Positions 1-64,000 of a DNA stretch of 64,000 nucleotides are shown one piece after another. The notes under the pieces were generated by a model. That model was not told the DNA's origin. It searched no databases and saw nothing but the letters and a program-made list of their open reading frames with translations. Origin of the DNA: Lacrimispora xylanolytica (lineage in GTDB: Bacteria > Bacillota > Clostridia > Lachnospirales > Lachnospiraceae); assembly GCF_026723765.1 (NCBI RefSeq), contig NZ_CP113524.1:3457001-3521000 (forward strand). Direction: 5' to 3'. Position 1 is the stretch's first letter; every line of letters begins with the position of its first letter. The position numbers and the translations under genes were made by a program.

Positions 1-917
1 TCAGTCTGGATACAATGCCGATCATAAATTTGTTTTCATCCTGAGCAAGGCCAAGTTCCTTTTGAAGAGCTGTCTTATTCTTACTCTTTTCGTTTTGAAC
101 GTTTTCGAAATTATAATTCTGTACAATGTATGTGTCATTCTCAGGATTGAATTCTTCGTAATCAATCCCGTTTACGATACCTCTAAGACTGCCTTCCCTG
201 GCACGCATCAGGCCATCAAGGCCTTCTCCGTAAAAGGGCATCTGAATTTCCTTTGCATAAGTGTCACTTACTGTAGTGATGGCATCTGCATATACGATGC
301 CGCCTTTTAGCAAGTTACCGTCCTTATATGCCTCCAATTTGTCCGGAGTAAAATAATAATCCGGAAGGCAGGTAAGCCTTTGTATGGTCTTTACATCCCA
401 TACGCCCTGAAATTTTAAGTTGTGGATCGTAATCACCGACTTCATGCTGCGAAAAAATTCACCGTCATGAAACCGATCCTTTAACAGAACAGGAATAAGT
501 GCAGTCTGCCAATCATGGCAGTGTACCACATCCGGCTGAAATCCAATGACCGGAAGTGAGGATAAAGCTGCTCTTGAAAAGAAGCAGAATTTTTCCAAAT
601 CATATAACCAGTCCCCATATGGTTTGGGGCCATTAAAATAACTTTCATTGTCTATGAAATAAAACGTGATACCTTCGTAAACATATTGAAGAATTCCCAC
701 ATATCTGCTCTGATCCAGATAGTCCATATAAAAGTGATCAATATAGGTCATCTGGTTTCTCAGTTCTTCTTTGATGCATAAATACTTGGGAATCATGACT
801 CTGATATCAAAATGCTCTTTGGGAAAACACTTGGGAAGGGAACCTACAACGTCTGCAAGTCCTCCAGTTTTGATAAAAGGTACTGCCTCTGATGCTACGA
901 AAAGTATCTTCTTCATC
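1..917 (-). CDS. glgA: Glycogen synthase GlgA, N-terminal part (runs off left edge)
   Basis: This is the first 305 codons of an ADP-glucose-dependent glycogen synthase (GT5), which elongates alpha-1,4-glucan in the cytoplasm. The N-terminus reads MKKILFVASEAVPFIKTGG, followed at once by LADVVGSLP, the ADP-glucose-binding KTGGLADV signature of bacterial GlgA. A VVHCHDWQTALIPV stretch near residue 130 and an ITIHN motif also fit the family. The start at 915-917 is set by a GGGAGG ribosome site. The gene is truncated by the window edge. In clostridia, glycogen (granulose) builds up before sporulation, which suits a place beside spo0A, but the two are separated by about 100 bases and a promoter-like stretch, so co-transcription is not assumed. 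Confidence 0.93.
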
Positions 918-1001
918 CACAAACCTCCCTTATCCTTACCACTAAAATGGTGGCATCTGTTAGTCTATAGTATACTTCATTTTAAAGAAATAAGGAAGTA
1001 T

Positions 1002-1022
1002 CTTTCCGTATATTTAGGAAAG
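1002..1022 (-). terminator. Weak hairpin after spo0A
   Basis: CTTTCC (1002-1007) pairs with GGAAAG (1017-1022) directly after the spo0A stop. On the minus strand it is followed by a T-rich but interrupted tract. The 6-bp stem makes this a weak terminator candidate only. The rest of 918-1023 holds the glgA leader, with a TATACT-like -10 element and a small CCAC/GTGG hairpin. Confidence 0.3.
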
Positions 1023-1023
1023 T

Positions 1024-1830
1024 TTAGGAAAGTTTTTTGTAATCAAGTCGTATTTTATCTGCGATTAATGCGATAAACTCTGAGTTTGTGGGTTTTCCTT
1101 TGCCAGTACTTACCGTATAACCAAATAATTCATTGATGGTATCCATCTTTCCTCTGCTCCAGGCTACTTCGATCGCATGACGGATGGCTCTTTCTACTCT
1201 GCTTGGTGTTGTCTGGTGTTTTTTAGCTATAGAAGGATAAAGTATCTTAGTGACTGAAGTAAGCATCTCCTGGTCCTGTACAGAAATGACAATGGCATCC
1301 CGAAGGTACTGGTATCCTTTGATATGGGCAGGAATTCCAATTTCGTGGAGCATCTGTGTTACATCATTTTCCAGATTCTGCTCCATATATTCGGTTTTAT
1401 TGACATAAGGCTTCACCTTTTTCATCCCCTGTAAATTAGGTGCTTTTGTCTTTCTCTGACCCACTCTTCGAACCTTATCGACGATAATTTCCTTATTGAA
1501 TGGTTTCATTATGTAATAATTTGCTCCCATGCGAAACGCGTCTTCGGTAATATTCTCGCTTCCTGCCGCTGTTACCATAATAAACGACGGTATCTTTGTA
1601 ACAGAACCGTTGCCCCTAACTCGTTCCATTACTGTTATTCCGTCCATTCTCGGCATAATTACATCCAATAAGACAACGTCAGGATTTGTTTTGAGGATCA
1701 TGTTATAAGCATCTTCGCCATTATCCGCTCTGCCTACAACGTGGAAATCCTCCTCTCCTTCCAGTATATCGTTCAACAGATTTAGTGTCTGAAGGTTATC
1801 ATCGGCAATTGCAATACTGATTTCTGACAT
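1024..1830 (-). CDS. spo0A: Sporulation master response regulator Spo0A
   Basis: Spo0A is the phosphorelay-fed transcription factor that commits the cell to sporulation by binding 0A boxes. The 268-residue product has an N-terminal receiver domain with the acidic pair DD at residues 10-11 and phospho-acceptor D56 in VVLLDVIMP. The C-terminal Spo0A DNA-binding domain contains the [15 protein letters not shown] helix. Length matches the family (about 267). An upstream in-frame ATG at 1854 has no ribosome site. The ATG at 1830 follows AGGAGGAGAG and gives the standard [12 protein letters not shown] start. Upstream lie two TGTCGAA boxes and a likely sigma-A promoter, so autoregulation is probable. 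It follows spoIVB in the order conserved in Firmicutes. Confidence 0.97.
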
Positions 1831-1882
1831 AGTAATACTCTCCTCCTGATTCATAAAAATAAAATAAAACTAGTGTATAGCC

Positions 1883-1912
1883 ATTATAATCTTGCCTCAG
1901 CTTATGCCGCAA
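1883..1912 (-). promoter_or_regulatory. Likely sigma-A promoter of spo0A
   Basis: On the minus strand TTGCGG (1907-1912) and TATAAT (1883-1888) are separated by 18 bases, about 55 bases upstream of the spo0A start. The -10 is perfect and the -35 is partial. No convincing sigma-H promoter was found by eye. Confidence 0.5.
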
Positions 1913-1930
1913 TGGAATTCTATCGCAGGA

Positions 1931-1937
1931 TTCGACA
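1931..1937 (-). promoter_or_regulatory. 0A box (Spo0A binding site), proximal
   Basis: The sequence is TGTCGAA on the minus strand, an exact match to the Spo0A core TGNCGAA, just upstream of the -35 element of spo0A. This suggests direct self-control. Confidence 0.6.
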
Positions 1938-1987
1938 AATAATGATTTTTACAAGCTGATTTCCAAATTTTTCCAAATTTCTAAAAA

Positions 1988-1994
1988 TGTCGAA
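1988..1994 (+). promoter_or_regulatory. 0A box (Spo0A binding site), distal
   Basis: A second exact TGTCGAA, on the plus strand, faces the proximal box with 50 bases between them. Between the two lies a T-rich stretch with the direct repeat TTTCCAAA. The rest of the spoIVB-spo0A gap (1995-2249) shows no reading frame of note. Confidence 0.55.
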
Positions 1995-2249
1995 CCGATA
2001 AAATGCCTTTTTGCATCTTGATTCGCTCCCAGCCCCCCTTTTTAACCAGTGTTGAAATTTGATGCTCCGTGTCGGCAAAAAAATCCGGCCTTGTTCTATT
2101 CCTGGTTCTTATACTAACATATTCCCTCTGCCTTGAAAAGTGTTAATCATCAGATTAATATAATTTATCTTACTTTTTTTTAGATTTTTTGAGATTCAAA
2201 GTATTTATTTACATACATTTCAAACATTACGGGCAGAATGTAATAGAAG

Positions 2250-2290
2250 AAAAGGACAGCACTGTAATCCCATTACAATCCTGTCCTTTT
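2250..2290 (-). terminator. Intrinsic terminator after spoIVB
   Basis: AAAAGGACAG (2250-2259) pairs with CTGTCCTTTT (2281-2290), with an inner TGTAAT/ATTACA stem. The minus-strand 3' side ends in TTTTCTTCT. It lies 17 bases after the spoIVB stop and separates spoIVB from spo0A. Confidence 0.8.
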
Positions 2291-2306
2291 CCTACCATAT
2301 TAAAAT

Positions 2307-3581
2307 TTAATGATTCAACATGTTCTCGATAAAGATTCCGTAACCTCTTGTAGAATCCTGAATGAAAACATGAGTCACCGCACCAATGAGCTTACCGTCC
2401 TGAATAATAGGGCTTCCTGACATACCCTGGACAATACCTCCAGTGAGTGCTAAAAGATCCGGATCTGTGACTTTAATGACCATTCCTTTGCTTTTGTGAG
2501 CCGTGGAGTAATCCACACGCTGTATTTCAATCTCATAATCTCTTATCTTACCGGATACATCACTTCTGACGTATGCAACGCCCTTTTTTACATCCTGACG
2601 GTATCCGATGGGTATGGCATCCTGCTTTATATTTTGCTTAAAGCGGTCGTTTACTGTTCCGAATATTCCTTCTTCTGTGTTGGCTGTAATCGTTCCAAGA
2701 GTGGAGCCAGGGCCGTAATAGATAATGCCGCTCATCACTCCCGGTTTCCCGAAGGTGCCTTTTTCAATTCCCATAATTGCTGTTTCATAGAGAGAGCCGT
2801 CTGTAATCTGTACTACATTGCCGGTATCACTGTCACTGATTCCGTGACCAAGTGCTCCGAACTGACCATTCATATCCACATAGGTCATGGTACCGATTCC
2901 CTGAGTGTCATCTCTGACCCAGACGCCGAGTTTATAGGTGCCATCTTCGGTCTGAACAGGATTCATCTTTACATCAATGGTTTCCCCATTTCTTCTGACC
3001 TTTAAAATTGCTTCCGCAGCGCCTATCTTGTTTAATTCACTCATCAGGGTTTCTTTGTCTTTTAGCGGAGTTCCGTTAATGGTTTCAATGTAATCACCAG
3101 ATTGCAGAATGCCAAATGCTGGTTCCGTTGTCATTCCGTCCTTTTTTGTTACATCTCCAGTACCTATGACCATGATACCATTGGATTTTAAATAAATTCC
3201 AATTGGAGTGCCGCATGGAACGGCATACTTGGTATCTACCACGTTGACCTGTATGTCTTTTAGCTGAATAAAGCCAAAAAGCTTCAGGCCCAGTTTGTAG
3301 CTTCCCTGATTTTTAGAATACACAGAGAAGGGCTCGTTTAACTGCAGGTGGATCTGATCGGAAGGGATATTGGAACCATTGCTTAGGACCACTTCCTCAC
3401 TGTCTGAATGGAGGGTTACATCAAAAGGCATGGAGAAATGAAATTGTTCTTCTTCCTCTGCTACAATATTCAATTTGTCGGGGATCACCCGTTTCATATA
3501 GAACCAGGAAAACCCGATGCAAAAGACCAGGCTGATCCAGAACGCTCTCACGATAAGCTTATGAACTTTGTTTTTACCCAT
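2307..3581 (-). CDS. spoIVB: SpoIVB signalling serine protease (S55)
   Basis: SpoIVB is made in the forespore, crosses the inner forespore membrane and cleaves SpoIVFA to trigger pro-sigma-K processing. The 424-residue protein has one N-terminal membrane segment (about residues 9-28), a PDZ domain (about 125-205, with FGILQSGDYIETINGTPL) and the S55 peptidase domain. The likely catalytic His is H246 in GALGHGISD and the nucleophile is S390 in GMSGSP. A frame-extending start at 3668 is rejected because the ATG at 3581 follows AAGGAGG with 8-base spacing. About 55 bases upstream (3634-3640) the minus strand has CATACTA, like a sigma-G -10, but no good -35 is seen. Confidence 0.95.
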   Translation of the reverse strand: MGKNKVHKLIVRAFWISLVFCIGFSWFYMKRVIPDKLNIVAEEEEQFHFSMPFDVTLHSDSEEVVLSNGSNIPSDQIHLQLNEPFSVYSKNQGSYKLGLKLFGFIQLKDIQVNVVDTKYAVPCGTPIGIYLKSNGIMVIGTGDVTKKDGMTTEPAFGILQSGDYIETINGTPLKDKETLMSELNKIGAAEAILKVRRNGETIDVKMNPVQTEDGTYKLGVWVRDDTQGIGTMTYVDMNGQFGALGHGISDSDTGNVVQITDGSLYETAIMGIEKGTFGKPGVMSGIIYYGPGSTLGTITANTEEGIFGTVNDRFKQNIKQDAIPIGYRQDVKKGVAYVRSDVSGKIRDYEIEIQRVDYSTAHKSKGMVIKVTDPDLLALTGGIVQGMSGSPIIQDGKLIGAVTHVFIQDSTRGYGIFIENMLNH

Positions 3582-3681
3582 CTCACATACCTCCTTAGAA
3601 GAATAAAGGAGACAATTTTTTTGGCTCCTCTCATAGTATGTGAGAAAAAAGTAAAAACACTCTGTCATATTTTAGTTGAAT

Positions 3682-5355
3682 TCATTTAATTTTGGTCATT
3701 GTTTTTTTGACAGCAAGCCGTTTCATCTCTCTGGCGTTCTCTCTGACTGCTTCCGTGATCTTTGCACCACCGAGAAGTCTTGCCAGTTCTTCCACCATCT
3801 CCCCATCATTCAGCGTACGAATGGTGGTTTGAGTCATTCCATCTTTTGCCGATTTTAAAATTTCAAAATGAGCATCGGCCATAGCGGCAATCTGAGGCAG
3901 ATGGGTAATTAAGATCACCTGATGGCTGTTTGCGATATAGGAAAGCTTTTCTGATACCTTCTGCGCTGTCCTGCCGCTGATTCCAGTGTCGATTTCATCA
4001 AAAATCAAAGTAGGGATATCATCGGAATCGGCAAGGACTGTTTTCACTGCCAGCATGATTCTTGATAACTCTCCGCCGGAAGCCACCTGGCCAAGAGGCT
4101 TTAAGGATTCGCCAGGATTTGTGGAAATAACAAATTCTGCTTCGTCATAACCGTTTGATGTATAGTGGTCCAGACGTTTAAATTCCATAGAAAATTCCAC
4201 ATCTAAAAAGTTTAAATCATTTAAGCCTGCTTTGATTTTTTTTGTCAGTTCTTTTGCCGTGTCTTTTCTCATATAAGATAATTGTCCGCATAAGTCGTCC
4301 AGTTTATCCTCGATTTCCTTAATATCCTGTTCTGTTTTCCGCTTTAAGCTGTCGTAATCTTCAAGCTCCTGTAAGCGTATCCTTTTTTCTTCCAGATTTG
4401 TAAAAATCTGACTTACACTTTTGCCGTACTTGGCTTCCAGATTATGTATGACATCAAGCCTTTCCTCGATTTGACTGTATTCTTCCTCATCAAATGACAT
4501 ATCATCCATATAAGAAGAAATTTCATGGTTGATGTCACTTAAAATAGAGTCCGCATCAAACAGCTGATCTCTGATTGCTGACAGCCTTTCATCATAAGAA
4601 GCAACGGATTCCATCTCTTTTAAAGCCCGGCTGATTAAATCCGTGCTCACAGCAGAATACGCTTGGGAAAGACTTTCGGCTATTTTTTTTCCGTGAAGAA
4701 ACAGGCGGTATCTGGAAGTAAGCTCTTCTTCCTCTCCATCCTTTAAATCAGCGTTTTCTATCTCTTCCATCTCAAAACGGATGAAATCCATTTCCCTGAG
4801 TCTGGTCTCTTCATCAAGAGCAAAGGTAGAAAGACGTTCCTTTAGCCGGCAATATTCCCGGTATGCTTCTGCAATATTCTCTTTTAGCTCATGGGACTTT
4901 TTATCCTGGTATCGGTCCAGAATCTCGAGATGTTTTGATTTGTAGAGTAAAGACTGGTGTTCATGCTGTCCATGGATATCAATTAATAGTCCGGTGATAT
5001 CCCGCAGCTTTCCTGCGGTCACCGTTTCGTCATTGATTTTGCTCAGACTTCTGGAAGGCATGATTTTTTTTGAAATGATTACCGTACCATCGCCGTCGGG
5101 ATGGACGTCATATTCCTTTAACATGGAAAGCTTTTCTGGATCGCTGACCGTAAAGATCAGTTCAATATAAGCATAATCCGCGCCCTTTCTGATGATGTCC
5201 TTGGGTACCTTGCCTCCCAAAGCTATGGTCACAGAGCCGATGATAATTGATTTTCCGGCACCGGTCTCACCGGTCAGGACATTCAGTCCTTCCTTAAATT
5301 CTACATCGGCCTTTTCAATCAGGGCTAAGTTTCTTACGTGTAATTCTGAAAGCAT
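3682..5355 (-). CDS. recN: DNA repair ATPase RecN
   Basis: RecN is an SMC-like ATPase that gathers and protects broken DNA ends during recombinational repair. The 557-residue protein shows the N-terminal Walker A motif GETGAGKS (about residues 30-37), a long charged coiled-coil middle (about 150-375) and a C-terminal SGGELSRIMLA signature. Walker B follows as LIFDEIDTGISG, then a VILITHLPQIAA switch region. Length and domain order are normal. The start follows AAGGAGG. It sits 10 bases after argR and belongs to the large operon ending in sporulation genes, an order shared with Bacillus (ahrC-recN-spoIVB-spo0A). Confidence 0.97.
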   Translation of the reverse strand: MLSELHVRNLALIEKADVEFKEGLNVLTGETGAGKSIIIGSVTIALGGKVPKDIIRKGADYAYIELIFTVSDPEKLSMLKEYDVHPDGDGTVIISKKIMPSRSLSKINDETVTAGKLRDITGLLIDIHGQHEHQSLLYKSKHLEILDRYQDKKSHELKENIAEAYREYCRLKERLSTFALDEETRLREMDFIRFEMEEIENADLKDGEEEELTSRYRLFLHGKKIAESLSQAYSAVSTDLISRALKEMESVASYDERLSAIRDQLFDADSILSDINHEISSYMDDMSFDEEEYSQIEERLDVIHNLEAKYGKSVSQIFTNLEEKRIRLQELEDYDSLKRKTEQDIKEIEDKLDDLCGQLSYMRKDTAKELTKKIKAGLNDLNFLDVEFSMEFKRLDHYTSNGYDEAEFVISTNPGESLKPLGQVASGGELSRIMLAVKTVLADSDDIPTLIFDEIDTGISGRTAQKVSEKLSYIANSHQVILITHLPQIAAMADAHFEILKSAKDGMTQTTIRTLNDGEMVEELARLLGGAKITEAVRENAREMKRLAVKKTMTKIK

Positions 5356-5365
5356 GGCAGCCTCC

Positions 5366-5815
5366 TTATCCCGTAATAAGTTTTTTCAGTTTGTCCATCA
5401 TCAGGATGGTATCATCGGAGCTTCTTATGGCGCACATGATGGTGTCATCTCCAGCAATGCAGCCCACCATTTCATTAAAGTGAAGGGCGTCAAGAGCCGC
5501 AGCTACAGCCATAGCCATACCTGAGACCGTTTTAATGACAAGAATGTTCTGTGCCATGTCCATGGACAAGTATCCATCTTTTAAAATTCTTATATATTTA
5601 TCGCTGAATGAGCTCTGGCTCTGAAGCACCATATAACGCTGTTTTCCAGATTCTGAAGGAACTTTTGTTAATTTAAGCTCCCTGATATCTCTGGATACGG
5701 TAGCCTGAGTTACCGCAAAACCAGCCTTATTTAAATATTCCGCCAGCTCTTCCTGTGTCTCGATTTCATGTTTTCCGATGAGTTCCACAATTTTGCTGTG
5801 TCGTTCCAGTTTCAT
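5366..5815 (-). CDS. argR: Arginine repressor ArgR/AhrC
   Basis: This is the arginine-responsive hexameric regulator that represses biosynthesis and activates catabolism genes. The 149-residue protein has the N-terminal winged helix (about 1-70, with AVTQATVSRDIRELKL as recognition helix region). The C-terminal oligomerization and arginine-binding domain (about 80-149) carries the GCIAGDDTIM motif, whose Asp pair contacts arginine. The start follows AAGGAGG. Its gene lies between nadK and recN in the conserved operon. argB and argD at the right end of this window are plausible targets, though no ARG box was identified there by eye. Confidence 0.95.
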   Translation of the reverse strand: MKLERHSKIVELIGKHEIETQEELAEYLNKAGFAVTQATVSRDIRELKLTKVPSESGKQRYMVLQSQSSFSDKYIRILKDGYLSMDMAQNILVIKTVSGMAMAVAAALDALHFNEMVGCIAGDDTIMCAIRSSDDTILMMDKLKKLITG

Positions 5816-5827
5816 TATGTTTCCTCC

Positions 5828-6685
5828 TTATATACCGGTCATCTTATTACGCAGGTTATCTAAAAACGAGATATGTTTCAGCTTAACCAGTATGGTCTTA
5901 CCCTCTGACCTGCCGATTTCCACCATATCCCCGGGGCAAAGCCTCATTTGGGTATCCCCATCAAAAACTGCTTCCTGATAGATATCTTCCTGCCCCATCA
6001 TCTCCACCCGTATGGAGTCATCGGAAGACAGAACAATGCTTCTGGCTCCCAGAACATGAGAACAGATGGGTGTTAATACAAGCATCCGGGAATCCGGCAC
6101 CAGAATCGGCCCTCCGGCAGAAAGGTTATAAGCCGTAGAACCAGTTGGAGTTGCAGCTATGAGGCCATCCGCCCGGTACTCATTAAAGTATTCTCCATTG
6201 ACAAAAACCTTAAATTTAAGAACCTTCAGCTTCTGGTTTCTGATAATAACGATCTCATTTAAGGCAATATCCTGAAATATTTTTTCACCGGAGCGGGTGA
6301 TGGAACCATGTAACATCATCCGTTCTTCCAGTGTGTAATCTCCTGAAAGGAGGGAGGCAAGAGCTCCGTATATCTCTTCGGTGCGGGATATCTGGGTCAG
6401 GTATCCAAGTGTGCCCCGGTTGATTCCAAGTATGGGAATGTTACGGCCGGCCAAGTCTCTGGCTGCCTGAATGAGGGTGCCATCTCCCCCAAGGGTGATG
6501 ATACAGTCTGTTTCTTCAGGTACCATGGCTGAGTCCGTATAATGGCTGCCCGGATAATCTTCTTTTTTATTGCTTCCTCCAATGACACAAGTAGCGCCAT
6601 GAGATAAAAGATATTGACTGATGGTATCTGCAGTCTCCTTCGCACCTTCCTTATCCGGATTCATGATTACATAAAAATGTTTCAT
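5828..6685 (-). CDS. nadK: NAD kinase
   Basis: NadK phosphorylates NAD to NADP with ATP or polyphosphate in the cytoplasm. The 285-residue protein shows the GGDGT motif (LGGDGTLIQAAR, about 65-76), the NRGTLGYL segment, and the NE(I/V) and GSTAYNLSAGG motifs of the ATP-NAD kinase fold near residues 142 and 180-190. Length is typical. The start follows AAGGAGC. Gaps of 11-12 bases to tlyA and argR indicate one transcript. Confidence 0.96.
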   Translation of the reverse strand: MKHFYVIMNPDKEGAKETADTISQYLLSHGATCVIGGSNKKEDYPGSHYTDSAMVPEETDCIITLGGDGTLIQAARDLAGRNIPILGINRGTLGYLTQISRTEEIYGALASLLSGDYTLEERMMLHGSITRSGEKIFQDIALNEIVIIRNQKLKVLKFKVFVNGEYFNEYRADGLIAATPTGSTAYNLSAGGPILVPDSRMLVLTPICSHVLGARSIVLSSDDSIRVEMMGQEDIYQEAVFDGDTQMRLCPGDMVEIGRSEGKTILVKLKHISFLDNLRNKMTGI

Positions 6686-6696
6686 ATAATTGCTCC

Positions 6697-7512
6697 TTAC
6701 CTGCCACCACTTAGCTGTTCATGAGCCTCAGCAACAACCCGCTCCGGATCTGCCTCCATGCTTGGAGATAATCCCTCTGACTGGCAGTTTTTCAAATGTA
6801 GTAAATATTCAATATTCCCTTCCGGGCCTTTGATCGGAGAAAACTCCAGATGAAGGACGGAAAAACCGATGGAAAGTGCATATTGGATTACCGCTTCTAT
6901 TACCTCAAGGTGGACTGACTTTTCTCTGACCACCCCTTTTTTGCCAACCTTTTCACGGCCTGCTTCAAATTGGGGCTTAATGAGACAGACAATCTCTCCG
7001 TCTTCCTTAAGAAGATTTTTGACTGGGCCTAATACCTTTGTTAAAGATATAAAAGAAACGTCAATGGATGAAAATTCAATGGGATCTCCAATGTCTTCCG
7101 GTGTCACATACCTGATGTTGGTTTTCTCCATGCAGACCACTCGCTTATCTTCCCTCAGCTTCCAGGCAAGCTGACCGTGTCCCACATCCACTGCATACAC
7201 CTTGACCGCACCATTTTGCAGCATGCAATCGGTAAAGCCGCCGGTGGAAGAACCAACGTCCATACAGACCTTACCCATAAGAGTCACATCAAAATGAGTC
7301 ATAGCCTTCTCAAGCTTTAATCCGCCCCGGCTTACATATTTTAAGGTGTTCCCTCTCACTTCAATGACAGAAGTTTCAGGAAAAGCGGTTCCTGCCTTGT
7401 CTTCTTTGTCTCCGTCCACATAGACGATTCCAGACATGATAAGGGCTTTGGCTTTTTCTCTGGACTCTGCCAGGCCCTGCTTTACTAAAAGCACATCCAG
7501 TCTTTCTTTCAT
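6697..7512 (-). CDS. tlyA: TlyA-family rRNA 2'-O-methyltransferase (S4 + FtsJ)
   Basis: This 271-residue protein has an N-terminal S4 RNA-binding domain (about 1-60, starting MKERLDVLLVKQGLAESR) and a C-terminal FtsJ/RrmJ methyltransferase domain. The SAM-binding motif is VCMDVGSSTGGFTDC (near residue 84). TlyA of mycobacteria methylates 16S and 23S rRNA and confers capreomycin sensitivity. In clostridia the same protein is also called a putative hemolysin or YqxC. The start overlaps the dxs stop by 4 bases, which implies translational coupling. The exact rRNA target here is inferred from the family. Confidence 0.92.
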   Translation of the reverse strand: MKERLDVLLVKQGLAESREKAKALIMSGIVYVDGDKEDKAGTAFPETSVIEVRGNTLKYVSRGGLKLEKAMTHFDVTLMGKVCMDVGSSTGGFTDCMLQNGAVKVYAVDVGHGQLAWKLREDKRVVCMEKTNIRYVTPEDIGDPIEFSSIDVSFISLTKVLGPVKNLLKEDGEIVCLIKPQFEAGREKVGKKGVVREKSVHLEVIEAVIQYALSIGFSVLHLEFSPIKGPEGNIEYLLHLKNCQSEGLSPSMEADPERVVAEAHEQLSGGR

Positions 7513-9434
7513 TCCTTTTTCTCTTTCCCTGTTTCGTCTTTATAATGTTTCCATTCGGTATCCTGGCGTTCCAGATCAAGATACTCTTTTTTCAATCGCC
7601 AGATAATGGAATCGCTGTCAATCCCCAACCCTTTTCTAAGAAGGGATACGTTGCCATGTTCTACATAAGAATCCGGCAATGCAATGTTTACCACCTTTAT
7701 ATGGGGATAATTCTCATGAATATAATTGGTTATATTAAGGCCATAGCCGCCCTGAAGTACATTCTCTTCCATGGTAACCATAAGCCAATGGTCTTTCGCC
7801 AGAGAATCAACCAGTTCTTTGTCAAAGGGCTTAATGAACCGTCCGTTTGCAAGGGTACAGTTCCAGCCGTCTGCTTTCAGCTTTTCTCTTACATGTTCTC
7901 CTGTGCTGACCATGCTTCCTACTGCCAAAAGAGCGATGTCCTTTTCTTTATAGAGCATCTCACCTTTTCCAAATTCAATGGGACTGCGAAACTCCTTTAG
8001 TCCCTGGTATGCCTCTCCTCTTGGATAACGAACGGCTATAGGAGCGCCATAGGATAAGGCAAATTCCATCCCATCCATCAGCTCCCATAAGTTTTTCGGC
8101 GCAAAAACGCTCATACTTGGAACGGCTGTTAAGAAGGAATAATCAAAGATTCCCTGATGGGTCTCTCCGTCACTGCCCACAAGTCCGGCCCTGTCTACTG
8201 CAAATACCACAGGGAGATTCTGGATGCACACATCATGAAGCACCTGATCAAATCCACGCTGCAAAAAAGAGGAATACACAGCTACCACAGGCTTTAAACC
8301 TCCTGCTGCCATTCCTGCTGCCGAGGTTACGGCATGCTGCTCTGCTATCCCCACATCAAAAAAGCGGTTCGGAAACTGTTTGGCGAAACGTTTTAAACCG
8401 GTTCCGTCAGGCATGGCTGCCGTAACTGCCACAATTTTTTCATCTGCCTCAGCCAGACGGCATATGGTCTTTGAGAACACATCCGTATAGCTTGGGTTCT
8501 TTTTTTCTTTTTTAGATTCCCCTGTGAGGATATCAAACGGCTCAACTCCATGGAATCTGGAAGGATTCTTCTCTGCAAAAGAATACCCTTTTCCCTTTTG
8601 GGTAATGACATGGACCAGAACCGTATGATTAAGCTTCTTAGCCTCTCTAAAGGCTCTCGTCAGCGCCTTTGTATTATGACCGTCTATGGGACCAAGATAG
8701 GTAATTCCCATATTCTCAAACAACATGCCTGGAATCAGCAGCTGCTTGATTCCGTTCTTGGTACGGCTGATTTTCTCAATAATAGAGTCTCCGACTACAG
8801 GAACCCTGGAAAGGACATTGGTCACATGTTTTTTTAAATCCAGATATCCTTCTCCCGTTCGAATGCTGCTTAAATATGTGGACATACCGCCTACATTCTC
8901 GGAAATAGACATGTTATTGTCATTTAGGATAATGATAAAATTCTTTTCCATCCTGGCCGCATTGTTTAAGGCTTCATAGGCCATGCCTCCGGTTAAGGCG
9001 CCATCTCCGATGACAGAGACCACATAATGATCCTCTCCCAGAACATCTCTTGCCTGAGCAAGTCCAAGGCCTGCGGAAATAGAAGTAGAGCTGTGGCCTG
9101 TATCAAAGGCATCACAGGGGCTCTCTTTTCTCTTTGGGAAGCCGCTGATTCCGCCAAACTGGCGAAGCTCATCAAATGCAGCCTTCCTTCCGCTTAATAT
9201 CTTATGGGTATAGGACTGATGTCCTACATCCCAAACCACCTTATCTTTTGGAAGGTCAAAGGCCAGATAAATAGCCATGGTAAGCTCAACCACTCCTAAA
9301 TTGGAAGCAAGATGGCCTCCTATGGTGCTTATTTTTTCCAGTAAAAAATCCCGGATTTCCTGGCTTAAGACATCGAGCTCCTGCTTATTCAGCTTCTTGA
9401 TGTCTTCCGGTCCGTTTATCTTATCCAATATCAT
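7509..9434 (-). CDS. dxs: 1-deoxy-D-xylulose-5-phosphate synthase
   Basis: DXS condenses pyruvate and glyceraldehyde-3-phosphate to DXP, the first step of the MEP isoprenoid pathway and a feeder for thiamine and pyridoxal. The 641-residue thiamine-diphosphate enzyme shows HLASNLGVVELT and WDVGHQSYTHKIL near the N-terminus. The ThDP/Mg motif region GDGALTGGMAYEALN ... NDN lies near 150-180. The transketolase-like pyrimidine domain (about 320-480) has GIAEQHAVTSAAG and the GETHQGIFDYSF loop. Length is normal. It lies between ispA and tlyA, so two isoprenoid genes are adjacent. Confidence 0.97.
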   Translation of the reverse strand: MILDKINGPEDIKKLNKQELDVLSQEIRDFLLEKISTIGGHLASNLGVVELTMAIYLAFDLPKDKVVWDVGHQSYTHKILSGRKAAFDELRQFGGISGFPKRKESPCDAFDTGHSSTSISAGLGLAQARDVLGEDHYVVSVIGDGALTGGMAYEALNNAARMEKNFIIILNDNNMSISENVGGMSTYLSSIRTGEGYLDLKKHVTNVLSRVPVVGDSIIEKISRTKNGIKQLLIPGMLFENMGITYLGPIDGHNTKALTRAFREAKKLNHTVLVHVITQKGKGYSFAEKNPSRFHGVEPFDILTGESKKEKKNPSYTDVFSKTICRLAEADEKIVAVTAAMPDGTGLKRFAKQFPNRFFDVGIAEQHAVTSAAGMAAGGLKPVVAVYSSFLQRGFDQVLHDVCIQNLPVVFAVDRAGLVGSDGETHQGIFDYSFLTAVPSMSVFAPKNLWELMDGMEFALSYGAPIAVRYPRGEAYQGLKEFRSPIEFGKGEMLYKEKDIALLAVGSMVSTGEHVREKLKADGWNCTLANGRFIKPFDKELVDSLAKDHWLMVTMEENVLQGGYGLNITNYIHENYPHIKVVNIALPDSYVEHGNVSLLRKGLGIDSDSIIWRLKKEYLDLERQDTEWKHYKDETGKEKKE

Positions 9435-9450
9435 ATTTTAATCAAATCCT

Positions 9451-10350
9451 TTATTTTTCACGGTTTACCAGCATCCGGATCAGTTCTTCCAAGAATTCAT
9501 TCTTTCCCGGAAGCTCATGAAGAACGGAAACTGCTTCTTCTGAGATACGTTCCACATCCTGCTTCGCCTTAGTCATACCATAGATGGAAACATAGGTAGT
9601 TTTATGATTTTTTTCGTCGCTTAATACAGGCTTTCCAAGAACCTCGTTGCTGCTGGTCAAATCAAGGATATCATCCTGGATCTGGAATGCCATACCAATT
9701 AAGGCTGCCATACGTTCCACCTGTTTTAATTCCTCTTCCCCCGCTCCGCCAAGCAGCGCACCAATCATCATGGAGGCTTCTAAGAGAGCACCCGTTTTCA
9801 AACGGTATATAAATTCAAGTTTTTCTTTTGGAACCGGTTCTCCTGAAAGCTCTACATCAACAGTCTGTCCGCCGATCATTCCAAAAATTCCTGTTTTTTC
9901 TGCCAGGATTCCCATAGAACGGGCAACCCGGTCAGCTCTGTCCGTCATAGAAAGGGCCTTAGCCGCCGTCTCCATGGAATAGATAAGAAGTCCATCTCCA
10001 GCTAAAACTGCCATGTCGTAGCCAAATTTCACCCATGCCGTAGGAAGCCCCCGGCGCAGGGTGTCATTATCCATACAGGGCAGATCGTCATGGATTAAGG
10101 ATGAGGTGTGGATCATCTCAATGGCCGCCATAAAGGGCTCAATTTCTTTGCCACTGCCGCCAAATAAGCGGTATGTCTCCTCCATGAGCATAGGGCGGAG
10201 CCTTTTTCCTCCTGCCTTCACACTGTAATCCATGGCCTCAAGCACAGTGGCCTGATAGCCGCTCACTTCAGGTAGATAGGATTCCACCACCTGACCGACC
10301 TCTTTCATACGGGCAGAAAACAATTCATTAAAGTTCACTTTTTTCACCAT
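9451..10350 (-). CDS. ispA: Polyprenyl (farnesyl/geranyl) diphosphate synthase
   Basis: This is a short-chain trans-prenyl diphosphate synthase building C15 (possibly C20) diphosphates from IPP and DMAPP. The 299-residue protein shows the first aspartate-rich motif in LIHDDLPCMDND (about 88-99), the GGKRLRPML substrate motif near residue 50, and the second aspartate-rich motif in FQIQDDILD (about 220-228). The start overlaps the end of xseB by 23 bases, so the frame is read by coupling. A GTG immediately follows the ATG, so the exact first residue is uncertain by one codon. Confidence 0.94.
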   Translation of the reverse strand: MVKKVNFNELFSARMKEVGQVVESYLPEVSGYQATVLEAMDYSVKAGGKRLRPMLMEETYRLFGGSGKEIEPFMAAIEMIHTSSLIHDDLPCMDNDTLRRGLPTAWVKFGYDMAVLAGDGLLIYSMETAAKALSMTDRADRVARSMGILAEKTGIFGMIGGQTVDVELSGEPVPKEKLEFIYRLKTGALLEASMMIGALLGGAGEEELKQVERMAALIGMAFQIQDDILDLTSSNEVLGKPVLSDEKNHKTTYVSIYGMTKAKQDVERISEEAVSVLHELPGKNEFLEELIRMLVNREK

Positions 10351-10540
10351 TTTCCTCTAATACGATTATCTTCTTTTCTACGTTATCTATCTTCTCATTG
10401 CAGGACTTTACAAGCTTCATGCCTGTTTCATAATGCTGAAAGGACTCTTCCAGGGAGCACTCTCCGCTCTCTAACTTTTTGATCAGTTCCTCCAGCTCAG
10501 CAAACGTCTCTTCAATGGTCTTTTCTTTTTTCACTGCCAT
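10328..10540 (-). CDS. xseB: Exodeoxyribonuclease VII small subunit
   Basis: XseB is the small partner of XseA in exonuclease VII, which degrades single-stranded DNA from both ends. The 70-residue protein has the typical ETFAELEELIKKLESGE and LEESFQHYETGMKLV pattern of two amphipathic helices. The start follows AAGGAGG. It begins 11 bases after xseA and its 3' end overlaps ispA, so dosage with XseA is likely coupled. Confidence 0.95.
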   Translation of the reverse strand: MAVKKEKTIEETFAELEELIKKLESGECSLEESFQHYETGMKLVKSCNEKIDNVEKKIIVLEENGEKSEL

Positions 10541-10551
10541 GATGGACCTCC

Positions 10552-11850
10552 TTATCTCCTATCCGGATCATCCTTTTTTTCCTCGTCACTTTGGTTGATT
10601 CTGGAAATCACTGCTTCCATACTTCCATCCCTGACGATGACCTTAATGCCGTCTCCAGCTTTTACCTTGGTCACAGAATCAATTCTATGATCCTTTTGAT
10701 CCGTTACGAATCCATATCCTCCGCCAATCTTCTTTAAGGGGGACTGAGCCTCTAAACGGCTGGCAAACAACTCAAGCCGGTGCCTGTCACGGACTGTCTG
10801 CTTTTCTAACAGAGTCTTCATCCGATTGGCAGCGTTTTCGGCATCTGCCTTATAGCCTGCGGTCATGGAAAGCAAAATGGTCTGGATCTTTATCTCCAGA
10901 TCAGAAAGCCTCTGACGGCTTTCCCGGATGCTTCTTCTCGGATCAAAATACTTAAGCCGTAACCCATATTGGTCCGCATGGAAGCGGTAGCGTTCCATCT
11001 TTCGTTCCATGGTCTTTTTTAAGGTGTTTCGGTACAGCTCCTTCTGCTCTTCAAACAGGGAATAATCAAAAACTGCCAGCTCCGCCGCGGCAGAAGGCGT
11101 GGGAGCACGCATATCCGCCACATAATCTGCTATGGTCACATCGGTTTCATGACCGACTGCAGAAATGACTGGAGTGGAGCACTGGAAAATGGCTCTGGCC
11201 ACAATTTCTTCGTTAAATGCCCATAAATCTTCAATGGAACCGCCTCCCCTTCCCACAATCAGGACATCAAGCCCCATCTGGTCCAGTACCTCGATTCCTT
11301 TTGCAATACTCTCTTTTGCATTCTCTCCCTGGACAAGAGCCGGGTAGAGATAAAGCTGCACGTAAGGATTTCTCCTTGCCGATATATTCATAATGTCCCG
11401 GATGGCTGCACCGGTGGGAGCTGTTACGATTCCTATGGTCTTTGCATACCTGGGAATGGGCTTTTTATACTCCGCAGAGAACATTCCCATCTCTTCCAGC
11501 TCATTACGCAGCTTCTGGAACCGTTCAAACAGATCTCCAAGCCCTTCTCTTGTTATCTCCTGGGCATAGAGCTGATAGCGCCCATCCCGTTCATAAACCT
11601 CAATGCTCCCCTTTACCGTTACCTGCTGGCCTTCTTCCATCTGAAAGGAAAGACCCTTTCTGGAACCGGCAAACATCACAGCAGCTATAGACGATTTTCC
11701 GTCCTTTAAGGTAAAGTAGATATGTCCGGAGGTATGATACTTGCAGTTGGAGACTTCTCCTTTTACAGAGATGCGGTTCAGCGCAAAGTCCTGGGCAAAC
11801 ATATTCTTGATGTAAGCATTGACCTGGGAAACAGAATAAGCGCCAGCCAT
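10552..11850 (-). CDS. xseA: Exodeoxyribonuclease VII large subunit
   Basis: XseA is the catalytic subunit of exonuclease VII. The 432-residue protein has an N-terminal OB-fold (about 1-100, with GEVSNCKYHTSGHIYFTLKD). The catalytic domain carries GIVTAPTGAAIRDI, the GRGGGSIEDLWAFN(E)E motif and SAVGHETDVTIADYVADMRAPTPSAAAE pieces near residues 195-260. A long helical region binding XseB follows. The stop of nusB is 1 base away, so the two are co-transcribed. Confidence 0.96.
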   Translation of the reverse strand: MAGAYSVSQVNAYIKNMFAQDFALNRISVKGEVSNCKYHTSGHIYFTLKDGKSSIAAVMFAGSRKGLSFQMEEGQQVTVKGSIEVYERDGRYQLYAQEITREGLGDLFERFQKLRNELEEMGMFSAEYKKPIPRYAKTIGIVTAPTGAAIRDIMNISARRNPYVQLYLYPALVQGENAKESIAKGIEVLDQMGLDVLIVGRGGGSIEDLWAFNEEIVARAIFQCSTPVISAVGHETDVTIADYVADMRAPTPSAAAELAVFDYSLFEEQKELYRNTLKKTMERKMERYRFHADQYGLRLKYFDPRRSIRESRQRLSDLEIKIQTILLSMTAGYKADAENAANRMKTLLEKQTVRDRHRLELFASRLEAQSPLKKIGGGYGFVTDQKDHRIDSVTKVKAGDGIKVIVRDGSMEAVISRINQSDEEKKDDPDRR

Positions 11851-11851
11851 A

Positions 11852-12295
11852 TTACACCAGCTTTGCTAAGACTCCGTTGATAAATGCCGGAGCTTCGTTC
11901 CCGCCGTACTTTTTAGCCAGTTCCACTGCCTCGTTGATGGCTACCTTTTCCGGAACATCGTCGTCAAATAATATTTCATATAAAGCAAGACGGAGGATTG
12001 TAAGTTCGGCTCTGCCCATACGCTTTGTCTTCCAGCCTTCTGCCACTTCATTGATCTTAAGATCCAGTTCCGGTATCTTAACCATGACAGCTTCTGCTCT
12101 TTCTTTTAACTGGTCGGAATTCTCACCGCTCATTGACACATCGTGTATGATCTCTTCCTTTCCTTCTTTGTCGAAATCATACTCCATTGGTTCCTCAAAA
12201 TATTGGATAAGCTGCTCGTCCTTTTCCTCTGCCGGATGGAAATCCGCACAAAAAAGCAGCTTAAAGCAGTGTTCACGCATTTTACTTCTGGTCAT
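11852..12295 (-). CDS. nusB: Transcription antitermination factor NusB
   Basis: NusB, with NusE (S10), binds boxA of rRNA leaders and supports antitermination. The 147-residue all-helical protein begins [15 protein letters not shown] and carries the family signature around [32 protein letters not shown] and [11 protein letters not shown]. The start follows AGGAGG with 10-base spacing. It appears to be the first gene of the operon reaching to spo0A, with its own promoter. Confidence 0.95.
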
Positions 12296-12340
12296 TTACC
12301 ATGGTCCTCCTGTTGGTAATTTTTCTGGGCGTTTGGAATT

Positions 12341-12369
12341 ATTATACCTTACCGTGGTTTATTATACAA
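12341..12369 (-). promoter_or_regulatory. Likely sigma-A promoter for the nusB-to-spo0A operon
   Basis: On the minus strand TTGTAT (12364-12369) and TATAAT (12341-12346) are separated by exactly 17 bases, about 46 bases before the nusB start. No terminator was seen between the upstream cyclase gene and this site. Confidence 0.5.
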
Positions 12370-12410
12370 TAGCAACTTTTCCTTATCCGTATGTGGATTA
12401 TATGAAACTA

Positions 12411-13838
12411 TCACCGTTTTACGGCATACTGGTTCTTCCCTTTTCGCTTTGCCTGATACAAAGCTTCATCCGCTCGTTTTAAGATGGCATCGTAATCATT
12501 TTCATTCTCGCCTACCAGGGTGATTCCAATGCTTGCATGGATATTCCCTGAGATATTAAAGGCATTTAAAATCCGGGCTGCTATGGCTTCCGGCTGCTTT
12601 CTGCCTCTCATGCCAAAGAGCCAGATACAGAATTCATCCCCTCCGAAGCGTACGATGACGTCCTCCTGTCTGGTACAGGCATTTAGAATCTGCCCCACTT
12701 CTACCAGAACCAGGTCACCTTTGTGGTGTCCGAAGGTATCATTGATCTTTTTAAAATCATCTATATCAAGAAACATGCAGGCGTAGAATCGTTTATTTCC
12801 CACTCCTTTTAATCCCTGGGACACAAGCTTTCTTGCAGTTTCCCGGGTATAAACTCCTGTTAAATAATCCTTCTGCGCCCTTTTTTCTTCCTTCTTTCGG
12901 TAATGAAGAATACCAAGGATGAGAAGGATGGCGCAGACCAGCATTAACGTGGAGCTTGTAATAAAGCCAAGGGTCAGTCCCCGAATCCGGTTTAGCATGC
13001 TTTCATACCGTTCAGCTTCTACCAGGGAGGCTGTCATCCAATCCTCAATTCCAGTGGGTTGAAAAAGCAAGAGCCGTTTTTTATTATTCTCATAATAAAT
13101 CAGAAATCCGGCCTGTCCGCTTTTTACGACCTCCCTCATCTGCTCTAAGGATTGTCCATCCCGAAACTCCATATCTTTTAGAAGCTCGAATACCGTATCC
13201 TTTTGGTCGATTCCTGAGCTTGAGACCATGATCTGGCCTTCCTGAGTAAAAATGAAATTGGCTCCGTAACGGCTTAAGGGACTGTCATCCAAGTACTTTT
13301 CTATCTCTGCTGCGGAGTATTCCAGACAGGCAGCGCCTTTTACTTTAGAATCTCTAATGATAGGAACTGCCAGAACAATTCCATCCTGGCCCTCAAAGCC
13401 TCCGGGAAGTAGCCTGGAAACATTTTTTTCACCCTTTAAGACCTTCTGGTAGTAAGCTCTCCCGGAAATATCAGCAGTCTCATGGTTCCCATAATATATG
13501 GTTCCCTTATCATCTGCCACCCCTAATCTGGAGGTTTCTTTCTCATTTTCCGCTACCAGCTCCCACCAGCTTTCGTTTCCCGATCCATCGGGAGGATCAG
13601 AGAATGAGGCAAACAGTTCCAGCCATTCAAGCTTTGACTCGGTCAAGTTCTGCAGATAGCTGAGAATCTTATCATTTTCAAGCTTAATATCCCGGTACGT
13701 CTGATCTACGAGACTTTTTTCCACTTCTCTGAAATAATAAAGATTCATCGCAAGGATTCCTGCGATTATCGAAACCACCAGCCCGAACATTCCCATTATC
13801 TTTGGCAAGTAATGATTCCCATCCCTATGATTTATCAT
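12411..13838 (-). CDS. Membrane diguanylate cyclase with extracytoplasmic sensor
   Basis: It is predicted to make cyclic di-GMP from two GTP. The 475-residue protein has a membrane segment near residues 14-36, an extracellular Cache-like sensor region (about 37-280) and a second membrane segment (about 285-310). A complete GGDEF domain follows (about 325-475) with RFGGDEF as active site. An RxxD inhibitory site upstream of GGDEF is not obvious. Starts at GTG 13850 or ATG 13838 are both possible; the ATG has AGGTG at 9 bases. Its own promoter and the strong terminator upstream make it an independent unit. The ligand is unknown. Confidence 0.88.
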   Translation of the reverse strand: MINHRDGNHYLPKIMGMFGLVVSIIAGILAMNLYYFREVEKSLVDQTYRDIKLENDKILSYLQNLTESKLEWLELFASFSDPPDGSGNESWWELVAENEKETSRLGVADDKGTIYYGNHETADISGRAYYQKVLKGEKNVSRLLPGGFEGQDGIVLAVPIIRDSKVKGAACLEYSAAEIEKYLDDSPLSRYGANFIFTQEGQIMVSSSGIDQKDTVFELLKDMEFRDGQSLEQMREVVKSGQAGFLIYYENNKKRLLLFQPTGIEDWMTASLVEAERYESMLNRIRGLTLGFITSSTLMLVCAILLILGILHYRKKEEKRAQKDYLTGVYTRETARKLVSQGLKGVGNKRFYACMFLDIDDFKKINDTFGHHKGDLVLVEVGQILNACTRQEDVIVRFGGDEFCIWLFGMRGRKQPEAIAARILNAFNISGNIHASIGITLVGENENDYDAILKRADEALYQAKRKGKNQYAVKR

Positions 13839-13885
13839 ATTAAAAAACACCTGTCCTTAACATCCTGTCCTAATGCATATGGTTC

Positions 13886-13914
13886 ATTATAAATCCTGTC
13901 CATTTTCATTACAA
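13886..13914 (-). promoter_or_regulatory. Likely sigma-A promoter of the diguanylate cyclase
   Basis: TTGTAA (13909-13914) and TATAAT (13886-13891) on the minus strand have exactly 17 bases between them and lie about 48 bases upstream of the start codon. Confidence 0.6.
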
Positions 13915-13945
13915 GATAAACTTTATTACGAAAAGCAAAAGAAAA

Positions 13946-13978
13946 GCGGGGGTAAGGACCTTTGTGGCCCACCCCCGC
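13946..13978 (-). terminator. Intrinsic terminator after asp23
   Basis: GCGGGGGT (13946-13953) pairs with ACCCCCGC (13971-13978). On the minus strand this is followed by TTTTCTTTTGCTTTT. It lies 13 bases after the asp23 stop. Confidence 0.88.
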
Positions 13979-13991
13979 GATAGATTTGCAT

Positions 13992-14378
13992 CTATTTGTT
14001 TTCTTCCATTGCAACACCGGCGATACGGATATTTACATCTAATACCGTAAGACCTGTCATGTTCTCAATTGCAGTCTGTACCTTTTCCTGAACCTTCTCA
14101 CTGACAGATGGTATGCTGTATCCGTACTTGATGTTTAAGGACAAATCCACAGATACATGCTCCTCAGTCAGCTCGACCTTAACGCCTTTTGATAAATTTT
14201 TCATGCCCAGCTTCGCCACCAGTTCATTGGTGATGTTGCCCGCCATGGAATCTACACCTTCTACTTCGGTTGCAGCAAGACCCGCGATGATAGCAACTAC
14301 ATCATCTGCAATCTGCACTTCGCCGATTTTATCTTTTTCATATACTTTGTGAGTATTTCTGATTTCTGCTTCTGCCAC
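13992..14378 (-). CDS. Asp23/Gls24 (YloU-like) envelope stress protein
   Basis: This is a 128-residue member of the Asp23/Gls24 family, small proteins linked to the cell envelope and alkaline or general stress. In clostridia they are often next to nusB. The family pattern is visible in IADDVVAIIAGLAATEVEGVDSM and the VDLSLNIKYGYSIP strand region. The start codon is GTG (14376-14378), placed by AGGAGG at 8 bases. It has its own promoter and terminator, so it is a single-gene unit. A specific role is not known for the clostridial members. Confidence 0.9.
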   Translation of the reverse strand: MAEAEIRNTHKVYEKDKIGEVQIADDVVAIIAGLAATEVEGVDSMAGNITNELVAKLGMKNLSKGVKVELTEEHVSVDLSLNIKYGYSIPSVSEKVQEKVQTAIENMTGLTVLDVNIRIAGVAMEENK

Positions 14379-14419
14379 AGCAATTCCCTCCTGTACTAAA
14401 TTTTCCGGGTTATGGAATC

Positions 14420-14448
14420 ATTATAGCAAAATTGTCCATCGTTTGCAA
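14420..14448 (-). promoter_or_regulatory. Likely sigma-A promoter of asp23
   Basis: TTGCAA (14443-14448) and TATAAT (14420-14425) on the minus strand have exactly 17 bases between them. The promoter begins 8 bases after the spoIIIAH stop, so asp23 can be expressed vegetatively, independent of the sporulation operon. Confidence 0.65.
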
Positions 14449-14455
14449 AGGCTTT

Positions 14456-15307
14456 TTATTCACCCAGCTTCATAAGGGTGATCACAATATTTTCTGCTCC
14501 GACTTCTGCTTTTCTCTTTACAATATCTTCAATCTGTGCGCGCTGCGGATCGGTGATGCTGGAGGCATTGATGACAACATCTACTTTACCGCTGGAAATG
14601 CTGACGACTGGATCTGAAAATCCTTTTGCAAGAAGAAGGGTTTCTGCTGCATTTTCTTTTTCGGAAACAGCTGTCATATCAATCATTTCCTGAATGGCCT
14701 GCTGTTTTGCGGACTCTTCCAGGTTCGGATTGTTAATCAGATTCATTAAGGTCTCTTTATTTCTTGCCCTTACCTGTTCTCTGTTTAACTGTACGCTGGA
14801 TATGTAATCTGTTACGCTCATTCCGCTTGTTAAAACGGCTTCTCCCGGATTATCAAGTCCGGCGTCTGCTGCTTTTGTCTCGGCTGCGGCTGCTACCTGG
14901 TCTGCGGCTGCTACCTGCTCTGCGGCTGCCTTTGTCTCGCCTGCTGCTGTGCTCTCAGAGTTTGCAACGTCTTTGTTTCCTTCTGACGTTGTTTCTGCGG
15001 CTGCCAGTTTATCAATATCCGATGCATCCTGATCCAGACTTGCAATATCCTGGCCGGAAGAACTCTCATTTAAGGCTTTGTTCTCCGCTAAGACGTCTTC
15101 TTCGGATATATCAGTCATACCTGCTTCAAACACATCTTTACCTGAAACCGCCTCCTGTTTCCCGGCATAATTTAAATACCCGGCGGCAGCTATCATAACG
15201 GCCAGTGTGGTAATGATGATCTGATTTCTTCTGAACAGTTTCTTCATATCCATTTTCTTTGGGGTTTTAGGGACATTTGGTTCATTGCTTGTTTTCCAAC
15301 TTCTCAT
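14456..15307 (-). CDS. spoIIIAH: Stage III sporulation protein AH
   Basis: SpoIIIAH sits in the mother-cell membrane and joins forespore SpoIIQ across the intermembrane space, forming part of the feeding-tube channel. The 283-residue protein has a short cytoplasmic head, one membrane helix (about 28-45) and a long Ala/Glu/Asp-rich linker (about 60-165). The conserved YscJ/FliF-like ring domain follows (about 175-283, with VVSISSGKVDVVINA). It is longer than the Bacillus protein (218) because of the linker, part of which is built from an 18-bp tandem repeat. The ATG at 15307 is chosen over the GTG at 15316 because the AAGGAG site is 8 bases from the ATG. Confidence 0.92.
   Translation of the reverse strand: MRSWKTSNEPNVPKTPKKMDMKKLFRRNQIIITTLAVMIAAAGYLNYAGKQEAVSGKDVFEAGMTDISEEDVLAENKALNESSSGQDIASLDQDASDIDKLAAAETTSEGNKDVANSESTAAGETKAAAEQVAAADQVAAAAETKAADAGLDNPGEAVLTSGMSVTDYISSVQLNREQVRARNKETLMNLINNPNLEESAKQQAIQEMIDMTAVSEKENAAETLLLAKGFSDPVVSISSGKVDVVINASSITDPQRAQIEDIVKRKAEVGAENIVITLMKLGE
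14883..14936. repeat. 18-bp tandem repeat inside spoIIIAH
   Basis: Nearly three copies of an 18-base unit (GCTGCGGCTGCTACCTGG, TCTGCGGCTGCTACCTGC, then a diverged copy) encode the Ala-rich linker units QVAAAD and QVAAAE. Copy number could vary between strains. Confidence 0.7.
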
Positions 15308-15322
15308 ACCTGACACTCCTTT

Positions 15323-15928
15323 TTATTCCACCCTCTTTAATACTTTTATTTTATGTGGGGGCAGGTTAAATAATGCTTCCATGGCACTGGAAATTTCTGC
15401 TTTCACCGTAGGACTGCCTCCGCCCTGGGCACTTATGATGATTCCTTCTATTTCCGGACTTATCTCTTTCTCCACAATAGGAGCCGTATTTTCTCCAGAA
15501 CCGGTCAAAATGGTATTCTCCTGCTGTTCTTTGTTGGTGATATTTCTGGTTCCGCCGGAGCTGTCATTTTCCACGGTGGAAGAATCGGTTGTGTTTCTGT
15601 CCACCCTGAGCACCTTTTCCTTTGAGGATTTCAGCACGATCATCACATCCACCTGACCAACTCCATCTACGGTTTTTAACAGCTTTCTCACCCTTAATTC
15701 CAGCTGCTCCTCATAGGTATTGTCTGCGTTTGCGGCTACAGCCGTATCTTTCTCTGGCAGCTCTGTCACAATTCCCTTTTGCAGCTCTGTCTTATTTTTG
15801 CTCTCCGATGCTGTTCCAGTCTTTCCTGCACTGCCTGGACCGGAGGGAATCGCAAGGATCAGGATGATCATTCCAACCGCCAGCAGGATCAGCCATTTAT
15901 CCTTTCCCATCTTCCACTTGAATTTCAA
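15323..15928 (-). CDS. spoIIIAG: Stage III sporulation protein AG (TTG start)
   Basis: SpoIIIAG forms a large ring in the intermembrane space of the developing spore. The 201-residue protein has one membrane helix (about 10-28), a Thr/Asn/Ser-rich spacer, and a ring-building domain with GVGQVDVMIVL and the C-terminal VKAEISSAMEALFNLPPHKIKV. The start is judged to be TTG at 15926-15928. GGAGGA lies 8 bases upstream of it, inside the end of spoIIIAF, whereas the ATG at 15910 has only a weak site. This gives a 32-base overlap with spoIIIAF. Confidence 0.88.
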   Translation of the reverse strand: MKFKWKMGKDKWLILLAVGMIILILAIPSGPGSAGKTGTASESKNKTELQKGIVTELPEKDTAVAANADNTYEEQLELRVRKLLKTVDGVGQVDVMIVLKSSKEKVLRVDRNTTDSSTVENDSSGGTRNITNKEQQENTILTGSGENTAPIVEKEISPEIEGIIISAQGGGSPTVKAEISSAMEALFNLPPHKIKVLKRVE

Positions 15929-16568
15929 TATCCTGTTCCTCCAAATCATAATATTCAGCAATCTTCCTTCTAAGACCTGATACTTGTGAATTTTCTTCTT
16001 GTCTCCCTTTTTCTTCTTTCTTCGGAGGGGAACCCGTGATTTTTACTCCTTCTACTTTGGCCACTTTTTCAATGGGTTCGATTTCTTTCACCGCAGGAAC
16101 AGCTTCTTCCCCTTCTTCGCCTTCTTGCCCTTTTTGTACTTCTGGCGTAAGGATTAAGGACACCCGGACCACATGCCCGAACTTCTTGCTGTCCTGATCC
16201 TGGCTGATTTCTGCCTTTGACACGCTGCACCCAAAACCAGCAGAGGCTGCCATTGTTTTTAAATCCCCGGAAACAGCCTCCTCGTATTTGCTCATCATTT
16301 TATTCAGCCTTTGTCCTTCCATCTTTGCGATTTCTCCAGTAAGCTCTCCTGCCTCTTTTTTCAAACTGATGGATTCGAAATAGTAGGCAAGTGTATCGTC
16401 AAGCCTAAGCCCCCCTGTAATCGGCTTTAGAACAAGAAGGATCAGTACCACTCCGGCAAAAAAGCGGATGTATTTTTCATACTTCTTGTTAGGCAGAAGA
16501 TTCACCACAACTGTGATAAATATAAGATAATATATAATGCTGCGTATCCAATCAAACAATTGTTCCAT
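15897..16568 (-). CDS. spoIIIAF: Stage III sporulation protein AF
   Basis: SpoIIIAF is a mother-cell membrane component of the SpoIIIA channel with a soluble ring-building domain. The 223-residue protein opens with MEQLFDWIRSIIYYLIFITV and has two membrane helices (about 8-27 and 37-55), then a charged domain. The start at 16568 is 5 bases after the spoIIIAE stop and matches the family N-terminus. A longer reading frame to 16610 overlaps spoIIIAE and is rejected. The Glu-rich stretch near residues 155-185 is longer than I would expect for the family. Confidence 0.9.
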   Translation of the reverse strand: MEQLFDWIRSIIYYLIFITVVVNLLPNKKYEKYIRFFAGVVLILLVLKPITGGLRLDDTLAYYFESISLKKEAGELTGEIAKMEGQRLNKMMSKYEEAVSGDLKTMAASAGFGCSVSKAEISQDQDSKKFGHVVRVSLILTPEVQKGQEGEEGEEAVPAVKEIEPIEKVAKVEGVKITGSPPKKEEKGRQEENSQVSGLRRKIAEYYDLEEQDIEIQVEDGKG

Positions 16569-16573
16569 GTCAA

Positions 16574-17758
16574 TCACCCGGAAAAATAAGTTGCATTCGT
16601 CGATGCACATACAAGAGCTATGGTTATTACAAAGAGCATGACAGCAGAAGCTGTTATGGAAAGAAGCAGCTTGTGCCCCTTAGCGATATCAGAGATACAG
16701 GAGACGATCCTCTTATCACAGACCGGCTGTAAGAGGGCTGCCACACATTTATAAAGAAGCATCAAAACCACCAGCTTTATTAGGGGAATGGCAGCAATTA
16801 TTAAAAGTATGACAATTCCAGCTGCACCAATGGTGTTTTTTATTACAACACCGGAACCAAGAACCATCTGGGATACGGAGCCTATGCTATTTCCAATTCC
16901 CGGAATAGCTCCCGCCAGTTTCTGAATGGCCCCGGTCTTCATGGAATCTACGTATGGGAGTACCATGCCCTGTATAATCTGGAACCCTAAAACAACCCCA
17001 ATCATGGTCTTTACGCTCCAGGAGATAATCTGCTCCAGGAGCTCTGTCATCTTAGAGAGCATGTCTTCCTTTGCAATATGACCTGCCATGACAAGAAGAG
17101 CGTAGACTTTAATCAGGCTTAATAGGACCTGTCCTAAGAGCCACTGTGCTGCCGCAATTACAAACAGGGTAAATCCATAGGAAGCTGCCGCTGCCGTGCT
17201 TCCTCCTGCAAATGCCACCGCCAGGAAATAGGCGGGAAGCAGGGCTTTCATAAATCCCAGAATCTGGCCAATGACATCTCCCGCAATGGAGACACTGGTA
17301 AAGAAGCTGGCCGCCAGATAAGTAAACAATAGAAGATATGTAACAAAAAATCCGGTTTCTGAAATCTGACTTCCGGAAAATACACTGGAGAAATTGGAAA
17401 ATACTGCTCCAATGATGCCAAGTATGATAATCTGTCCCATCATGTGCCCATTGGTTTTAATTTCGCCCAGCAAAAGCTCCTTAATGGCATTTCCTACTTG
17501 TCCCATTACCTGATCAAGCTTTCCATTCATCAGATCGAACATCAGCTGTTTAAAGGAAAGGTTAAGACCCTTTGTCCCATTTCTTCCGTCCAGAAACTTT
17601 TGAATGTCAGATAAATCGTATTGATCCAGATCCAGGTTGTCCGTCCCCGGGTCTCCTTCTTTATATTCTTTCTGGGAATTTATATCTGCGCCTAGGCAGC
17701 TCATGGGAAAAGCCAGAAGATATAAAAAGCAAACAAGGAAAAAAGTGATTCGTTTCAT
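16574..17758 (-). CDS. spoIIIAE: Stage III sporulation protein AE
   Basis: SpoIIIAE is the large polytopic membrane protein of the SpoIIIA complex, thought to form part of its export apparatus. The 394-residue protein has a signal peptide (residues 1-23, ending SCLGA), an extracytoplasmic N-terminal region with the LDLDQYDLSDIQKFLD segment, and about eight membrane helices from residue 110 on. The start follows AAGGGAG. It lies between spoIIIAD and spoIIIAF with short gaps. Confidence 0.95.
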   Translation of the reverse strand: MKRITFFLVCFLYLLAFPMSCLGADINSQKEYKEGDPGTDNLDLDQYDLSDIQKFLDGRNGTKGLNLSFKQLMFDLMNGKLDQVMGQVGNAIKELLLGEIKTNGHMMGQIIILGIIGAVFSNFSSVFSGSQISETGFFVTYLLLFTYLAASFFTSVSIAGDVIGQILGFMKALLPAYFLAVAFAGGSTAAAASYGFTLFVIAAAQWLLGQVLLSLIKVYALLVMAGHIAKEDMLSKMTELLEQIISWSVKTMIGVVLGFQIIQGMVLPYVDSMKTGAIQKLAGAIPGIGNSIGSVSQMVLGSGVVIKNTIGAAGIVILLIIAAIPLIKLVVLMLLYKCVAALLQPVCDKRIVSCISDIAKGHKLLLSITASAVMLFVITIALVCASTNATYFSG

Positions 17759-17775
17759 GGCCTTTCTCCCTTCTG

Positions 17776-18162
17776 TTATGATACAAATGTCTGGAGCGTT
17801 TCAATAAGCGCCAATAAGATTGGCATGCTGACTGCCAGTACTGAAAGCTTTCCAAATATTTCAATCTGCGTTCCAATGGCCCCATAGCCCGCATCCTTGC
17901 AGATGCCTGCGGCAAATTCTGCGATGTAGGTGATGCCGATCATTTTTATCAGGGTGGACAGATAGATGTTGTTGATCTTTATATAGTTCTGGATCTCTTT
18001 CATGGTATCCAGTATGGAGGTAAGCTTTCCCATACCATAGAAGAAGATAAGTAAGCCTGCCGCCATGACCACATAGGTCCCATATTCCACCTTAAGTCCT
18101 TTTAAAGAGACTGCCATTATAACCGCGATAATTCCGGTTACGGCAATGGTTACTACCGTCAT
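17776..18162 (-). CDS. spoIIIAD: Stage III sporulation protein AD
   Basis: This 128-residue membrane protein has four predicted helices and the family motifs FYGMGKLTSILDTM and KMIGITYIAEFAAGICKDAGYGA. In Bacillus it is required with SpoIIIAC and AE for forespore sigma-G activity. Spacing of 8 bases to spoIIIAC and 17 to spoIIIAE supports one transcript. Confidence 0.95.
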   Translation of the reverse strand: MTVVTIAVTGIIAVIMAVSLKGLKVEYGTYVVMAAGLLIFFYGMGKLTSILDTMKEIQNYIKINNIYLSTLIKMIGITYIAEFAAGICKDAGYGAIGTQIEIFGKLSVLAVSMPILLALIETLQTFVS

Positions 18163-18170
18163 GCGCTCAC

Positions 18171-18365
18171 CTACAATGCAAACAGATTTTTGATAGATTC
18201 AAACAACTGGTATATGTAAGGTACAAGCCAGAACAGCACCAGGACCAGCCCCGCAAGGCTTGTTAAGAATGCCTGCTCTTCCCGTCCGCTATGCTTTAAG
18301 ACCTGACATATGACGGAAACCAGAATTCCAACTGCTGCAATTTTAAATATCAAATTGACCCCCAT
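18171..18365 (-). CDS. spoIIIAC: Stage III sporulation protein AC
   Basis: This 64-residue membrane protein has two helices (about 5-22 and 32-54) connected by a short loop with KHSGREEQAFLTSLAG, the conserved family segment. It is related to SpoIIIAD and forms part of the channel membrane base. The start follows AAGGAGG. Confidence 0.94.
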   Translation of the reverse strand: MGVNLIFKIAAVGILVSVICQVLKHSGREEQAFLTSLAGLVLVLFWLVPYIYQLFESIKNLFAL

Positions 18366-18375
18366 GCCATCCTCC

Positions 18376-18906
18376 TTAATACATTACGATTGTAAGGAAT
18401 AGTCCGCCCATGATTCCCAGAGTGGTATAAAGGCGGCTCTTTTCCTGCTTATGTTTTCTTAAATAATCAATGGTTAAGTCAAGCTGCTCTAAGTACAAAA
18501 GAATGTTCCTCTCCTGCATATCCATATCAAGATAACCCAGATGCTCTCCCAGTCCTTTTAAATGCTGTTTGTCCTCTTTGGACAGGCAGACTTCTTTTGG
18601 AAGGTGATCAATCTCTTCCTGCCAGACCGTATAAAATGGTTCTGCCTGCTGTCTCATCAGCCTCTCTGCCACTGCTACAAAAAGATCCCCCAGCCCTCCT
18701 CCAGCCTTTTTCCCAGTCCGTTCAAAGGCTTCTGTCAGGGGAGAATTGGCGTATACAATTTCTCCTTTTAATAGAAGAATCATCTTTTTTAAGGTCTCCA
18801 TTGTTTTTAGATGTTCCCCCCACTGAGCTGCCATGTAACAGCCGAGTCCTGATGAGGATACGATGACAAGTACGGCACCCAATAGCTTTATATACATTCT
18901 ATCCAT
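18376..18906 (-). CDS. spoIIIAB: Stage III sporulation protein AB
   Basis: This 176-residue membrane protein has an N-terminal helix (about 6-26) and a C-terminal helix (about 155-175) around a cytoplasmic helical domain related to T2SS/GspF-type components. The EIVYANSPLTEAFERTG segment is typical. The start codon at 18906 follows AGGAG and overlaps the spoIIIAA stop by 8 bases, so the two are translationally coupled. Confidence 0.93.
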   Translation of the reverse strand: MDRMYIKLLGAVLVIVSSSGLGCYMAAQWGEHLKTMETLKKMILLLKGEIVYANSPLTEAFERTGKKAGGGLGDLFVAVAERLMRQQAEPFYTVWQEEIDHLPKEVCLSKEDKQHLKGLGEHLGYLDMDMQERNILLYLEQLDLTIDYLRKHKQEKSRLYTTLGIMGGLFLTIVMY

Positions 18907-19906
18907 ATGCCCACTCCTGCCTGTCCCACAGCTTTCCTACGGGCTGTACCGGGGCTTTATAAAGCTGGGTCCCTCTGGAATCGTAGATCTGATCAATGTT
19001 TCCGATCCTTCCCTGGCTGTTCAGGATAATATACCGTTCAAAGGTCCTCTCCTCCACCAGCTTTCGTAGAACCGGTTTTTGCCTGATGTCTTCAATGGAA
19101 CTGCCGTGTACTGTGGCAATGAGCTTGCAGCCGCAATTCATTACATATTCCATGGCCTCTAAATCTTCCCTGCTGCCGATTTCATCCACTGCTATGACCC
19201 TGGGCGACATGGTTCGAATGAGCATCATCATTCCTTTTGCCTTGGGACAGCAATCTAAAATATCCGTTCGGATTCCAAGTTCATTTTGTGGCACGCCCTG
19301 GAAGCAGGCGCCGATTTCTGACCGCTCATCGACCACTCCCACCGTCAGTCCCGGGTGATCTTTATACCCATTGGATATCTGGCGGATCAAATCTCTTAGG
19401 AGGGTTGTCTTCCCGCACCTTGGAGGGGATATGATAAGAGTATGGCAGATATCATTACCTCCCTCATATACATAGGGAAGAACTGGCTGGGCACAGCCCT
19501 TGACCTGATGAGACAGTCGTACGTTGATAAAGGATATGTACTTCATGGTCTTGATTCCTGTTTCGTCTAATATGGTCTTTCCTGCGATCCCGATTCTGTG
19601 GCCGCCCTGTATGGTTATGAATCCCTGCTTCATCTCTTCTTCAAAGGCGTACAGGGAATGATTGCTCATGTATTCCATGGTCTCTTTCAGCTCATTTTTA
19701 GAGGCAGTATAAGCTTCTGTCCTCTCCTTGCTTAAAGCTCCGCTGTAGGCCACATAGAACTCCTCATTGCGGTAAACCATTAAAAGAGGGCCTGCCGCCC
19801 GGAGCCTTATCTCCTGAACCTCGTTAAAGTCCACGGAAACCCGGTTAAGAATCTCTCTTATGTTCCTGGAAAATATGTTAATAAGCTCGTCTTTCCTCTC
19901 CACCAT
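18899..19906 (-). CDS. spoIIIAA: Stage III sporulation protein AA (ATPase)
   Basis: SpoIIIAA is a secretion-type AAA ATPase at the mother-cell face of the forespore channel. The protein of about 335 residues shows Walker A SPPRCGKTTLLRDL (about 155-168) and Walker B-like RVIAVDEIGSREDLEA (about 235-250). The reading frame continues upstream to 20035, but the only good ribosome site (AGGAGGG) lies just before ATG ATG GTG at 19909-19901, so the start is one of these three codons. A sigma-E-like promoter lies immediately upstream. Confidence 0.93.
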   Translation of the reverse strand: MVERKDELINIFSRNIREILNRVSVDFNEVQEIRLRAAGPLLMVYRNEEFYVAYSGALSKERTEAYTASKNELKETMEYMSNHSLYAFEEEMKQGFITIQGGHRIGIAGKTILDETGIKTMKYISFINVRLSHQVKGCAQPVLPYVYEGGNDICHTLIISPPRCGKTTLLRDLIRQISNGYKDHPGLTVGVVDERSEIGACFQGVPQNELGIRTDILDCCPKAKGMMMLIRTMSPRVIAVDEIGSREDLEAMEYVMNCGCKLIATVHGSSIEDIRQKPVLRKLVEERTFERYIILNSQGRIGNIDQIYDSRGTQLYKAPVQPVGKLWDRQEWAYG

Positions 19907-19924
19907 CATCCCTCCTCTTACCTC

Positions 19925-19952
19925 AATATATGTAAAGAGGGACAAATTATGC
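19925..19952 (-). promoter_or_regulatory. Candidate sigma-E promoter of the spoIIIA operon
   Basis: On the minus strand GCATAAT (19946-19952) and CATATATT (19925-19932) are separated by 13 bases. Both resemble the sigma-E consensus KMATATW and CATACAMT with one or two mismatches. The operon is sigma-E-dependent in Bacillus. A start site about 7 bases downstream would leave a leader of only some 10 bases before the ribosome site. Confidence 0.4.
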
Positions 19953-19964
19953 TGAAAAAATAAA

Positions 19965-19995
19965 AGGCCCCATCTTTCCATGAAAGACAGGACCT
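19965..19995 (-). terminator. Terminator of the xylo-oligosaccharide operon
   Basis: AGG-CC--TCTTTC pairs with GAAAGA--GG-CCT around a small loop. The minus strand continues with TTTTATTTTTT. It is about 90 bases after the GH8 stop and just upstream of the spoIIIA promoter. Confidence 0.75.
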
Positions 19996-20084
19996 CTTCA
20001 CGATATTTTAACTTCTCTGCAAATGGTGTTACCACATAGCAGATTCATCACAAAGTTTGTTACTTCCCCCTTAAAACTTCCCCC

Positions 20085-21212
20085 TTAATAAACTCTATAA
20101 CACCCCCCTAACGCCAGTAATGCAAAGAAATACAGGCAATTGTCATAATATCTCCGGTTGCCCTTTCTAAGTGGAGTATTCCAAAAACGGTGGACCCATT
20201 CCCTTTTATATTTGCCATTGGAGGCCAGGGAAGCCTGGGCGTTGGTTGCAATGATCGCAATGGGGTGAAGAGACGTTACTCCCTCTACCCTCGTACCGTC
20301 TATGAGATACACTCCGTTTACATCCCCCCTCTCACTAAAAAAGCACTGAAGCTTATCCGCGATCTCAGGGGCCCAGTCATCCGTTGAAAACCAGAGATGG
20401 TCCAGGCCAATGTTAGCGATAGTGCGGTAAGCATCGCTGTAATACCAGTCATGTCTGTCTTTTGAATCAGGCATCCAGTTCCTGGGAGTGCCATCGTAAT
20501 CTGCATACTCCCCACAGAGACCGGTTGCCGGGTGGCAGGCTTTCTTTAAGTATTTCCGACTCTCCTTAGCTGCTTTTTTCCAGAATTTACGATCTTCCTC
20601 ATACGACCACAACGAGAATAATTCATAAAAATGCGGCAGATGATAGGACGGATCGGTAAAATCACAATCAGTGATAAATTTTATCAGATAGTTATCTAAA
20701 TTCCACATGGGCTTTCCATCGCCCTTTTTTTCTCCTTTATGAAGGCAGGAACGCAGAATGTCCTTTGCCTCTTTGGAATAACAAAAGATTCCTTCCCCAT
20801 CTCCCCATCGATGGGAGGCAAAAAACAGTGACATGGCAAAGTATTCTTCCCCATCTGGTGCCGGTCCCCATGAATTCTTTGTCCCGTCTGTTTTACAGGA
20901 CCAGGCAAAATACCCGGCATTTTCCCCTTTATCCATATACATATAAGTTTTTGACCATTTCCATATACGGTCAAACTCTTCCTTACGGTCCATCTGTACG
21001 CACATCATCATGGCGTAAGACATCCCTTCGGTCCGTACATCATGATTCCCCGTATCCTCAACGTATCCCATGTCAGTACCTGCCGGATGATAGATCCGCT
21101 CTCCCTTAGACCCATAGAACATGGTCTGAAAGGCGGAATCAATTCTTCTTCTGATTTCATCCTCGCCGTAGCCGCATTCTAAAAATACGTTTGGATAACT
21201 CTTCCTTCTCAT
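20085..21212 (-). CDS. GH8 reducing-end xylose-releasing exo-oligoxylanase
   Basis: The 375-residue protein is a cytoplasmic glycoside hydrolase family 8 enzyme (Rex type, EC 3.2.1.156), which removes xylose from the reducing end of short xylo-oligosaccharides. The general acid is predicted to be E62 in DVRTEGMSYAMM. WSCKTDGT, WNLDNYLIKF and the CGEYADYDGTPRNW region follow as in family members of similar length. No signal peptide is present, so it acts on imported oligosaccharides. The start follows AAGGAGG. It is the last gene of the transporter operon (12-base gap to the permease), which supports the substrate assignment. Confidence 0.9.
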   Translation of the reverse strand: MRRKSYPNVFLECGYGEDEIRRRIDSAFQTMFYGSKGERIYHPAGTDMGYVEDTGNHDVRTEGMSYAMMMCVQMDRKEEFDRIWKWSKTYMYMDKGENAGYFAWSCKTDGTKNSWGPAPDGEEYFAMSLFFASHRWGDGEGIFCYSKEAKDILRSCLHKGEKKGDGKPMWNLDNYLIKFITDCDFTDPSYHLPHFYELFSLWSYEEDRKFWKKAAKESRKYLKKACHPATGLCGEYADYDGTPRNWMPDSKDRHDWYYSDAYRTIANIGLDHLWFSTDDWAPEIADKLQCFFSERGDVNGVYLIDGTRVEGVTSLHPIAIIATNAQASLASNGKYKREWVHRFWNTPLRKGNRRYYDNCLYFFALLALGGCYRVY

Positions 21213-21224
21213 ACTGTTACCTCC

Positions 21225-22127
21225 TTATTCTTTGACTCCTCCAATGGTAAGGCCAGTAACAAAGTACCTCTGTAAGAATGGATAGAGGCAGACGATGGGA
21301 AGCATAGTAAGTATGGTCGCCGCAGCTCGGACGGATGTTGGAGTTACGGTTCCCACCGCATTTTTCATGGATTCTACTGAAGTGCTTTGATTGGTCACCG
21401 AGGATAATAGCTTCATTAACTCGTACTGTAACGTAGTCAGATTCGAGTTCATCCTGTTGTATAACATGGCATCAAACCAGGAATTCCAATGCCCCACGGC
21501 ACAAAATAATGCGACTGTGGCATAGACCGGTTTGCATAGCGGAGAAATGATTTTTGTAAATATAATCATATCTCCAGCTCCATCTAATTGGGCAGATTCC
21601 TCAAAGCTGTCTGGTATCCCCACCATAAACGTACGGATTACAAGCATATAAAAGGCACTTATCATTCCTGGAATAATATATACCAGAAAGTTGTTGGTAA
21701 GACCAAGTCCTTTGTATAAAAGAAAGGTGGGTATCAAACCTCCGTTTACATACATGGTAATCACCCAGAACAAGGATAGCTGTTTTTTTAAGATAAAACG
21801 CTTCCGGCTTACGATATAAGCGAGGATAGCATTGGCCCCCAGTGCCGTAAGAGTTCCTATTACGGTTCTTCCTACAGTGACATAGGCACCTACCAGCAAA
21901 TTCTTCTTATGTAATACGGTGTTAAAATTCTTAAGAGTCCACATCCTGGGCCATAAATACAATCCACCTCGCAAGGAATCGGTTCCATTATTAAAGGCTA
22001 TGACCAAGGTATTCCAAACCGGATAAAGGGTTATGATTACGAATAAAATCATAAAAACCCCATTTAAGAAAACAAAAACTTTATCGCCTACTGATGTTTT
22101 TTTACGTGTTGCTGCTTTTTTCATCAT
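21225..22127 (-). CDS. Carbohydrate ABC permease (LplC/YtcP type)
   Basis: This 300-residue inner-membrane permease is of the MalG-like CUT1 family, with about six helices. The EAA loop shows ESAQLDGAGDMIIFTKIISPL (split: ESAQLDGAGD and beyond, about residues 190-210). The closing FVTGLTIGGVKE tail is typical of YtcP/LplC proteins. It forms the membrane channel with the neighbouring LplB-like permease. No ATPase gene is in the operon; in this group a shared MsmX-type ATPase usually serves. The start follows AAGGAGG. Confidence 0.93.
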   Translation of the reverse strand: MMKKAATRKKTSVGDKVFVFLNGVFMILFVIITLYPVWNTLVIAFNNGTDSLRGGLYLWPRMWTLKNFNTVLHKKNLLVGAYVTVGRTVIGTLTALGANAILAYIVSRKRFILKKQLSLFWVITMYVNGGLIPTFLLYKGLGLTNNFLVYIIPGMISAFYMLVIRTFMVGIPDSFEESAQLDGAGDMIIFTKIISPLCKPVYATVALFCAVGHWNSWFDAMLYNRMNSNLTTLQYELMKLLSSVTNQSTSVESMKNAVGTVTPTSVRAAATILTMLPIVCLYPFLQRYFVTGLTIGGVKE

Positions 22128-22138
22128 GCCTGACCTCC

Positions 22139-23074
22139 TTAGAATAAGCGCTCTTCTCCAGCTCGTTTGGCCATCCCATTCGCTATTAATATGATGACAA
22201 TACTAACAACGCTTTTGAATACTCCTGCCGCTGTACCCAAGGAATAATCGCCCTGGCTGATGCCCCATTTCAGAACATAGATATCTATGGTCTGGGAGAC
22301 GCTTTGTACAAGCCCGTTTCCTAAAAGATACTGTACCTCAAAGCCGGCATTTAAAACATTTCCTGCATTCATCAAAAGGAGAATGATAATGGTTGGCTTG
22401 ATTCCGGGCAGTGTAATGTACTTAATTCTTGCCCATCTTCCGGCTCCGTCAATGGCGGCCGCCTCATAAAGATTTGTGTCAATGGCAACAATCGCGGCCA
22501 AATAGATAATGGCATTCCAGCCTGTTTCCTTCCACACATTGGCAAAGGCCACAATCCCCCAGAAATACTTTGGGTGTGCGAAAAAGTTAAGAGGCTCCTT
22601 TAATACATGTAAGCGTAATAGAATATCATTTACAATTCCTGTTCCGGCAAGAGCGTCATGCAGGATACCAGTAACAATAATCCAGGATAAAAAGTGGGGC
22701 AGATAAGATATGGTCTGAACTACTTTTTTTCCACCCTGGGATTTTAACTCATTTAATAGGATTGCAAATACAATGGCTGCAACAAAGGTTACAACCAGGT
22801 TAATCACTCCCATTGCCAGAGTATTTCTAATTACACGAAGAAATCCATCGTCTATAAACAGCTGTTTAAACTTACCAAGTCCTATGAACTGGGAATGAAA
22901 AAATCCATCCTTTGGCTTGTAATTTTCAAATGCCATCAGCCAGCCTGCCAGGGGCAGATAACAGAATATAAATCCATAGATCACAAAAACCAAAGACCAT
23001 AACAACAGCACTTTTTGTCTTTTTATTTCTTTCCAGTTAATTTTTCCAGTTCTTCCTTTCACAACAGATGTCAT
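22139..23074 (-). CDS. Carbohydrate ABC permease (LplB type)
   Basis: This 311-residue MalF-like permease has an N-terminal cytoplasmic stretch, six membrane helices and the EAA loop with EAAAIDGAGRWARIKYITLP near residues 205-225. The FCYLPLAGWLMAFENYKP segment is a hallmark of LplB-type permeases. It pairs with the downstream LplC-like permease (11-base gap). The start follows AAGGGGTG. Confidence 0.94.
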   Translation of the reverse strand: MTSVVKGRTGKINWKEIKRQKVLLLWSLVFVIYGFIFCYLPLAGWLMAFENYKPKDGFFHSQFIGLGKFKQLFIDDGFLRVIRNTLAMGVINLVVTFVAAIVFAILLNELKSQGGKKVVQTISYLPHFLSWIIVTGILHDALAGTGIVNDILLRLHVLKEPLNFFAHPKYFWGIVAFANVWKETGWNAIIYLAAIVAIDTNLYEAAAIDGAGRWARIKYITLPGIKPTIIILLLMNAGNVLNAGFEVQYLLGNGLVQSVSQTIDIYVLKWGISQGDYSLGTAAGVFKSVVSIVIILIANGMAKRAGEERLF

Positions 23075-23095
23075 GGTATCACCCCTTTACTGAAA

Positions 23096-23136
23096 AACAG
23101 GCAGATGCAGTTTAGGGACAAATTGCTCTGCCTGTT
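23096..23136 (-). promoter_or_regulatory. Intercistronic hairpin after the binding-protein gene
   Basis: AACAGGCAGA (23096-23105) pairs perfectly with TCTGCCTGTT (23127-23136), 9 bases after the lipoprotein stop. No T-run follows on the minus strand. A hairpin here usually stabilizes the upstream message, giving more binding protein than permease. Confidence 0.6.
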
Positions 23137-23145
23137 CATACACTT

Positions 23146-24831
23146 TTATTGTGCTGCTTTTTCTGCGAGTTCGATTCTTCGATCTACTTCCGGCTGTACT
23201 TCATCTAAAAAGGCCTTAGGATTACAGGATTCATAAACCTTCATATATTCCTTCCATCCCTCTTCAAAATCAGGAGCCATTACCACCTTTGGCAGGTACT
23301 CCTGCTTGATTTCACGCATCTTGGTCCAAGCGGTTCCACCTGGTGTAGCAGTTGTCATGGTGCCCACAAAGGTATAAATTGGATACCACGGTCCTGGAAT
23401 CTCATTTCTTCCTACCATATCTATGTAGTTTTTGCAATTGTAAGCTTCTAAGCACTCCTGAACATTCTTTGGCAGACTGCTTAAAAATTCATTGGGCTGC
23501 TGCTCAGGCTTATTTGCATTAAGGTTATCCTGGCTCATTCCTGAATAGGTAGGGAAATAGGAATAAGTACACATATGAGAAGCTTTGTATGCAGTGTTAG
23601 TAACCTGCATACGGATTTCAGGAGTCCGGTAGAATAAACCATCTTTATCTACCAAATAATCCACATCTTTTACGCCCCAGTTTCTAAGATTAATGATTTC
23701 CTGGTTTAATAAATCATCAATAAACTTCATTGCTCCTTCTACATCCTTGCAGTCTTTGGTGATGGAAATACCAGACCCTACATTTACAGTGTCTCCTGAG
23801 GTATGCCATCTGCTTTTCACACCCTCTTTTATGGTAATTGGAAGTGGAACGTAATTGCATCCCAAATCTTCAAGTCCCTGCTGCTTTAAGGCGTCATTAA
23901 CAGTTCCATAGAAGTCCCACCACTGATCGATCATTCCAAGTACACGGCCGGTGGATAATTTTGCAATGTATTCATCGTATTTCTGAGTGAAGGATTCGGG
24001 ATCAACAATTCCCTTTTTAAATTCTTCATTCAGCTTATTAAAATAAATCTTTGCTGTTGGTGTGGTATTGTAATCAATTACCTTTTTTGTCTCTGGATCT
24101 ACGATACAGCTTCCATCATTGGCATATCCGTCCAGGAACAGTGGAGCATTCTCCAGACAGAAATATCTCCAGTCATCACACAGGATGGTGTATGGAATAT
24201 TCTTAGTTCCATTTGGCATGGTAGGATTAGCTTCCTGATAACGCTCAATCAAGTCAAAATATTGATCCATGGTGGTAATCTTTGGATAGCCTGCCCATTT
24301 CAGTACGCGGGTCTGAATCCAGAAGGCTTCGTCGTTATGGGTTGTCTCCATCTCTTTCCCATAGCTGTTGTTAAACTGAGGAATCCAATAGATATGTCCA
24401 TCTGCCTGACGCAGGCTTTCCCATTCTGTTTTGGTGAAAAAATTCTTTATATTTGGATATTTGTCTATGTAATCATCAAGGGCTACCAAGGCTCCTGCTT
24501 CATAGAGCTGGCTGGTTCCTTCACTTCCGCAGATAAAATCAGGATAATCTCCTCCTGCGATTAAGGTACCAACCGCTTCCTTAGCAGTCTGTCCGGTCAG
24601 CCATGTTTCTTTTACCTTAACTCCTGTAATTTCAGCAATCTTTTGCTGAATCTCATTATCATCATTGATCTCATTGCCGGGTACTGCAATGAAATACGTA
24701 AACTCCTTTACTCCCCCATTATCCTTTGCTGCATTCCCGCCTTTTGATGACGCTCCCTTCGAGCACCCCGAAAGAGTTGTCATTAACACGGCACCAACTA
24801 AAAGCAGAGCTGTAATCTGTTTCCTTTTCAA
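23146..24831 (-). CDS. Extracellular sugar-binding lipoprotein (LplA type)
   Basis: This 561-residue CUT1 solute-binding protein is anchored by a lipid. It has a signal peptide with lipobox LSGC (Cys at residue 23) and a Ser/Gly linker, followed by a large bacterial extracellular binding domain rich in Trp and Tyr, as expected for oligosaccharides. The start codon is TTG (24829-24831), set by GGGAGG at 8 bases. The neighbouring GH8 enzyme suggests xylo-oligosaccharide binding. The YesM/YesN genes upstream are the likely regulators. Confidence 0.92.
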   Translation of the reverse strand: MKRKQITALLLVGAVLMTTLSGCSKGASSKGGNAAKDNGGVKEFTYFIAVPGNEINDDNEIQQKIAEITGVKVKETWLTGQTAKEAVGTLIAGGDYPDFICGSEGTSQLYEAGALVALDDYIDKYPNIKNFFTKTEWESLRQADGHIYWIPQFNNSYGKEMETTHNDEAFWIQTRVLKWAGYPKITTMDQYFDLIERYQEANPTMPNGTKNIPYTILCDDWRYFCLENAPLFLDGYANDGSCIVDPETKKVIDYNTTPTAKIYFNKLNEEFKKGIVDPESFTQKYDEYIAKLSTGRVLGMIDQWWDFYGTVNDALKQQGLEDLGCNYVPLPITIKEGVKSRWHTSGDTVNVGSGISITKDCKDVEGAMKFIDDLLNQEIINLRNWGVKDVDYLVDKDGLFYRTPEIRMQVTNTAYKASHMCTYSYFPTYSGMSQDNLNANKPEQQPNEFLSSLPKNVQECLEAYNCKNYIDMVGRNEIPGPWYPIYTFVGTMTTATPGGTAWTKMREIKQEYLPKVVMAPDFEEGWKEYMKVYESCNPKAFLDEVQPEVDRRIELAEKAAQ

Positions 24832-24921
24832 AGCTTTTTCCTCCCTTTTTGTTTTATATTTGTTTTATACTAATAGTTTACTTGAAAGTCCCGTTTTCTC
24901 AACTGGAGAAAGCATATAAGA

Positions 24922-24966
24922 AAACAGGGCAAATTATATATGTGATATACATGATTCGCCCTGTTT
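24922..24966 (-). terminator. Intrinsic terminator after the YesN-type regulator
   Basis: AAACAGGGC and GCCCTGTTT (with an added AAT/ATT) form the stem. The minus strand continues TTTTCTTATAT. It lies 4 bases after the regulator stop and separates it from the transporter operon, whose promoter must lie in 24832-24920. A candidate there is TTGAGA and TAAACT with 16 bases between. Confidence 0.8.
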
Positions 24967-24970
24967 CGTT

Positions 24971-26560
24971 CTAATGTCTGGCCCCTTTTCTAAACTTTGA
25001 CGGGGTACAACCCTTTACGGAGATAAACCGGTTCACAAAGTAATCCAGGTCGTGATACCCCACTTCCTCCGCGATCTGATAGATTTTATCATCGGTCCTA
25101 AGGAGCCGGACCGCCGCCTGCTCAATGCGGCAGTTGTTTAAGTAATCCTTAAAGGACATGCCGTATTTTTTCCGGAACAGCTGTCCTAAGTAAGCGCTGT
25201 TTAAGTAGTATTTGTTGCTGTATTCCCGTAAGGTCAGATTTTTTCCATAATTTTTCCGGATGTCTTTCTCTACTTCATAGAGGATATCTTTTGACAGGTG
25301 TTTTCGCAGCTGTTCCAAATAGGCTGCATATTCACAGGATAGCCGGGTCAAATGCTCTTTGCCTCCTCTTAGCATCTCTCCCTCAAAGGAATTCTCACTG
25401 ATGAACCGCATGATTTCCTCCTGATTGACATAGCTGTCCTGTTCGGAGGCCAGGTGAATCAGTTGAAACAGGAGATAATTGATGTTTAAATTGACCGTAT
25501 CCATGGTAAACCTCATATGGTTCATCTCTTCAAACAGCTTTTCTACGCATTCCCCGATTCTTCCCTTTGCATTCTGTTCCACAGCAAGGAGTAAGTCGTC
25601 CAGATATTGTTTGCATAATACAATGCCATTGTTATTGACCTGTACCTCTTTTTCATAAAAATAGATGCGCCGCTTTTTCCGGAATGCCTGAAAGGAGCGG
25701 AGAATCCTTGCGGCCCCATAGGAATTTGATATTTTAGAAATATCCCCCACCTTTTTTCCTACCAGCATAACCACAGGAAGATTCATTGCCTCGTATAAAT
25801 AGTCCCGGAACGCTTCCAAATATTCTTTTTGCGTCTGCTTCTTTTCTTTTGCCATATAATCGCAGTAGATAAATCCGATATCATAGCTTTTTTCATGGCT
25901 GGTCACATCAAAAATACAGTGATTTCCATCCTCTTTTAAAAACTCCAGGCACGCAGCGTAAAGCTTTCTTTGCTGGTTCCTTTTTTCCTCGTCCATTAAT
26001 TCTTCCATCTGACCGATGTTGTCTATTTCGATATCAACGTAACTGATGCCTTCTGACCACCTCATATGCTCCCTGATGTAATCCAGATTGATCTGATCGT
26101 ATTTTCCAAAGATGAGAGAAATCATGTTCCTTGCAAGATACGCCTTTTCCATCTTCTGAGTGTTCTGTTTTTGTGTCTTACTTCCCTGGCTCTGATAATT
26201 TAACCGATGCAGGACGCGAAGCAGCTCTTCCTTAACCACTGGCTTTAGTATGTAGTCAAAGCAGTCATTGCGGATTGCCTGCTGGGCAAAGTTAAAATCA
26301 CTGAAGCCACTTAAAATAATAAAATAAGCGTCTGAGATTTTCTCTTTTCTTATGACCTCTAATAGCTCCAGTCCTGACATCACAGGCATCTTAATGTCTG
26401 CTACGATTAAATCTACCTGTTGTTCCTTTAGGTAGCTTAAAGCCTCCATTCCATTAGCAGCTGTCTTTACGATCTCATAACCTTCTTCTTCCCAATCGAT
26501 TAAAACCTTTAATCCCTGTACGATAAATGGCTCATCATCTACTAATAAAACACGAAACAT
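24971..26560 (-). CDS. YesN-type response regulator, AraC output
   Basis: This 529-residue regulator has a receiver domain (DDE at 8-10, phospho-acceptor D55 in LIVADIKMP, K at about 104), a long middle region (about 130-425) and a C-terminal AraC double helix-turn-helix (about 430-529, with IAEEVGYHDLDYFVNRF). It is predicted to activate the transporter operon downstream. The ATG at 26560 follows GGGGGGAG. The ATG at 26575 overlaps the kinase stop and has no site. It forms a pair with the adjacent kinase. Confidence 0.93.
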   Translation of the reverse strand: MFRVLLVDDEPFIVQGLKVLIDWEEEGYEIVKTAANGMEALSYLKEQQVDLIVADIKMPVMSGLELLEVIRKEKISDAYFIILSGFSDFNFAQQAIRNDCFDYILKPVVKEELLRVLHRLNYQSQGSKTQKQNTQKMEKAYLARNMISLIFGKYDQINLDYIREHMRWSEGISYVDIEIDNIGQMEELMDEEKRNQQRKLYAACLEFLKEDGNHCIFDVTSHEKSYDIGFIYCDYMAKEKKQTQKEYLEAFRDYLYEAMNLPVVMLVGKKVGDISKISNSYGAARILRSFQAFRKKRRIYFYEKEVQVNNNGIVLCKQYLDDLLLAVEQNAKGRIGECVEKLFEEMNHMRFTMDTVNLNINYLLFQLIHLASEQDSYVNQEEIMRFISENSFEGEMLRGGKEHLTRLSCEYAAYLEQLRKHLSKDILYEVEKDIRKNYGKNLTLREYSNKYYLNSAYLGQLFRKKYGMSFKDYLNNCRIEQAAVRLLRTDDKIYQIAEEVGYHDLDYFVNRFISVKGCTPSKFRKGARH

Positions 26561-26574
26561 AACTACTCCCCCCA

Positions 26575-28344
26575 TTATTTCGTTAGATTTGATACCGGTA
26601 TTTTTATAGTTACCATGGTGGAAATTCCAGCTTCGCTTTCCACATCAAAGGATACCTGATTGTCCGTGGCCATCTTAAGGCGCAGACAGGCATTTAAGAT
26701 GCCGACCCCTTTTTTATCCTTTAATTTGTCAATGCTGGCATGTTCCATCTTGTATTTCAGCTCGTTTAAAAATGTCTCCTCGATTCCTTCTCCTGTATCC
26801 TCAATTTCCATATAAAACAGCTCATCTTTTAAATAAATGCGGACAAAAATCCAGCCTTCTGTGGTTTTGCTTTCTATCCCGTGAACACATGCATTTTCTG
26901 CAAAGGTGACGATAGTAAGCTTTGGAACCCGGTAATTCAGGCATTCCTCCATAATCTCCAGCTTATAAGAAAGCCGGTCCCCAAACCGGTATTTCTGCAG
27001 CTGTAAATAAGCCTCTACAAATGAAATCTCTTCCTTTACGGTGATGAAATCCGTTCCCCAATCGAAATTCTGCCGCTCCATCATGGCAAGTTTTTCTACC
27101 ATGCAGGCTGTTTCTTTTTCATTTTTTAAAAGGCTGTGCATACGAATGCTTTCCAGTGCATTAAAGAGAAAATGAGGATTGATCTGACTGTGAAGGGCTA
27201 AAAGCTCTGCATTCTGTCTCTCAATATCCATCTCCTGCTCTCGTAAACGGTCGATATAAACCGTTTGAATCAAGTCGTTAATGGTGGTCACCATCCGATT
27301 GTAATTGCGCATAACAATTCCGATTTCATCCTCTCCTCTTGCATTCTTTATTTCCATCAGCTTTTCATCGTCAATCCGTTTAAAGGCCTCGCTCAGTTCC
27401 TTTAACCGTTCCGTAAAGGACTGACTGATCATTTTCGTAAAGACCCACGGCAAAATGGTGTTAATGCATATAAGCAATGCAATGAGAGGCATGTTGTTCA
27501 TAATCTGGTTTATTGTCTGTATCTTTGGCTTTAATACATAGACTTTAAGTTCTGTCCCATAGGATGTGAAGGTGGTTTCATAGCCAACCTGCTTTTGTAA
27601 GTCAAAGGTATCGAACTCATTCCATTGACCGAAATGCCCCTGATTTGACAGTATGATCTTATCATTCCAGCAAACATAGACCGGTGCATCATAATTCATC
27701 TTTACAAAGCTTTGTGCCATGCCGCTGTAATCCAGATCCATTTTGACAATCTTTTCGCAGCCATCCCTTCGATAAAAATTAAGTCTTCTTATAAATGAAA
27801 TTCTTCTCCTGGTATCTACCAAGGGAATGTTGCTGTCATCGTAATAAATACATAGGATTCCATCCTGGTCCGAGGCGCTTAGCTTCCGATACCATTCCTG
27901 ATTCTTAACCGTGGACAATCTTCTAAATTCCCCTCCGCTAATGATGGTGGGGTTGTCCGCATACATGGTGATTTTAGATGCCGTAGTACCGATGCTGCTT
28001 TCAAACAGGGAATCCTTCATAAATGCCTGATAGCCCAAGTAATAATCAAGTCCTGATTCAAACTGCTTATCCAGGAATTGATTGACGTACTTGTTCATAT
28101 AGATTTTTTTGGTGGTGCCTGCTGCCTCTTCCACGTCATAGAAGAAGTTATATTTGACTGCGCTTGCTATGCCTTCCATCCCTTTTTGCATGGAAGCATG
28201 TTCCGATGCTATGAATATGTAGATAATCGCACTGTCCGTAATGATGAGAGGAAGTAACACGCAATACACATAAAGAAATTTCAACTTTTTCTTTAATTGG
28301 TAATCATCTAATCTGCTCCTAATACTTTTCCATAACCGCCCCAT
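26575..28344 (-). CDS. YesM-type sensor histidine kinase
   Basis: This 589-residue membrane kinase has a first membrane helix (about 23-47), an extracellular double-Cache-like domain (about 48-280), a second helix (about 284-303), HAMP (about 304-360), and a His_kinase domain with phospho-acceptor H391 in SQINPHFLFNALES. A GHKL ATPase domain follows with NACVHGI and DTGEGI. It likely senses sugar-loaded binding protein or free oligosaccharide outside the cell. The start follows GGGGG. The regulator gene follows at once. Confidence 0.93.
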   Translation of the reverse strand: MGRLWKSIRSRLDDYQLKKKLKFLYVYCVLLPLIITDSAIIYIFIASEHASMQKGMEGIASAVKYNFFYDVEEAAGTTKKIYMNKYVNQFLDKQFESGLDYYLGYQAFMKDSLFESSIGTTASKITMYADNPTIISGGEFRRLSTVKNQEWYRKLSASDQDGILCIYYDDSNIPLVDTRRRISFIRRLNFYRRDGCEKIVKMDLDYSGMAQSFVKMNYDAPVYVCWNDKIILSNQGHFGQWNEFDTFDLQKQVGYETTFTSYGTELKVYVLKPKIQTINQIMNNMPLIALLICINTILPWVFTKMISQSFTERLKELSEAFKRIDDEKLMEIKNARGEDEIGIVMRNYNRMVTTINDLIQTVYIDRLREQEMDIERQNAELLALHSQINPHFLFNALESIRMHSLLKNEKETACMVEKLAMMERQNFDWGTDFITVKEEISFVEAYLQLQKYRFGDRLSYKLEIMEECLNYRVPKLTIVTFAENACVHGIESKTTEGWIFVRIYLKDELFYMEIEDTGEGIEETFLNELKYKMEHASIDKLKDKKGVGILNACLRLKMATDNQVSFDVESEAGISTMVTIKIPVSNLTK

Positions 28345-28470
28345 GGTTACCCCCTGTTATATTTTGTCCCTTTGTTTATACTCATTATACGGGACAAACA
28401 CTTAATATCCTCCTGACAAACTATATATATATGCCCGATAAACTTTTGATATCCGGGGAAAGATATAAAA

Positions 28471-28506
28471 AGCGCATCAGGCTCCTGACATAAAACCTGC
28501 TGCGCT
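28471..28506 (-). terminator. Intrinsic terminator after the NlpC/P60 gene
   Basis: AGCGCATCAGG (28471-28481) pairs with CCTGCTGCGCT (28496-28506) with one mismatch. On the minus strand TTTTTATA follows. Confidence 0.8.
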
Positions 28507-28511
28507 CTCTT

Positions 28512-29066
28512 TTATTCGCTTAAAATTCTTCTTATGGACTGGATGGGCATAAAATCTACATTGGATACTTTAATGCCATCCTCAGGTCCGCTTGCATGGA
28601 TGAGCTTATAGTCTCCTCCATAAATTCCGATATGGCCTATGTACGAAATCAGATCACCTGGTTTTGCATTTTCTATTCCATTTACCTCAATTCCTGCTTT
28701 TCCCTGCTCCCCTGAGGTTCTGGGCAGGTTGACTCCAAACTGCTTATAGACACTCAGTACAAACCCGGAGCAGTCCGCTCCTTCCGTCAGGCTTGTCCCT
28801 CCATACACATAAGGATTCCCAAGAAACTGTCTGGCGTAGGCGGCTACCTCCTGTCCCTTTCCTGAAACAAGGCCTGACGGCATACCAATACCTGGTCCTT
28901 TACTGCTGCCAGATGGGCCTGTGGGACCTGCCAAAGCCTCAAACGGCATAGGCGGTACTATGGTAATGTTCTGAGTCTTTAACGTATCAGCCTTTGCCGG
29001 AACGCTTCCTGCAGAGATCATAAAAAGACTTAATATGAATGCTTTGACCAATAATTTCTTTCGCAT
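28512..29066 (-). CDS. Secreted NlpC/P60 peptidoglycan hydrolase
   Basis: This 184-residue secreted protein has a signal peptide (1-26, ending AKA), a Gly/Pro/Ser-rich linker (about 38-70), and an NlpC/P60 domain of gamma-D-glutamyl-diamino acid endopeptidase type. The catalytic Cys is C99 in GADCSGF, the His is H145 in HIGIYGG, and the third polar residue is H157 in KLIHASG. No SH3 or other wall-binding domain is visible. The start follows GGGAGAG. It is monocistronic with its own terminator, and the cellular role (cell separation or spore-related) is not defined. Confidence 0.9.
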   Translation of the reverse strand: MRKKLLVKAFILSLFMISAGSVPAKADTLKTQNITIVPPMPFEALAGPTGPSGSSKGPGIGMPSGLVSGKGQEVAAYARQFLGNPYVYGGTSLTEGADCSGFVLSVYKQFGVNLPRTSGEQGKAGIEVNGIENAKPGDLISYIGHIGIYGGDYKLIHASGPEDGIKVSNVDFMPIQSIRRILSE

Positions 29067-29090
29067 ATATCTCTCCCTGTCTGATGTGTT

Positions 29091-29630
29091 TTATAATCCC
29101 ATCTCCACGGCTTCTTCCAGAAGAAAGCGGTGGTATGTTACATGATTTTCATGAAACTTTAAATAATACCTGTAATAATCAAAGGATGCGTCTTCAAAAA
29201 ATATAATATAATCGCACTCCTCCTGGTCTGATGATTTGCAGATGATTCTACCCTTGGAATAGTTTCCAAATACGCTTAGGATATCATCCAGTGTGGTACC
29301 CGGCTTTTCCACCGCCTTAATAAATTCTCTTAAAAATCCGTTATCCTCCACATTCCGATATACGTATTCCACGCCTTCGGGAGATATCTCAAAACAAAAC
29401 CGTTCCTGGCTTTTTGTAATCCTTACGCTTTGAAGCCTGTCCTTTGTATATTCCTTAAAGCCTTCCATAAAGGCCTTTATCTCTTCTTTTGATTCTCCAT
29501 CTATCTTTACTGCTCTTATGAGAGCCTTTTCCGGATAATAAAACCGAATGGCTTCTCTTTCGTATCCTAATTTAATCTGAACTTCCTTGATTGAATTAAT
29601 GAGCATCTGTTCTAAAAAAGCATACTGCAT
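29091..29630 (-). CDS. Conserved protein of unknown function (possibly DUF3877)
   Basis: This 179-residue soluble protein has no signal peptide or membrane helix. It is rich in Glu, Tyr and Phe, with an N-terminal LEQMLINSIKEVQIKLGYE segment and a C-terminal HENHVTYHRFLLEEAVEMG. It resembles the DUF3877 family of Lachnospiraceae from memory, which is uncertain. The ATG at 29630 follows GGGAGAAGAG; the longer frame to 29672 lacks a site. It lies 90 bases after the M14 pair on the same strand and might share its transcript. Confidence 0.7.
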   Translation of the reverse strand: MQYAFLEQMLINSIKEVQIKLGYEREAIRFYYPEKALIRAVKIDGESKEEIKAFMEGFKEYTKDRLQSVRITKSQERFCFEISPEGVEYVYRNVEDNGFLREFIKAVEKPGTTLDDILSVFGNYSKGRIICKSSDQEECDYIIFFEDASFDYYRYYLKFHENHVTYHRFLLEEAVEMGL

Positions 29631-29720
29631 GTCTCTTCTCCCAACCTGGTGCCTGTCCTTTTTAGGCAGCATCTACTCCTATTATAGTCAATTATTACCA
29701 TACCAGTCAAGTCCGTTCTG

Positions 29721-30656
29721 CTATAGGTGGAGCCTTCGGATGATTTTATAAATAATGGCACCTTCCATGACTAAGGGCTGGGAATGGGCAAAAAAGACGA
29801 TTCCTTCTGCGGGAGCTAAAATATGGCTGATGACCTCTCCTTCAAAAGGATCGAGAATCTCTGCAAGGACATCTCCCCGTCTTACCTCCTGTCCCGGTTG
29901 AAAGCAGGGACGGTAAATACCAGCCTGATCTGTCCTTACACTTGCCAGATCGTTCTCATGAAGTACCGTGGCAATGTAACCGCTGTGGCCTGGATAACGG
30001 ATCATCCCCATTCTTGTTAAGAAGCGGAGTACAGATGCCGCTGCAAGCTTTGCTGATTCTTCGTCAATCTGATCTGTACTGCTTGTGTAAACAGAGAATG
30101 CATTGGTCCCATTTATCTGCCAGTTATAATTAAGGGTCACCTTATCAATTGGCTTTGCTTCCCGTATGAGCACATAGGGTAAGCCAAACAAATTGGCAAG
30201 GCTTGGATTTTGTACCCCTGTGTCCATCATTCTTACATGGGGAATAAAATCTCCCGGCATATAAAAGCTGGTAAACTGAATGCCATAGCTGTATTCTTTC
30301 ACCGCCTCAAAAACTCCTGCTGCAATCCGCTTTGTAGTTTCCCCTTTCATCTCTCCTGGGAACATACGGTTGATGTCGGAATCATCGGTGGGCCAGAATC
30401 TTTTTCCTACATTCATGGACGCTGTATTTATGGTGGGGATTACCACGATCTCGTTGCCCTTAACAATGGCGCCTCGCTCCTCCAGTTCTTTTAGCTGGCG
30501 GATGAGCTGGGAGCATATATAGAGCTGCTGAACTTCATTCCCCCGGCATGCTCCCATGATACAGACGGACTTGTCTCCCTTTCCAAAGTGATAGCCGTAG
30601 ATGTCCATATGATCCCGGTAGAGGTTGCTCACCGTAAAAATGGCTTCTTTTCTCAT
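29721..30656 (-). CDS. M14/AstE-like protein lacking the histidine zinc ligands
   Basis: This 311-residue protein belongs to the succinylglutamate desuccinylase/aspartoacylase family by overall layout: NRMFPGE (about 97-102) and a C-terminal beta-rich domain with RRGDVLAEILDPFEGEV. Aligned to its neighbour, the zinc-site HGDE is replaced by RGNE (R38, E41 kept), and the second histidine of DLH is replaced by Thr (about T129 in QFTSFY). The protein therefore probably does not bind zinc in the usual way. The ATG overlaps the stop of the active-looking paralog by 4 bases (ATGA), so both are made together, perhaps as a heteromer. Upstream in-frame codons in the other gene are not used. Confidence 0.85.
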   Translation of the reverse strand: MRKEAIFTVSNLYRDHMDIYGYHFGKGDKSVCIMGACRGNEVQQLYICSQLIRQLKELEERGAIVKGNEIVVIPTINTASMNVGKRFWPTDDSDINRMFPGEMKGETTKRIAAGVFEAVKEYSYGIQFTSFYMPGDFIPHVRMMDTGVQNPSLANLFGLPYVLIREAKPIDKVTLNYNWQINGTNAFSVYTSSTDQIDEESAKLAAASVLRFLTRMGMIRYPGHSGYIATVLHENDLASVRTDQAGIYRPCFQPGQEVRRGDVLAEILDPFEGEVISHILAPAEGIVFFAHSQPLVMEGAIIYKIIRRLHL

Positions 30657-31591
30657 TCCTCTTCCCCTCCTAACACCCTGGCCAGCAGGGAACCGGTGGA
30701 AACCACCGGGTATTCTCTTAAGGTGAAAACAAGACCGGAGATAGGGGATACCACTTCCTCCATGATCGTTCCGTCCAAAGGATTTAAGATCTGGCCCATT
30801 GGCTGGCCTTCTTTTACCACTCCCAGATGCTCTACAAAAGGCATGAAGATTCCAGCCTTTTCTGCATGGACCAGACCAAGCTTTCTGTTTAAGGATATCA
30901 TAGGTTCCTTTGGAATAATGGTATCTCCTGTCCACATGCCAAGCTCCTTCATCAGACAGAAGATGCCCTCCGTAATTTGATGCCCGTAGCTTCTGGTGAT
31001 CCGCATTCCAACTCCCATCTCTACCACAAAGGTAGGAACACCGATGCTGTTTAAGCCATGGGAAAGAGTGGACTCCAGCACCGGAGCACTTTCATGAATC
31101 CACACAAGGTCCACGTTCATCTTTTTTGCATAGGAAAGCAAAGCCTCTGCCCGGCTTCCGCTCATTCTTATCTGAGGAATCTCTCTTAAGAATATATTGC
31201 TTGCATGAAGGTCCACACAGAAATCAGAGCCTTCTATATCTGCCATGATCCGGGAAGCGATATGCTCTGTCACAGCACCTTCCTCATCTCCTGGAAAAAT
31301 ACGGTTCATATCAATATCAAAGCCCGGCACTCCCCTGGTAACGGAATCTACCCCAAGAGGATTGAGGGCTGGATAAATATCTACAATTCCTTTTAAATGC
31401 TCTTTCTTTTCCCCAAGAAGCCGGTTTAGTTCATAGCAGACAAACTGCCCTTCCAGCTCATCACCATGAACTCCGGTGACAACGCTTAACCGCTTCTCAT
31501 CTCCTGAAAGCTTGTCCGGCGCGATTCTGTTTTTATATATATTCCAGTTCTCTCCTACAGGAAGCCCTACGGACACTACCTTTTCTATCAT
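30653..31591 (-). CDS. M14/AstE-like succinylglutamate desuccinylase/aspartoacylase family deacylase
   Basis: This 312-residue protein is a predicted zinc-dependent deacylase that removes acyl groups from amino-acid-like substrates. The zinc site is intact: H42 and E45 in TGVHGDELEG and H129 in VDLHAS. NRIFPGDEE (about 96-104) and the C-terminal NPLDGTIMEEVVSPISG barrel domain follow the family pattern. The ribosome site is weak (GGTGTGG). The substrate is not known. It is not placed with arginine-succinyltransferase genes, so a true AstE role is unlikely. The next gene is a paralog without the histidine ligands. Confidence 0.88.
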   Translation of the reverse strand: MIEKVVSVGLPVGENWNIYKNRIAPDKLSGDEKRLSVVTGVHGDELEGQFVCYELNRLLGEKKEHLKGIVDIYPALNPLGVDSVTRGVPGFDIDMNRIFPGDEEGAVTEHIASRIMADIEGSDFCVDLHASNIFLREIPQIRMSGSRAEALLSYAKKMNVDLVWIHESAPVLESTLSHGLNSIGVPTFVVEMGVGMRITRSYGHQITEGIFCLMKELGMWTGDTIIPKEPMISLNRKLGLVHAEKAGIFMPFVEHLGVVKEGQPMGQILNPLDGTIMEEVVSPISGLVFTLREYPVVSTGSLLARVLGGEEE

Positions 31592-31672
31592 TCATCCACA
31601 CCCTAACATTTCTATATTCTCATAAACAGCAATCATCTCCCTTAAAATGCGGGTGATGTACCTTCTAAAAAA

Positions 31673-31705
31673 AGGCAACGTATGCCCAAAGTGGCGCCGC
31701 TGCCT
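31673..31705 (-). terminator. Intrinsic terminator after the DUF1062 gene
   Basis: AGGCAACG (31673-31680) pairs with CGCTGCCT (31698-31705), including one G-U pair. The minus strand continues with a run of seven T. It separates DUF1062 from the M14 pair. Confidence 0.8.
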
Positions 31706-31726
31706 AAGAAATAATATACCGTTTTT

Positions 31727-32335
31727 TTAAGTATTTGTCAATGAAGCCTGGTCCTCTAGAAGAATCTGAAGCACCATGAAGTCTCTGACTTTGCTTTTAT
31801 GGGACAGGGGTTTTCCATTGGATCGGACATATCCATTTTCACACCATCTCTTTGCATGGCTTCTGGAAATGGAAAACTGCCGGACCAGCAGGGCATCCAA
31901 TCTCAAATCGAATCCGGCAGGTATCCGTAATTCCACTTCCATGATCCCCTCTATGTTGCAGGTGCATTCCATCTCCTTATGGATTACCTGGTATTCGATG
32001 CAGTTCTGTGACATTTCAGCTTTATTCTTCGTAAAAATCTCTTTGTCATTGCCATATTTCACTGCCAGTTCTTTGGAATTCCTTAAAAATCCTTTGTATT
32101 CTTCCTTATTCACCCGCCCTGCTTCTATCCGCTCCAGTACCGTCAGATTATAGGTGGTATCGCAGCATTCACAACGGAAGATCAGCCAAATATCAAGATG
32201 ACTTCCATTGGCATTGACCCGGAATCTACCGCTGTTTTTAAATTCCTTTTTTTCTTTGCACCTGGAACAGTTTTTTAAGATGGACGGCAGCTCTTTCGGC
32301 ACAATAGTCCACTGGTTCCGTAAATTCTGATTCAT
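31727..32335 (-). CDS. DUF1062 family protein
   Basis: This 202-residue protein of unknown function is recognised by its opening WTIVPKELPSILKNCSRC and the two Cys pairs (CSRC near residue 24 and CECC near 57) that likely bind zinc. A C-terminal S4-like stretch (about 150-190) reads LDALLVRQFSISRSHAKRW then GYVRSNGKPL, which resembles an RNA-binding S4 module. The start at 32335 follows GGAGGAG; a TTG further upstream is part of the ribosome site. It has its own terminator. The S4-like tail suggests an RNA link, but no function is known. Confidence 0.85.
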   Translation of the reverse strand: MNQNLRNQWTIVPKELPSILKNCSRCKEKKEFKNSGRFRVNANGSHLDIWLIFRCECCDTTYNLTVLERIEAGRVNKEEYKGFLRNSKELAVKYGNDKEIFTKNKAEMSQNCIEYQVIHKEMECTCNIEGIMEVELRIPAGFDLRLDALLVRQFSISRSHAKRWCENGYVRSNGKPLSHKSKVRDFMVLQILLEDQASLTNT

Positions 32336-32477
32336 AAGCTCCTCCAATCAGCGTATCATTTACGGATTACTCTACCATGGCTGTCCTCCTGCTCCCACCT
32401 CATACTCGTTTCTGGAGTAAAATGGAGAGTATTGTTTTTATAAATTGGGGCTTATGTCCTAATCGATTGCACAAAAA

Positions 32478-32516
32478 AAAGGCAGAGCACCATCTCATCT
32501 TTGATGCTTTGCCTTT
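32478..32516 (-). terminator. Intrinsic terminator overlapping the end of the CD3324-family gene
   Basis: On the minus strand AAAGGCAAAGCATCA pairs with TGGTGCTCTGCCTTT (two mismatches), followed by a run of T. The stem begins inside the last codons of the gene and the stop codon is in the hairpin. Confidence 0.75.
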
Positions 32517-32791
32517 TCCATATTTCTTCTTTCCTGCAGCACGATTCTCTGAATGCTTTTCTCCGATAGGTAATATCGTTCTGCAAGGACACTGACGCAG
32601 GTGCCGGATGCGTAATCCCGAAAGATTGAACGATCACGCCGGCATCTCTCTTCTCTGGCACCGGTTCCCTCTCCCCAGGTCCTTTTGTTTTCCTGTTTTC
32701 TTGGAATATAAATATATTCCCCGTCTATATACTTCTGGATCATTTCCACCAGTTCCTCTGGCATGATCTCACTTGCTTTCTGATAGCGCAT
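32495..32791 (-). CDS. CD3324-family (Mor-like helix-turn-helix) protein
   Basis: This 98-residue protein has the family pattern MRYQKASEIMPEELVEMIQ, then KYIDGEYIYIPRK, and a C-terminal helix-turn-helix VSVLAERYYLSEKSIQRIV like the Mor/C activators of phage. It is probably a small DNA-binding regulator. The ATG at 32791 follows GGGAGG; the longer frame to 32830 has no site. A hairpin and a tiny reading frame precede it. Targets are not known. Confidence 0.8.
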   Translation of the reverse strand: MRYQKASEIMPEELVEMIQKYIDGEYIYIPRKQENKRTWGEGTGAREERCRRDRSIFRDYASGTCVSVLAERYYLSEKSIQRIVLQERRNMEKAKHQR

Positions 32792-32867
32792 CGCTGCCTC
32801 CCAAACATATTTTTCTGTCCGGAATAGCAAAGGCTATACAATTACTCAATTCACTGCATAACCTGTG

Positions 32868-32894
32868 CTATGCAGTCTTCTTGGGTTCCATCAT
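32868..32894 (-). CDS. Possible 8-codon leader peptide upstream of the CD3324-family gene
   Basis: ATG ATG GAA CCC AAG AAG ACT GCA TAG follows a strong GAGGAGG (complement of 32905-32911). Its stop falls inside the hairpin ACTGCATA...TATGCAGT (32853-32876). It may be a regulatory leader or chance. Confidence 0.25.
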   Translation of the reverse strand: MMEPKKTA

Positions 32895-33009
32895 AGAATA
32901 ATCGCCTCCTCTTTTTTGTATCTATGGGCATTGATTGGTTCCATTGTACCATAGGAGGGGATAGATGAACACCTCAAATTTGAGGCAGAACTAAGTTTGG
33001 GGCAGGATT

Positions 33010-33669
33010 TTAGCTCTTAATGGTAACTCCAAGATATCTGGAAAGCTCTGCTGCCTGATATAAATCAACAACAGCTCCACTTATCTCCTTGGCATCATCA
33101 GAAAGAATCAAACCTTTAATATTGCTGGTGGTAAAGTCGGTTCCTCTTAGCAGGGTTTTAAAAAAGCTGGCTCTCTCTAAGTCCGCCCCATTCCAGATGA
33201 CATCCTTAAAATGGCACTGGGTCAAAAAGCTGCCCCGCAGCTGGCTTTCCAAAAAGTGGACATGCTCCAGCTTAGAGGAATCAAAATTTGCATAATCAAG
33301 GTTACAGTTTGTAACTTTCATGTGAAGAATGGTGCTCCCCCCAAATATGGCCCCCATTCCTTTGCAGTGACTCAGCTCCGTCCGGTTAAAATAGCTGTCT
33401 GTAAATACACTGTTTGAAACATCACAGGAGCGAAAGACCACATCGTTAAATTCTCCCCGCAAAAAACTGCAGTCCTGAAAGCTGCAATTTTCAAATATAA
33501 CGGAGTAAAAGCGCATATGAGAAAGCTCTTCCCCTGTCATATGAATATTTTTAATGAGCGTGTGTCTGACCGCTTCTTCCTCCTCTTTTTGAAGAAAAAG
33601 CTGGTCAGCCTCTTCATACACCCATTCCATTTCTCCATTTAAAATGGGCGCAAGTAATTTCTGGGCCAT
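33010..33669 (-). CDS. Pentapeptide-repeat protein
   Basis: This 219-residue soluble protein has about 25 tandem A(D/N)LXX-like repeats between residues 45 and 190, for example FENCSFQDCSFLRGEF and NGADLERASFFKTLLRG. These build a right-handed quadrilateral beta helix. A short N-terminal helical region (about 1-40) and a C-terminal tail have no repeat. Family members include DNA-mimic gyrase protectors (Qnr, MfpA) and proteins of unknown role. No neighbour hints at an antibiotic function. The start has GGAAGGAG at a somewhat long spacing. Confidence 0.85.
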   Translation of the reverse strand: MAQKLLAPILNGEMEWVYEEADQLFLQKEEEEAVRHTLIKNIHMTGEELSHMRFYSVIFENCSFQDCSFLRGEFNDVVFRSCDVSNSVFTDSYFNRTELSHCKGMGAIFGGSTILHMKVTNCNLDYANFDSSKLEHVHFLESQLRGSFLTQCHFKDVIWNGADLERASFFKTLLRGTDFTTSNIKGLILSDDAKEISGAVVDLYQAAELSRYLGVTIKS

Positions 33670-33752
33670 GGATTATGGTTCTCCTTCCCTGTTTTCCTGC
33701 TTTTATTATGCCATAATGAGGGGAGGGGGACAACCCTTTGGTCGTAATCTTT

Positions 33753-35885
33753 TTATTCATGAAAATGAAATTTATCCACTTCTTCTTGCAGATTTCCTGC
33801 CAGCTGGGATAGTTCTTCACTGGATGACGAAAATTCCTCAGCCGCTGCGGAATTGGTCTGCACCACACTGGATATCTCCTCCATGCCCTGGGTAATCTGA
33901 TGAATGGCATCTGCCTGCTCTGCCGTCGCTTTTGTTATTTTATTAACAAATCGTTCTACCTCTTCTGCCCCTTTTACCGCTTCTGCCAGGATTTTGGCTT
34001 CCCTATCTGCAATCGTGCTTCCTTTTTCCACTGCGCTCAGGGAATTTTCGATTAAAATGGCAGTACTTTTTGAGGCTTCCGAGGCTTTAAGTGCCAGACT
34101 CTGTACCTCTCCGGCTACCACTCCAAAGCCTTTTCCAAACTCTCCCGCATGGGTCGCCTCTACGGCTGCATTGAGAGACAGAATCTTTGTCTGATATGCT
34201 ATGTCTTCAATGGTCTTTATGATTTTTTTTATTTCTCTAGAGCTTACTTTGATTTCTGCCATGGCCTTTAACATTTCCTCCATCTGCTCGCTTCCTTTCA
34301 TGATTTGATGTCCGGTGTCTGAGACTCTTTGAGCCGCTTCCTTTGCATTTAAGGCATTCTCTTCTGACTGAAGGGATATTTCGCCAATTCCAGCCGCCTG
34401 CTCTTCCATGGAAGCGGCCTGTTCCGCTGCCCCCTGAGCCAGGGCCTGGGCACCGGCTGATACCTGCTCTGCACTTGCAAAAAGCTGCATAGAGGAACGG
34501 TTCATCTCTTTTAAGGAATGGGTTAAGGTGCTGTTTAATTTACGGATGGATAAAAGAATCTCCCTAAATTCTCCCTGGTAGCTTTCTTCTGCCTGGGTAT
34601 CCTGATTGAAATTGCCGTCTGCCATTTCTCCTAAAAGGTACTGGATATCGGATAGCATGAGTTTTAAGTGATGGGACATTGTATCAAAGGTCTCTGCCAA
34701 TGCTCCTATTTCATCACCGGAGCGGTAGGTAACTTCTATTTCAAAATTCCCCACAGATATTCCCGTTGCAGCGTCCACAACTGTTTTTAGTGGATTTAGG
34801 AGACGTCTTAATACCATGGGAAATACGATGAGAAGCATTACAAGAGCTGCGGCACATACAAGGCTTAGAAACAGCACCGTTTCATTGACCGACTGGTTCA
34901 TATCCTTTACGGTTATGGTGGAAAGAGACCACCAGGTATCATTACCTGCATGAATGGGGTAGAAGAAACGCATGACTTGGGTTCCATCCTGCCTTACCGT
35001 TTTCAACTGAAAGGCATTTCCATTTCTCAGCATGGACTGGACCTTTGCATAATCATCTTCTAAAGGAATAAATTCCTGAAGGCTTTTTCCCATGTTTGCG
35101 GCGTCCTGGCTGTGGTACACGATCTTTTGATTGCTGTCGAAGATGGAAGCGTACATGGAAGGGTATCTGTCCGTGGCTGCATCTACCTTTTTAAAATTCT
35201 CCAGGTTGATTTCTGCTACACTGACGCCTTTTAGCCGGTTCTTATAAAAAAAGGGTACACCATAGGCAACCACAGTATTACCAGCTTCTTTCATAGGTTC
35301 TGTTACATGAGGGATACCGTATATGGCTGGAGTGTGATAGTATTCCTGAGTGGAGTACTGGTCGTATTCTCCATATGCTTCCGGCTCGCCGGATTGGCTT
35401 TTCTTGCCTGCATAGATTCCGTAGTCTCTTAGATTGGGCTGAAACTGATAGGGCTCAAACAGAACAATCATGCTTTCTATATCTGGATTGCCTGCTACTG
35501 TGTTTCTAAGGGATTCACTTAAGTATCTTTCTGCGTCCCTTGCGATTGGGGTAAGGGTCTTATGATAGAACTGGCTTTCCAACTGTTTGACGTAGGTATC
35601 TGGTCCAGTAGGAATGACCGCCTGCATTGGTGTTTCTTCTGCAGACTCATAGGATCTTTCCATGTACTGCTTTACATTTCCTGCTGCCTTGTCGGCTTCA
35701 TCAAAAATCTGCTGGATCTGAATGCCGTTCATCTTTGCTTTGGTGTTCAATTCTCCCATTACGGTTTGAGATATGGCTCTTCGGGATAACACAGCTGTCA
35801 TGGTAATTAGAAGTACAAAAACGGCCAGTAGAATGATTCCCAGAATGAAAGACAGCTTTCGTGACAGATTTAATTTCTTTCCCAT
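33753..35885 (-). CDS. Methyl-accepting chemotaxis protein
   Basis: This 710-residue transmembrane chemoreceptor has membrane helix 1 (about 12-33), a double Cache sensor region (about 40-330), helix 2 (about 337-360), HAMP (about 360-415) and a cytoplasmic signalling domain (about 450-700). The conserved hairpin tip is degenerate but recognisable around GFGVVAGEVQSLALKASEAS. No C-terminal methylase-tethering pentapeptide is present. The start follows GGGGAAGGA. No other chemotaxis genes are nearby, so it is an orphan receptor. Its ligand is unknown, though Cache receptors often sense amino or organic acids. Confidence 0.93.
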   Translation of the reverse strand: MGKKLNLSRKLSFILGIILLAVFVLLITMTAVLSRRAISQTVMGELNTKAKMNGIQIQQIFDEADKAAGNVKQYMERSYESAEETPMQAVIPTGPDTYVKQLESQFYHKTLTPIARDAERYLSESLRNTVAGNPDIESMIVLFEPYQFQPNLRDYGIYAGKKSQSGEPEAYGEYDQYSTQEYYHTPAIYGIPHVTEPMKEAGNTVVAYGVPFFYKNRLKGVSVAEINLENFKKVDAATDRYPSMYASIFDSNQKIVYHSQDAANMGKSLQEFIPLEDDYAKVQSMLRNGNAFQLKTVRQDGTQVMRFFYPIHAGNDTWWSLSTITVKDMNQSVNETVLFLSLVCAAALVMLLIVFPMVLRRLLNPLKTVVDAATGISVGNFEIEVTYRSGDEIGALAETFDTMSHHLKLMLSDIQYLLGEMADGNFNQDTQAEESYQGEFREILLSIRKLNSTLTHSLKEMNRSSMQLFASAEQVSAGAQALAQGAAEQAASMEEQAAGIGEISLQSEENALNAKEAAQRVSDTGHQIMKGSEQMEEMLKAMAEIKVSSREIKKIIKTIEDIAYQTKILSLNAAVEATHAGEFGKGFGVVAGEVQSLALKASEASKSTAILIENSLSAVEKGSTIADREAKILAEAVKGAEEVERFVNKITKATAEQADAIHQITQGMEEISSVVQTNSAAAEEFSSSSEELSQLAGNLQEEVDKFHFHE

Positions 35886-36224
35886 ATTCCTTCCCCTTTG
35901 AATCCCAGATAAGGGATATTTGCATTGTGCTTGACCAGTTTGTTCAGGCTATGCAGACGTTCCATTGATTTTGGACGCGAAAAGGCCTGTATTCATATTA
36001 CTTTAGGATATTCTAGGGGGAATTGAGTTGTTACGGGAGTGGGAAAGCTAACTCATAAAAAATGAGCAGGACTCTCTTTTTTAGAAAGTTCTGCTCGCCA
36101 GTATCTTTGATTATTTTTTTGTGCTTACTTAAACATACCTAAGTGTAAAAACGGTTTTAAATACAAAAGGTGTACAGAGTATTAATTAAATACATTTCTG
36201 TATAGCTTTCTATAATTAATAAGT
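35886..36224. other. Intergenic stretch between the chemoreceptor and DUF6718 genes
   Basis: This 339-base AT-rich stretch contains no supported gene. It holds the terminator at 36064-36096 and the chemoreceptor's upstream region. No clear promoter with standard spacing was found by eye. Confidence 0.6.
36064..36096 (-). terminator. Intrinsic terminator after DUF6718
   Basis: GAGCAGGACTCTCT pairs with AGAAAGTTCTGCTC with two mismatches. The minus strand continues ATTTTTTATG. It ends the two-gene unit at 36225-36846. Confidence 0.75.
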
Positions 36225-36449
36225 TTACATTTTAAGAACTCGTTCCTGAAATTCTTCTTTACTTCCTATAATTTCATAAGGTTCGTATTCGCCATATGCG
36301 CTAGGGCGACTGATTGTCACTAGTTGTATGCCATTATGTCCGATTTGCTGTTGAAGATTTTCAGCGAAGTCAGCCAGTGCTTTTCCGTGCCTGGTTTTCA
36401 CTGCAATACAACCATTTTCTTCAAATTTCTTTGCTACTAGATAGCACAT
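36225..36449 (-). CDS. DUF6718 family small protein
   Basis: This 74-residue soluble protein of unknown function opens MCYLVAKKFEENGCIAVKT and has the core IQLVTISRPSAYGEYEPY, which I recall as the DUF6718 family of clostridia. The start follows GGAGGTG at 7 bases and lies inside the end of the upstream gene (29-base overlap), so the two are coupled. A terminator follows. The conserved HGK and RPSAYGEY segments suggest a ligand site, but this is only inference. Confidence 0.75.
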   Translation of the reverse strand: MCYLVAKKFEENGCIAVKTRHGKALADFAENLQQQIGHNGIQLVTISRPSAYGEYEPYEIIGSKEEFQERVLKM

Positions 36450-36846
36450 GCTTTAACACCTCCTCAAAATCATGTTCATTTAATATTCTACCACATACCA
36501 TTCTTACCCCCTCTGGAGTATTACTGTTTATAAGAGTGTTATAATCATCTACTAGCATTCTAAAGCCTAATATATCATTAAATACCTTTTCCACCTGCAT
36601 TTCAGGATAATATTTATCATACTTTCGTAAGCAAGAATCCAAGCTTTTAATTCTATAATCCAGGTCCACTTCGTCCAATGTCTCTATCTCGGTATAATAA
36701 CGAATCATAGTTCTGACTTCATCAAATAATTCTTCTTTACTGAATTTTCTAAGACTATTTTTTAAATTTTTACCGAAAGAACTTTTGTAAGAAATTTCAT
36801 TTAGAATATTTATAGATAATCCGTTTTTCTCCAATTCATTTAACAA
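36421..36846 (-). CDS. RelA/SpoT-like protein lacking the synthetase core
   Basis: The 141-residue protein shows the beginning of a RelA/SpoT nucleotidyltransferase domain: YRIKSLDSCLRKYDKYYPE (about 64-82, the R-x-K-S ATP-binding motif) and FNDILGFRMLVDDY (about 88-101). It then passes directly to a helical tail NEHDFEEVLKHVLSSSKE. The G/T-binding Tyr region and the E-x-Q-x-(R/N)-T motif of active alarmone synthetases are absent. An internal deletion or a specialised half-domain would explain this. A start without a strong ribosome site at 36846 is likely but not certain. It overlaps the DUF6718 gene. Confidence 0.7.
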   Translation of the reverse strand: MLNELEKNGLSINILNEISYKSSFGKNLKNSLRKFSKEELFDEVRTMIRYYTEIETLDEVDLDYRIKSLDSCLRKYDKYYPEMQVEKVFNDILGFRMLVDDYNTLINSNTPEGVRMVCGRILNEHDFEEVLKHVLSSSKEI

Positions 36847-36955
36847 AATAGTCCCCCTATGCTCATATGTTACTTAAAATGTCTCTTCCGCATGTTCTTA
36901 AAATAATATCAATCACTTTTTTATAGCCAATTAAATATTCCTTTAGAATTAACCC

Positions 36956-37435
36956 TTACTTATGATAAGGCTCCCCACAAATAATCCGGTAGCTGCGGTA
37001 AACCTGTTCCAGTAGTATTACCCGCATCAGCTGATGAGGAAATGTCATCCTTGAAAAGCTAAGCTTATAATCAGCCCGCTTTAGTACCGCATCTGACAGC
37101 CCAAGGGAACCGCCGATGACAAATACAATCTGGCTGGTTCCTCCGATTCCAAGAGAGTCAATTTTCTCAGATAGCTTGACGGAATCCAGCATCTCTCCTT
37201 CAATGGCAAGGGCGATCACATAAGCGCCGTCTTTGATTGAACCAAGGATCCGCTCCCCTTCTTTTTCCTTAATCTGGCGTTCCAGCACCTCGCCGGCATG
37301 ATCCGGTGTTTTTTCATCCGGCAGCTGAATGATATCCAGCTTGCAGTAGCGGCTCAGTCTCTTCGTATATTCTGAAATGGCGTCGGTGTAAAACTTTTCC
37401 TTGATCTTTCCGACTGTGACCAAAGTTATCTTCAT
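36956..37435 (-). CDS. rlmH: 23S rRNA pseudouridine-1915 N3-methyltransferase RlmH
   Basis: RlmH is a SPOUT-class enzyme methylating pseudouridine 1915 in helix 69 of 23S rRNA. The 159-residue protein shows [16 protein letters not shown] at the start, the knot region [14 protein letters not shown] (about 105-118) and the C-terminal [21 protein letters not shown] with [10 protein letters not shown] as the catalytic tail. The start follows AGGAGAG. It is 9 bases after the esterase gene and so likely on its transcript. Confidence 0.97.
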
Positions 37436-37444
37436 GTAACTCTC

Positions 37445-38473
37445 CTATCCATCAAGCTCCTTTTTCATCATGGCGATGAGAAGCTTTGTTACGTCTCTTA
37501 CTGTTTTTTTCTCTCCGTTTTGTACCTTTCGGACTACTTTTCCATCCGGTTTTACGCTGATATGATATATGATTCTTAAAAACTCCTCGGCTTCTTCCCA
37601 GGCTTCCCGGCTTTCTGGAATCAGGTCAAGGCCCATCTGGAATACATGGAACATGCCATCGTATACGGAAAGGCGGTGCTTGACTCCTGCTGCTTTCAGC
37701 TTTTCTGCGATGGAAAGGGTATCACTTAAAAGGACCTCATAGCTTCCAGCCTGTAAAAGAACAGGAGGAAACTGGCTGAATTCGCCAAACAGAGGGGAAA
37801 TGTAAGGATCAGCTGGGTCGTTTTCTCCCACATAGGAAGAATCGTAAAGCATGTTTCTGGTGGAATTTCCAAACAGAGGGTCTATCTCATAGTTGGTCTT
37901 ATAGCTTTCTCCGCTGTTTGTTAAATCCGTCCAGGCAGACATGGCGATGTAGCCGCCGGGGAGAGGCATATTGTGATCCTTTAAATAAAGACCAAGGGCA
38001 AGACCTAAGCCGCCGCCCGCTGAATCTCCTGCAATTACGATGTTGGCAGGGTCGTACTTTTTCTCCTCTATCAGCCATTGGTAAGCAAACAGGGCATCCT
38101 TAAGAGCGGCAGGATAAGGATTTTCCGGTGCTACCCGGTAGTCCGGAGTCAGTACATCCCCTCCATAGCTGATTTTGGAATAACGGACGGCAAATCTCCG
38201 GTAAATGTTCTTCATGGGACCAATGTAACCGCCGCCGTGAAGCTGTAAGATGACACGGCCGGTAAAGACACCTACTGGCCTTAAATATTCCATTTTGGAA
38301 TTCTCATTTTCTATGATTTCATATTCATAGCCAGCCGGACAGACCCAGGCAGGTTCTACGGGATTGCGTCTTAATTCCCCGGTCTGTATGGGCTCTTTTA
38401 AGGATGTTTCCATAACGTTTTGCATCATTTCTCTCACCAGATTTCCTCTTACGCTTACATTTTTTCTTCTCAA
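37445..38473 (-). CDS. Alpha/beta-hydrolase, HSL-family esterase
   Basis: This 342-residue carboxylesterase of the hormone-sensitive-lipase family has the oxyanion motif HGGG (79-82), nucleophile S151 in GDSAGGG, and likely D251 and H276 (GMFHVF) completing the triad. There is no signal peptide, so it is cytoplasmic. The start appears to be TTG (38471-38473) after AAAGGAG at 12 bases, as no better codon follows. It lies 24 bases after a membrane acyltransferase gene. The pairing hints at making and breaking of an ester, but the substrate is unknown. Confidence 0.85.
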   Translation of the reverse strand: MRRKNVSVRGNLVREMMQNVMETSLKEPIQTGELRRNPVEPAWVCPAGYEYEIIENENSKMEYLRPVGVFTGRVILQLHGGGYIGPMKNIYRRFAVRYSKISYGGDVLTPDYRVAPENPYPAALKDALFAYQWLIEEKKYDPANIVIAGDSAGGGLGLALGLYLKDHNMPLPGGYIAMSAWTDLTNSGESYKTNYEIDPLFGNSTRNMLYDSSYVGENDPADPYISPLFGEFSQFPPVLLQAGSYEVLLSDTLSIAEKLKAAGVKHRLSVYDGMFHVFQMGLDLIPESREAWEEAEEFLRIIYHISVKPDGKVVRKVQNGEKKTVRDVTKLLIAMMKKELDG

Positions 38474-38497
38474 AGCTATGAAAGCTCCTTTCTGCCC

Positions 38498-40354
38498 TTA
38501 TATATGAAACCGCCGCTTTAATTCATTTTTCACGCTCCGGTCACCAAGTAAAATGGTGACAGCAAGGAGTATAACCGTCAATGTGACAGCGACTATGGTA
38601 AGGGGCGGTCTGGTAATCAGGCCCGCTGCCCAAAAGATCAAAGGGATAAAGCTGAATACGGTGATAGCAATCTGATACATGAAATAGCTTTGCCAGTTCA
38701 TTCGGTTTACCAGAATCAGGAAAACTACGGATAAATCTGCAAACAGAATGGTACTGGGAATTCCGTAATTCACAGACCAGCCGCTGTAGCCGTTGGAATA
38801 ATCGATGGCCACCCACAACGCTTCTGCCGCCGCTGTCTGCATCAGAAGCTTAGCACCCAGATTGGAATGGTGCAATAAGGAATATCGAACCGTAATCACC
38901 GCATAAGCCATCAGGCCTATGGCAATGACAGACCACATGGAACCAGAATAAGTGGCATAATTAATGATTCCCAGAATAAATGACATAAAAATCATCAGAC
39001 CATAGAAAACATTGGCAATCTGCTTCATCTTTTCCTGATCGTAACGAATCTGGGGATACATTCCCTTATCATCCCGCTTTTCGGGAACACCGTTGCTTTC
39101 CGTTTTTACCGGTACGCCTTCTGACTGTAAAAAGTCAAAGAAGCGGTCCTGGAGTCTGGTATCCTGGAACACAGAGGTAAAAGTGACCACTACCTCACCT
39201 CCATAGGAACAGACGGCGCATTTTACCGGCTGCCGGTTGGAGACTCCAATCAGCATATGAAACCGTTCTACGTCTTCCCTGTATTCTTCCAGCACATCAA
39301 TAGGCCCGATATTTGACAGGGTCATGGTATAGGCTTTATCATTTTTCCGGAACACGTAGTTAATGGCTCCCCATTTCACGAAGAGGGGAACAACCCGCAG
39401 ATACCATTTTTTCTCATTGGAAACATTATAGGAGATAACTTCCTCCATCCTTTCCTTTGTAATGTTATGATCCATCTGAGAGCTGACCGTTTTTAATATC
39501 TCCGGAAAGGTATGGTCTTTTCCGTCTGATAGATACTCAATCAGGGTAACTGCAAAAAAATTCGCCATGGTCTTGGAATCGAAAAAGGTTCTAAGATTAA
39601 TGGGAATGCTGATTCCAATGGGAGCATGACTCGCTTTTTTCTCCAGAAATTCTTCATAGATAGACCAGATGAGAGCTGCCGTAAGAAACTTGGTAATACT
39701 GACATTGTAACGCTTTCCGGCCTCTTTAAGCTCCTTTAATCCCATATAGCCATGAAGGATATTTTCTTCATCAAGAGGAAGGGGCTCTCCTTTTATATGA
39801 TAAGCACTTTTTGAGCTGTATTTGCGTTTTTCCGTCTTTTTGTAGTTTCTGACATAGCTGTCCTCCACATTCATGGAGATATCCGGGGATATCTTCTGGG
39901 AAAAGTTATGCTCTGATTTCCAGCCCTTCTTTAAATCCAGATACCGGTAGACTAAGGCCTTTAAAAAGTTCACGGCTCCCAGTCCGTCTGTAACTGCATG
40001 AAAAACCTCCAGATTAATCCGTCTGTCATAATAACTGACCCGGAATAAAAACTGGTGGCTGCTCCTTGGATCAATGTATTTACAGGGATAGGTGGTCTCC
40101 CTTTCGATGACAGGCATCCTCTTGTTATGTTCAAAATAATACCAGAAAAATCCTCTTCCCAGCCTGACAGAAAATCCCTCAAACTCAGGAAGGACCTCTT
40201 CTAAGGCTGTCTGGAGGGTTCCTGGATCTATCTCTTCTTTTAATGTAGCTGAAATGCGAAACACACTGCTTAAACTTTTGCTTGCTATAACGGGAAATAT
40301 CTTTGCCGTATTATCAAGTCTTCTCCATCTCTCTCCCTGGGGACTTCGCTTCAT
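38498..40354 (-). CDS. Condensation-domain-like acyltransferase with C-terminal membrane domain
   Basis: This 618-residue protein has an N-terminal acyltransferase domain of the condensation/alcohol acetyltransferase superfamily (about 10-420) with the HxxxDG motif HAVTDG (119-124). A C-terminal domain (about 445-610) with about five or six membrane helices resembles DUF6320. Such proteins may transfer acyl groups to alcohols or lipids at the membrane. No signal peptide is present. The ribosome site is weak (GAGAGGCA). It precedes the esterase and rlmH genes on the same strand. The substrate is unknown. Confidence 0.75.
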   Translation of the reverse strand: MKRSPQGERWRRLDNTAKIFPVIASKSLSSVFRISATLKEEIDPGTLQTALEEVLPEFEGFSVRLGRGFFWYYFEHNKRMPVIERETTYPCKYIDPRSSHQFLFRVSYYDRRINLEVFHAVTDGLGAVNFLKALVYRYLDLKKGWKSEHNFSQKISPDISMNVEDSYVRNYKKTEKRKYSSKSAYHIKGEPLPLDEENILHGYMGLKELKEAGKRYNVSITKFLTAALIWSIYEEFLEKKASHAPIGISIPINLRTFFDSKTMANFFAVTLIEYLSDGKDHTFPEILKTVSSQMDHNITKERMEEVISYNVSNEKKWYLRVVPLFVKWGAINYVFRKNDKAYTMTLSNIGPIDVLEEYREDVERFHMLIGVSNRQPVKCAVCSYGGEVVVTFTSVFQDTRLQDRFFDFLQSEGVPVKTESNGVPEKRDDKGMYPQIRYDQEKMKQIANVFYGLMIFMSFILGIINYATYSGSMWSVIAIGLMAYAVITVRYSLLHHSNLGAKLLMQTAAAEALWVAIDYSNGYSGWSVNYGIPSTILFADLSVVFLILVNRMNWQSYFMYQIAITVFSFIPLIFWAAGLITRPPLTIVAVTLTVILLAVTILLGDRSVKNELKRRFHI

Positions 40355-40425
40355 CCAGTCTGTGCCTCTCTTCTCGTTCCATATGGACGGTATATAATAT
40401 TGTTATCTTTTCCCATGATTTGGAA

Positions 40426-40464
40426 AAGACGGATTTCCCCGGTATGCGGCAGGAAATCCGTCTT
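40426..40464 (-). terminator. Intrinsic terminator after the OmpR-type regulator
   Basis: AAGACGGATTTCC (40426-40438) pairs perfectly with GGAAATCCGTCTT (40452-40464). On the minus strand TTCC follows the stem's own TT. It is 11 bases past the stop. Confidence 0.85.
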
Positions 40465-40475
40465 ATTATTCTACC

Positions 40476-41174
40476 CTAGACGCGGAAATAATAACCAACG
40501 CCCCATTTGGTATGCACATATTTCGGATCGCTTGGGCTAGGCTCTATCTTCTCTCTTAGACGGCGCACATGAACGTCAACGGTACGGACATCTCCGGTGT
40601 CCATGGCCTTATTCCCCCAAACAAACGTAAGAAGCTGTTCCCTGCTGTAGACCTTTCCAGGATTGCAGGTCAAAAGCTCTAACAGATCAAATTCCTTGGC
40701 GGTCAGATTAATCTCCTTATCGCCAATAAAAACACGTCTGCTGTCACGGTCCAGCTTTAAATCTCCTGCGGTAACAAGACGTCCTTCATCCTGACGATCC
40801 CGTCTGCCCTTTTTGGCATTCCGGCGCATGATTGCCTTGATTCTTGCCTTTACTTCCAGAATATTAAAAGGTTTCGTAATATAATCATCAGCCCCGTACT
40901 CCAGTCCAAGAATCTTATCCATATCGTTGCCCTTTGCTGTCAGCATAATTATGGGCATCTCGGAAAACTCTCTGATTGCCTGGCAGACCTCATAACCATC
41001 AAACTTCGGAAGCATGACATCAAGTAAGACCACGTCGTACTCCTTCTGTTTTGCCAGACTGATGGCTTCCTCTCCGTCATACGCACAATCGACGTCCATG
41101 CCATCCTGCTCCAGGCTGAATCTCATGCCCTTCACAATTAATTTTTCATCATCCACTACTAAAACACTTGCCAT
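40476..41174 (-). CDS. OmpR/PhoB-family response regulator (orphan)
   Basis: This 232-residue regulator has a receiver domain (DDE 8-10, phospho-acceptor D52 in VVLLDVMLP, K at about 101 in YITKPF) and a winged-helix DNA-binding domain (about 135-232). The latter has LTAKEFDLLELL, VWGNKAMDTGDVRTVDVHVRRLREKI and a WGVGYYF end. It resembles WalR/RegX3-type regulators, but no kinase gene is beside it. The start follows AGAGGTG. It sits 21 bases after comEA, and a strong terminator follows. Confidence 0.9.
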   Translation of the reverse strand: MASVLVVDDEKLIVKGMRFSLEQDGMDVDCAYDGEEAISLAKQKEYDVVLLDVMLPKFDGYEVCQAIREFSEMPIIMLTAKGNDMDKILGLEYGADDYITKPFNILEVKARIKAIMRRNAKKGRRDRQDEGRLVTAGDLKLDRDSRRVFIGDKEINLTAKEFDLLELLTCNPGKVYSREQLLTFVWGNKAMDTGDVRTVDVHVRRLREKIEPSPSDPKYVHTKWGVGYYFRV

Positions 41175-41195
41175 CTCACACCTCTGTCTTCTATC

Positions 41196-41843
41196 TTAAA
41201 CCGTTATATCGTCTTTTATCTTTTGAAATGCTGCATCCTTGATCCCGGATATATTCATAATATCCTCGATCCGTTTAAATCCACCGTGGCTGTCCCGGTA
41301 CTTTATGATGTCACCCGCTTTGGCTTCTCCGACACCTCTTAAAGTCATCAGTTCTTCCTTTGAGGCAGTGTTTATATTAAGCTTGGAATCTTTCTTTCCG
41401 GTTTCTCCTGAATTCGGATTTCCAGCGGTCACTGCTTCTTCTCTGCTTAAGACCACAATCTTCATGCCGTCTCTGATCCGTTCTGCCATATTCAAATGCT
41501 CCGGTGCTGCCTGGGGGGTGAAGCCTCCAGCCTTTTCCACGGCCTCAAATACTCTGCTTTCCTCTGAAAGCTGGTACACGCCAGGAAAAACCACCTCTCC
41601 GCAGATATGTATATAGCAGGGCAGACTCCCCTCAGCCAATGCATCTGAGAAACTGCTGCCCTTAGATTCTTCTGATATCTTTTCCTGGGAAACAGTGCCT
41701 GAGGTTTCTTCCATCTCTTTTGTTGACGGTGATAATTTGGTACTATCTGTCCGCTGATAGGAAAACCTGCTTACGGTATAGCATATGCCTGAAATTAAAA
41801 TACATAAAACGAGTAAAATTAATTTCGCTTTCTTATATTTCAT
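41196..41843 (-). CDS. ComEA-like DNA-binding protein (SLBB + HhH)
   Basis: This 215-residue membrane-anchored protein has an N-terminal helix (about 5-22), an SLBB domain (about 78-140, with IHICGEVVFPGVYQL) and a C-terminal double helix-hairpin-helix (about 150-215) with LNINTASKEELMTLRGVG. ComEA is the cell-surface DNA receptor of natural transformation; comEC is not within this window. The ATG at 41843 follows AGGAGGG; the longer frame to 41885 has no site. Confidence 0.9.
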   Translation of the reverse strand: MKYKKAKLILLVLCILISGICYTVSRFSYQRTDSTKLSPSTKEMEETSGTVSQEKISEESKGSSFSDALAEGSLPCYIHICGEVVFPGVYQLSEESRVFEAVEKAGGFTPQAAPEHLNMAERIRDGMKIVVLSREEAVTAGNPNSGETGKKDSKLNINTASKEELMTLRGVGEAKAGDIIKYRDSHGGFKRIEDIMNISGIKDAAFQKIKDDITV

Positions 41844-41945
41844 GATATCCCTCCTGTTACAAAATTTGGATAAAAAGGATACCATCTTCAGCCTATGTTA
41901 TTATTCTACCGAAAGAAATACGTAAATACAAGCACTATTTCCAAA

Positions 41946-42371
41946 TTAATTAAATATCATGATTCCGATGATAGCCACTACGGCACCGATCAGCTTTTTC
42001 CACTCAAATCCTACCTTTTCCACACCAAAGAGACCGAAAAGCTCAACGCCATAAGCCACGATGATCTGGGATACCACAATAACAAGGGCTGCTTTGGCAG
42101 GTCCTAAGGTACTCATGCTTCGAACGACCGTATAGGTGATGAACGCGCCGATGATACCTCCCACGAGCATGTATTTTGGATGCACATTAAGAAGGTCTGT
42201 AACATTCTCCCGGCCTGAAAAATACCATAACACCAGACAGGTCAAAAATGCAGTGAGCTGCACCCAGCCTGTAGACACCCACATGCTGGTCTGCTTGGTC
42301 ACTCCTGTATTTAAGACTCCCTGGATGCTCATAAGTGCCCCTGAAATAAGGGCGATTATAAAGCCTGTCAT
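41946..42371 (-). CDS. YdcZ-type DMT transporter
   Basis: This 141-residue membrane protein of the drug/metabolite transporter superfamily (YdcZ/DUF606) has five predicted helices. The opening MTGFIIALISGALMSIQGVL with its Asn in GVLNTGV, and the KWK/KLIGAVVAIIGI end, are typical. The function of the family is unknown; some members act in pairs. The ATG at 42371 follows AAGGAGG and the longer frame to 42461 is rejected. It is divergent from thiT. Confidence 0.88.
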   Translation of the reverse strand: MTGFIIALISGALMSIQGVLNTGVTKQTSMWVSTGWVQLTAFLTCLVLWYFSGRENVTDLLNVHPKYMLVGGIIGAFITYTVVRSMSTLGPAKAALVIVVSQIIVAYGVELFGLFGVEKVGFEWKKLIGAVVAIIGIMIFN

Positions 42372-42464
42372 AAATAACCTCCTTTGTTCCTGTTTTCTTT
42401 TTCTGCTATATACTAGGTTGTGCCTTATTTGCTTTTTTATGCAAATATTATCATTTGACACAAC

Positions 42465-42493
42465 TTGACAAGGGATACCAATTGCGTTATACT
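42465..42493 (+). promoter_or_regulatory. Sigma-A promoter of thiT
   Basis: TTGACA (42465-42470) and TATACT (42488-42493) are separated by exactly 17 bases, 20 bases upstream of the TPP aptamer. Confidence 0.75.
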
Positions 42494-42513
42494 CACAGCA
42501 ACAAATAAATGTT

Positions 42514-42600
42514 CACACGCTAGGGGAGCCTCAGGCTGAGATTGGTCGTTACCTAACCCTCACTACTTGAACCGGTTAATACCGGCGTAAGGAAGCATCA
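42514..42600 (+). ncRNA. TPP riboswitch (THI element)
   Basis: The thi-box landmarks are all present: ACGCTAGGGGAGCC (P1/P2 side), GGCTGAGA, then ACCCTC, the TTGAACCGG segment, a GGTTAATACC hairpin and GTAAGGAAGC. The aptamer ends about 38 bases before the thiT start. The thiT ribosome site follows directly, so control is probably at translation initiation. Thiamine diphosphate should turn expression down. Confidence 0.96.
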
Positions 42601-42637
42601 GTAGTCCCCTCCTGCGCATATAAAAGGAGGTATTTTT

Positions 42638-43309
42638 ATGTCTTTTTTTCTGAATTACTCCGCTGAGAATGCGGAATATATGCTGACCACGGCAGGATAT
42701 ACAGCTGTGATCCTGTTGTTAGCAGCAGTCTTTTTTGGTTTTCAGTTCTTTTCAAAGTCCCAGGATACAACGCCTCATGTAAAGACCCAGCGTATGGTTT
42801 ACTGTGCAGGCGCCATGGCTCTTTCTCTTGTGACTTCCTTTATTAAGTTTGCCTCACTTCCATTTGGAGGCTCCATCACCCTGTTTTCCATGCTGTTTAT
42901 CTGCCTCATTGGCTATGTCTTCGGATTAAGAACAGGAATCATGACTGGGGTTGCTTATGGAATTTTGCAGTTTATCATGAATCCATATATATTCGCTCCC
43001 ATTCAGGTGCTCCTTGATTATCCTCTGGCATTCGGTGCCCTTGGACTGTCTGGCTTGTTTCGCAATAAAAAGCATGGACTGGTGGCTGGATATATCACAG
43101 GCGTTATAGGACGATATCTCTTTCATGTAATCTCCGGTTACATATTTTTTGCTTCTTATGCACCGGAAGGTACCAATTCCATGATTTATACCCTGGTATA
43201 TAACGCCACTTACATTCTCCCAGAGTTAATTGTAACCGTTATTATTCTTTATATGCCTCCTGTATTTAAGGCAATCACCCAGGTAAAGCGGCTGGCAGTA
43301 AGCGAATAA
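42638..43309 (+). CDS. thiT: Thiamine ECF transporter S component ThiT
   Basis: ThiT is the membrane substrate-binding component of the energy-coupling-factor importer for thiamine. It works with EcfA/A'/T encoded elsewhere. The 223-residue protein has about six helices and the family segments ASLPFGGSITLFSML, GVAYGILQFI and DYPLAFGALGLSGLF. The N-terminal 25-50 residues before the first conserved block are longer than I remember for other members. The start follows AAAGGAGG. The TPP riboswitch upstream confirms the role. Confidence 0.94.
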   Translation: MSFFLNYSAENAEYMLTTAGYTAVILLLAAVFFGFQFFSKSQDTTPHVKTQRMVYCAGAMALSLVTSFIKFASLPFGGSITLFSMLFICLIGYVFGLRTGIMTGVAYGILQFIMNPYIFAPIQVLLDYPLAFGALGLSGLFRNKKHGLVAGYITGVIGRYLFHVISGYIFFASYAPEGTNSMIYTLVYNATYILPELIVTVIILYMPPVFKAITQVKRLAVSE

Positions 43310-43335
43310 GCTTGATAAGAAGAAGGCGGCCTTTA

Positions 43336-43390
43336 AACCGTCCTCCAAACAACAGAACATAACATCTGACGTTTGGGGGACGGTTTTTTA
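43336..43390 (+). terminator. Strong terminator after thiT (bidirectional)
   Basis: AACCGTCCTCCAAAC (43336-43350) pairs with GTTTGGGGGACGGTT (43371-43385), followed by TTTTT on the plus strand. It may also end transcripts from ablB coming from the other side, where the flank is less T-rich. Confidence 0.9.
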
Positions 43391-43475
43391 TGACAAAGAA
43401 ATACTGTGCTCCTTTTCTGCCTCATCCTTAATTATTTTTCAACGACGTTTGATAGCTGCAATGCATTGTTGATAT

Positions 43476-44342
43476 TTAATTAATAGGATGAATATTTTTT
43501 GTCCAGATATTCATATCTTCAAATGCACCGCATATATTACAATTATTTATTAACCTGCCTGCATATATGTATTCGTGTTTACATAACACCATATTAATGC
43601 CAGTATTTATAGCTCTGGACAGACTATATAAAGTAATAAAGTTCCTGTTTAAAAGCTCTGATTCCAACTCATTTATAATATTGGACAGAACCCCTTTTCC
43701 CCTGTATTCTGCATAGGTGGCGCAATCCGTCATTTCAGCATTCAGATTCACTATGTCCATATCCGCTGAAGCGATCCCAATTATCTTTCCCTCTAATTCA
43801 GCAATCTTATACAATACGTTTCTATTCATTGTTTGACTTAGATAATCCTCGTCATATACAGGGGTAGGATATGTCGAAAACACGGCTGAAAACAAAGCAG
43901 CGATTTCTCTTATATCTCTTTGTGTCGCGGTTCTAATGCTATATGGCAGAGTGTTACTGCCACCGGCAATATATTTTCCATGTTTCTTTATGCACTGCCT
44001 GACCAACATATCTTTCTCTACAGAATTAGCAGCAATTTTTCTTTTGCTGTCTATAAAATAGGACAAACAATATGCATCTTTTCCCTTGAAAAATCCAGCT
44101 ATCTTTCCTTCGATATTAAATCCTGCCTCAGTAAATATCTTCAAATTAGATATATCGGTATTAACTATTATTTTACCCGCCTGATTTACCGTTGCAACGT
44201 CTATTATTTTTTCTAAGGCCTGAACCGATATGTTACTGGAATCAAGTATTTTCACGCGTTTATTCATGTTGTCCAGATATATTTTTATTGTATCTATTGT
44301 AATTTTACAATCATTTTCAGCATCACATTGAAATTTTTTCAT
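43476..44342 (-). CDS. ablB: Beta-lysine N-acetyltransferase AblB
   Basis: AblB acetylates beta-lysine to N-epsilon-acetyl-beta-lysine, a compatible solute made under salt stress. The 288-residue protein has an N-terminal regulatory-like region (about 1-125) and a GNAT acetyltransferase domain (about 135-288). The latter has [16 protein letters not shown] and the acetyl-CoA loop YRGKG, and a C-terminal LINNCNICG as in known AblB proteins. The start (after AGGAGAG) overlaps the end of ablA by 20 bases. The gene is AT-rich compared with the surrounding genome. Confidence 0.9.
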
Positions 44343-45600
44343 GATATCTTGCTCTCCTGTCTATTCGTACATTGCTCGCTGGTATCAGGCAAGTACACTC
44401 ATTTTTTAAGAGTTTCTCCACCCCCTTATATTCATCTTTTTTGTATTTATCACAAATACCACACTGCTTACATGTATGGGTTTTATCCACCGGTTCCGTA
44501 TACGTACATATAACACCTTCATAGTTTCTTAGAATTACTTTTTCCGGCGATTGAGATATCACATATTGCGGATTAACTGGTATCTTACCACCGCCCCCTG
44601 GTGCATCTATTACAAAGGTTGGCACTGCAAATCCTGAAGTATGGCCACGTAATAACTCTATGATCTCAATTCCCGCCGCTACTGGTGTACGAAAATGTTC
44701 AATGCCCTCAGACAGATCACATTGATATATGTAATAAGGTCTTACCCGATTAACTACCAATTGCTGCACAAGTGACTTCATAATAGATGGACAGTCATTT
44801 ATATTCTTTAATAATACAGACTGGTTACCTAGTGGGATTCCTGCATCAGCAAGCATTTTGCATGCAAGTTTTGATTCTTGTGTTATTTCATATGGATGAT
44901 TGAAATGGGTATTAATCCAAACAGGATGATATTTTTTAATCATGCTGCATAGAGTTTCTGTTACTCGCTGCGGCATAACAACTGGAACGCGAGTTCCAAT
45001 TCTAATGATTTCAACATGGGGTATTGCTCTTAATTCTTTCAAAATAAATTCAAGTTTTTCATCTGAAACGCACAATGCATCACCGCCAGATAATAAAACA
45101 TCTCTCACTTCAGTATGGACTTTTATATATTGAATGGCTTTTAAAATAGATCTTCTTGACAAGGAATTATCTTCCTGTCCTGCAAAGCGTCTCCTTGTAC
45201 AATGTCTGCAATACATAGAACATTGTTCGGTAATAAGAAAAAGCACCCGATCCGGATATCTGTGTGTAAGTCCACAAACTGGAGAGTCAAGGGTTTCATG
45301 TAAGGGGTCGCAGCTTTCACAATCTGATATCTCTGATTCATGAACTGTTGGAATCGCTTGCCTTCTAATTGGGCAATTATAGTCATCCGGATTAATTAGC
45401 GTTGCGTAATAAGGAGTGATAGCCATTTTTAATTTCTTAAGGCTGGTTATTATTCCATACTTTTCATCATCCGTAAGATTTATAACTTTCTCCAGTTCAT
45501 CCACCGTGGTAATTCTATTCGATATCTGCCATTGCCAACTGTTCCACTGTTCTTGCGTTACATCCTTCCATAATTCTATATTTTTAAAATTTCTTTTCAT
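44323..45600 (-). CDS. ablA: Lysine 2,3-aminomutase AblA (KamA)
   Basis: This radical-SAM, PLP-dependent enzyme converts L-lysine to L-beta-lysine. The 425-residue protein shows the radical SAM motif CSMYCRHC (C127, C131, C134), the substrate-binding Asp in [13 protein letters not shown] and in [10 protein letters not shown], and the PLP lysine in GGGGKIP. The kept aspartates favour lysine rather than glutamate as substrate. A C-terminal Cys cluster (CKQCGIC) matches clostridial forms. The ATG at 45600 follows GGAGG. It lies upstream of ablB, with a lysine-type ABC importer upstream. Confidence 0.93.
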
Positions 45601-45654
45601 AAACACCTCCAGATAAAGCCAATCTATTAGTTAAGTATATTAATTCAGGCAATT

Positions 45655-46377
45655 CTATAAAATCTGTGATATAAACTCTTTCGTTCTCTCATTTAAAGGA
45701 CGTTCAAATATTTCCTCCGGTGTTCCTTCCTCGACAATTTTGCCTTCATCCATGTAAACGATTCTGTCAGCAACTTCCTTTGCAAACCCCATCTCATGTG
45801 TAACTACAACCATGGTCATACCATCATCTGCAAGGTTTTTCATAACCTTTAAAACTTCACCAACCAGTTCCGGGTCTAAGGCTGATGTAGGTTCGTCAAA
45901 TAACATAATCTTAGGATTCATAGCTAATGCACGTGCAATAGCGACACGTTGTTTTTGTCCGCCTGATATCATGGCTGGATATGTATCCGCCTTGTCTTGC
46001 ATATTTACTTTATCTAACAATGAAAGTCCTTCTTCCTTTGCCATTTTAAGCGGAACTTTCTTAACTTGTGTTAAGCCTTCCATCACATTTTCTAATACAG
46101 TTTTGTGTGGAAAAAGATTAAAATGCTGAAACACCATGCCTACTTCTTGTCTAATCAGGTGTAAATTCTTCGTTTTTGAGGTTATTGTTTTCCCATCAAT
46201 CTGAATCATTCCCTCCTGGGCTATTTCAAAAAAATTAATACATCGAAGTAACGTACTCTTCCCTGACCCACTTGAACCAATAATAACAACTACTTCATTC
46301 TTGTCTACATGGAATTCGATATCATGCAATACTTGATGCTTTCCAAACCATTTATTAAGTCCTCTTATATTTATCAT
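45655..46377 (-). CDS. Amino-acid ABC transporter ATPase (GlnQ/HisP type)
   Basis: This 240-residue ATPase powers the importer formed with the next two genes. It has Walker [10 protein letters not shown], the Q-loop [13 protein letters not shown], signature SGGQKQR and Walker [14 protein letters not shown], then the [18 protein letters not shown] switch typical of polar amino acid transporters. The start at 46377 gives the usual [12 protein letters not shown]. It is followed by ablA after a 54-base gap. Confidence 0.94.
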
Positions 46378-46384
46378 AGGATGA

Positions 46385-47056
46385 TCACTCCAATACTTTA
46401 AAATCACTGACATTTAATCGTTTCTCAATTCCATTAGCTAATATCGTTAATACTGAGGTCATAATCAAATAGTAAATAGCTGCTATGCTTAACATTTCCA
46501 TTAATCGGAACGTAGAGGAACCAAGCTGTCTTGCATATAGCAATAGCTCCGGTATGGCAACAGCACTCGCTAAAGAGGAATCCTTTAGGGCTATGATCAA
46601 CTGATTGCTTAATGAGGGGACTGCACGTTTGAATGCCTGCGGTAATACGATACGGCGCATTACCTTCCCCTCTGTCATCCCCAAAGAAAGACCTGCTTCC
46701 CGCTGTCCTCTGGCAATTCCCTGTATCGACCCTCTGAATATTTCTGCGATGTACGCCGCATTATGAAGTCCAAGTGCTAAAAAAGCGGAGGGTAGATTAC
46801 CAATACGAACGATATTAACGAGACCAAAATAAATCAATAGTAACTGTAACAGCAATGGAGTCCCCCGAACAATCCATATATATACCCGTGCAGGAATGCT
46901 TAAAATCCTGTAATTGGATATACGCATCAGTGCAAGAATAAGTCCAAATATAATACCAATAAGGATACCGAATACCGTTACCAATACCGTCATCTTTGCT
47001 GCATCTAAAAATGACATAAAATAGTTTGGAATAACTGAAAAGTCCCAAATGCTCAT
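46385..47056 (-). CDS. Amino-acid ABC transporter permease
   Basis: This 223-residue permease of the HisM/GlnP class has about five helices. The EAA loop reads [24 protein letters not shown] (about 137-160, with the conserved G at centre), and RGTPLLLQL is near residue 65. The start follows AAGGAGG. It is between the binding protein and ATPase genes of the same operon. Confidence 0.94.
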
Positions 47057-47087
47057 ACTTTTCCTCCTTTATATGTAAATCTAAAAA

Positions 47088-47876
47088 CTATTTCACCGTG
47101 ATATCCACGCCACCCAGCCATTTTTCACTGATCTTAGTTAATGTACCATCCTCATGCATTTCTTGTATTATTTTATTTATTTTTTCTAGTAGTTCCTTAT
47201 CATCCTTGTTGATTGCGATCCCCATATTTTCAAGCCTTAATAGTTCTCCGATAAGAATCAGATTTTCACCGCCTGCAATATCCTCCATTGCAGACAAGCC
47301 TACCAATCGGTCTGTAATCACACCATCAACCCGCCCATTGATCAACTCCAAAAGTGTCGCATTATCATCTTGATAAAAGCTTACTTCTGCTCCTAATTTT
47401 TCTGCATCTAAAACAAAATTCGTTCCTGTCGTTACAGCAATTTTTTTTCCGCTCAATTGATTCACTTCAGTAATTTCTGAATCTTTATTTACAAATAATT
47501 GTGCACCTGAATAATAATAAGGATTTGTAAAATCTACAACTTTAAGGCGCTCATCTGTTATAGCCATACTACCTAAGACAGCATCATATCGCTTGTTCCT
47601 TAACCCTTCCGTCAGGCCATCCCAATCAGATGTGACATAGTTAAGTCCAACCCCTAAACGCTTTGCTATTTCTTCCCCTGTATCAACGTCAAATCCGACA
47701 ACTTTACCATCTTCCATATAGTTAAATGGGGGGTAACCTCCACTTCCTACAACCGTTAATGTACCTGCTTGCTCAACGCGCTTTAAACTGTCTGTTTCCT
47801 CCTTTTTGCAGCCGGTGAAAAGAATCGAAATTGATGTTAATACTAAGAATAATATTATTTTTTTTCTCAGATTCAT
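47088..47876 (-). CDS. Amino-acid binding lipoprotein of an ABC importer
   Basis: This 262-residue lipoprotein has a signal peptide with lipobox FTGC and a family-3 solute-binding domain (opening GTLTVVGSGGYPPFNYMEDGK split, with the FDVDTGEEIAKRLG hallmark). It has an acidic binding face, compatible with basic amino acids. Adjacency to lysine 2,3-aminomutase suggests lysine as ligand. The ATG at 47876 follows AAGGAGG. A 12-bp perfect palindrome lies 30 bases upstream. Confidence 0.9.
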   Translation of the reverse strand: MNLRKKIILFLVLTSISILFTGCKKEETDSLKRVEQAGTLTVVGSGGYPPFNYMEDGKVVGFDVDTGEEIAKRLGVGLNYVTSDWDGLTEGLRNKRYDAVLGSMAITDERLKVVDFTNPYYYSGAQLFVNKDSEITEVNQLSGKKIAVTTGTNFVLDAEKLGAEVSFYQDDNATLLELINGRVDGVITDRLVGLSAMEDIAGGENLILIGELLRLENMGIAINKDDKELLEKINKIIQEMHEDGTLTKISEKWLGGVDITVK

Positions 47877-47904
47877 GTAACCTCCTTCTTGTTTCAAGCC
47901 AAAA

Positions 47905-47936
47905 GTAACAACTTCATTTTATCATGAAGTTGTTAC
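47905..47936. promoter_or_regulatory. 12-bp perfect inverted repeat before the amino-acid ABC operon
   Basis: GTAACAACTTCA (47905-47916) and TGAAGTTGTTAC (47925-47936) are exact inverted repeats around an 8-base loop. They could be an operator for a dimeric regulator, or an RNA hairpin in the leader. The flanking T-run is too short for a confident terminator call. Confidence 0.7.
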
Positions 47937-48033
47937 TCATCCAAGTAAAATTTTATTTTTTTTACTAATTATGTGTTTAGCACCTGTACCCATTACGCTC
48001 AATGTAAGTGAGTAATAAATGGTTTCTTGCATC

Positions 48034-48070
48034 AAAATAGCGTAGCAGCTGAAAACTACTACGCTATTTT
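48034..48070 (-). terminator. Terminator after the MFS gene
   Basis: AAAATAGCGTAG (48034-48045) pairs perfectly with CTACGCTATTTT (48059-48070), which carries its own T-run. It is about 57 bases past the MFS stop and also blocks read-through into the lysine operon. Confidence 0.7.
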
Positions 48071-48126
48071 GTCTGAATCATTGGGGCCACATCGTTACAT
48101 GCCCTTTAAGATACTATTTTTACGCT

Positions 48127-49578
48127 CTAACTCGTTTCCACATTATGATAGGACTGTTTCTTTCGCTTCTGACCGTACAGTCTCACTGCGGTTAAACAAG
48201 CACCCATTCCGCAAATCGCTGCGGCAATCAGATAGACGGTCCTCATTCCATAAATAAATACATCGTCACGTCCCCTGATATAATCTGATACATTATAACC
48301 GACCTTCTGACTCATCTGGCTGTAGAGAATAATAACAGCAAAGGACACTCCGCTGATAATACCCAGATTCCGAATCAATGCATTGACACTACCGCAGATT
48401 CCCAGCATATTTTTCGGAGCCGTAGACATTGTAATAGAATTGTTGGGAGATTGAAATAATCCGTTTCCTACTGACATGATTGCCAGATAAACCACCAAAA
48501 CCTTGATTTCTGAAGTTTCCGTTAAGGTGGCCATAAGACAAAGTCCCACTCCTGACAAGCAAAGTCCTGCAAAGGTAAGAATCTCCGAACCTATCTTATC
48601 AGATAAATACCCGCTGACTGGAGCTACTACTGCCAGAATTACCGGAGATACCATAAGTATGATTCCTGTAAACGCAGGAGAATATTTAAGGGTATCCTGA
48701 AGATAAAAGGGCAGGATGATGGAAGAGCTACTGAGCGCCACAAAGGATAAAAAGGCGCATAATATGCTGATGGAAAACAGGCTGTTTCGAAACAGACTGA
48801 GAGGCAAAAGGGGTACTTCTGTCCGGCTCTCCAGATAAAGAAACAAAAGGAAGGAAATAAAAAAGAAAAGGAATCCTCCCACAATCAGCGGGCTTGCGTA
48901 TCCGTAGTTCTTTCCCAATGTCAGTGATAAAAACAAAGTGACCACGGAAAATAAAAATAAAACACTTCCTTTTCTATCAAAGGGCTGTTGCGATGCTTTT
49001 TTTGATTTGGGAAGAATCCTTATTCCTAAAAAATAAACCAAGATTCCAATTGGTACATTAATTAAAAATATATATTCCCAGGCAAAAGAATGTATAATAA
49101 AACCGCCCAGGGGTGGACCTGCCATGGACCCAAGCGCTACCGCAGTACCTGAGATTCCAAGGGCTTTTCCCCTCTCATTTGCTGGAAAGACCTGGGTGAT
49201 GATTCCCTGATTGGTGCCCATAGCTGCCGCTGCTCCAAGAGCCTGGATTCCCCGGGAAATAATGAGCTGTAAAAAGCTATGGGATATCCCGCAAAGCAAT
49301 GATCCAGCAGTAAAAACTAAAACTCCGTATAAGAAAATCCGTGTCTTTCCTATAATATCGCCCAAACGGCCAAAAATTAAAATGGTTCCGACCACCACCA
49401 GAAGATAAATCGTTACTACCCAGGAAATTGCCTCTGAGCTTACGTGTAAAAGCTCTGACATCTGGGGAAGGGCCACGTTTACGATGCTGCTGTCCAGAGT
49501 AGCCATAAGGGTGAGCAACACTACATTAATTAAAATAAGCATACGGTTTTTGTATACTTTTTCATTTGTTTGTTCCAT
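48127..49578 (-). CDS. MFS drug efflux transporter (DHA2/EmrB type)
   Basis: This 483-residue major-facilitator protein has 14 predicted helices. It has motif A GRLGDIIGKTRIFLYG, a motif C-like ALGSMAGPPLGGFI and the DSSIVNVALP opening of EmrB/QacA proteins. It is predicted to expel toxic compounds by proton antiport. Starts at 49602 (weak site) and 49578 (GGAG at 7 bases) are possible; the latter is chosen. The gene follows a MarR regulator on the same transcript. Confidence 0.9.
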   Translation of the reverse strand: MEQTNEKVYKNRMLILINVVLLTLMATLDSSIVNVALPQMSELLHVSSEAISWVVTIYLLVVVGTILIFGRLGDIIGKTRIFLYGVLVFTAGSLLCGISHSFLQLIISRGIQALGAAAAMGTNQGIITQVFPANERGKALGISGTAVALGSMAGPPLGGFIIHSFAWEYIFLINVPIGILVYFLGIRILPKSKKASQQPFDRKGSVLFLFSVVTLFLSLTLGKNYGYASPLIVGGFLFFFISFLLFLYLESRTEVPLLPLSLFRNSLFSISILCAFLSFVALSSSSIILPFYLQDTLKYSPAFTGIILMVSPVILAVVAPVSGYLSDKIGSEILTFAGLCLSGVGLCLMATLTETSEIKVLVVYLAIMSVGNGLFQSPNNSITMSTAPKNMLGICGSVNALIRNLGIISGVSFAVIILYSQMSQKVGYNVSDYIRGRDDVFIYGMRTVYLIAAAICGMGACLTAVRLYGQKRKKQSYHNVETS

Positions 49579-49632
49579 TGATATCTCCGTTTCTAGATTC
49601 ATATAATAAATTCTCTCTTCTTTCTTCCCCTT

Positions 49633-50085
49633 TTATTCCTCATCTTTTTGAATCCTTCGAAGATGTCTTGCTTCTTTTAAAACCACATCAAGCATCCTCA
49701 TCAGTTCTTCCTTTTCCTTCTCATCAAGCCCTTTTGTAATGGCATCGTTCCAGAGAGTCATTTCCTTTTTGATGGCTGGAATCATGGATTTTCCCTCTTC
49801 CGTCAGATAAAGCTTATACGCTCTTGTATCCTTATGGTCTGTCTCTTTTTTCACATATCCCATTTGGATCAGTTTTTTTACCTCTCTGGCTGACATCGCT
49901 TTATCCACGTTTAATTCCTTGCTCAGCTGGTTTTGGTTGATTCCATCTTTAAGAGCTAACGCCAGCAAAAAGGAACCGCTTCCGCCGCATAATCCGTATG
50001 GTTTTAATACTTCATTGGTATAAGACAGGGTACAACGATAAATACCTCCCGTATACTTACTGAGCTTTCTATATTCTTCTTTCAT
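49633..50085 (-). CDS. MarR-family regulator
   Basis: This 150-residue winged-helix regulator has the MarR core NQLSKELNVDKAMSAREVKKLIQMGYVKKE (recognition helix and wing, about 53-83) and a D-x-R wing in DHKDTRAY. It probably represses itself and the downstream efflux gene. A ligand released by a drug would derepress. The start follows AAGGAG. Its promoter overlaps an 18-base palindrome. Confidence 0.9.
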   Translation of the reverse strand: MKEEYRKLSKYTGGIYRCTLSYTNEVLKPYGLCGGSGSFLLALALKDGINQNQLSKELNVDKAMSAREVKKLIQMGYVKKETDHKDTRAYKLYLTEEGKSMIPAIKKEMTLWNDAITKGLDEKEKEELMRMLDVVLKEARHLRRIQKDEE

Positions 50086-50129
50086 TCTCTCTCCTTTTTC
50101 CTGATATTCCCCATATTCATTCGTTGGAT

Positions 50130-50158
50130 ATTATAGTCCTTTTTAGTTGATATGTCAA
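50130..50158 (-). promoter_or_regulatory. Sigma-A promoter of the marR-MFS operon
   Basis: On the minus strand a perfect TTGACA (50153-50158) and a perfect TATAAT (50130-50135) have exactly 17 bases between them, about 45 bases upstream of the start. Confidence 0.85.
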
Positions 50159-50161
50159 CTA
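50144..50161. promoter_or_regulatory. Likely MarR operator
   Basis: TAGTTGA (50144-50150) and TCAACTA (50155-50161) are an exact inverted repeat around TATG. The site covers the -35 box of the marR promoter and is near the divergent gene, so binding would block transcription. Confidence 0.7.
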
Positions 50162-50243
50162 TATAAGAATAGAAAAATTGTCAGTAGCACATCAGCATGT
50201 ACTTAAGGAATATAATGAAATAAAAAGCTTAAAAGGAGATATT

Positions 50244-51806
50244 ATGAACGATCAGGTGGAAGCCTTACATGAATTGAAAGCGCTTTTGGAAGAAGCCGGA
50301 AAGGACAGCCGGAATTTTAAGATTTATGATAAATTAGGAGAATACTATAAAAAGGAAGGGAATTTAAAACGGGCGTATTTTTGCTTTGTCCACAGTTTTT
50401 ATCTTTGTGAGGATAAAGAAGAAGCTTCCAGGCTTTCAAGCATCATTGAAGCTATGAAAAAGGATTCACCGGAGGATACCCCCCAGGTATCTCTCCTCCT
50501 TCCATCCGTACCGGAACTGGCACAAATGAAAGCTATTTTAGCTGCCACACTGGCCCTTAAGGAAGATTCCAATCACGTTGTAATTCTTGACTGGGAGGAA
50601 TCAAAGGAAGTTACTGACTGGCTGCTTGGTGAAAAAGAGATTACGGTACTTTCTGTCAAGGGACTTACCCTTCATAATGCCTATGAAAAGGCTGTGAAGC
50701 TGACAGGAGAAGCAGATGATCTTATGATTTTAGATAAAGGCTCTGCTCTCCTTGCCCATGCCCTGTTCCTCCTTCGCATGTCTCTTTACAGAGATGACGA
50801 AATTGGCGCTGTCAATGCAGTCACCAACGGACCTGCCTACGGACTGACAGAATTTGAAACTCCCATTCGCCGGGCTGATGGTTATGCGATTGAACATAAC
50901 CTGCCTGGAGATGATAATATGGCTCCGGCTCTTGTCCCCTCCTGCGGCAGCATTCTGGTAAACAGAAAATGCTGGGATGAAGTCAAAGGCTTCCATCCAT
51001 CCTTCCTGACCTTAGAGGTAGCGGAAAAGGATTTAAGCTTCCAGCTTATTTCCTTAAAAAAGCTGACCTTTATCTGCCACCACGGCTATGTCTATACCAT
51101 TGTACAGAATCAGAATAATCCAGCCAGACTCCTGGATTTCAACCATTTTTATGATAGATGGAACGTGCGCCTTAATTATTCCATGTTCAGCCGTCCGGAT
51201 ATCCTGGCCCTCATTACAGATCCAGCCGATACCCCACTAAGAGTCTTAGATGTAGGCTGTGCCTGTGGAGCTTCTCTGCTAGCCATAAAGAATAAATACC
51301 CACTGGCAGAGCTTCACGGCATTGAGCTGGATCCCGGCTCATGGAGCATTGCTTCCAAGCTGTTTCCCGTAACTCAGGGCAACGTAGAACAGGACCTGGA
51401 TTATCCAGGGGAATATTTTGACTATATTATATTTGGTGATGTACTGGAGCACTTAAACCAGCCTGAGGCTGTGCTGGTAAATATGAAACGTTATTTAAAG
51501 CCAGGTGGTATGATTCTTGCAAGCATTCCAAATATCATGCACATTTCGGTTATCGGCGATCTGTTAAATGGTGCCTTTACCTATCAGGACAGCGGAATTT
51601 TGGACCGGACCCACCTTCGTTTCTTTACAAAGGCAGAAATCATCAAAATGTTCTCACGGGCAGGATATGAGATCCTTGATGTTGGCAACACCAGAGTCTG
51701 GGTCAGTGATGATCAGCTGCGCCTGATTGAGAAGCTTTGCGCTCTCAGTACCAGTCAGACAGACGCATTTACCGCTTATCAGTATCTGGTGAAGGCGAAA
51801 AAATAA
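50244..51806 (+). CDS. TPR-like / glycosyltransferase-like / methyltransferase fusion protein
   Basis: This 520-residue soluble protein has three parts. The first is an N-terminal helical TPR-like region (about 1-75). The second is a degenerate family-2 glycosyltransferase-like domain (about 80-320, with VPSCGSILVNRKCWDEVKGF but a weak nucleotide-sugar DxD). The third is a SAM-dependent methyltransferase domain (about 335-480) with motif I VLDVGCACGASLLAIK and IIFGDVLEHLNQPEA. It probably modifies a surface glycan or a small molecule. The ATG at 50244 follows AAAGGAG. It stands alone on the plus strand, with a TATAAT at 50211-50216 but no clear -35. Confidence 0.78.
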   Translation: MNDQVEALHELKALLEEAGKDSRNFKIYDKLGEYYKKEGNLKRAYFCFVHSFYLCEDKEEASRLSSIIEAMKKDSPEDTPQVSLLLPSVPELAQMKAILAATLALKEDSNHVVILDWEESKEVTDWLLGEKEITVLSVKGLTLHNAYEKAVKLTGEADDLMILDKGSALLAHALFLLRMSLYRDDEIGAVNAVTNGPAYGLTEFETPIRRADGYAIEHNLPGDDNMAPALVPSCGSILVNRKCWDEVKGFHPSFLTLEVAEKDLSFQLISLKKLTFICHHGYVYTIVQNQNNPARLLDFNHFYDRWNVRLNYSMFSRPDILALITDPADTPLRVLDVGCACGASLLAIKNKYPLAELHGIELDPGSWSIASKLFPVTQGNVEQDLDYPGEYFDYIIFGDVLEHLNQPEAVLVNMKRYLKPGGMILASIPNIMHISVIGDLLNGAFTYQDSGILDRTHLRFFTKAEIIKMFSRAGYEILDVGNTRVWVSDDQLRLIEKLCALSTSQTDAFTAYQYLVKAKK

Positions 51807-51824
51807 AAACTGAGAAATAAATAA

Positions 51825-51876
51825 AAAGAACGCGTTGCAAGACTGGCTTTACAACCAGTATGCAATGCGTCCTTTT
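51825..51876 (+). terminator. Bidirectional terminator between the GT/MT gene and kdpE
   Basis: An imperfect 23-bp stem (AAAGAACGC, TTGCA, ACTGG / CCAGT, TGCAA, GCGT, CTTT) is flanked by A-run and T-run on both sides, serving the convergent genes. Confidence 0.85.
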
Positions 51877-51894
51877 CCTGTTACATAAATTTAT

Positions 51895-52605
51895 TTATGC
51901 CTCTCCAAGCTCTTCCACCATCCGGTATCCGACCCCCATCTCAGTGAGGATATATTGGGGATTCCCAGGATTAATTTCTATTTTTCTTCGAATGTTGGCC
52001 ATATTCACCCGCAAGGTATGGCTCTCATCCGTATAAAGCCCCCATATTTCCCGAATGATAAAATCATGAGTCAATACTTTGCCTGCATTTTTGGAAAGAA
52101 GCACCATAATCTTGTATTCAATGGGCGTTAAATGAACCCGCTCTCCATCCTTTATGACGATTCGCTTTCCATAATTAATTTCCAGATTCCCTACCATGAA
52201 TTTATCTGCTTCATGACCTCCCGCGCCAGCTGCCTCTGCGCTGTGGCGGATGGCTGTTCGAATCCGGGCAAGAAGCTCTGGTGTGCCAAAGGGCTTTACG
52301 ATATAATCATCTGCCCCAAGATCAAGAGCTGCTACTTTCTCCCGTTCATGGCCTCTGGCTGATACTACAATGATAGGTACCTTTGACCAGCTTCGGATTT
52401 TTTTCAGTATCTCCACCCCGTCCATATCAGGAAGACCAAGGTCCAAAAGAATGATATCAGGGATGTGAGAGGTGAACATGGAAAGTCCTTCCTTTCCTGT
52501 TTTGGCTTTTATGACCTGATAATCGTTAGAAGTTAATACTGCTGAGATGAAATTGCAGATGGCATCCTCATCTTCGATGATTAAGACCGTTGGTTTGGTA
52601 TCCAT
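51895..52605 (-). CDS. kdpE: KdpE response regulator
   Basis: KdpE activates the kdp potassium pump operon when phosphorylated by KdpD. The 236-residue protein has a receiver domain (EDED 11-14, phospho-acceptor D55 in IILLDLGLPD, K at about 104) and a winged helix with LTPIEYKIMVLL and ESHTLRVNMANIRRKIE. The ATG at 52605 follows AAAGGAAG; a GTG further upstream is in the ribosome site. It is the last gene of the operon, 1 base past kdpD. Confidence 0.95.
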   Translation of the reverse strand: MDTKPTVLIIEDEDAICNFISAVLTSNDYQVIKAKTGKEGLSMFTSHIPDIILLDLGLPDMDGVEILKKIRSWSKVPIIVVSARGHEREKVAALDLGADDYIVKPFGTPELLARIRTAIRHSAEAAGAGGHEADKFMVGNLEINYGKRIVIKDGERVHLTPIEYKIMVLLSKNAGKVLTHDFIIREIWGLYTDESHTLRVNMANIRRKIEINPGNPQYILTEMGVGYRMVEELGEA

Positions 52606-52606
52606 T

Positions 52607-55300
52607 TTATTCACTTCCTTTCAATGGCAGGGTAAGGCGAAATACGGCTCCTTTGCCCTCCCTGTTTTCAGCCATTAATTCGCCTCCATGGGCGTTTATA
52701 ATGGTCTTGCAGATAGACAATCCGATTCCAAGGCCTCTGGCTGAATCAGAGCTTCTATGTTCTGCCGGCTTATTTCCGGTAAAAAGATAAGGAAATTCCT
52801 CCTGGGAAATCCCCTTTCCCCGATCCATGACCATAAATTCAGCCCAATCTCCATTCCTTTTTAAGTGGAGCTCCACAGGGGTATCCTCTGGTGAATACTT
52901 GATCCCATTTTCCAAAAGATTGATGAGTACCTGTACAATCAGCGTGCCATCCATGGGAACCTCCAGGTACTCCTCTGGTACATACACCATGATTTCCCGT
53001 TGGGGAAACCTGTGCTTGATTCTGCTTACTGCCTCTCCCACTACCTCCTCCGCTGCTTCCGGTTTGGTTACTAAATTAGATGCGTTTTCGTTAATTCTTG
53101 TAACCGAAAGAAGATTTTCCACCATGCGGATCAGCCATTGGGATTCTTCCTGTATATTGGCAATAAGGCTATCTCTTGTCGCCTCGTCAAGCGCTTTTCT
53201 GTTTTCCAAAATGGCAGAGCTGGAGCCTAATATCCCTGCAAGGGGGGTGCGCAGATCGTGAGAAATGGCCCGCAAAAGCGTGCTCCTCATTCTCTCCTTT
53301 TCTGACTCCACCACAATGCGGTTCTGCTCATCAGAAAGCTTTTGCCGCTCCAGAGCCATGGCTGCCTGAGATGCGATCATCCGCAGGAACAGACGGGTAT
53401 CGTGATCTAACTTTCCCTTTTTACAGGAGATTCCCCAAACAGCAAGAACCTTCCCCTGGGAAACCACTGGCATATAGAAAGCGGCAGCTCCCATTAAAGT
53501 ATCCGTTCCTGCCCCGGCCCGCTTCTGATTGAGAAATACCCAGTGTGCCACTGCCTTTTCATCCGGAGAATTCAAAACAGAAGCATCCACGTCGTCAAAC
53601 GCCTGCATGACTATTCCATCTTCCCCCTGTACCGGATCCAAAGGAAAGAACACAATGGATCGGTCAAACAGCCTGGTGATGTAGTCATTGGTCAATGATA
53701 CAATAGTTTCAAGTCCTCTGGCTGCCAAAAGCTTTTTGTTGATCTCATAAAGCACCTCCGTCCGGTGCTCCCTTTTTACCGCAAGTCTTGCTTCCGCTTT
53801 AATCCTTACCGTCATGGCACTTGTAATCAGTGCCACCAAAAGCATAATAAGAAAGGTCAGCGGATAGCCGGTTTGTATGGCATCCAGAGTAAAATAAGGC
53901 TCTGTAAAAAAGAAATTAAAGGTCAGGACGCTGATGACGGAGGAGGCAATTCCATATACATACCCTTCTGTGACCCTCGAAATCAGTAAAACAGAAAAAA
54001 TATAAACCATAATAATGTTCTGGTTCATAACATCCAGACCATGAAATCCAAAGGACAGTAAGGTAGCTGCCACCAAGATAGCAAGGGATTTCATGGAATC
54101 TCCTAAGGATAGATGGGGCATTTCCACATTTAAACTTTTACGTGGTTTTCGATAGCTCCGTTTTCCCACAGTTCCAGGGATGATATGGACCTCTATGGCT
54201 GGCAAAAGGGAAATCAGCTTATCTTCTAAATCCTCTTCAAACAGACTTTTCAGTGTCTTTCGGTTCCGGCTCTTACCCACCACTATATTTGTAATTCCAG
54301 ATAGCTTTGCATATTCCGATATGACAATTGAAAGGTCATGACCGGTCAGGTTTACGATTTCAGCTCCCAGCTTTTCTGCCAGCTCTATATTCTCCTGAAT
54401 GGTCTTTTGCTGCTGCTTTGTGACCCCTTCTCTTTTGGTATCTTCCACATAAAGAGCACTCCAGCTTGCATGAAATGCTTCCGCTGCCCTGGCGGTCCAG
54501 CGGATACATTTGGCAGAGGAGGGTGAGGGACCGATGCAGACCAGCATCTTTGTATTAGCCAGCTTATCGGATAAGGTGCGCTGGTTTTGATTTTCCAGAC
54601 TTATCTTATCAGCCGTGCATCTAAGAGCAATTTCCCGCAAAAGTCTTAAATTTTCCCGACTGAAAAAGTTCTGCATAGCCAGCCTGGCACGGTCAGGACC
54701 GTAGACCTTACCGCCTTCCAAACGGCGCAGAAGCTCTTCCGGCTCAAGATCCACCAGCTTGATTTCCTCTGCCCGGTCAAAAATGTAATCCGGTACGGTT
54801 TCCTGAACCCTGATTGTTGTGATGTTCTCTATGACATCATTCAGACTTTCCATATGCTGGACATTTACCGTGGTGTAAACATCGATGCCTGCTGCCAGCA
54901 GCTCCTCAATATCCTGATACCTTTTTTTATTTCTTCCGCCTTCCCCATTGGTGTGGGCCAGTTCATCCACTAAAATCAGCTCCGGCTTTCGCCTTAGGGC
55001 TTCGTCCAAGTCGAATTCTTTTAACTCTATCTTCCGGTATGATACTGTTTTGGGAGGGAGGATGGGGAGTCCTTTCAGCTTTTCCATGGTTTCCGGGCGT
55101 GTATGAGGCTCAATATAGCCAACCAGAACATCCACGCCGCTTCTATAAAGCTCCTGCGCCGCATCCAGCATGGCATACGTTTTTCCAACACCAGCCGCGT
55201 ACCCAAAAAAAATTTTAAGTTTGCCTGCCGGCTTTGACTCTCCGGCTTTGATCGTCTCTAAAATTTCATCGGGATCCGGCCTCTGGTCCATCAGATCCAT
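52607..55300 (-). CDS. kdpD: KdpD sensor kinase
   Basis: KdpD senses potassium limitation and osmotic upshift. The protein of 897 residues has the N-terminal KdpD domain with Walker A GYAAGVGKTYAML (about 30-42) and a universal-stress-like domain (about 230-370). About four membrane helices follow (about 395-495), then a GAF-like region and the histidine-kinase core (phospho-acceptor in AISHDLRTPLAG) with a GHKL ATPase. The start is either ATG 55324 (no site) or ATG 55300 preceded by AAGGTGGTGA; the latter is used. Its gene follows kdpC, as usual for clostridia. Confidence 0.93.
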   Translation of the reverse strand: MDLMDQRPDPDEILETIKAGESKPAGKLKIFFGYAAGVGKTYAMLDAAQELYRSGVDVLVGYIEPHTRPETMEKLKGLPILPPKTVSYRKIELKEFDLDEALRRKPELILVDELAHTNGEGGRNKKRYQDIEELLAAGIDVYTTVNVQHMESLNDVIENITTIRVQETVPDYIFDRAEEIKLVDLEPEELLRRLEGGKVYGPDRARLAMQNFFSRENLRLLREIALRCTADKISLENQNQRTLSDKLANTKMLVCIGPSPSSAKCIRWTARAAEAFHASWSALYVEDTKREGVTKQQQKTIQENIELAEKLGAEIVNLTGHDLSIVISEYAKLSGITNIVVGKSRNRKTLKSLFEEDLEDKLISLLPAIEVHIIPGTVGKRSYRKPRKSLNVEMPHLSLGDSMKSLAILVAATLLSFGFHGLDVMNQNIIMVYIFSVLLISRVTEGYVYGIASSVISVLTFNFFFTEPYFTLDAIQTGYPLTFLIMLLVALITSAMTVRIKAEARLAVKREHRTEVLYEINKKLLAARGLETIVSLTNDYITRLFDRSIVFFPLDPVQGEDGIVMQAFDDVDASVLNSPDEKAVAHWVFLNQKRAGAGTDTLMGAAAFYMPVVSQGKVLAVWGISCKKGKLDHDTRLFLRMIASQAAMALERQKLSDEQNRIVVESEKERMRSTLLRAISHDLRTPLAGILGSSSAILENRKALDEATRDSLIANIQEESQWLIRMVENLLSVTRINENASNLVTKPEAAEEVVGEAVSRIKHRFPQREIMVYVPEEYLEVPMDGTLIVQVLINLLENGIKYSPEDTPVELHLKRNGDWAEFMVMDRGKGISQEEFPYLFTGNKPAEHRSSDSARGLGIGLSICKTIINAHGGELMAENREGKGAVFRLTLPLKGSE

Positions 55301-55345
55301 TCCTGCATCACCACCTTTATCCATGAATCATACCACTTTTTTTGA

Positions 55346-55903
55346 TTATATCAACCCATCCAGCGCTAAATTTACCATGAATACATCAACAGAAGGCTCC
55401 CCCATAAATCCCAGCAGCCGGCCACTTGTATATTTATTAATCATATGGCGCACTTCCTCTTCTGTCATCCCTCTGGCCTTTGCAATCCGCGTTACCTGAT
55501 ACTCAGCTGCCTGGGGTGTGATGTGAGGGTCAACGCCGCTTCCCGAACCAGTGACCAGATCCATTGGTATCTCCTTTTCATTCTCTGGATCCAATGTATG
55601 CCACCAGTCTATCCGTTCCTGCACCAGCGTTTTCTCCTCCTTGCTGACTGGAGAAAGATTGGAGACCCCTGCTGGCCTTCCCACCAGATATTCCGGCTTT
55701 GTGAAGCTTTGGGCAAGGAGTCTGGAACCCATTTCTATTTTTGTACCGTTTTTTTGATGCACGGCAACGATACTTCCATTTGCCTGGTCCTTAAACACAA
55801 GCTGGGAAATCCCTGTTATGGCTGCCGTATATAGAGCACCGCAAAGAACCGTCATAATGCCAAAGCAAATGAGTGCTGGTCTTAATTCTTTTTTTAATTT
55901 CAT
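55346..55903 (-). CDS. kdpC: Potassium-transporting ATPase KdpC subunit
   Basis: KdpC assists ATP binding by KdpB in the KdpFABC pump. The 185-residue protein has one N-terminal membrane helix (about 10-32) and an extracytoplasmic domain with GSRLLAQSFTKPEYLVGRPAG, VTGSGSGVDPHITPQAAEYQ and the MINKYTSGRLLGFMGE end, all conserved. The start follows AAGGAGG, 14 bases after kdpB. Confidence 0.96.
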   Translation of the reverse strand: MKLKKELRPALICFGIMTVLCGALYTAAITGISQLVFKDQANGSIVAVHQKNGTKIEMGSRLLAQSFTKPEYLVGRPAGVSNLSPVSKEEKTLVQERIDWWHTLDPENEKEIPMDLVTGSGSGVDPHITPQAAEYQVTRIAKARGMTEEEVRHMINKYTSGRLLGFMGEPSVDVFMVNLALDGLI

Positions 55904-55917
55904 AGGTACACACCTCC

Positions 55918-57975
55918 TTATACCAGCCCACTGGCCGTCAACAGCATATCAATTATCTTAATAGCCAGAAATGGAGCCGTGATTCCCCCCAGTCCATAGA
56001 TCAATAAGTTTCTTTTTAGCAGCTTACCGGCTGGCAGTTCACGGTATTTGACTCCCTTTAATGCCAGGGGAATGAGCGCTATGATAATGACAGCGTTATA
56101 AATAATGGCTGAGAGCATGGCACTGGAAGCACTGGTCAGTCCCATAAAATTAAGGGTTGAAAGCTTAGGATAGATACCGAAAAACAGCACCGGTATAATA
56201 GCAAAATACTTTGCCACATCGTTTGCCACACTGAATGTGGTCAGTGAACCTCTGGTCATTAACAGCTGTTTTCCTATCCGGACGATGTCAATCAGCTTTG
56301 TGGGACTGGAGTCTAAGTCAACCATGTTTCCGGCTTCCTTCGCCGCCTGTGTGCCCGTATTCATGGCAACGGCAACATCTGCCTGGGCCAGTGCGGGAGC
56401 ATCGTTTGTTCCATCTCCTGTCATGGCGACCAGATGGCCACCTGCCTGATACTCCCGGATAAGGGCTAGCTTTGCTTCCGGAGTCGCCTCAGCAAGAAAA
56501 TCATCCACCCCTGCCTCCGCTGCGATAGCCGCTGCAGTCATTGGGTTATCTCCGGTTATCATAATAGTCTTAATGCCCATGATTCTAAGGTCCTCAAAGC
56601 GTTCCTTTACTCCGTTCTTTACAATATCCTTTAAGTGAACCACGCCAAGGACCTGACTGTTTTTTACTACCACCAGAGGGGTTCCTCCAGATCCCGCGAC
56701 CCGTTTCACCAGCCGGTCACATTCCTCTGGATATCTGCCGCCCTTTTTTATGACATACTCTTTTACCGTATCTGCGGCTCCTTTTCTTATTTCATTTCCC
56801 TGATAATCAATTCCGCTCATCCTTGTTTTGGCTGTAAACTCTACAAAAACTGCATCGAGCCCGGAAAGCTCCCTGCCCCGTAAGCCAAACCGCTCCTTGG
56901 CAAGCACTACAATGCTTCTTCCTTCCGCCGTTTCATCGGCAAGAGAGGACAGCTGGGCGGCATCTGCAAGCTCCTGTTCTGTTACTCCGGGAACCGGAAG
57001 AAATTCGCTGGCCTGACGGTTACCTAAGGTAATTGTCCCTGTCTTATCCAGCAAAAGTACATCCACATCTCCTGCCGCCTCAATGGCGCGGCCGCTCATA
57101 GCCAGAACATTGGCCTGATTCAAGCGGCTCATTCCTGCAATTCCAATGGAAGAAAGAAGGGCACCGATGGTGGTAGGGGCAAGGCATACGAGTAGAGCGA
57201 TGATGTTGGTAAGAGAAATCGCAGTGCCAGACCCTGCCTGTTTGCTTGCGAAGTCTGTAAAGGGCAATAAAGCCGCCGTTACCACCAGAAAAATTATGGT
57301 TAAGGTAATGAGAAGAATCTGAAGGGCAATTTCATTGGGCGTTTTTTTTCTGGCTGCCCCTTCTACCATTGAAATCATCTTATCCAGAAAGCTCTCTCCG
57401 GCCTCTGCCGTCACCCTGATGATGAGCCAGTCAGATACCAGGGTGGTGCCCCCGGTTACTGCACTTCTGTCCCCTCCTGATTCCCGGATTACGGGAGCAG
57501 ATTCTCCGGTGATGGCACTTTCGTCAACAGAGGCTGCTCCTTCTATGACTTCTCCATCCATTGGAATCTGTTCGTTCCCTTTCACGTATACGATATCCCC
57601 TTTTTTCAGGGTATTGGAAAGGACTTCCGTGTAATCAGAAAGGTCCGCAGCATTCTTTAGCTTTCTGGCCTTCACATCTTTTCTGGCACTGCGGAGGCTG
57701 GCTGCCTGTGCCCTTCCTCTTCCCTCTGCTATGGATTCTGCAAAATTAGCAAAAAGTACCGTAAACCATAGAATCAGTGAGATGGAAAGGGTATAACCGG
57801 CCCTTTCATCGCTGATTCCAAAAAATGAGAGAACATAGAACCCTGAGGTCATGATGGCACCAAGATAAACCACAAGCATCACCGGATTTTTTACCTGGAC
57901 GCGGGGAGACAGCTTTTTAAAGGACTGTCTGATGGCATCTGCAAATATACTTTTTTTACTATCTTTCATTTCCAT
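55918..57975 (-). CDS. kdpB: Potassium-transporting P-type ATPase KdpB
   Basis: KdpB is the catalytic P-type ATPase of the pump. The 685-residue protein has the phosphorylated D310 in DKTGT, the dephosphorylation loop TGES (156-159), [15 protein letters not shown] for nucleotide/magnesium binding, and about seven helices. Length is standard (about 680). Its start lies 14 bases downstream of the kdpA stop. Confidence 0.97.
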
Positions 57976-57989
57976 ATTATCACCTTCTG

Positions 57990-59675
57990 TTATCTTGATG
58001 TTACAAAATCAGCAATGGGGCCAAGTGCCAGAGCAGGTAAAAAGCTGAGCGCACCCACAATCAGGATAACGCCGATCAAAAGGCCGATAAAGGTTACGTT
58101 GCTGGTTGATAAGGTTCCTTCACTGGAAGCAACGGTCTTTTTCTTTGCCATATTTCCGGCAAGGAATATGGCTGCGCCCATGGGGATAAAACGGACCAAA
58201 AGCATGATGAGACCGCCGGTTACATTGGTAAATACTGTATTCCCATTAAAGCCTCCAAAGCTGCTTCCATTGTTGTTTGCCATGGATGAAAAGGCGTACA
58301 AAATCTCTGAAAATCCGTGGGCACCCGAATTGGTAAGCCAGGTTGCTGCCTCTGGCATACAGACTGCTGCTGCCGTTCCAATAAGAGTTAAAAGCGGCGG
58401 TGTTAGAACGATTAAACACACCATCTTCATGTCAAATGGCTCCACCTTTTTCCCTAAATACTCCGGCGTTCTCCCCACCATAAGTCCGGCGATAAATACC
58501 GTTAAGAGCACAAAACCCAGCATTCCATAAAGGCCACTTCCCACGCCTCCAAATACAATTTCCCCTAGCTGCATGAGAAACATAGTGACAAACCCAGCCA
58601 TGGGAGTCAGGCTGTCATGCATGGCATTGACAGAGCCATTGGAGGCGGCCGTCGTAACCACAGCCCATAACGAGGACCCTCCCACACCATGAATCACTTC
58701 TTTTCCTTCCATGCTTCCAGAGGCAGCCACTCCATTCCAGACAGGGCCAGCCATTTGCTCGCTCATGGTCGCCACCAGCAATGCGGCGGCAAAGAAAATC
58801 ATCATGACAGCATAGACGGTGCGCCCCTGCTTTCTGTCCTTAACCGCCTTTCCAAAGCTGACACAAAGGGAAGCCGGCAGGAGTAGTATGGATAACACCT
58901 GAATGAAATTGGATAATATCGTAGGATTCTCCAGAGGATATGCAGAGTTCATTCCAAAGAAGCCGCCGCCATTGGTGCCAAGCTGTTTAATGGCGATCTG
59001 ACTGGCTGCAGGGCCAAGAGGAATCACCTGCACTGACCCATGTTCCAGTGTGGAAACCTCTTTATATGGTTCAAAGGACTGGACAACGCCCTGAGAAACC
59101 AAAAGAAGAGCAATTACTATGGAAAGAGGCAGAAGGATATAAAGCACACTCCTTGTTACGTCCTCCCAAAAGTTTCCCAACGTGCTTGTTTGCTTCCATA
59201 TGAACCCTCGAATCAGGGCATAAAGAACTGCGATTCCAGTGGCCGCTGATACAAAGTTCTGAACCGTCAGGCCCAGAAGCTGGGTCAGATAAGACAGAGT
59301 GCTCTCCCCGGAATACGCCTGCCAGTTTGTATTGGATACAAAGCTTGCCGCCGTGTTAAAGGCCAGATGCCAGCTGGTTCCCTTCATTCCCTGGGGATTA
59401 AAGGGCAGAAACCCCTGTAAAATCAACATAAGAAACAGGAATATAAAGCCTGCTGCACTGAAGAAAATGATGGAACAGGTATACTGCTTTGCAGTCATTT
59501 CCTCATGGTCACTCATTCCCATAAGCTTATAAATTTTTTTTTCCACAGGAGCCAAAAGCGGACTTAAAAAAACCTTTTGTCCGCTCATTACCTTATGGAT
59601 ATAATTCCCCGTCAAAATGGATAACCCTAATAAAACAGCCACATAAAAAATATCCTGCATGATGATATACTTCAT
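57990..59675 (-). CDS. kdpA: Potassium-transporting ATPase KdpA subunit
   Basis: KdpA is the potassium-selective channel-like subunit related to Trk/Ktr proteins. The 561-residue membrane protein has about ten helices and selectivity-filter loops such as [38 protein letters not shown] and [14 protein letters not shown]. Length is as expected. Its ATG overlaps the kdpF stop (ATGA), so translation is coupled. Confidence 0.97.
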
Positions 59676-59761
59676 AATTCATCACCTCGAAATAACACGT
59701 AAAACAAATAAATCAGCAAGGCAAGGCCAACCATGCCTGTTACTGCTAAAAGAACGCTCAT
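59672..59761 (-). CDS. kdpF: KdpF small subunit
   Basis: KdpF is a lipid-like stabilising peptide of the KdpFABC complex. The 29-residue product, [20 protein letters not shown] then YVLFRGDEL, is one membrane helix with a polar C-terminus, the usual KdpF pattern. The start follows AAGGAGATG. The stop overlaps kdpA by 4 bases. It is too short to appear in a standard gene call. Confidence 0.92.
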
Positions 59762-59789
59762 CTTATCATCTCCTTCGTCTCTTCCTCCT

Positions 59790-59879
59790 TCATTGATGGA
59801 TATTGACCCACCACTGAACGATGCAAAGCATGGATAAAACAATGACAAGAATTAAAAGTACCAGTCCAAACCAATCCAT
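59790..59879 (-). CDS. Uncharacterised 29-residue membrane microprotein heading the kdp operon
   Basis: An open frame reading MDWFGLVLLILVIVLSMLC then IVQWWVNIHQ begins with ATG at 59877-59879, preceded by GAGAGGTGAGAG. It predicts one membrane helix with two Trp at the exit side. The stop is 28 bases before kdpF, a space holding two good ribosome sites (AAGGAGG and AAGGAG). It is not KdpF itself and I do not recognise a family. The position suggests an accessory to the pump or to KdpD. Confidence 0.65.
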   Translation of the reverse strand: MDWFGLVLLILVIVLSMLCIVQWWVNIHQ

Positions 59880-59962
59880 AACTCTCACCTCTCGCTTAAA
59901 TTTTTTAAATAGAAGTCTATCTCCTTACATCTGCAATCATATCAGAAATAGAATCAAAGGGG

Positions 59963-59990
59963 TGTCAAGATGGAACGGGTCCATGTCAAG
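59963..59990 (-). promoter_or_regulatory. Tandem CTTGACA sites upstream of the kdp operon
   Basis: CTTGACA occurs twice on the minus strand (59963-59969 and 59984-59990), starting exactly 21 bases apart, about two helical turns. One may be a -35 box (TTGACA, with a weak CTGATA -10 17 bases on); both may be regulator sites, for instance for KdpE. The rest of the leader to 59880 shows nothing else, and no ydaO-type riboswitch. Confidence 0.45.
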
Positions 59991-60005
59991 AAGTTGGCAA
60001 GAAAA

Positions 60006-60051
60006 AAAGAGCCTGCTTCGGTTTCTGTTACAAAACCAAAACAAGCTCTTT
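60006..60051 (-). terminator. Intrinsic terminator after folD
   Basis: On the minus strand AAAGAGC ... TTGGTTT pairs with AAACC ... GCTCTTT, followed by a run of eight T. It separates folD from the kdp operon. Confidence 0.88.
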
Positions 60052-60086
60052 CTACACTTTTTCGTTCATAAATGAAATGTCTTTTC

Positions 60087-60926
60087 TTACCTCTGGGATA
60101 ATCCAGCAATCACAAGATGCTTTGCCAACACAGCGGTAGTAACAGCGCCCACCCCGCCAGGAACTGGGGTTGCCATGGATGCGATTCCCTCCAGGGAATC
60201 GAAATCCACATCGCCGCAAAGTTTTCCGTTTTCATCCACATTGATTCCCACATCAATGACAACGGCACCAGTTCCAACGTAGGAGCCGTCAAGCATCTTT
60301 GCCCGGCCTACGGCCGCAACCAGAATATCTCCCTGTTTGCAGGTCTCCTTTAGATTCTCTGTCCGGGTGTGGCAGATCGTAACAGTGGCATTTTCTTTTA
60401 ACATCAGCATGGAAAGGGGACGTCCGACCACCATACTTCTGCCGACCACAATTACCTTTTTACCTGTCATGGGGATTTCATTGGCCTTTAGAACCTCGAC
60501 CACAGCTTCTGCAGTACAAGGTGCAAATCCGGATTCATCTCCTGCAAAGACCTTGGCAATGTTAACAGGGGAAATGCCGTCTAAATCCTTTTTCGGCTGG
60601 ATCATTTCCTCGATATCTTTTTCCCTGATCTGCTCAGGCAGGGGGCGAAGCAGCAGGATTCCCTGAATCTCAGGATTTTCATTGATCTTTGAAAATTCCC
60701 GTTTAAAATCCTCATCGCTGATATCACCTGGAAAGGCAAAGCTTTCTGCCAGAAGGCCGAATGCCTCCATCTTTTTTAAAGCTCCCCGCTCATAGGAAAG
60801 ATCATCGGGCCGCTCTCCTACTCTTACGATTGCAAGCTTCGGTGTACTTCCTGTCATTCCCTTACAAAGCTCATCCACCTGTTCCCTGATTTTAGCAGAT
60901 ACTTCTGCACCCTTTAATGTTATCAC
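60087..60926 (-). CDS. folD: Methylenetetrahydrofolate dehydrogenase/cyclohydrolase FolD
   Basis: FolD interconverts methylene-, methenyl- and formyl-tetrahydrofolate in the cytoplasm. The protein of 279 residues shows ILLLRPLPEQI (about 78-88), the KDLDGISPVNIAK segment, VVGRSMVVGRPLSMLML for the nucleotide-binding loop, and CTAEAVVEVL. The conserved first-domain Tyr-x3-Lys is present as YERGALKK. The reading frame continues upstream to 60995, but a GTG at 60924-60926 with AAAGGAGG upstream gives the family length, so it is chosen. fchA precedes it by 17 bases. Confidence 0.9.
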   Translation of the reverse strand: MITLKGAEVSAKIREQVDELCKGMTGSTPKLAIVRVGERPDDLSYERGALKKMEAFGLLAESFAFPGDISDEDFKREFSKINENPEIQGILLLRPLPEQIREKDIEEMIQPKKDLDGISPVNIAKVFAGDESGFAPCTAEAVVEVLKANEIPMTGKKVIVVGRSMVVGRPLSMLMLKENATVTICHTRTENLKETCKQGDILVAAVGRAKMLDGSYVGTGAVVIDVGINVDENGKLCGDVDFDSLEGIASMATPVPGGVGAVTTAVLAKHLVIAGLSQR

Positions 60927-60943
60927 GGCTATTTTTGCCTCCT

Positions 60944-61576
60944 TTATTCTGTCTTTAACGCCGTTTCCACCTGCGTATAAATTTGATCTGCCCAAAGGAT
61001 TCCTTCCTCTGAAACGTACTGAGCCCTTGCATTTAATTCTCTGGCTTTTTCCCGGTTGACCATTGTTTTTGTATTGATTAATACGTTCATCTTGGCTCCA
61101 AGGAGGGAAGCACGGATCATCTGTACCCCTACTCCCACATCGCTGACCGCCAGGCGGCTTCCTTTGACTGCCAGAACCTCCATATGATTAAGAGCCTTTA
61201 AGCAAAGCTCCATGACAGAAAGAGGCACCTGGGCAGCCGAAACAAGGAGATCTTCCAGGATTTCAGTTTTTTTCTTCTTTTCTTCCTCCGTTTTAGACGG
61301 AAGGGCATAAGCTTCGGCCAAAGGTGCAAATACAGCTGCATCCTCATCGGCAAGTCTCATAAATTCCTCTCTGATCTGGGAAAGGGATTGAAGGATAGAC
61401 TGCATCTCCTCTTCCACCTCTGCATACTTCTTTTTACCAAGAGTCAAATTTACCACCATCTCACCGAGAGCCGTTCCAACTGCGCCTCCAAGACCAGCTG
61501 CACCGCCTCCCCCTGGTGTGGGGCTTTTGGATGAAAGCTGTTCTAAGAAGGAAGAAACTGTAAAATCCTGTATCAT
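60944..61576 (-). CDS. fchA: Cyclodeaminase/cyclohydrolase family protein (FchA type)
   Basis: This 210-residue helical protein belongs to the formiminotransferase-cyclodeaminase C-terminal family. The family is marked by SPTPGGGGAAGLGGAVGTAL (about 18-38) and EDAAVF-like ADEDAAVFAPL. In acetogenic clostridia FchA is a methenyl-tetrahydrofolate cyclohydrolase. Here it lies directly before folD, so one-carbon metabolism is a safe inference; which of the two reactions it performs is not. Confidence 0.9.
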   Translation of the reverse strand: MIQDFTVSSFLEQLSSKSPTPGGGGAAGLGGAVGTALGEMVVNLTLGKKKYAEVEEEMQSILQSLSQIREEFMRLADEDAAVFAPLAEAYALPSKTEEEKKKKTEILEDLLVSAAQVPLSVMELCLKALNHMEVLAVKGSRLAVSDVGVGVQMIRASLLGAKMNVLINTKTMVNREKARELNARAQYVSEEGILWADQIYTQVETALKTE

Positions 61577-61646
61577 TTGTCTATACCGCCTTTCAGACTG
61601 AAAATTTTATTTAACATTATATAAGGCTTTCTGGAAAAACACAAGG

Positions 61647-62531
61647 TTAACTTGAAAGGTGTGGAAAGGAAAGATCGTCAAGCTCTGATCTGAGCCTGAT
61701 ATCTCCATACTTTGCCGCAAGGGGCGAAAAGATTCTCACTGTCTCTTCTGCCCGTTTCTTAAAGGTGGCCGGATCTACAAATTCTATGGTCCGCATATTG
61801 TGAAGACGGTCCGCCAATGCAATCAAAGCACCACGGTCATCGGTACATATGCCTGTTTTTTGAAACTCTTCGTAGGCATAGAGTATCTCTTTGATGATTC
61901 CTTCTTCCTCCCATTTTCCTGCATCATGAAGAAGTCCAGCGCCTACCGTCATAAAGTCTGCTCCCATGTCTGCTAAGAGTATGGCTACCTTTAAGGGATG
62001 GGTAATGTATTCCTCTCCAGAATACCGCTTTTGTCCCTGATGGAAATGAAATGCCTTTTCATATAGGTTTCTCAATTTTTCCGGTTCATATTCTGTACCA
62101 TTTTCATTTAGAGTATTTAAAAGCTCTTTATAAAGTTCTTCCGGTTCCTTTAAGTTTTCTGTATTTTTTAAAGATAATCCCATGGTGTCTCCTTTCCATG
62201 ATTGGTCACGGAGATGAAACGCTCTTAACAGCGCGGGAGAATAGCCGAACTGGCTGATAAAGGCTTTGGCAAAGCCGCCATGGGTATCCCAGCCATAATC
62301 GAGAGCCACATCTAAGATTTTCCGGCCTCTGGATATTTCTCCGGCTGCCGCAAAAAGACGTCTCTGCTTTAGATATTCCATGGGAGACGCTCCCACCTTT
62401 TCCTTAAAACATCTGGAAAAATACCAGGGGGAATAGCCTGCCCATGCGCTTAAAGCTTCCACAGTCAGATTCTCTTTTAAATGCTCTTCCATATAGAGGG
62501 TACATGACAAGGCCCATTCTCCTCTTTTCAT
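61647..62531 (-). CDS. AraC helix-turn-helix fused to a RelA/SpoT-type HD domain
   Basis: This 294-residue protein joins an AraC DNA-binding domain to an HD domain like the alarmone hydrolase half of RelA/SpoT. The AraC domain covers about 5-105, with the double helix-turn-helix in LSAWAGYSPWYFSRCFKEKV and VALDYGWDTHGGFAKAF pieces. The HD domain covers about 150-290. Kept residues include R169, H178 in ITHP, H202-D203 in LLHD and D241 with N245 in ADRLHNMRT. The catalytic Glu-Asp pair of hydrolases (HDVVED) is replaced by K206-W207. The ATG at 62531 follows AGGAGG; the longer frame to 62654 is rejected. A promoter and palindrome lie upstream. Confidence 0.85.
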   Translation of the reverse strand: MKRGEWALSCTLYMEEHLKENLTVEALSAWAGYSPWYFSRCFKEKVGASPMEYLKQRRLFAAAGEISRGRKILDVALDYGWDTHGGFAKAFISQFGYSPALLRAFHLRDQSWKGDTMGLSLKNTENLKEPEELYKELLNTLNENGTEYEPEKLRNLYEKAFHFHQGQKRYSGEEYITHPLKVAILLADMGADFMTVGAGLLHDAGKWEEEGIIKEILYAYEEFQKTGICTDDRGALIALADRLHNMRTIEFVDPATFKKRAEETVRIFSPLAAKYGDIRLRSELDDLSFPHLSS

Positions 62532-62550
62532 TCCGCTGCCTCCTGTTGTT

Positions 62551-62577
62551 GGTTTCCCACGTGGTAACCTGATTATA
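62551..62577 (-). promoter_or_regulatory. -10 element and palindrome before the AraC-HD gene
   Basis: TATAAT (complement of 62572-62577) is followed on the minus strand by GGTTACCACGTGGGAAACC (62551-62569), an imperfect palindrome centred on CCACGTGG. The palindrome sits around the expected start site, as an autorepressor site would. Confidence 0.5.
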
Positions 62578-62685
62578 GCAGAATGAAAAGAGGCTTGCTG
62601 CTCCAAATTTGCCTTTTTTAGAATTTTTAGAACTTCAAGAATATTTAGAATCAATAAAATGATTAGAATGATTGGTAAAAACTGA

Positions 62686-63885
62686 TTATTTCAATGTTTT
62701 TAAAACCGCTTCCAGCTTCACGACCATATCATCTACATGTTCCTTCTCAATGACAAGAGGCGGAACCAGACGGATTACATTCGTACCTGCGCTGATGATA
62801 ATAAGCTTTTCTTCCAGGATTGCCTTTTCCGCTACTGGAGCCACTGGCACAGAAAACTCCAGTCCCTGGATTAAGCCCACTCCCCGGTGTCCGGTTATCA
62901 CCGGATACTTTTTTACAAGCTCCTCCACCTTTTCCCAAAGATAATCTCCCACCTCATTGACGTGGTTCACAATATCTCTGTTCTCAAAGATTTCAAGAAC
63001 CTTTGCTGCCGCAGCTGTCACAAAGGGATTGCCGCCGTAGGTGGTTCCATGATCTCCTGGTGCCATGGCTGTAGCGGCCTTTCCTGATGCTAAAAAGGCA
63101 CCGATTGGCACACCGTTTCCAAGAGCCTTTGCAGCTGTCATCACATCAGGTTTAACGCCGTATTTCTGCCAGGCAAACATATCTCCTGTCCGCCCCATGC
63201 CGCACTGAATCTCATCCAAAATAAGAAGCATATCGTATTCATCACAAAGGGCTCTCACGCCTTTTAGAAATTCTTCTGTAGCAGGATAGATTCCTCCTTC
63301 TCCCTGAATCGTTTCCATGATTATGGCACATGTTTTATCATTGACCAGTGTCTTTACGCTTTCTAAGTCATTGAAATCTGCAAACTTGATTCCTGGAATA
63401 AGGGGCCTAAATGGCTCCTGATATTTATTATTTCCGGTCACGGAAAGAGCTCCAAGGCTTCTTCCATGGAAGGAGTGGTTCATGGCAATGATCTCATGAT
63501 CATGGCTGTTATCCTTATTATAGGCATATCTTCTGGCGATCTTTAACGCCCCTTCAATGGCTTCTGTTCCACTGTTGGTGAAAAACACCTTATCCATCTG
63601 GGAAACCTTTAAAAGCCGTTCTCCCGCCTCTACTACCGGTACGTTATAAAACAGATTGGAGGTGTGAATCAGCTTATCCACCTGAGACTTTAAGGCATTG
63701 TCGTATTCCTTATCATGGTAACCAAGACCCATAACTGCAATTCCAGCGGTAAAGTCAAGATACTCGGTTCCATCGGTATCGTAAAGATGAACACCCTCTC
63801 CATGGTCAAATACCACGGGAAAACGGTTATAGGTCTTATAAATATGCTCTTCTGACTGATCAATATACTCCTGTTTACTCAGCAT
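62686..63885 (-). CDS. argD: Acetylornithine aminotransferase ArgD
   Basis: ArgD converts N-acetylglutamate semialdehyde to N-acetylornithine with PLP and glutamate in arginine synthesis. The protein of 399 residues shows [19 protein letters not shown], the [14 protein letters not shown] segment with the PLP Asp, and the PLP lysine in [15 protein letters not shown]. The start at 63885 has GAGGAGCG about 9 bases upstream and overlaps the argB stop by 11 bases. The frame to 63951 is argB in another frame. ArgR in this window may control it. Confidence 0.94.
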
Positions 63886-64000
63886 GATAAAAACGCTCCT
63901 CTCCCGGACTGATAATTGCAGTTCCGATTCCTTTATTAGTGAATATCTCAAGAAGCAGGCAGTGTGGGATACGTCCGTCCATAATATGTACCCTGGATAC
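63875..64000 (-). CDS. argB: Acetylglutamate kinase ArgB, C-terminal end (runs off right edge)
   Basis: The last 41 codons encode [20 protein letters not shown] and then TNKGIGTAI, the conserved C-terminus of ArgB, which phosphorylates N-acetylglutamate in arginine synthesis. The DGR(I/V)PHxLLLEIFT end is diagnostic. The stop at 63875 overlaps argD by 11 bases, so argB and argD are coupled. The rest of the gene is outside the window. Confidence 0.9.

Follow-up and report, generated by a model that had tools for sequence, protein, structure and literature searches.

The question raised by this locus is what a Rel/SpoT hydrolase-like HD domain does behind the DNA-binding domain of an AraC-type transcription factor. 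The gene lies in a window of Lacrimispora xylanolytica (the whole stretch of 64,000 nucleotides that was analyzed; Table 1), and a sequence-only reading had described its product as an AraC domain joined to an HD domain of the RSH type with an altered active site. The coordinates given there were right, and the protein with both domains was confirmed by Pfam (HTH_18, 8.1e-17; HTH_AraC, 6e-11; HD_4, 1.6e-17; HD, 7.2e-05; all exceeding the curated cut-offs). With moderate confidence, we regard it as a Rob-like one-component regulator, the sensing half of which would be a pseudo-hydrolase receptor, probably for (p)ppGpp.

Table 1. Features of the AraC-HD fusion gene and its promoter in the window
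Feature	Position	Strand	Basis and remarks
Upstream box GGCAAATTTGGAGCAGC, proposed AraC-domain binding site, just upstream of or overlapping -35	62597..62613	-	Conserved; similar box before L040 and L256
TATAAT -10 element	62572..62577	-	
TACCACGTGG palindromic element at inferred transcription start	62557..62566	-	
AGGAGG ribosome-binding site	62539..62544	-	Sequence upstream of ATG
AraC-HD fusion gene, 294 aa	61647..62531	-	Open reading frame and translation, Pfam domains; ATG at 62531, stop ending 61647
AraC-type double helix-turn-helix DNA-binding domain, residues 13-103	62223..62495	-	HTH_18, HTH_AraC; structure matches to AraC-type domains (3oio, SoxS, MarA, Rob)
Rel/SpoT hydrolase-like HD domain, residues 128-292	61656..62150	-	
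RYSGEEYITHP, residues 169-179	61995..62027	-	Guanine-binding loop, R169 = RelSeq R44, S171 = S46; Y175 = Y50; metal ligand H178 = H53
HDAGKW, residues 202-207	61911..61928	-	HD retained; Glu-Asp of RSH HDxxED substituted
ADRLHNMRT, residues 240-248	61788..61814	-	D241 = D144, R242 = R145, N245 = N148, T248 = T151

The RSH-type assignment of the C-terminal half was borne out. Its top solved relatives are Rel catalytic domains (6s2t, E = 1.3e-23), the predicted HD fold also groups with Rel/SpoT, and an unrelated HD family was ruled out, since Rel/SpoT leads by both sequence and fold. The N-terminal half has the double helix-turn-helix of AraC/XylS regulators. The remaining architecture of long RSH proteins (synthetase, TGS, and ACT) is absent, the open reading frame stopping after the HD domain, and the protein is not a small alarmone hydrolase (SAH/MESH1) either, that is, a single-domain hydrolase with HDxxED. 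Note that a 335-aa open reading frame started by TTG is unlikely to be the true gene; it would extend back across the conserved promoter.

The active site was compared among 35 fusions, with the alignment columns mapped to RelSeq (37 distinct fusions were collected, and L133, with an internal stop, and L135, cut by a contig end, were excluded from all counts; L252-L255, found later, lie outside the counts and agree with branch II below, L255 missing part of the first helix-turn-helix). According to PMC13299517, guanine of (p)ppGpp is contacted in Rel by Arg44, Lys45, Ser46, Asn148, and Thr151, and the metal ligands are His53, His77, and Asp144, with Asp78 approaching. The nucleotide-binding residues R44, S46, R145, N148, and T151 of RSH proteins are retained in all 35 fusions, as are G47, Y50, H53, and R150; in the numbering of the window protein, R169, S171, G172, Y175, and H178 are conserved throughout, and RLHNMRT (residues 242-248) is invariant, D241 being present in 20/35. 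In contrast, the catalytic Glu-Asp pair, ED in 57/57 long Rel, occurs in 0/35 fusions.

The sequence-only reading had placed H178, H202, D203, D241, K206, and W207 correctly. Its replacement of Glu-Asp by Lys-Trp was right in that the pair is altered in every fusion; Lys-Trp itself, however, is confined to 2/35, namely the window protein and its 99% identical neighbour, whereas a 93% identical homologue has Glu-Trp and Glu stands at the first position in 6/35. Likewise, the metal ligands that it reported as kept (H53, H77, D78, and D144 of RelSeq) are all found in the window protein and in 20/35 fusions, but H77 and D144 are both replaced in the other 15. The motif of an RSH-type HD domain was correctly recognized, and the spacing agrees only in part with RSH: D203 and D241 are 38 residues apart in the window protein (38-50 in the 35 fusions, 66-71 in the 57 long Rel), so that the stretch linking the HD motif to the ADRLHN helix lacks some 16-33 residues that Rel has there.

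Metal-site loss is restricted to one branch. Of the 20 fusions with intact ligands, 19 fall in one clade, and L129 branches basally in the other. Among the 15 fusions that we call branch II, H77 is replaced by Cys (13), Trp, or Ser, D144 by Glu (12), Gly (2), or Gln (1), the second residue of the Glu-Asp pair is Lys without exception (15/15), and the K141 position holds Lys (14) or Arg. This last residue is Ala in 19/35 fusions, including the window protein (all metal-intact fusions but L129). L129, which keeps H77, D78, K141, and D144, may represent an intermediate step between the branches.

The HD domain of the fusions has a single origin, from Rel. In the maximum likelihood tree (35 fusions, 57 long Rel, and E. 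coli RelA), the fusions formed one clade (100/99, stem length 0.81) nested among Lachnospirales Rel (97/83); the tree program warned of long branches, and small alarmone hydrolases were left out of this dataset. The fusion is under purifying selection; of its two halves, HD evolved the faster in 6/7 pairs compared, and AraC the slower. Besides the fusion, the genome of the window encodes a long Rel of the normal kind and a 190-aa protein resembling small alarmone hydrolases, its HDVVED motif intact (L137, G000:C1:595140-595493; best solved relative, Lmo0812 [4yf1]).

The proposed mechanism is as follows. The protein would have the Rob-like build, with the AraC-type DNA-binding domain at the N-terminus and an effector domain at the C-terminus, the latter derived from the hydrolase domain of Rel, which has probably lost the ability to cut (p)ppGpp here and has kept the residues for holding the nucleotide. 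The ligand, (p)ppGpp or a 3'-phosphorylated purine nucleotide much like it, would bind and escape destruction, and the bound nucleotide would shift the conformation of the HD domain and alter DNA binding; the regulator may also act on its own promoter via the conserved box upstream of the -10 element. The retention of binding residues with family-wide loss of catalytic ones supports the earlier suggestion of a nucleotide-binding sensor. The broader statement, that Lachnospiraceae factors sense (p)ppGpp directly via a disarmed hydrolase in place of the GyrI-like sensor of a Rob-type AraC regulator, one branch having swapped the metal site for a lysine like that of MESH1 D66K, appears to us evenly balanced. 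Several points count against an alarmone receptor, namely, the Ala at K141, the residue that holds the 3'-pyrophosphate, in more than half of the fusions, the faster evolution of the HD half, the lack of the above 16-33 residues, which in Rel help to shape the pocket, and the dispensability of the gene (see below). In addition, the alignment columns compared in the Fisher test of residue conservation are not independent of one another. Moreover, RLHNMRT and RxSG could be conserved for folding, since L243, H244, and M246, which make no contact, are invariant too.

Three other roles of the HD domain were weighed. It is possible, though unlikely, that it is a pseudo-hydrolase receptor for a phosphorylated purine nucleotide other than the alarmone (NADPH, PAPS/PAP, GTP, or similar): MESH1 D66K, which carries the same lysine as branch II, was crystallized with NADPH and, going by the title of the entry, with PAPS, and the missing Rel residues and the loss of K141 are places where specificity may have moved. 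We give little credence to a working hydrolase tied to DNA, in which the 20 members with H53, H77, D78, and D144 would bind Mn2+, use another general base, and act as a trigger enzyme. The intact ligands and the acidic residues near the lost pair (Glu at its first position in the six fusions mentioned) speak for it, and the suggestion of the sequence-only reading that the protein hydrolyzes another nucleotide stays compatible with these 20 and is disfavored for the 15 whose metal site is broken; against it, substitution of E82 or D83 abolishes hydrolysis by SpoT (the equivalence with SpoT numbering is our own assignment), and, as the pair is gone in all 35 fusions and the metal site is absent in 15, a deep branch among them, catalysis is not what the fusion family conserves. 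Finally, a purely structural or protein-interaction domain (dimerization, or docking to RNA polymerase or Rel, with no nucleotide) seems improbable, because E. coli RelA, whose dead HD domain serves as a conformational switch and gives a precedent (PMC8012599), is without the binding residues, whereas the 35 fusions retain them, even though the HD half evolves fast and has long branches in the tree, which would suit such a role.

The promoter of the fusion gene is conserved as well. The layout 5' of the fusion gene is box - TATAAT - N5 - TACCACGTGG - AGGAGG - ATG, and TACCACGTGG at the inferred start is kept across genera despite differing neighbour genes: it is exact before 17/20 metal-intact and 6/15 branch-II fusions, and present with up to one mismatch before 18/20 and 10/15, respectively. 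The exact TATAAT-N5-TACCACGTGG is found as a single copy in 10 of 18 genomes, nine times at the fusion and once at a relic in genome G309; with up to two mismatches it occurs at 40 places in the 18 genomes versus about 37 for the reversed control, so that loose matches are no commoner than expected by chance. The composite TGGARNAG-N14-40-CCACGTGG matched in 10/18 genomes, at the fusion promoter in seven and at the relic G309:C14 in one, and elsewhere at seven places in four genomes (the reversed-pattern control matched in 4/18 genomes). Within the window, the pair of box and -10 element occurs once versus 0.03 expected. A simple box pattern matched 18/35 fusions (shuffled mean, 0.26), the other 17 having variant boxes or none.

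Similar promoters precede two relatives without the HD domain. L256 (L256:1731-2111), a 126-aa helix-turn-helix-only relative from a different family of the same order that consists of the AraC half alone, has the upstream box and TATAAT (AGCAAGATTGGAAAAGA). L040, a Rob-type protein with a GyrI-like domain and the strongest of the AraC-only matches scored in the family, has the box and TATAAT too; in the position of TACCACGTGG it carries another palindrome, TACCCTAGGG (L040:1434-1443). Nine other AraC-type loci were checked, and no such box was found. The box thus goes with the DNA-binding domain whichever of the two sensors is attached, a pattern that an autoregulatory site should show; since the promoter block is conserved across genera and common to the Rob-type relative with the GyrI domain, autoregulation is suggested. 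The box ends about 19-20 bp upstream of TATAAT and would therefore overlap the -35 region. Sites overlapping -35 are typical for activators.

The fusion is old within the taxonomic family, patchy, and sometimes lost. It was found in 18/25 genomes of the genus (E up to 1e-30) and is therefore not absent from close relatives; named holders are Lacrimispora species and relatives, although some of the names are ill-fitting MAG labels, and the genus of one branch-II genome has it in 5/23. In the family, 18 of 299 sampled genomes matched (E up to 1e-20; 14 spanning both domains and four with the AraC half alone), and 21 of 397 did so in a profile search (E up to 1e-62), among them two of one species, one whose gene has an internal stop, and one whose gene runs into a contig end. 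Among the matches listed for the order (295 genomes) and the phylum (299 genomes), full-length copies were found only in the genus (3 and 1, respectively); these profile searches were run at a loose threshold, at which the tallies of 204/295 and 270/299 are mostly ordinary Rel, and only matches spanning both domains were used (ordered by score, with up to seven candidates scored per genome). A lone or artefactual fusion was rejected, since it is present across many genomes. A phage gene was also rejected: a sequence-pattern scan of viral_contigs, which detects close relatives only, gave no relative. The gene is dispensable, being missing from 7/25 genus genomes, decayed in L022, and lost downstream of its promoter at a locus of G309. 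At L022 (Clostridium sp. HBUAS56010; 4990-5170), between argD and the next gene, a deletion remnant fuses the promoter box to the final third of the HD domain. At L166 (G309:C14), an intact fusion-type promoter without the fusion gene stands about 200 bp before fchA(-folD); the same genome carries a branch-II fusion elsewhere.

As for the neighbours, an arg-type cluster (argC-, argJ-, argB-, and argD-type genes) lies upstream at 10/12 genus loci and at two loci of another genus, and fchA-folD or an AroM/peptidase/oligopeptide-transport set lies downstream in the genus. The remaining loci have no recurrent neighbour in common, except for close pairs and a few families in two or three loci. This genus context fits a nutritional role and is not common to other genera; thus, neighbour-specific regulation was rejected as the general role. 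Elsewhere in the window, a kdp-like potassium-transport gene set was read by eye from the list of open reading frames (51895-59675).

We found no report of an AraC-HD (RSH) fusion in the open-licence papers of PubMed Central; a word search for AraC and HTH in the RSH census PMC3153485 (main text) gave no occurrence. The parts are known, and what would be new is their combination, a disarmed alarmone hydrolase as the sensor of a regulator. If this is true, an AraC factor that reads the alarmone directly would be a second enzyme-derived design in Bacillota, besides PurR; it would illustrate the conversion of an enzyme that degrades a signal into a receptor for it, and reporters of (p)ppGpp could be built on this natural scaffold. 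With the metal site kept in one branch and lost in the other, ordinary biochemistry could test how catalysis gave way to sensing.

Compared with known systems, the fusion shares with the hydrolase domain of long Rel/SpoT its fold, guanine-binding loop, RLHNMRT helix, origin, and, in one branch, metal ligands; unlike it, the fusion lacks the synthetase, TGS, and ACT domains and the Glu-Asp pair, is shorter from HD to ADRLHN, and is joined to AraC. Rob-type AraC regulators have the same order of DNA-binding and effector domains, and L040, the closest GyrI-like one examined, has the same promoter layout, but their effector is GyrI-like. The pseudo-hydrolase of E. coli RelA is also a catalytically dead RSH HD domain; it has lost the binding residues too, and regulates its synthetase in cis. 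Human MESH1 D66K (5VXA, 9CHY), with Lys for Asp of the pair as in all of branch II, is catalytically dead and holds its ligand, but was made in the laboratory from a small alarmone hydrolase / NADPH phosphatase. Bacillus PurR is presented in PMC9304144 as the first case of a DNA-binding transcription factor under direct control by ppGpp, with further mechanisms expected. Its effector domain is enzyme-derived like that of the fusion, and ppGpp is its effector, as proposed here; in PurR, the fold is that of a phosphoribosyltransferase, ppGpp competes with PRPP, and binding was shown, whereas in the fusion the fold is HD and binding is predicted.
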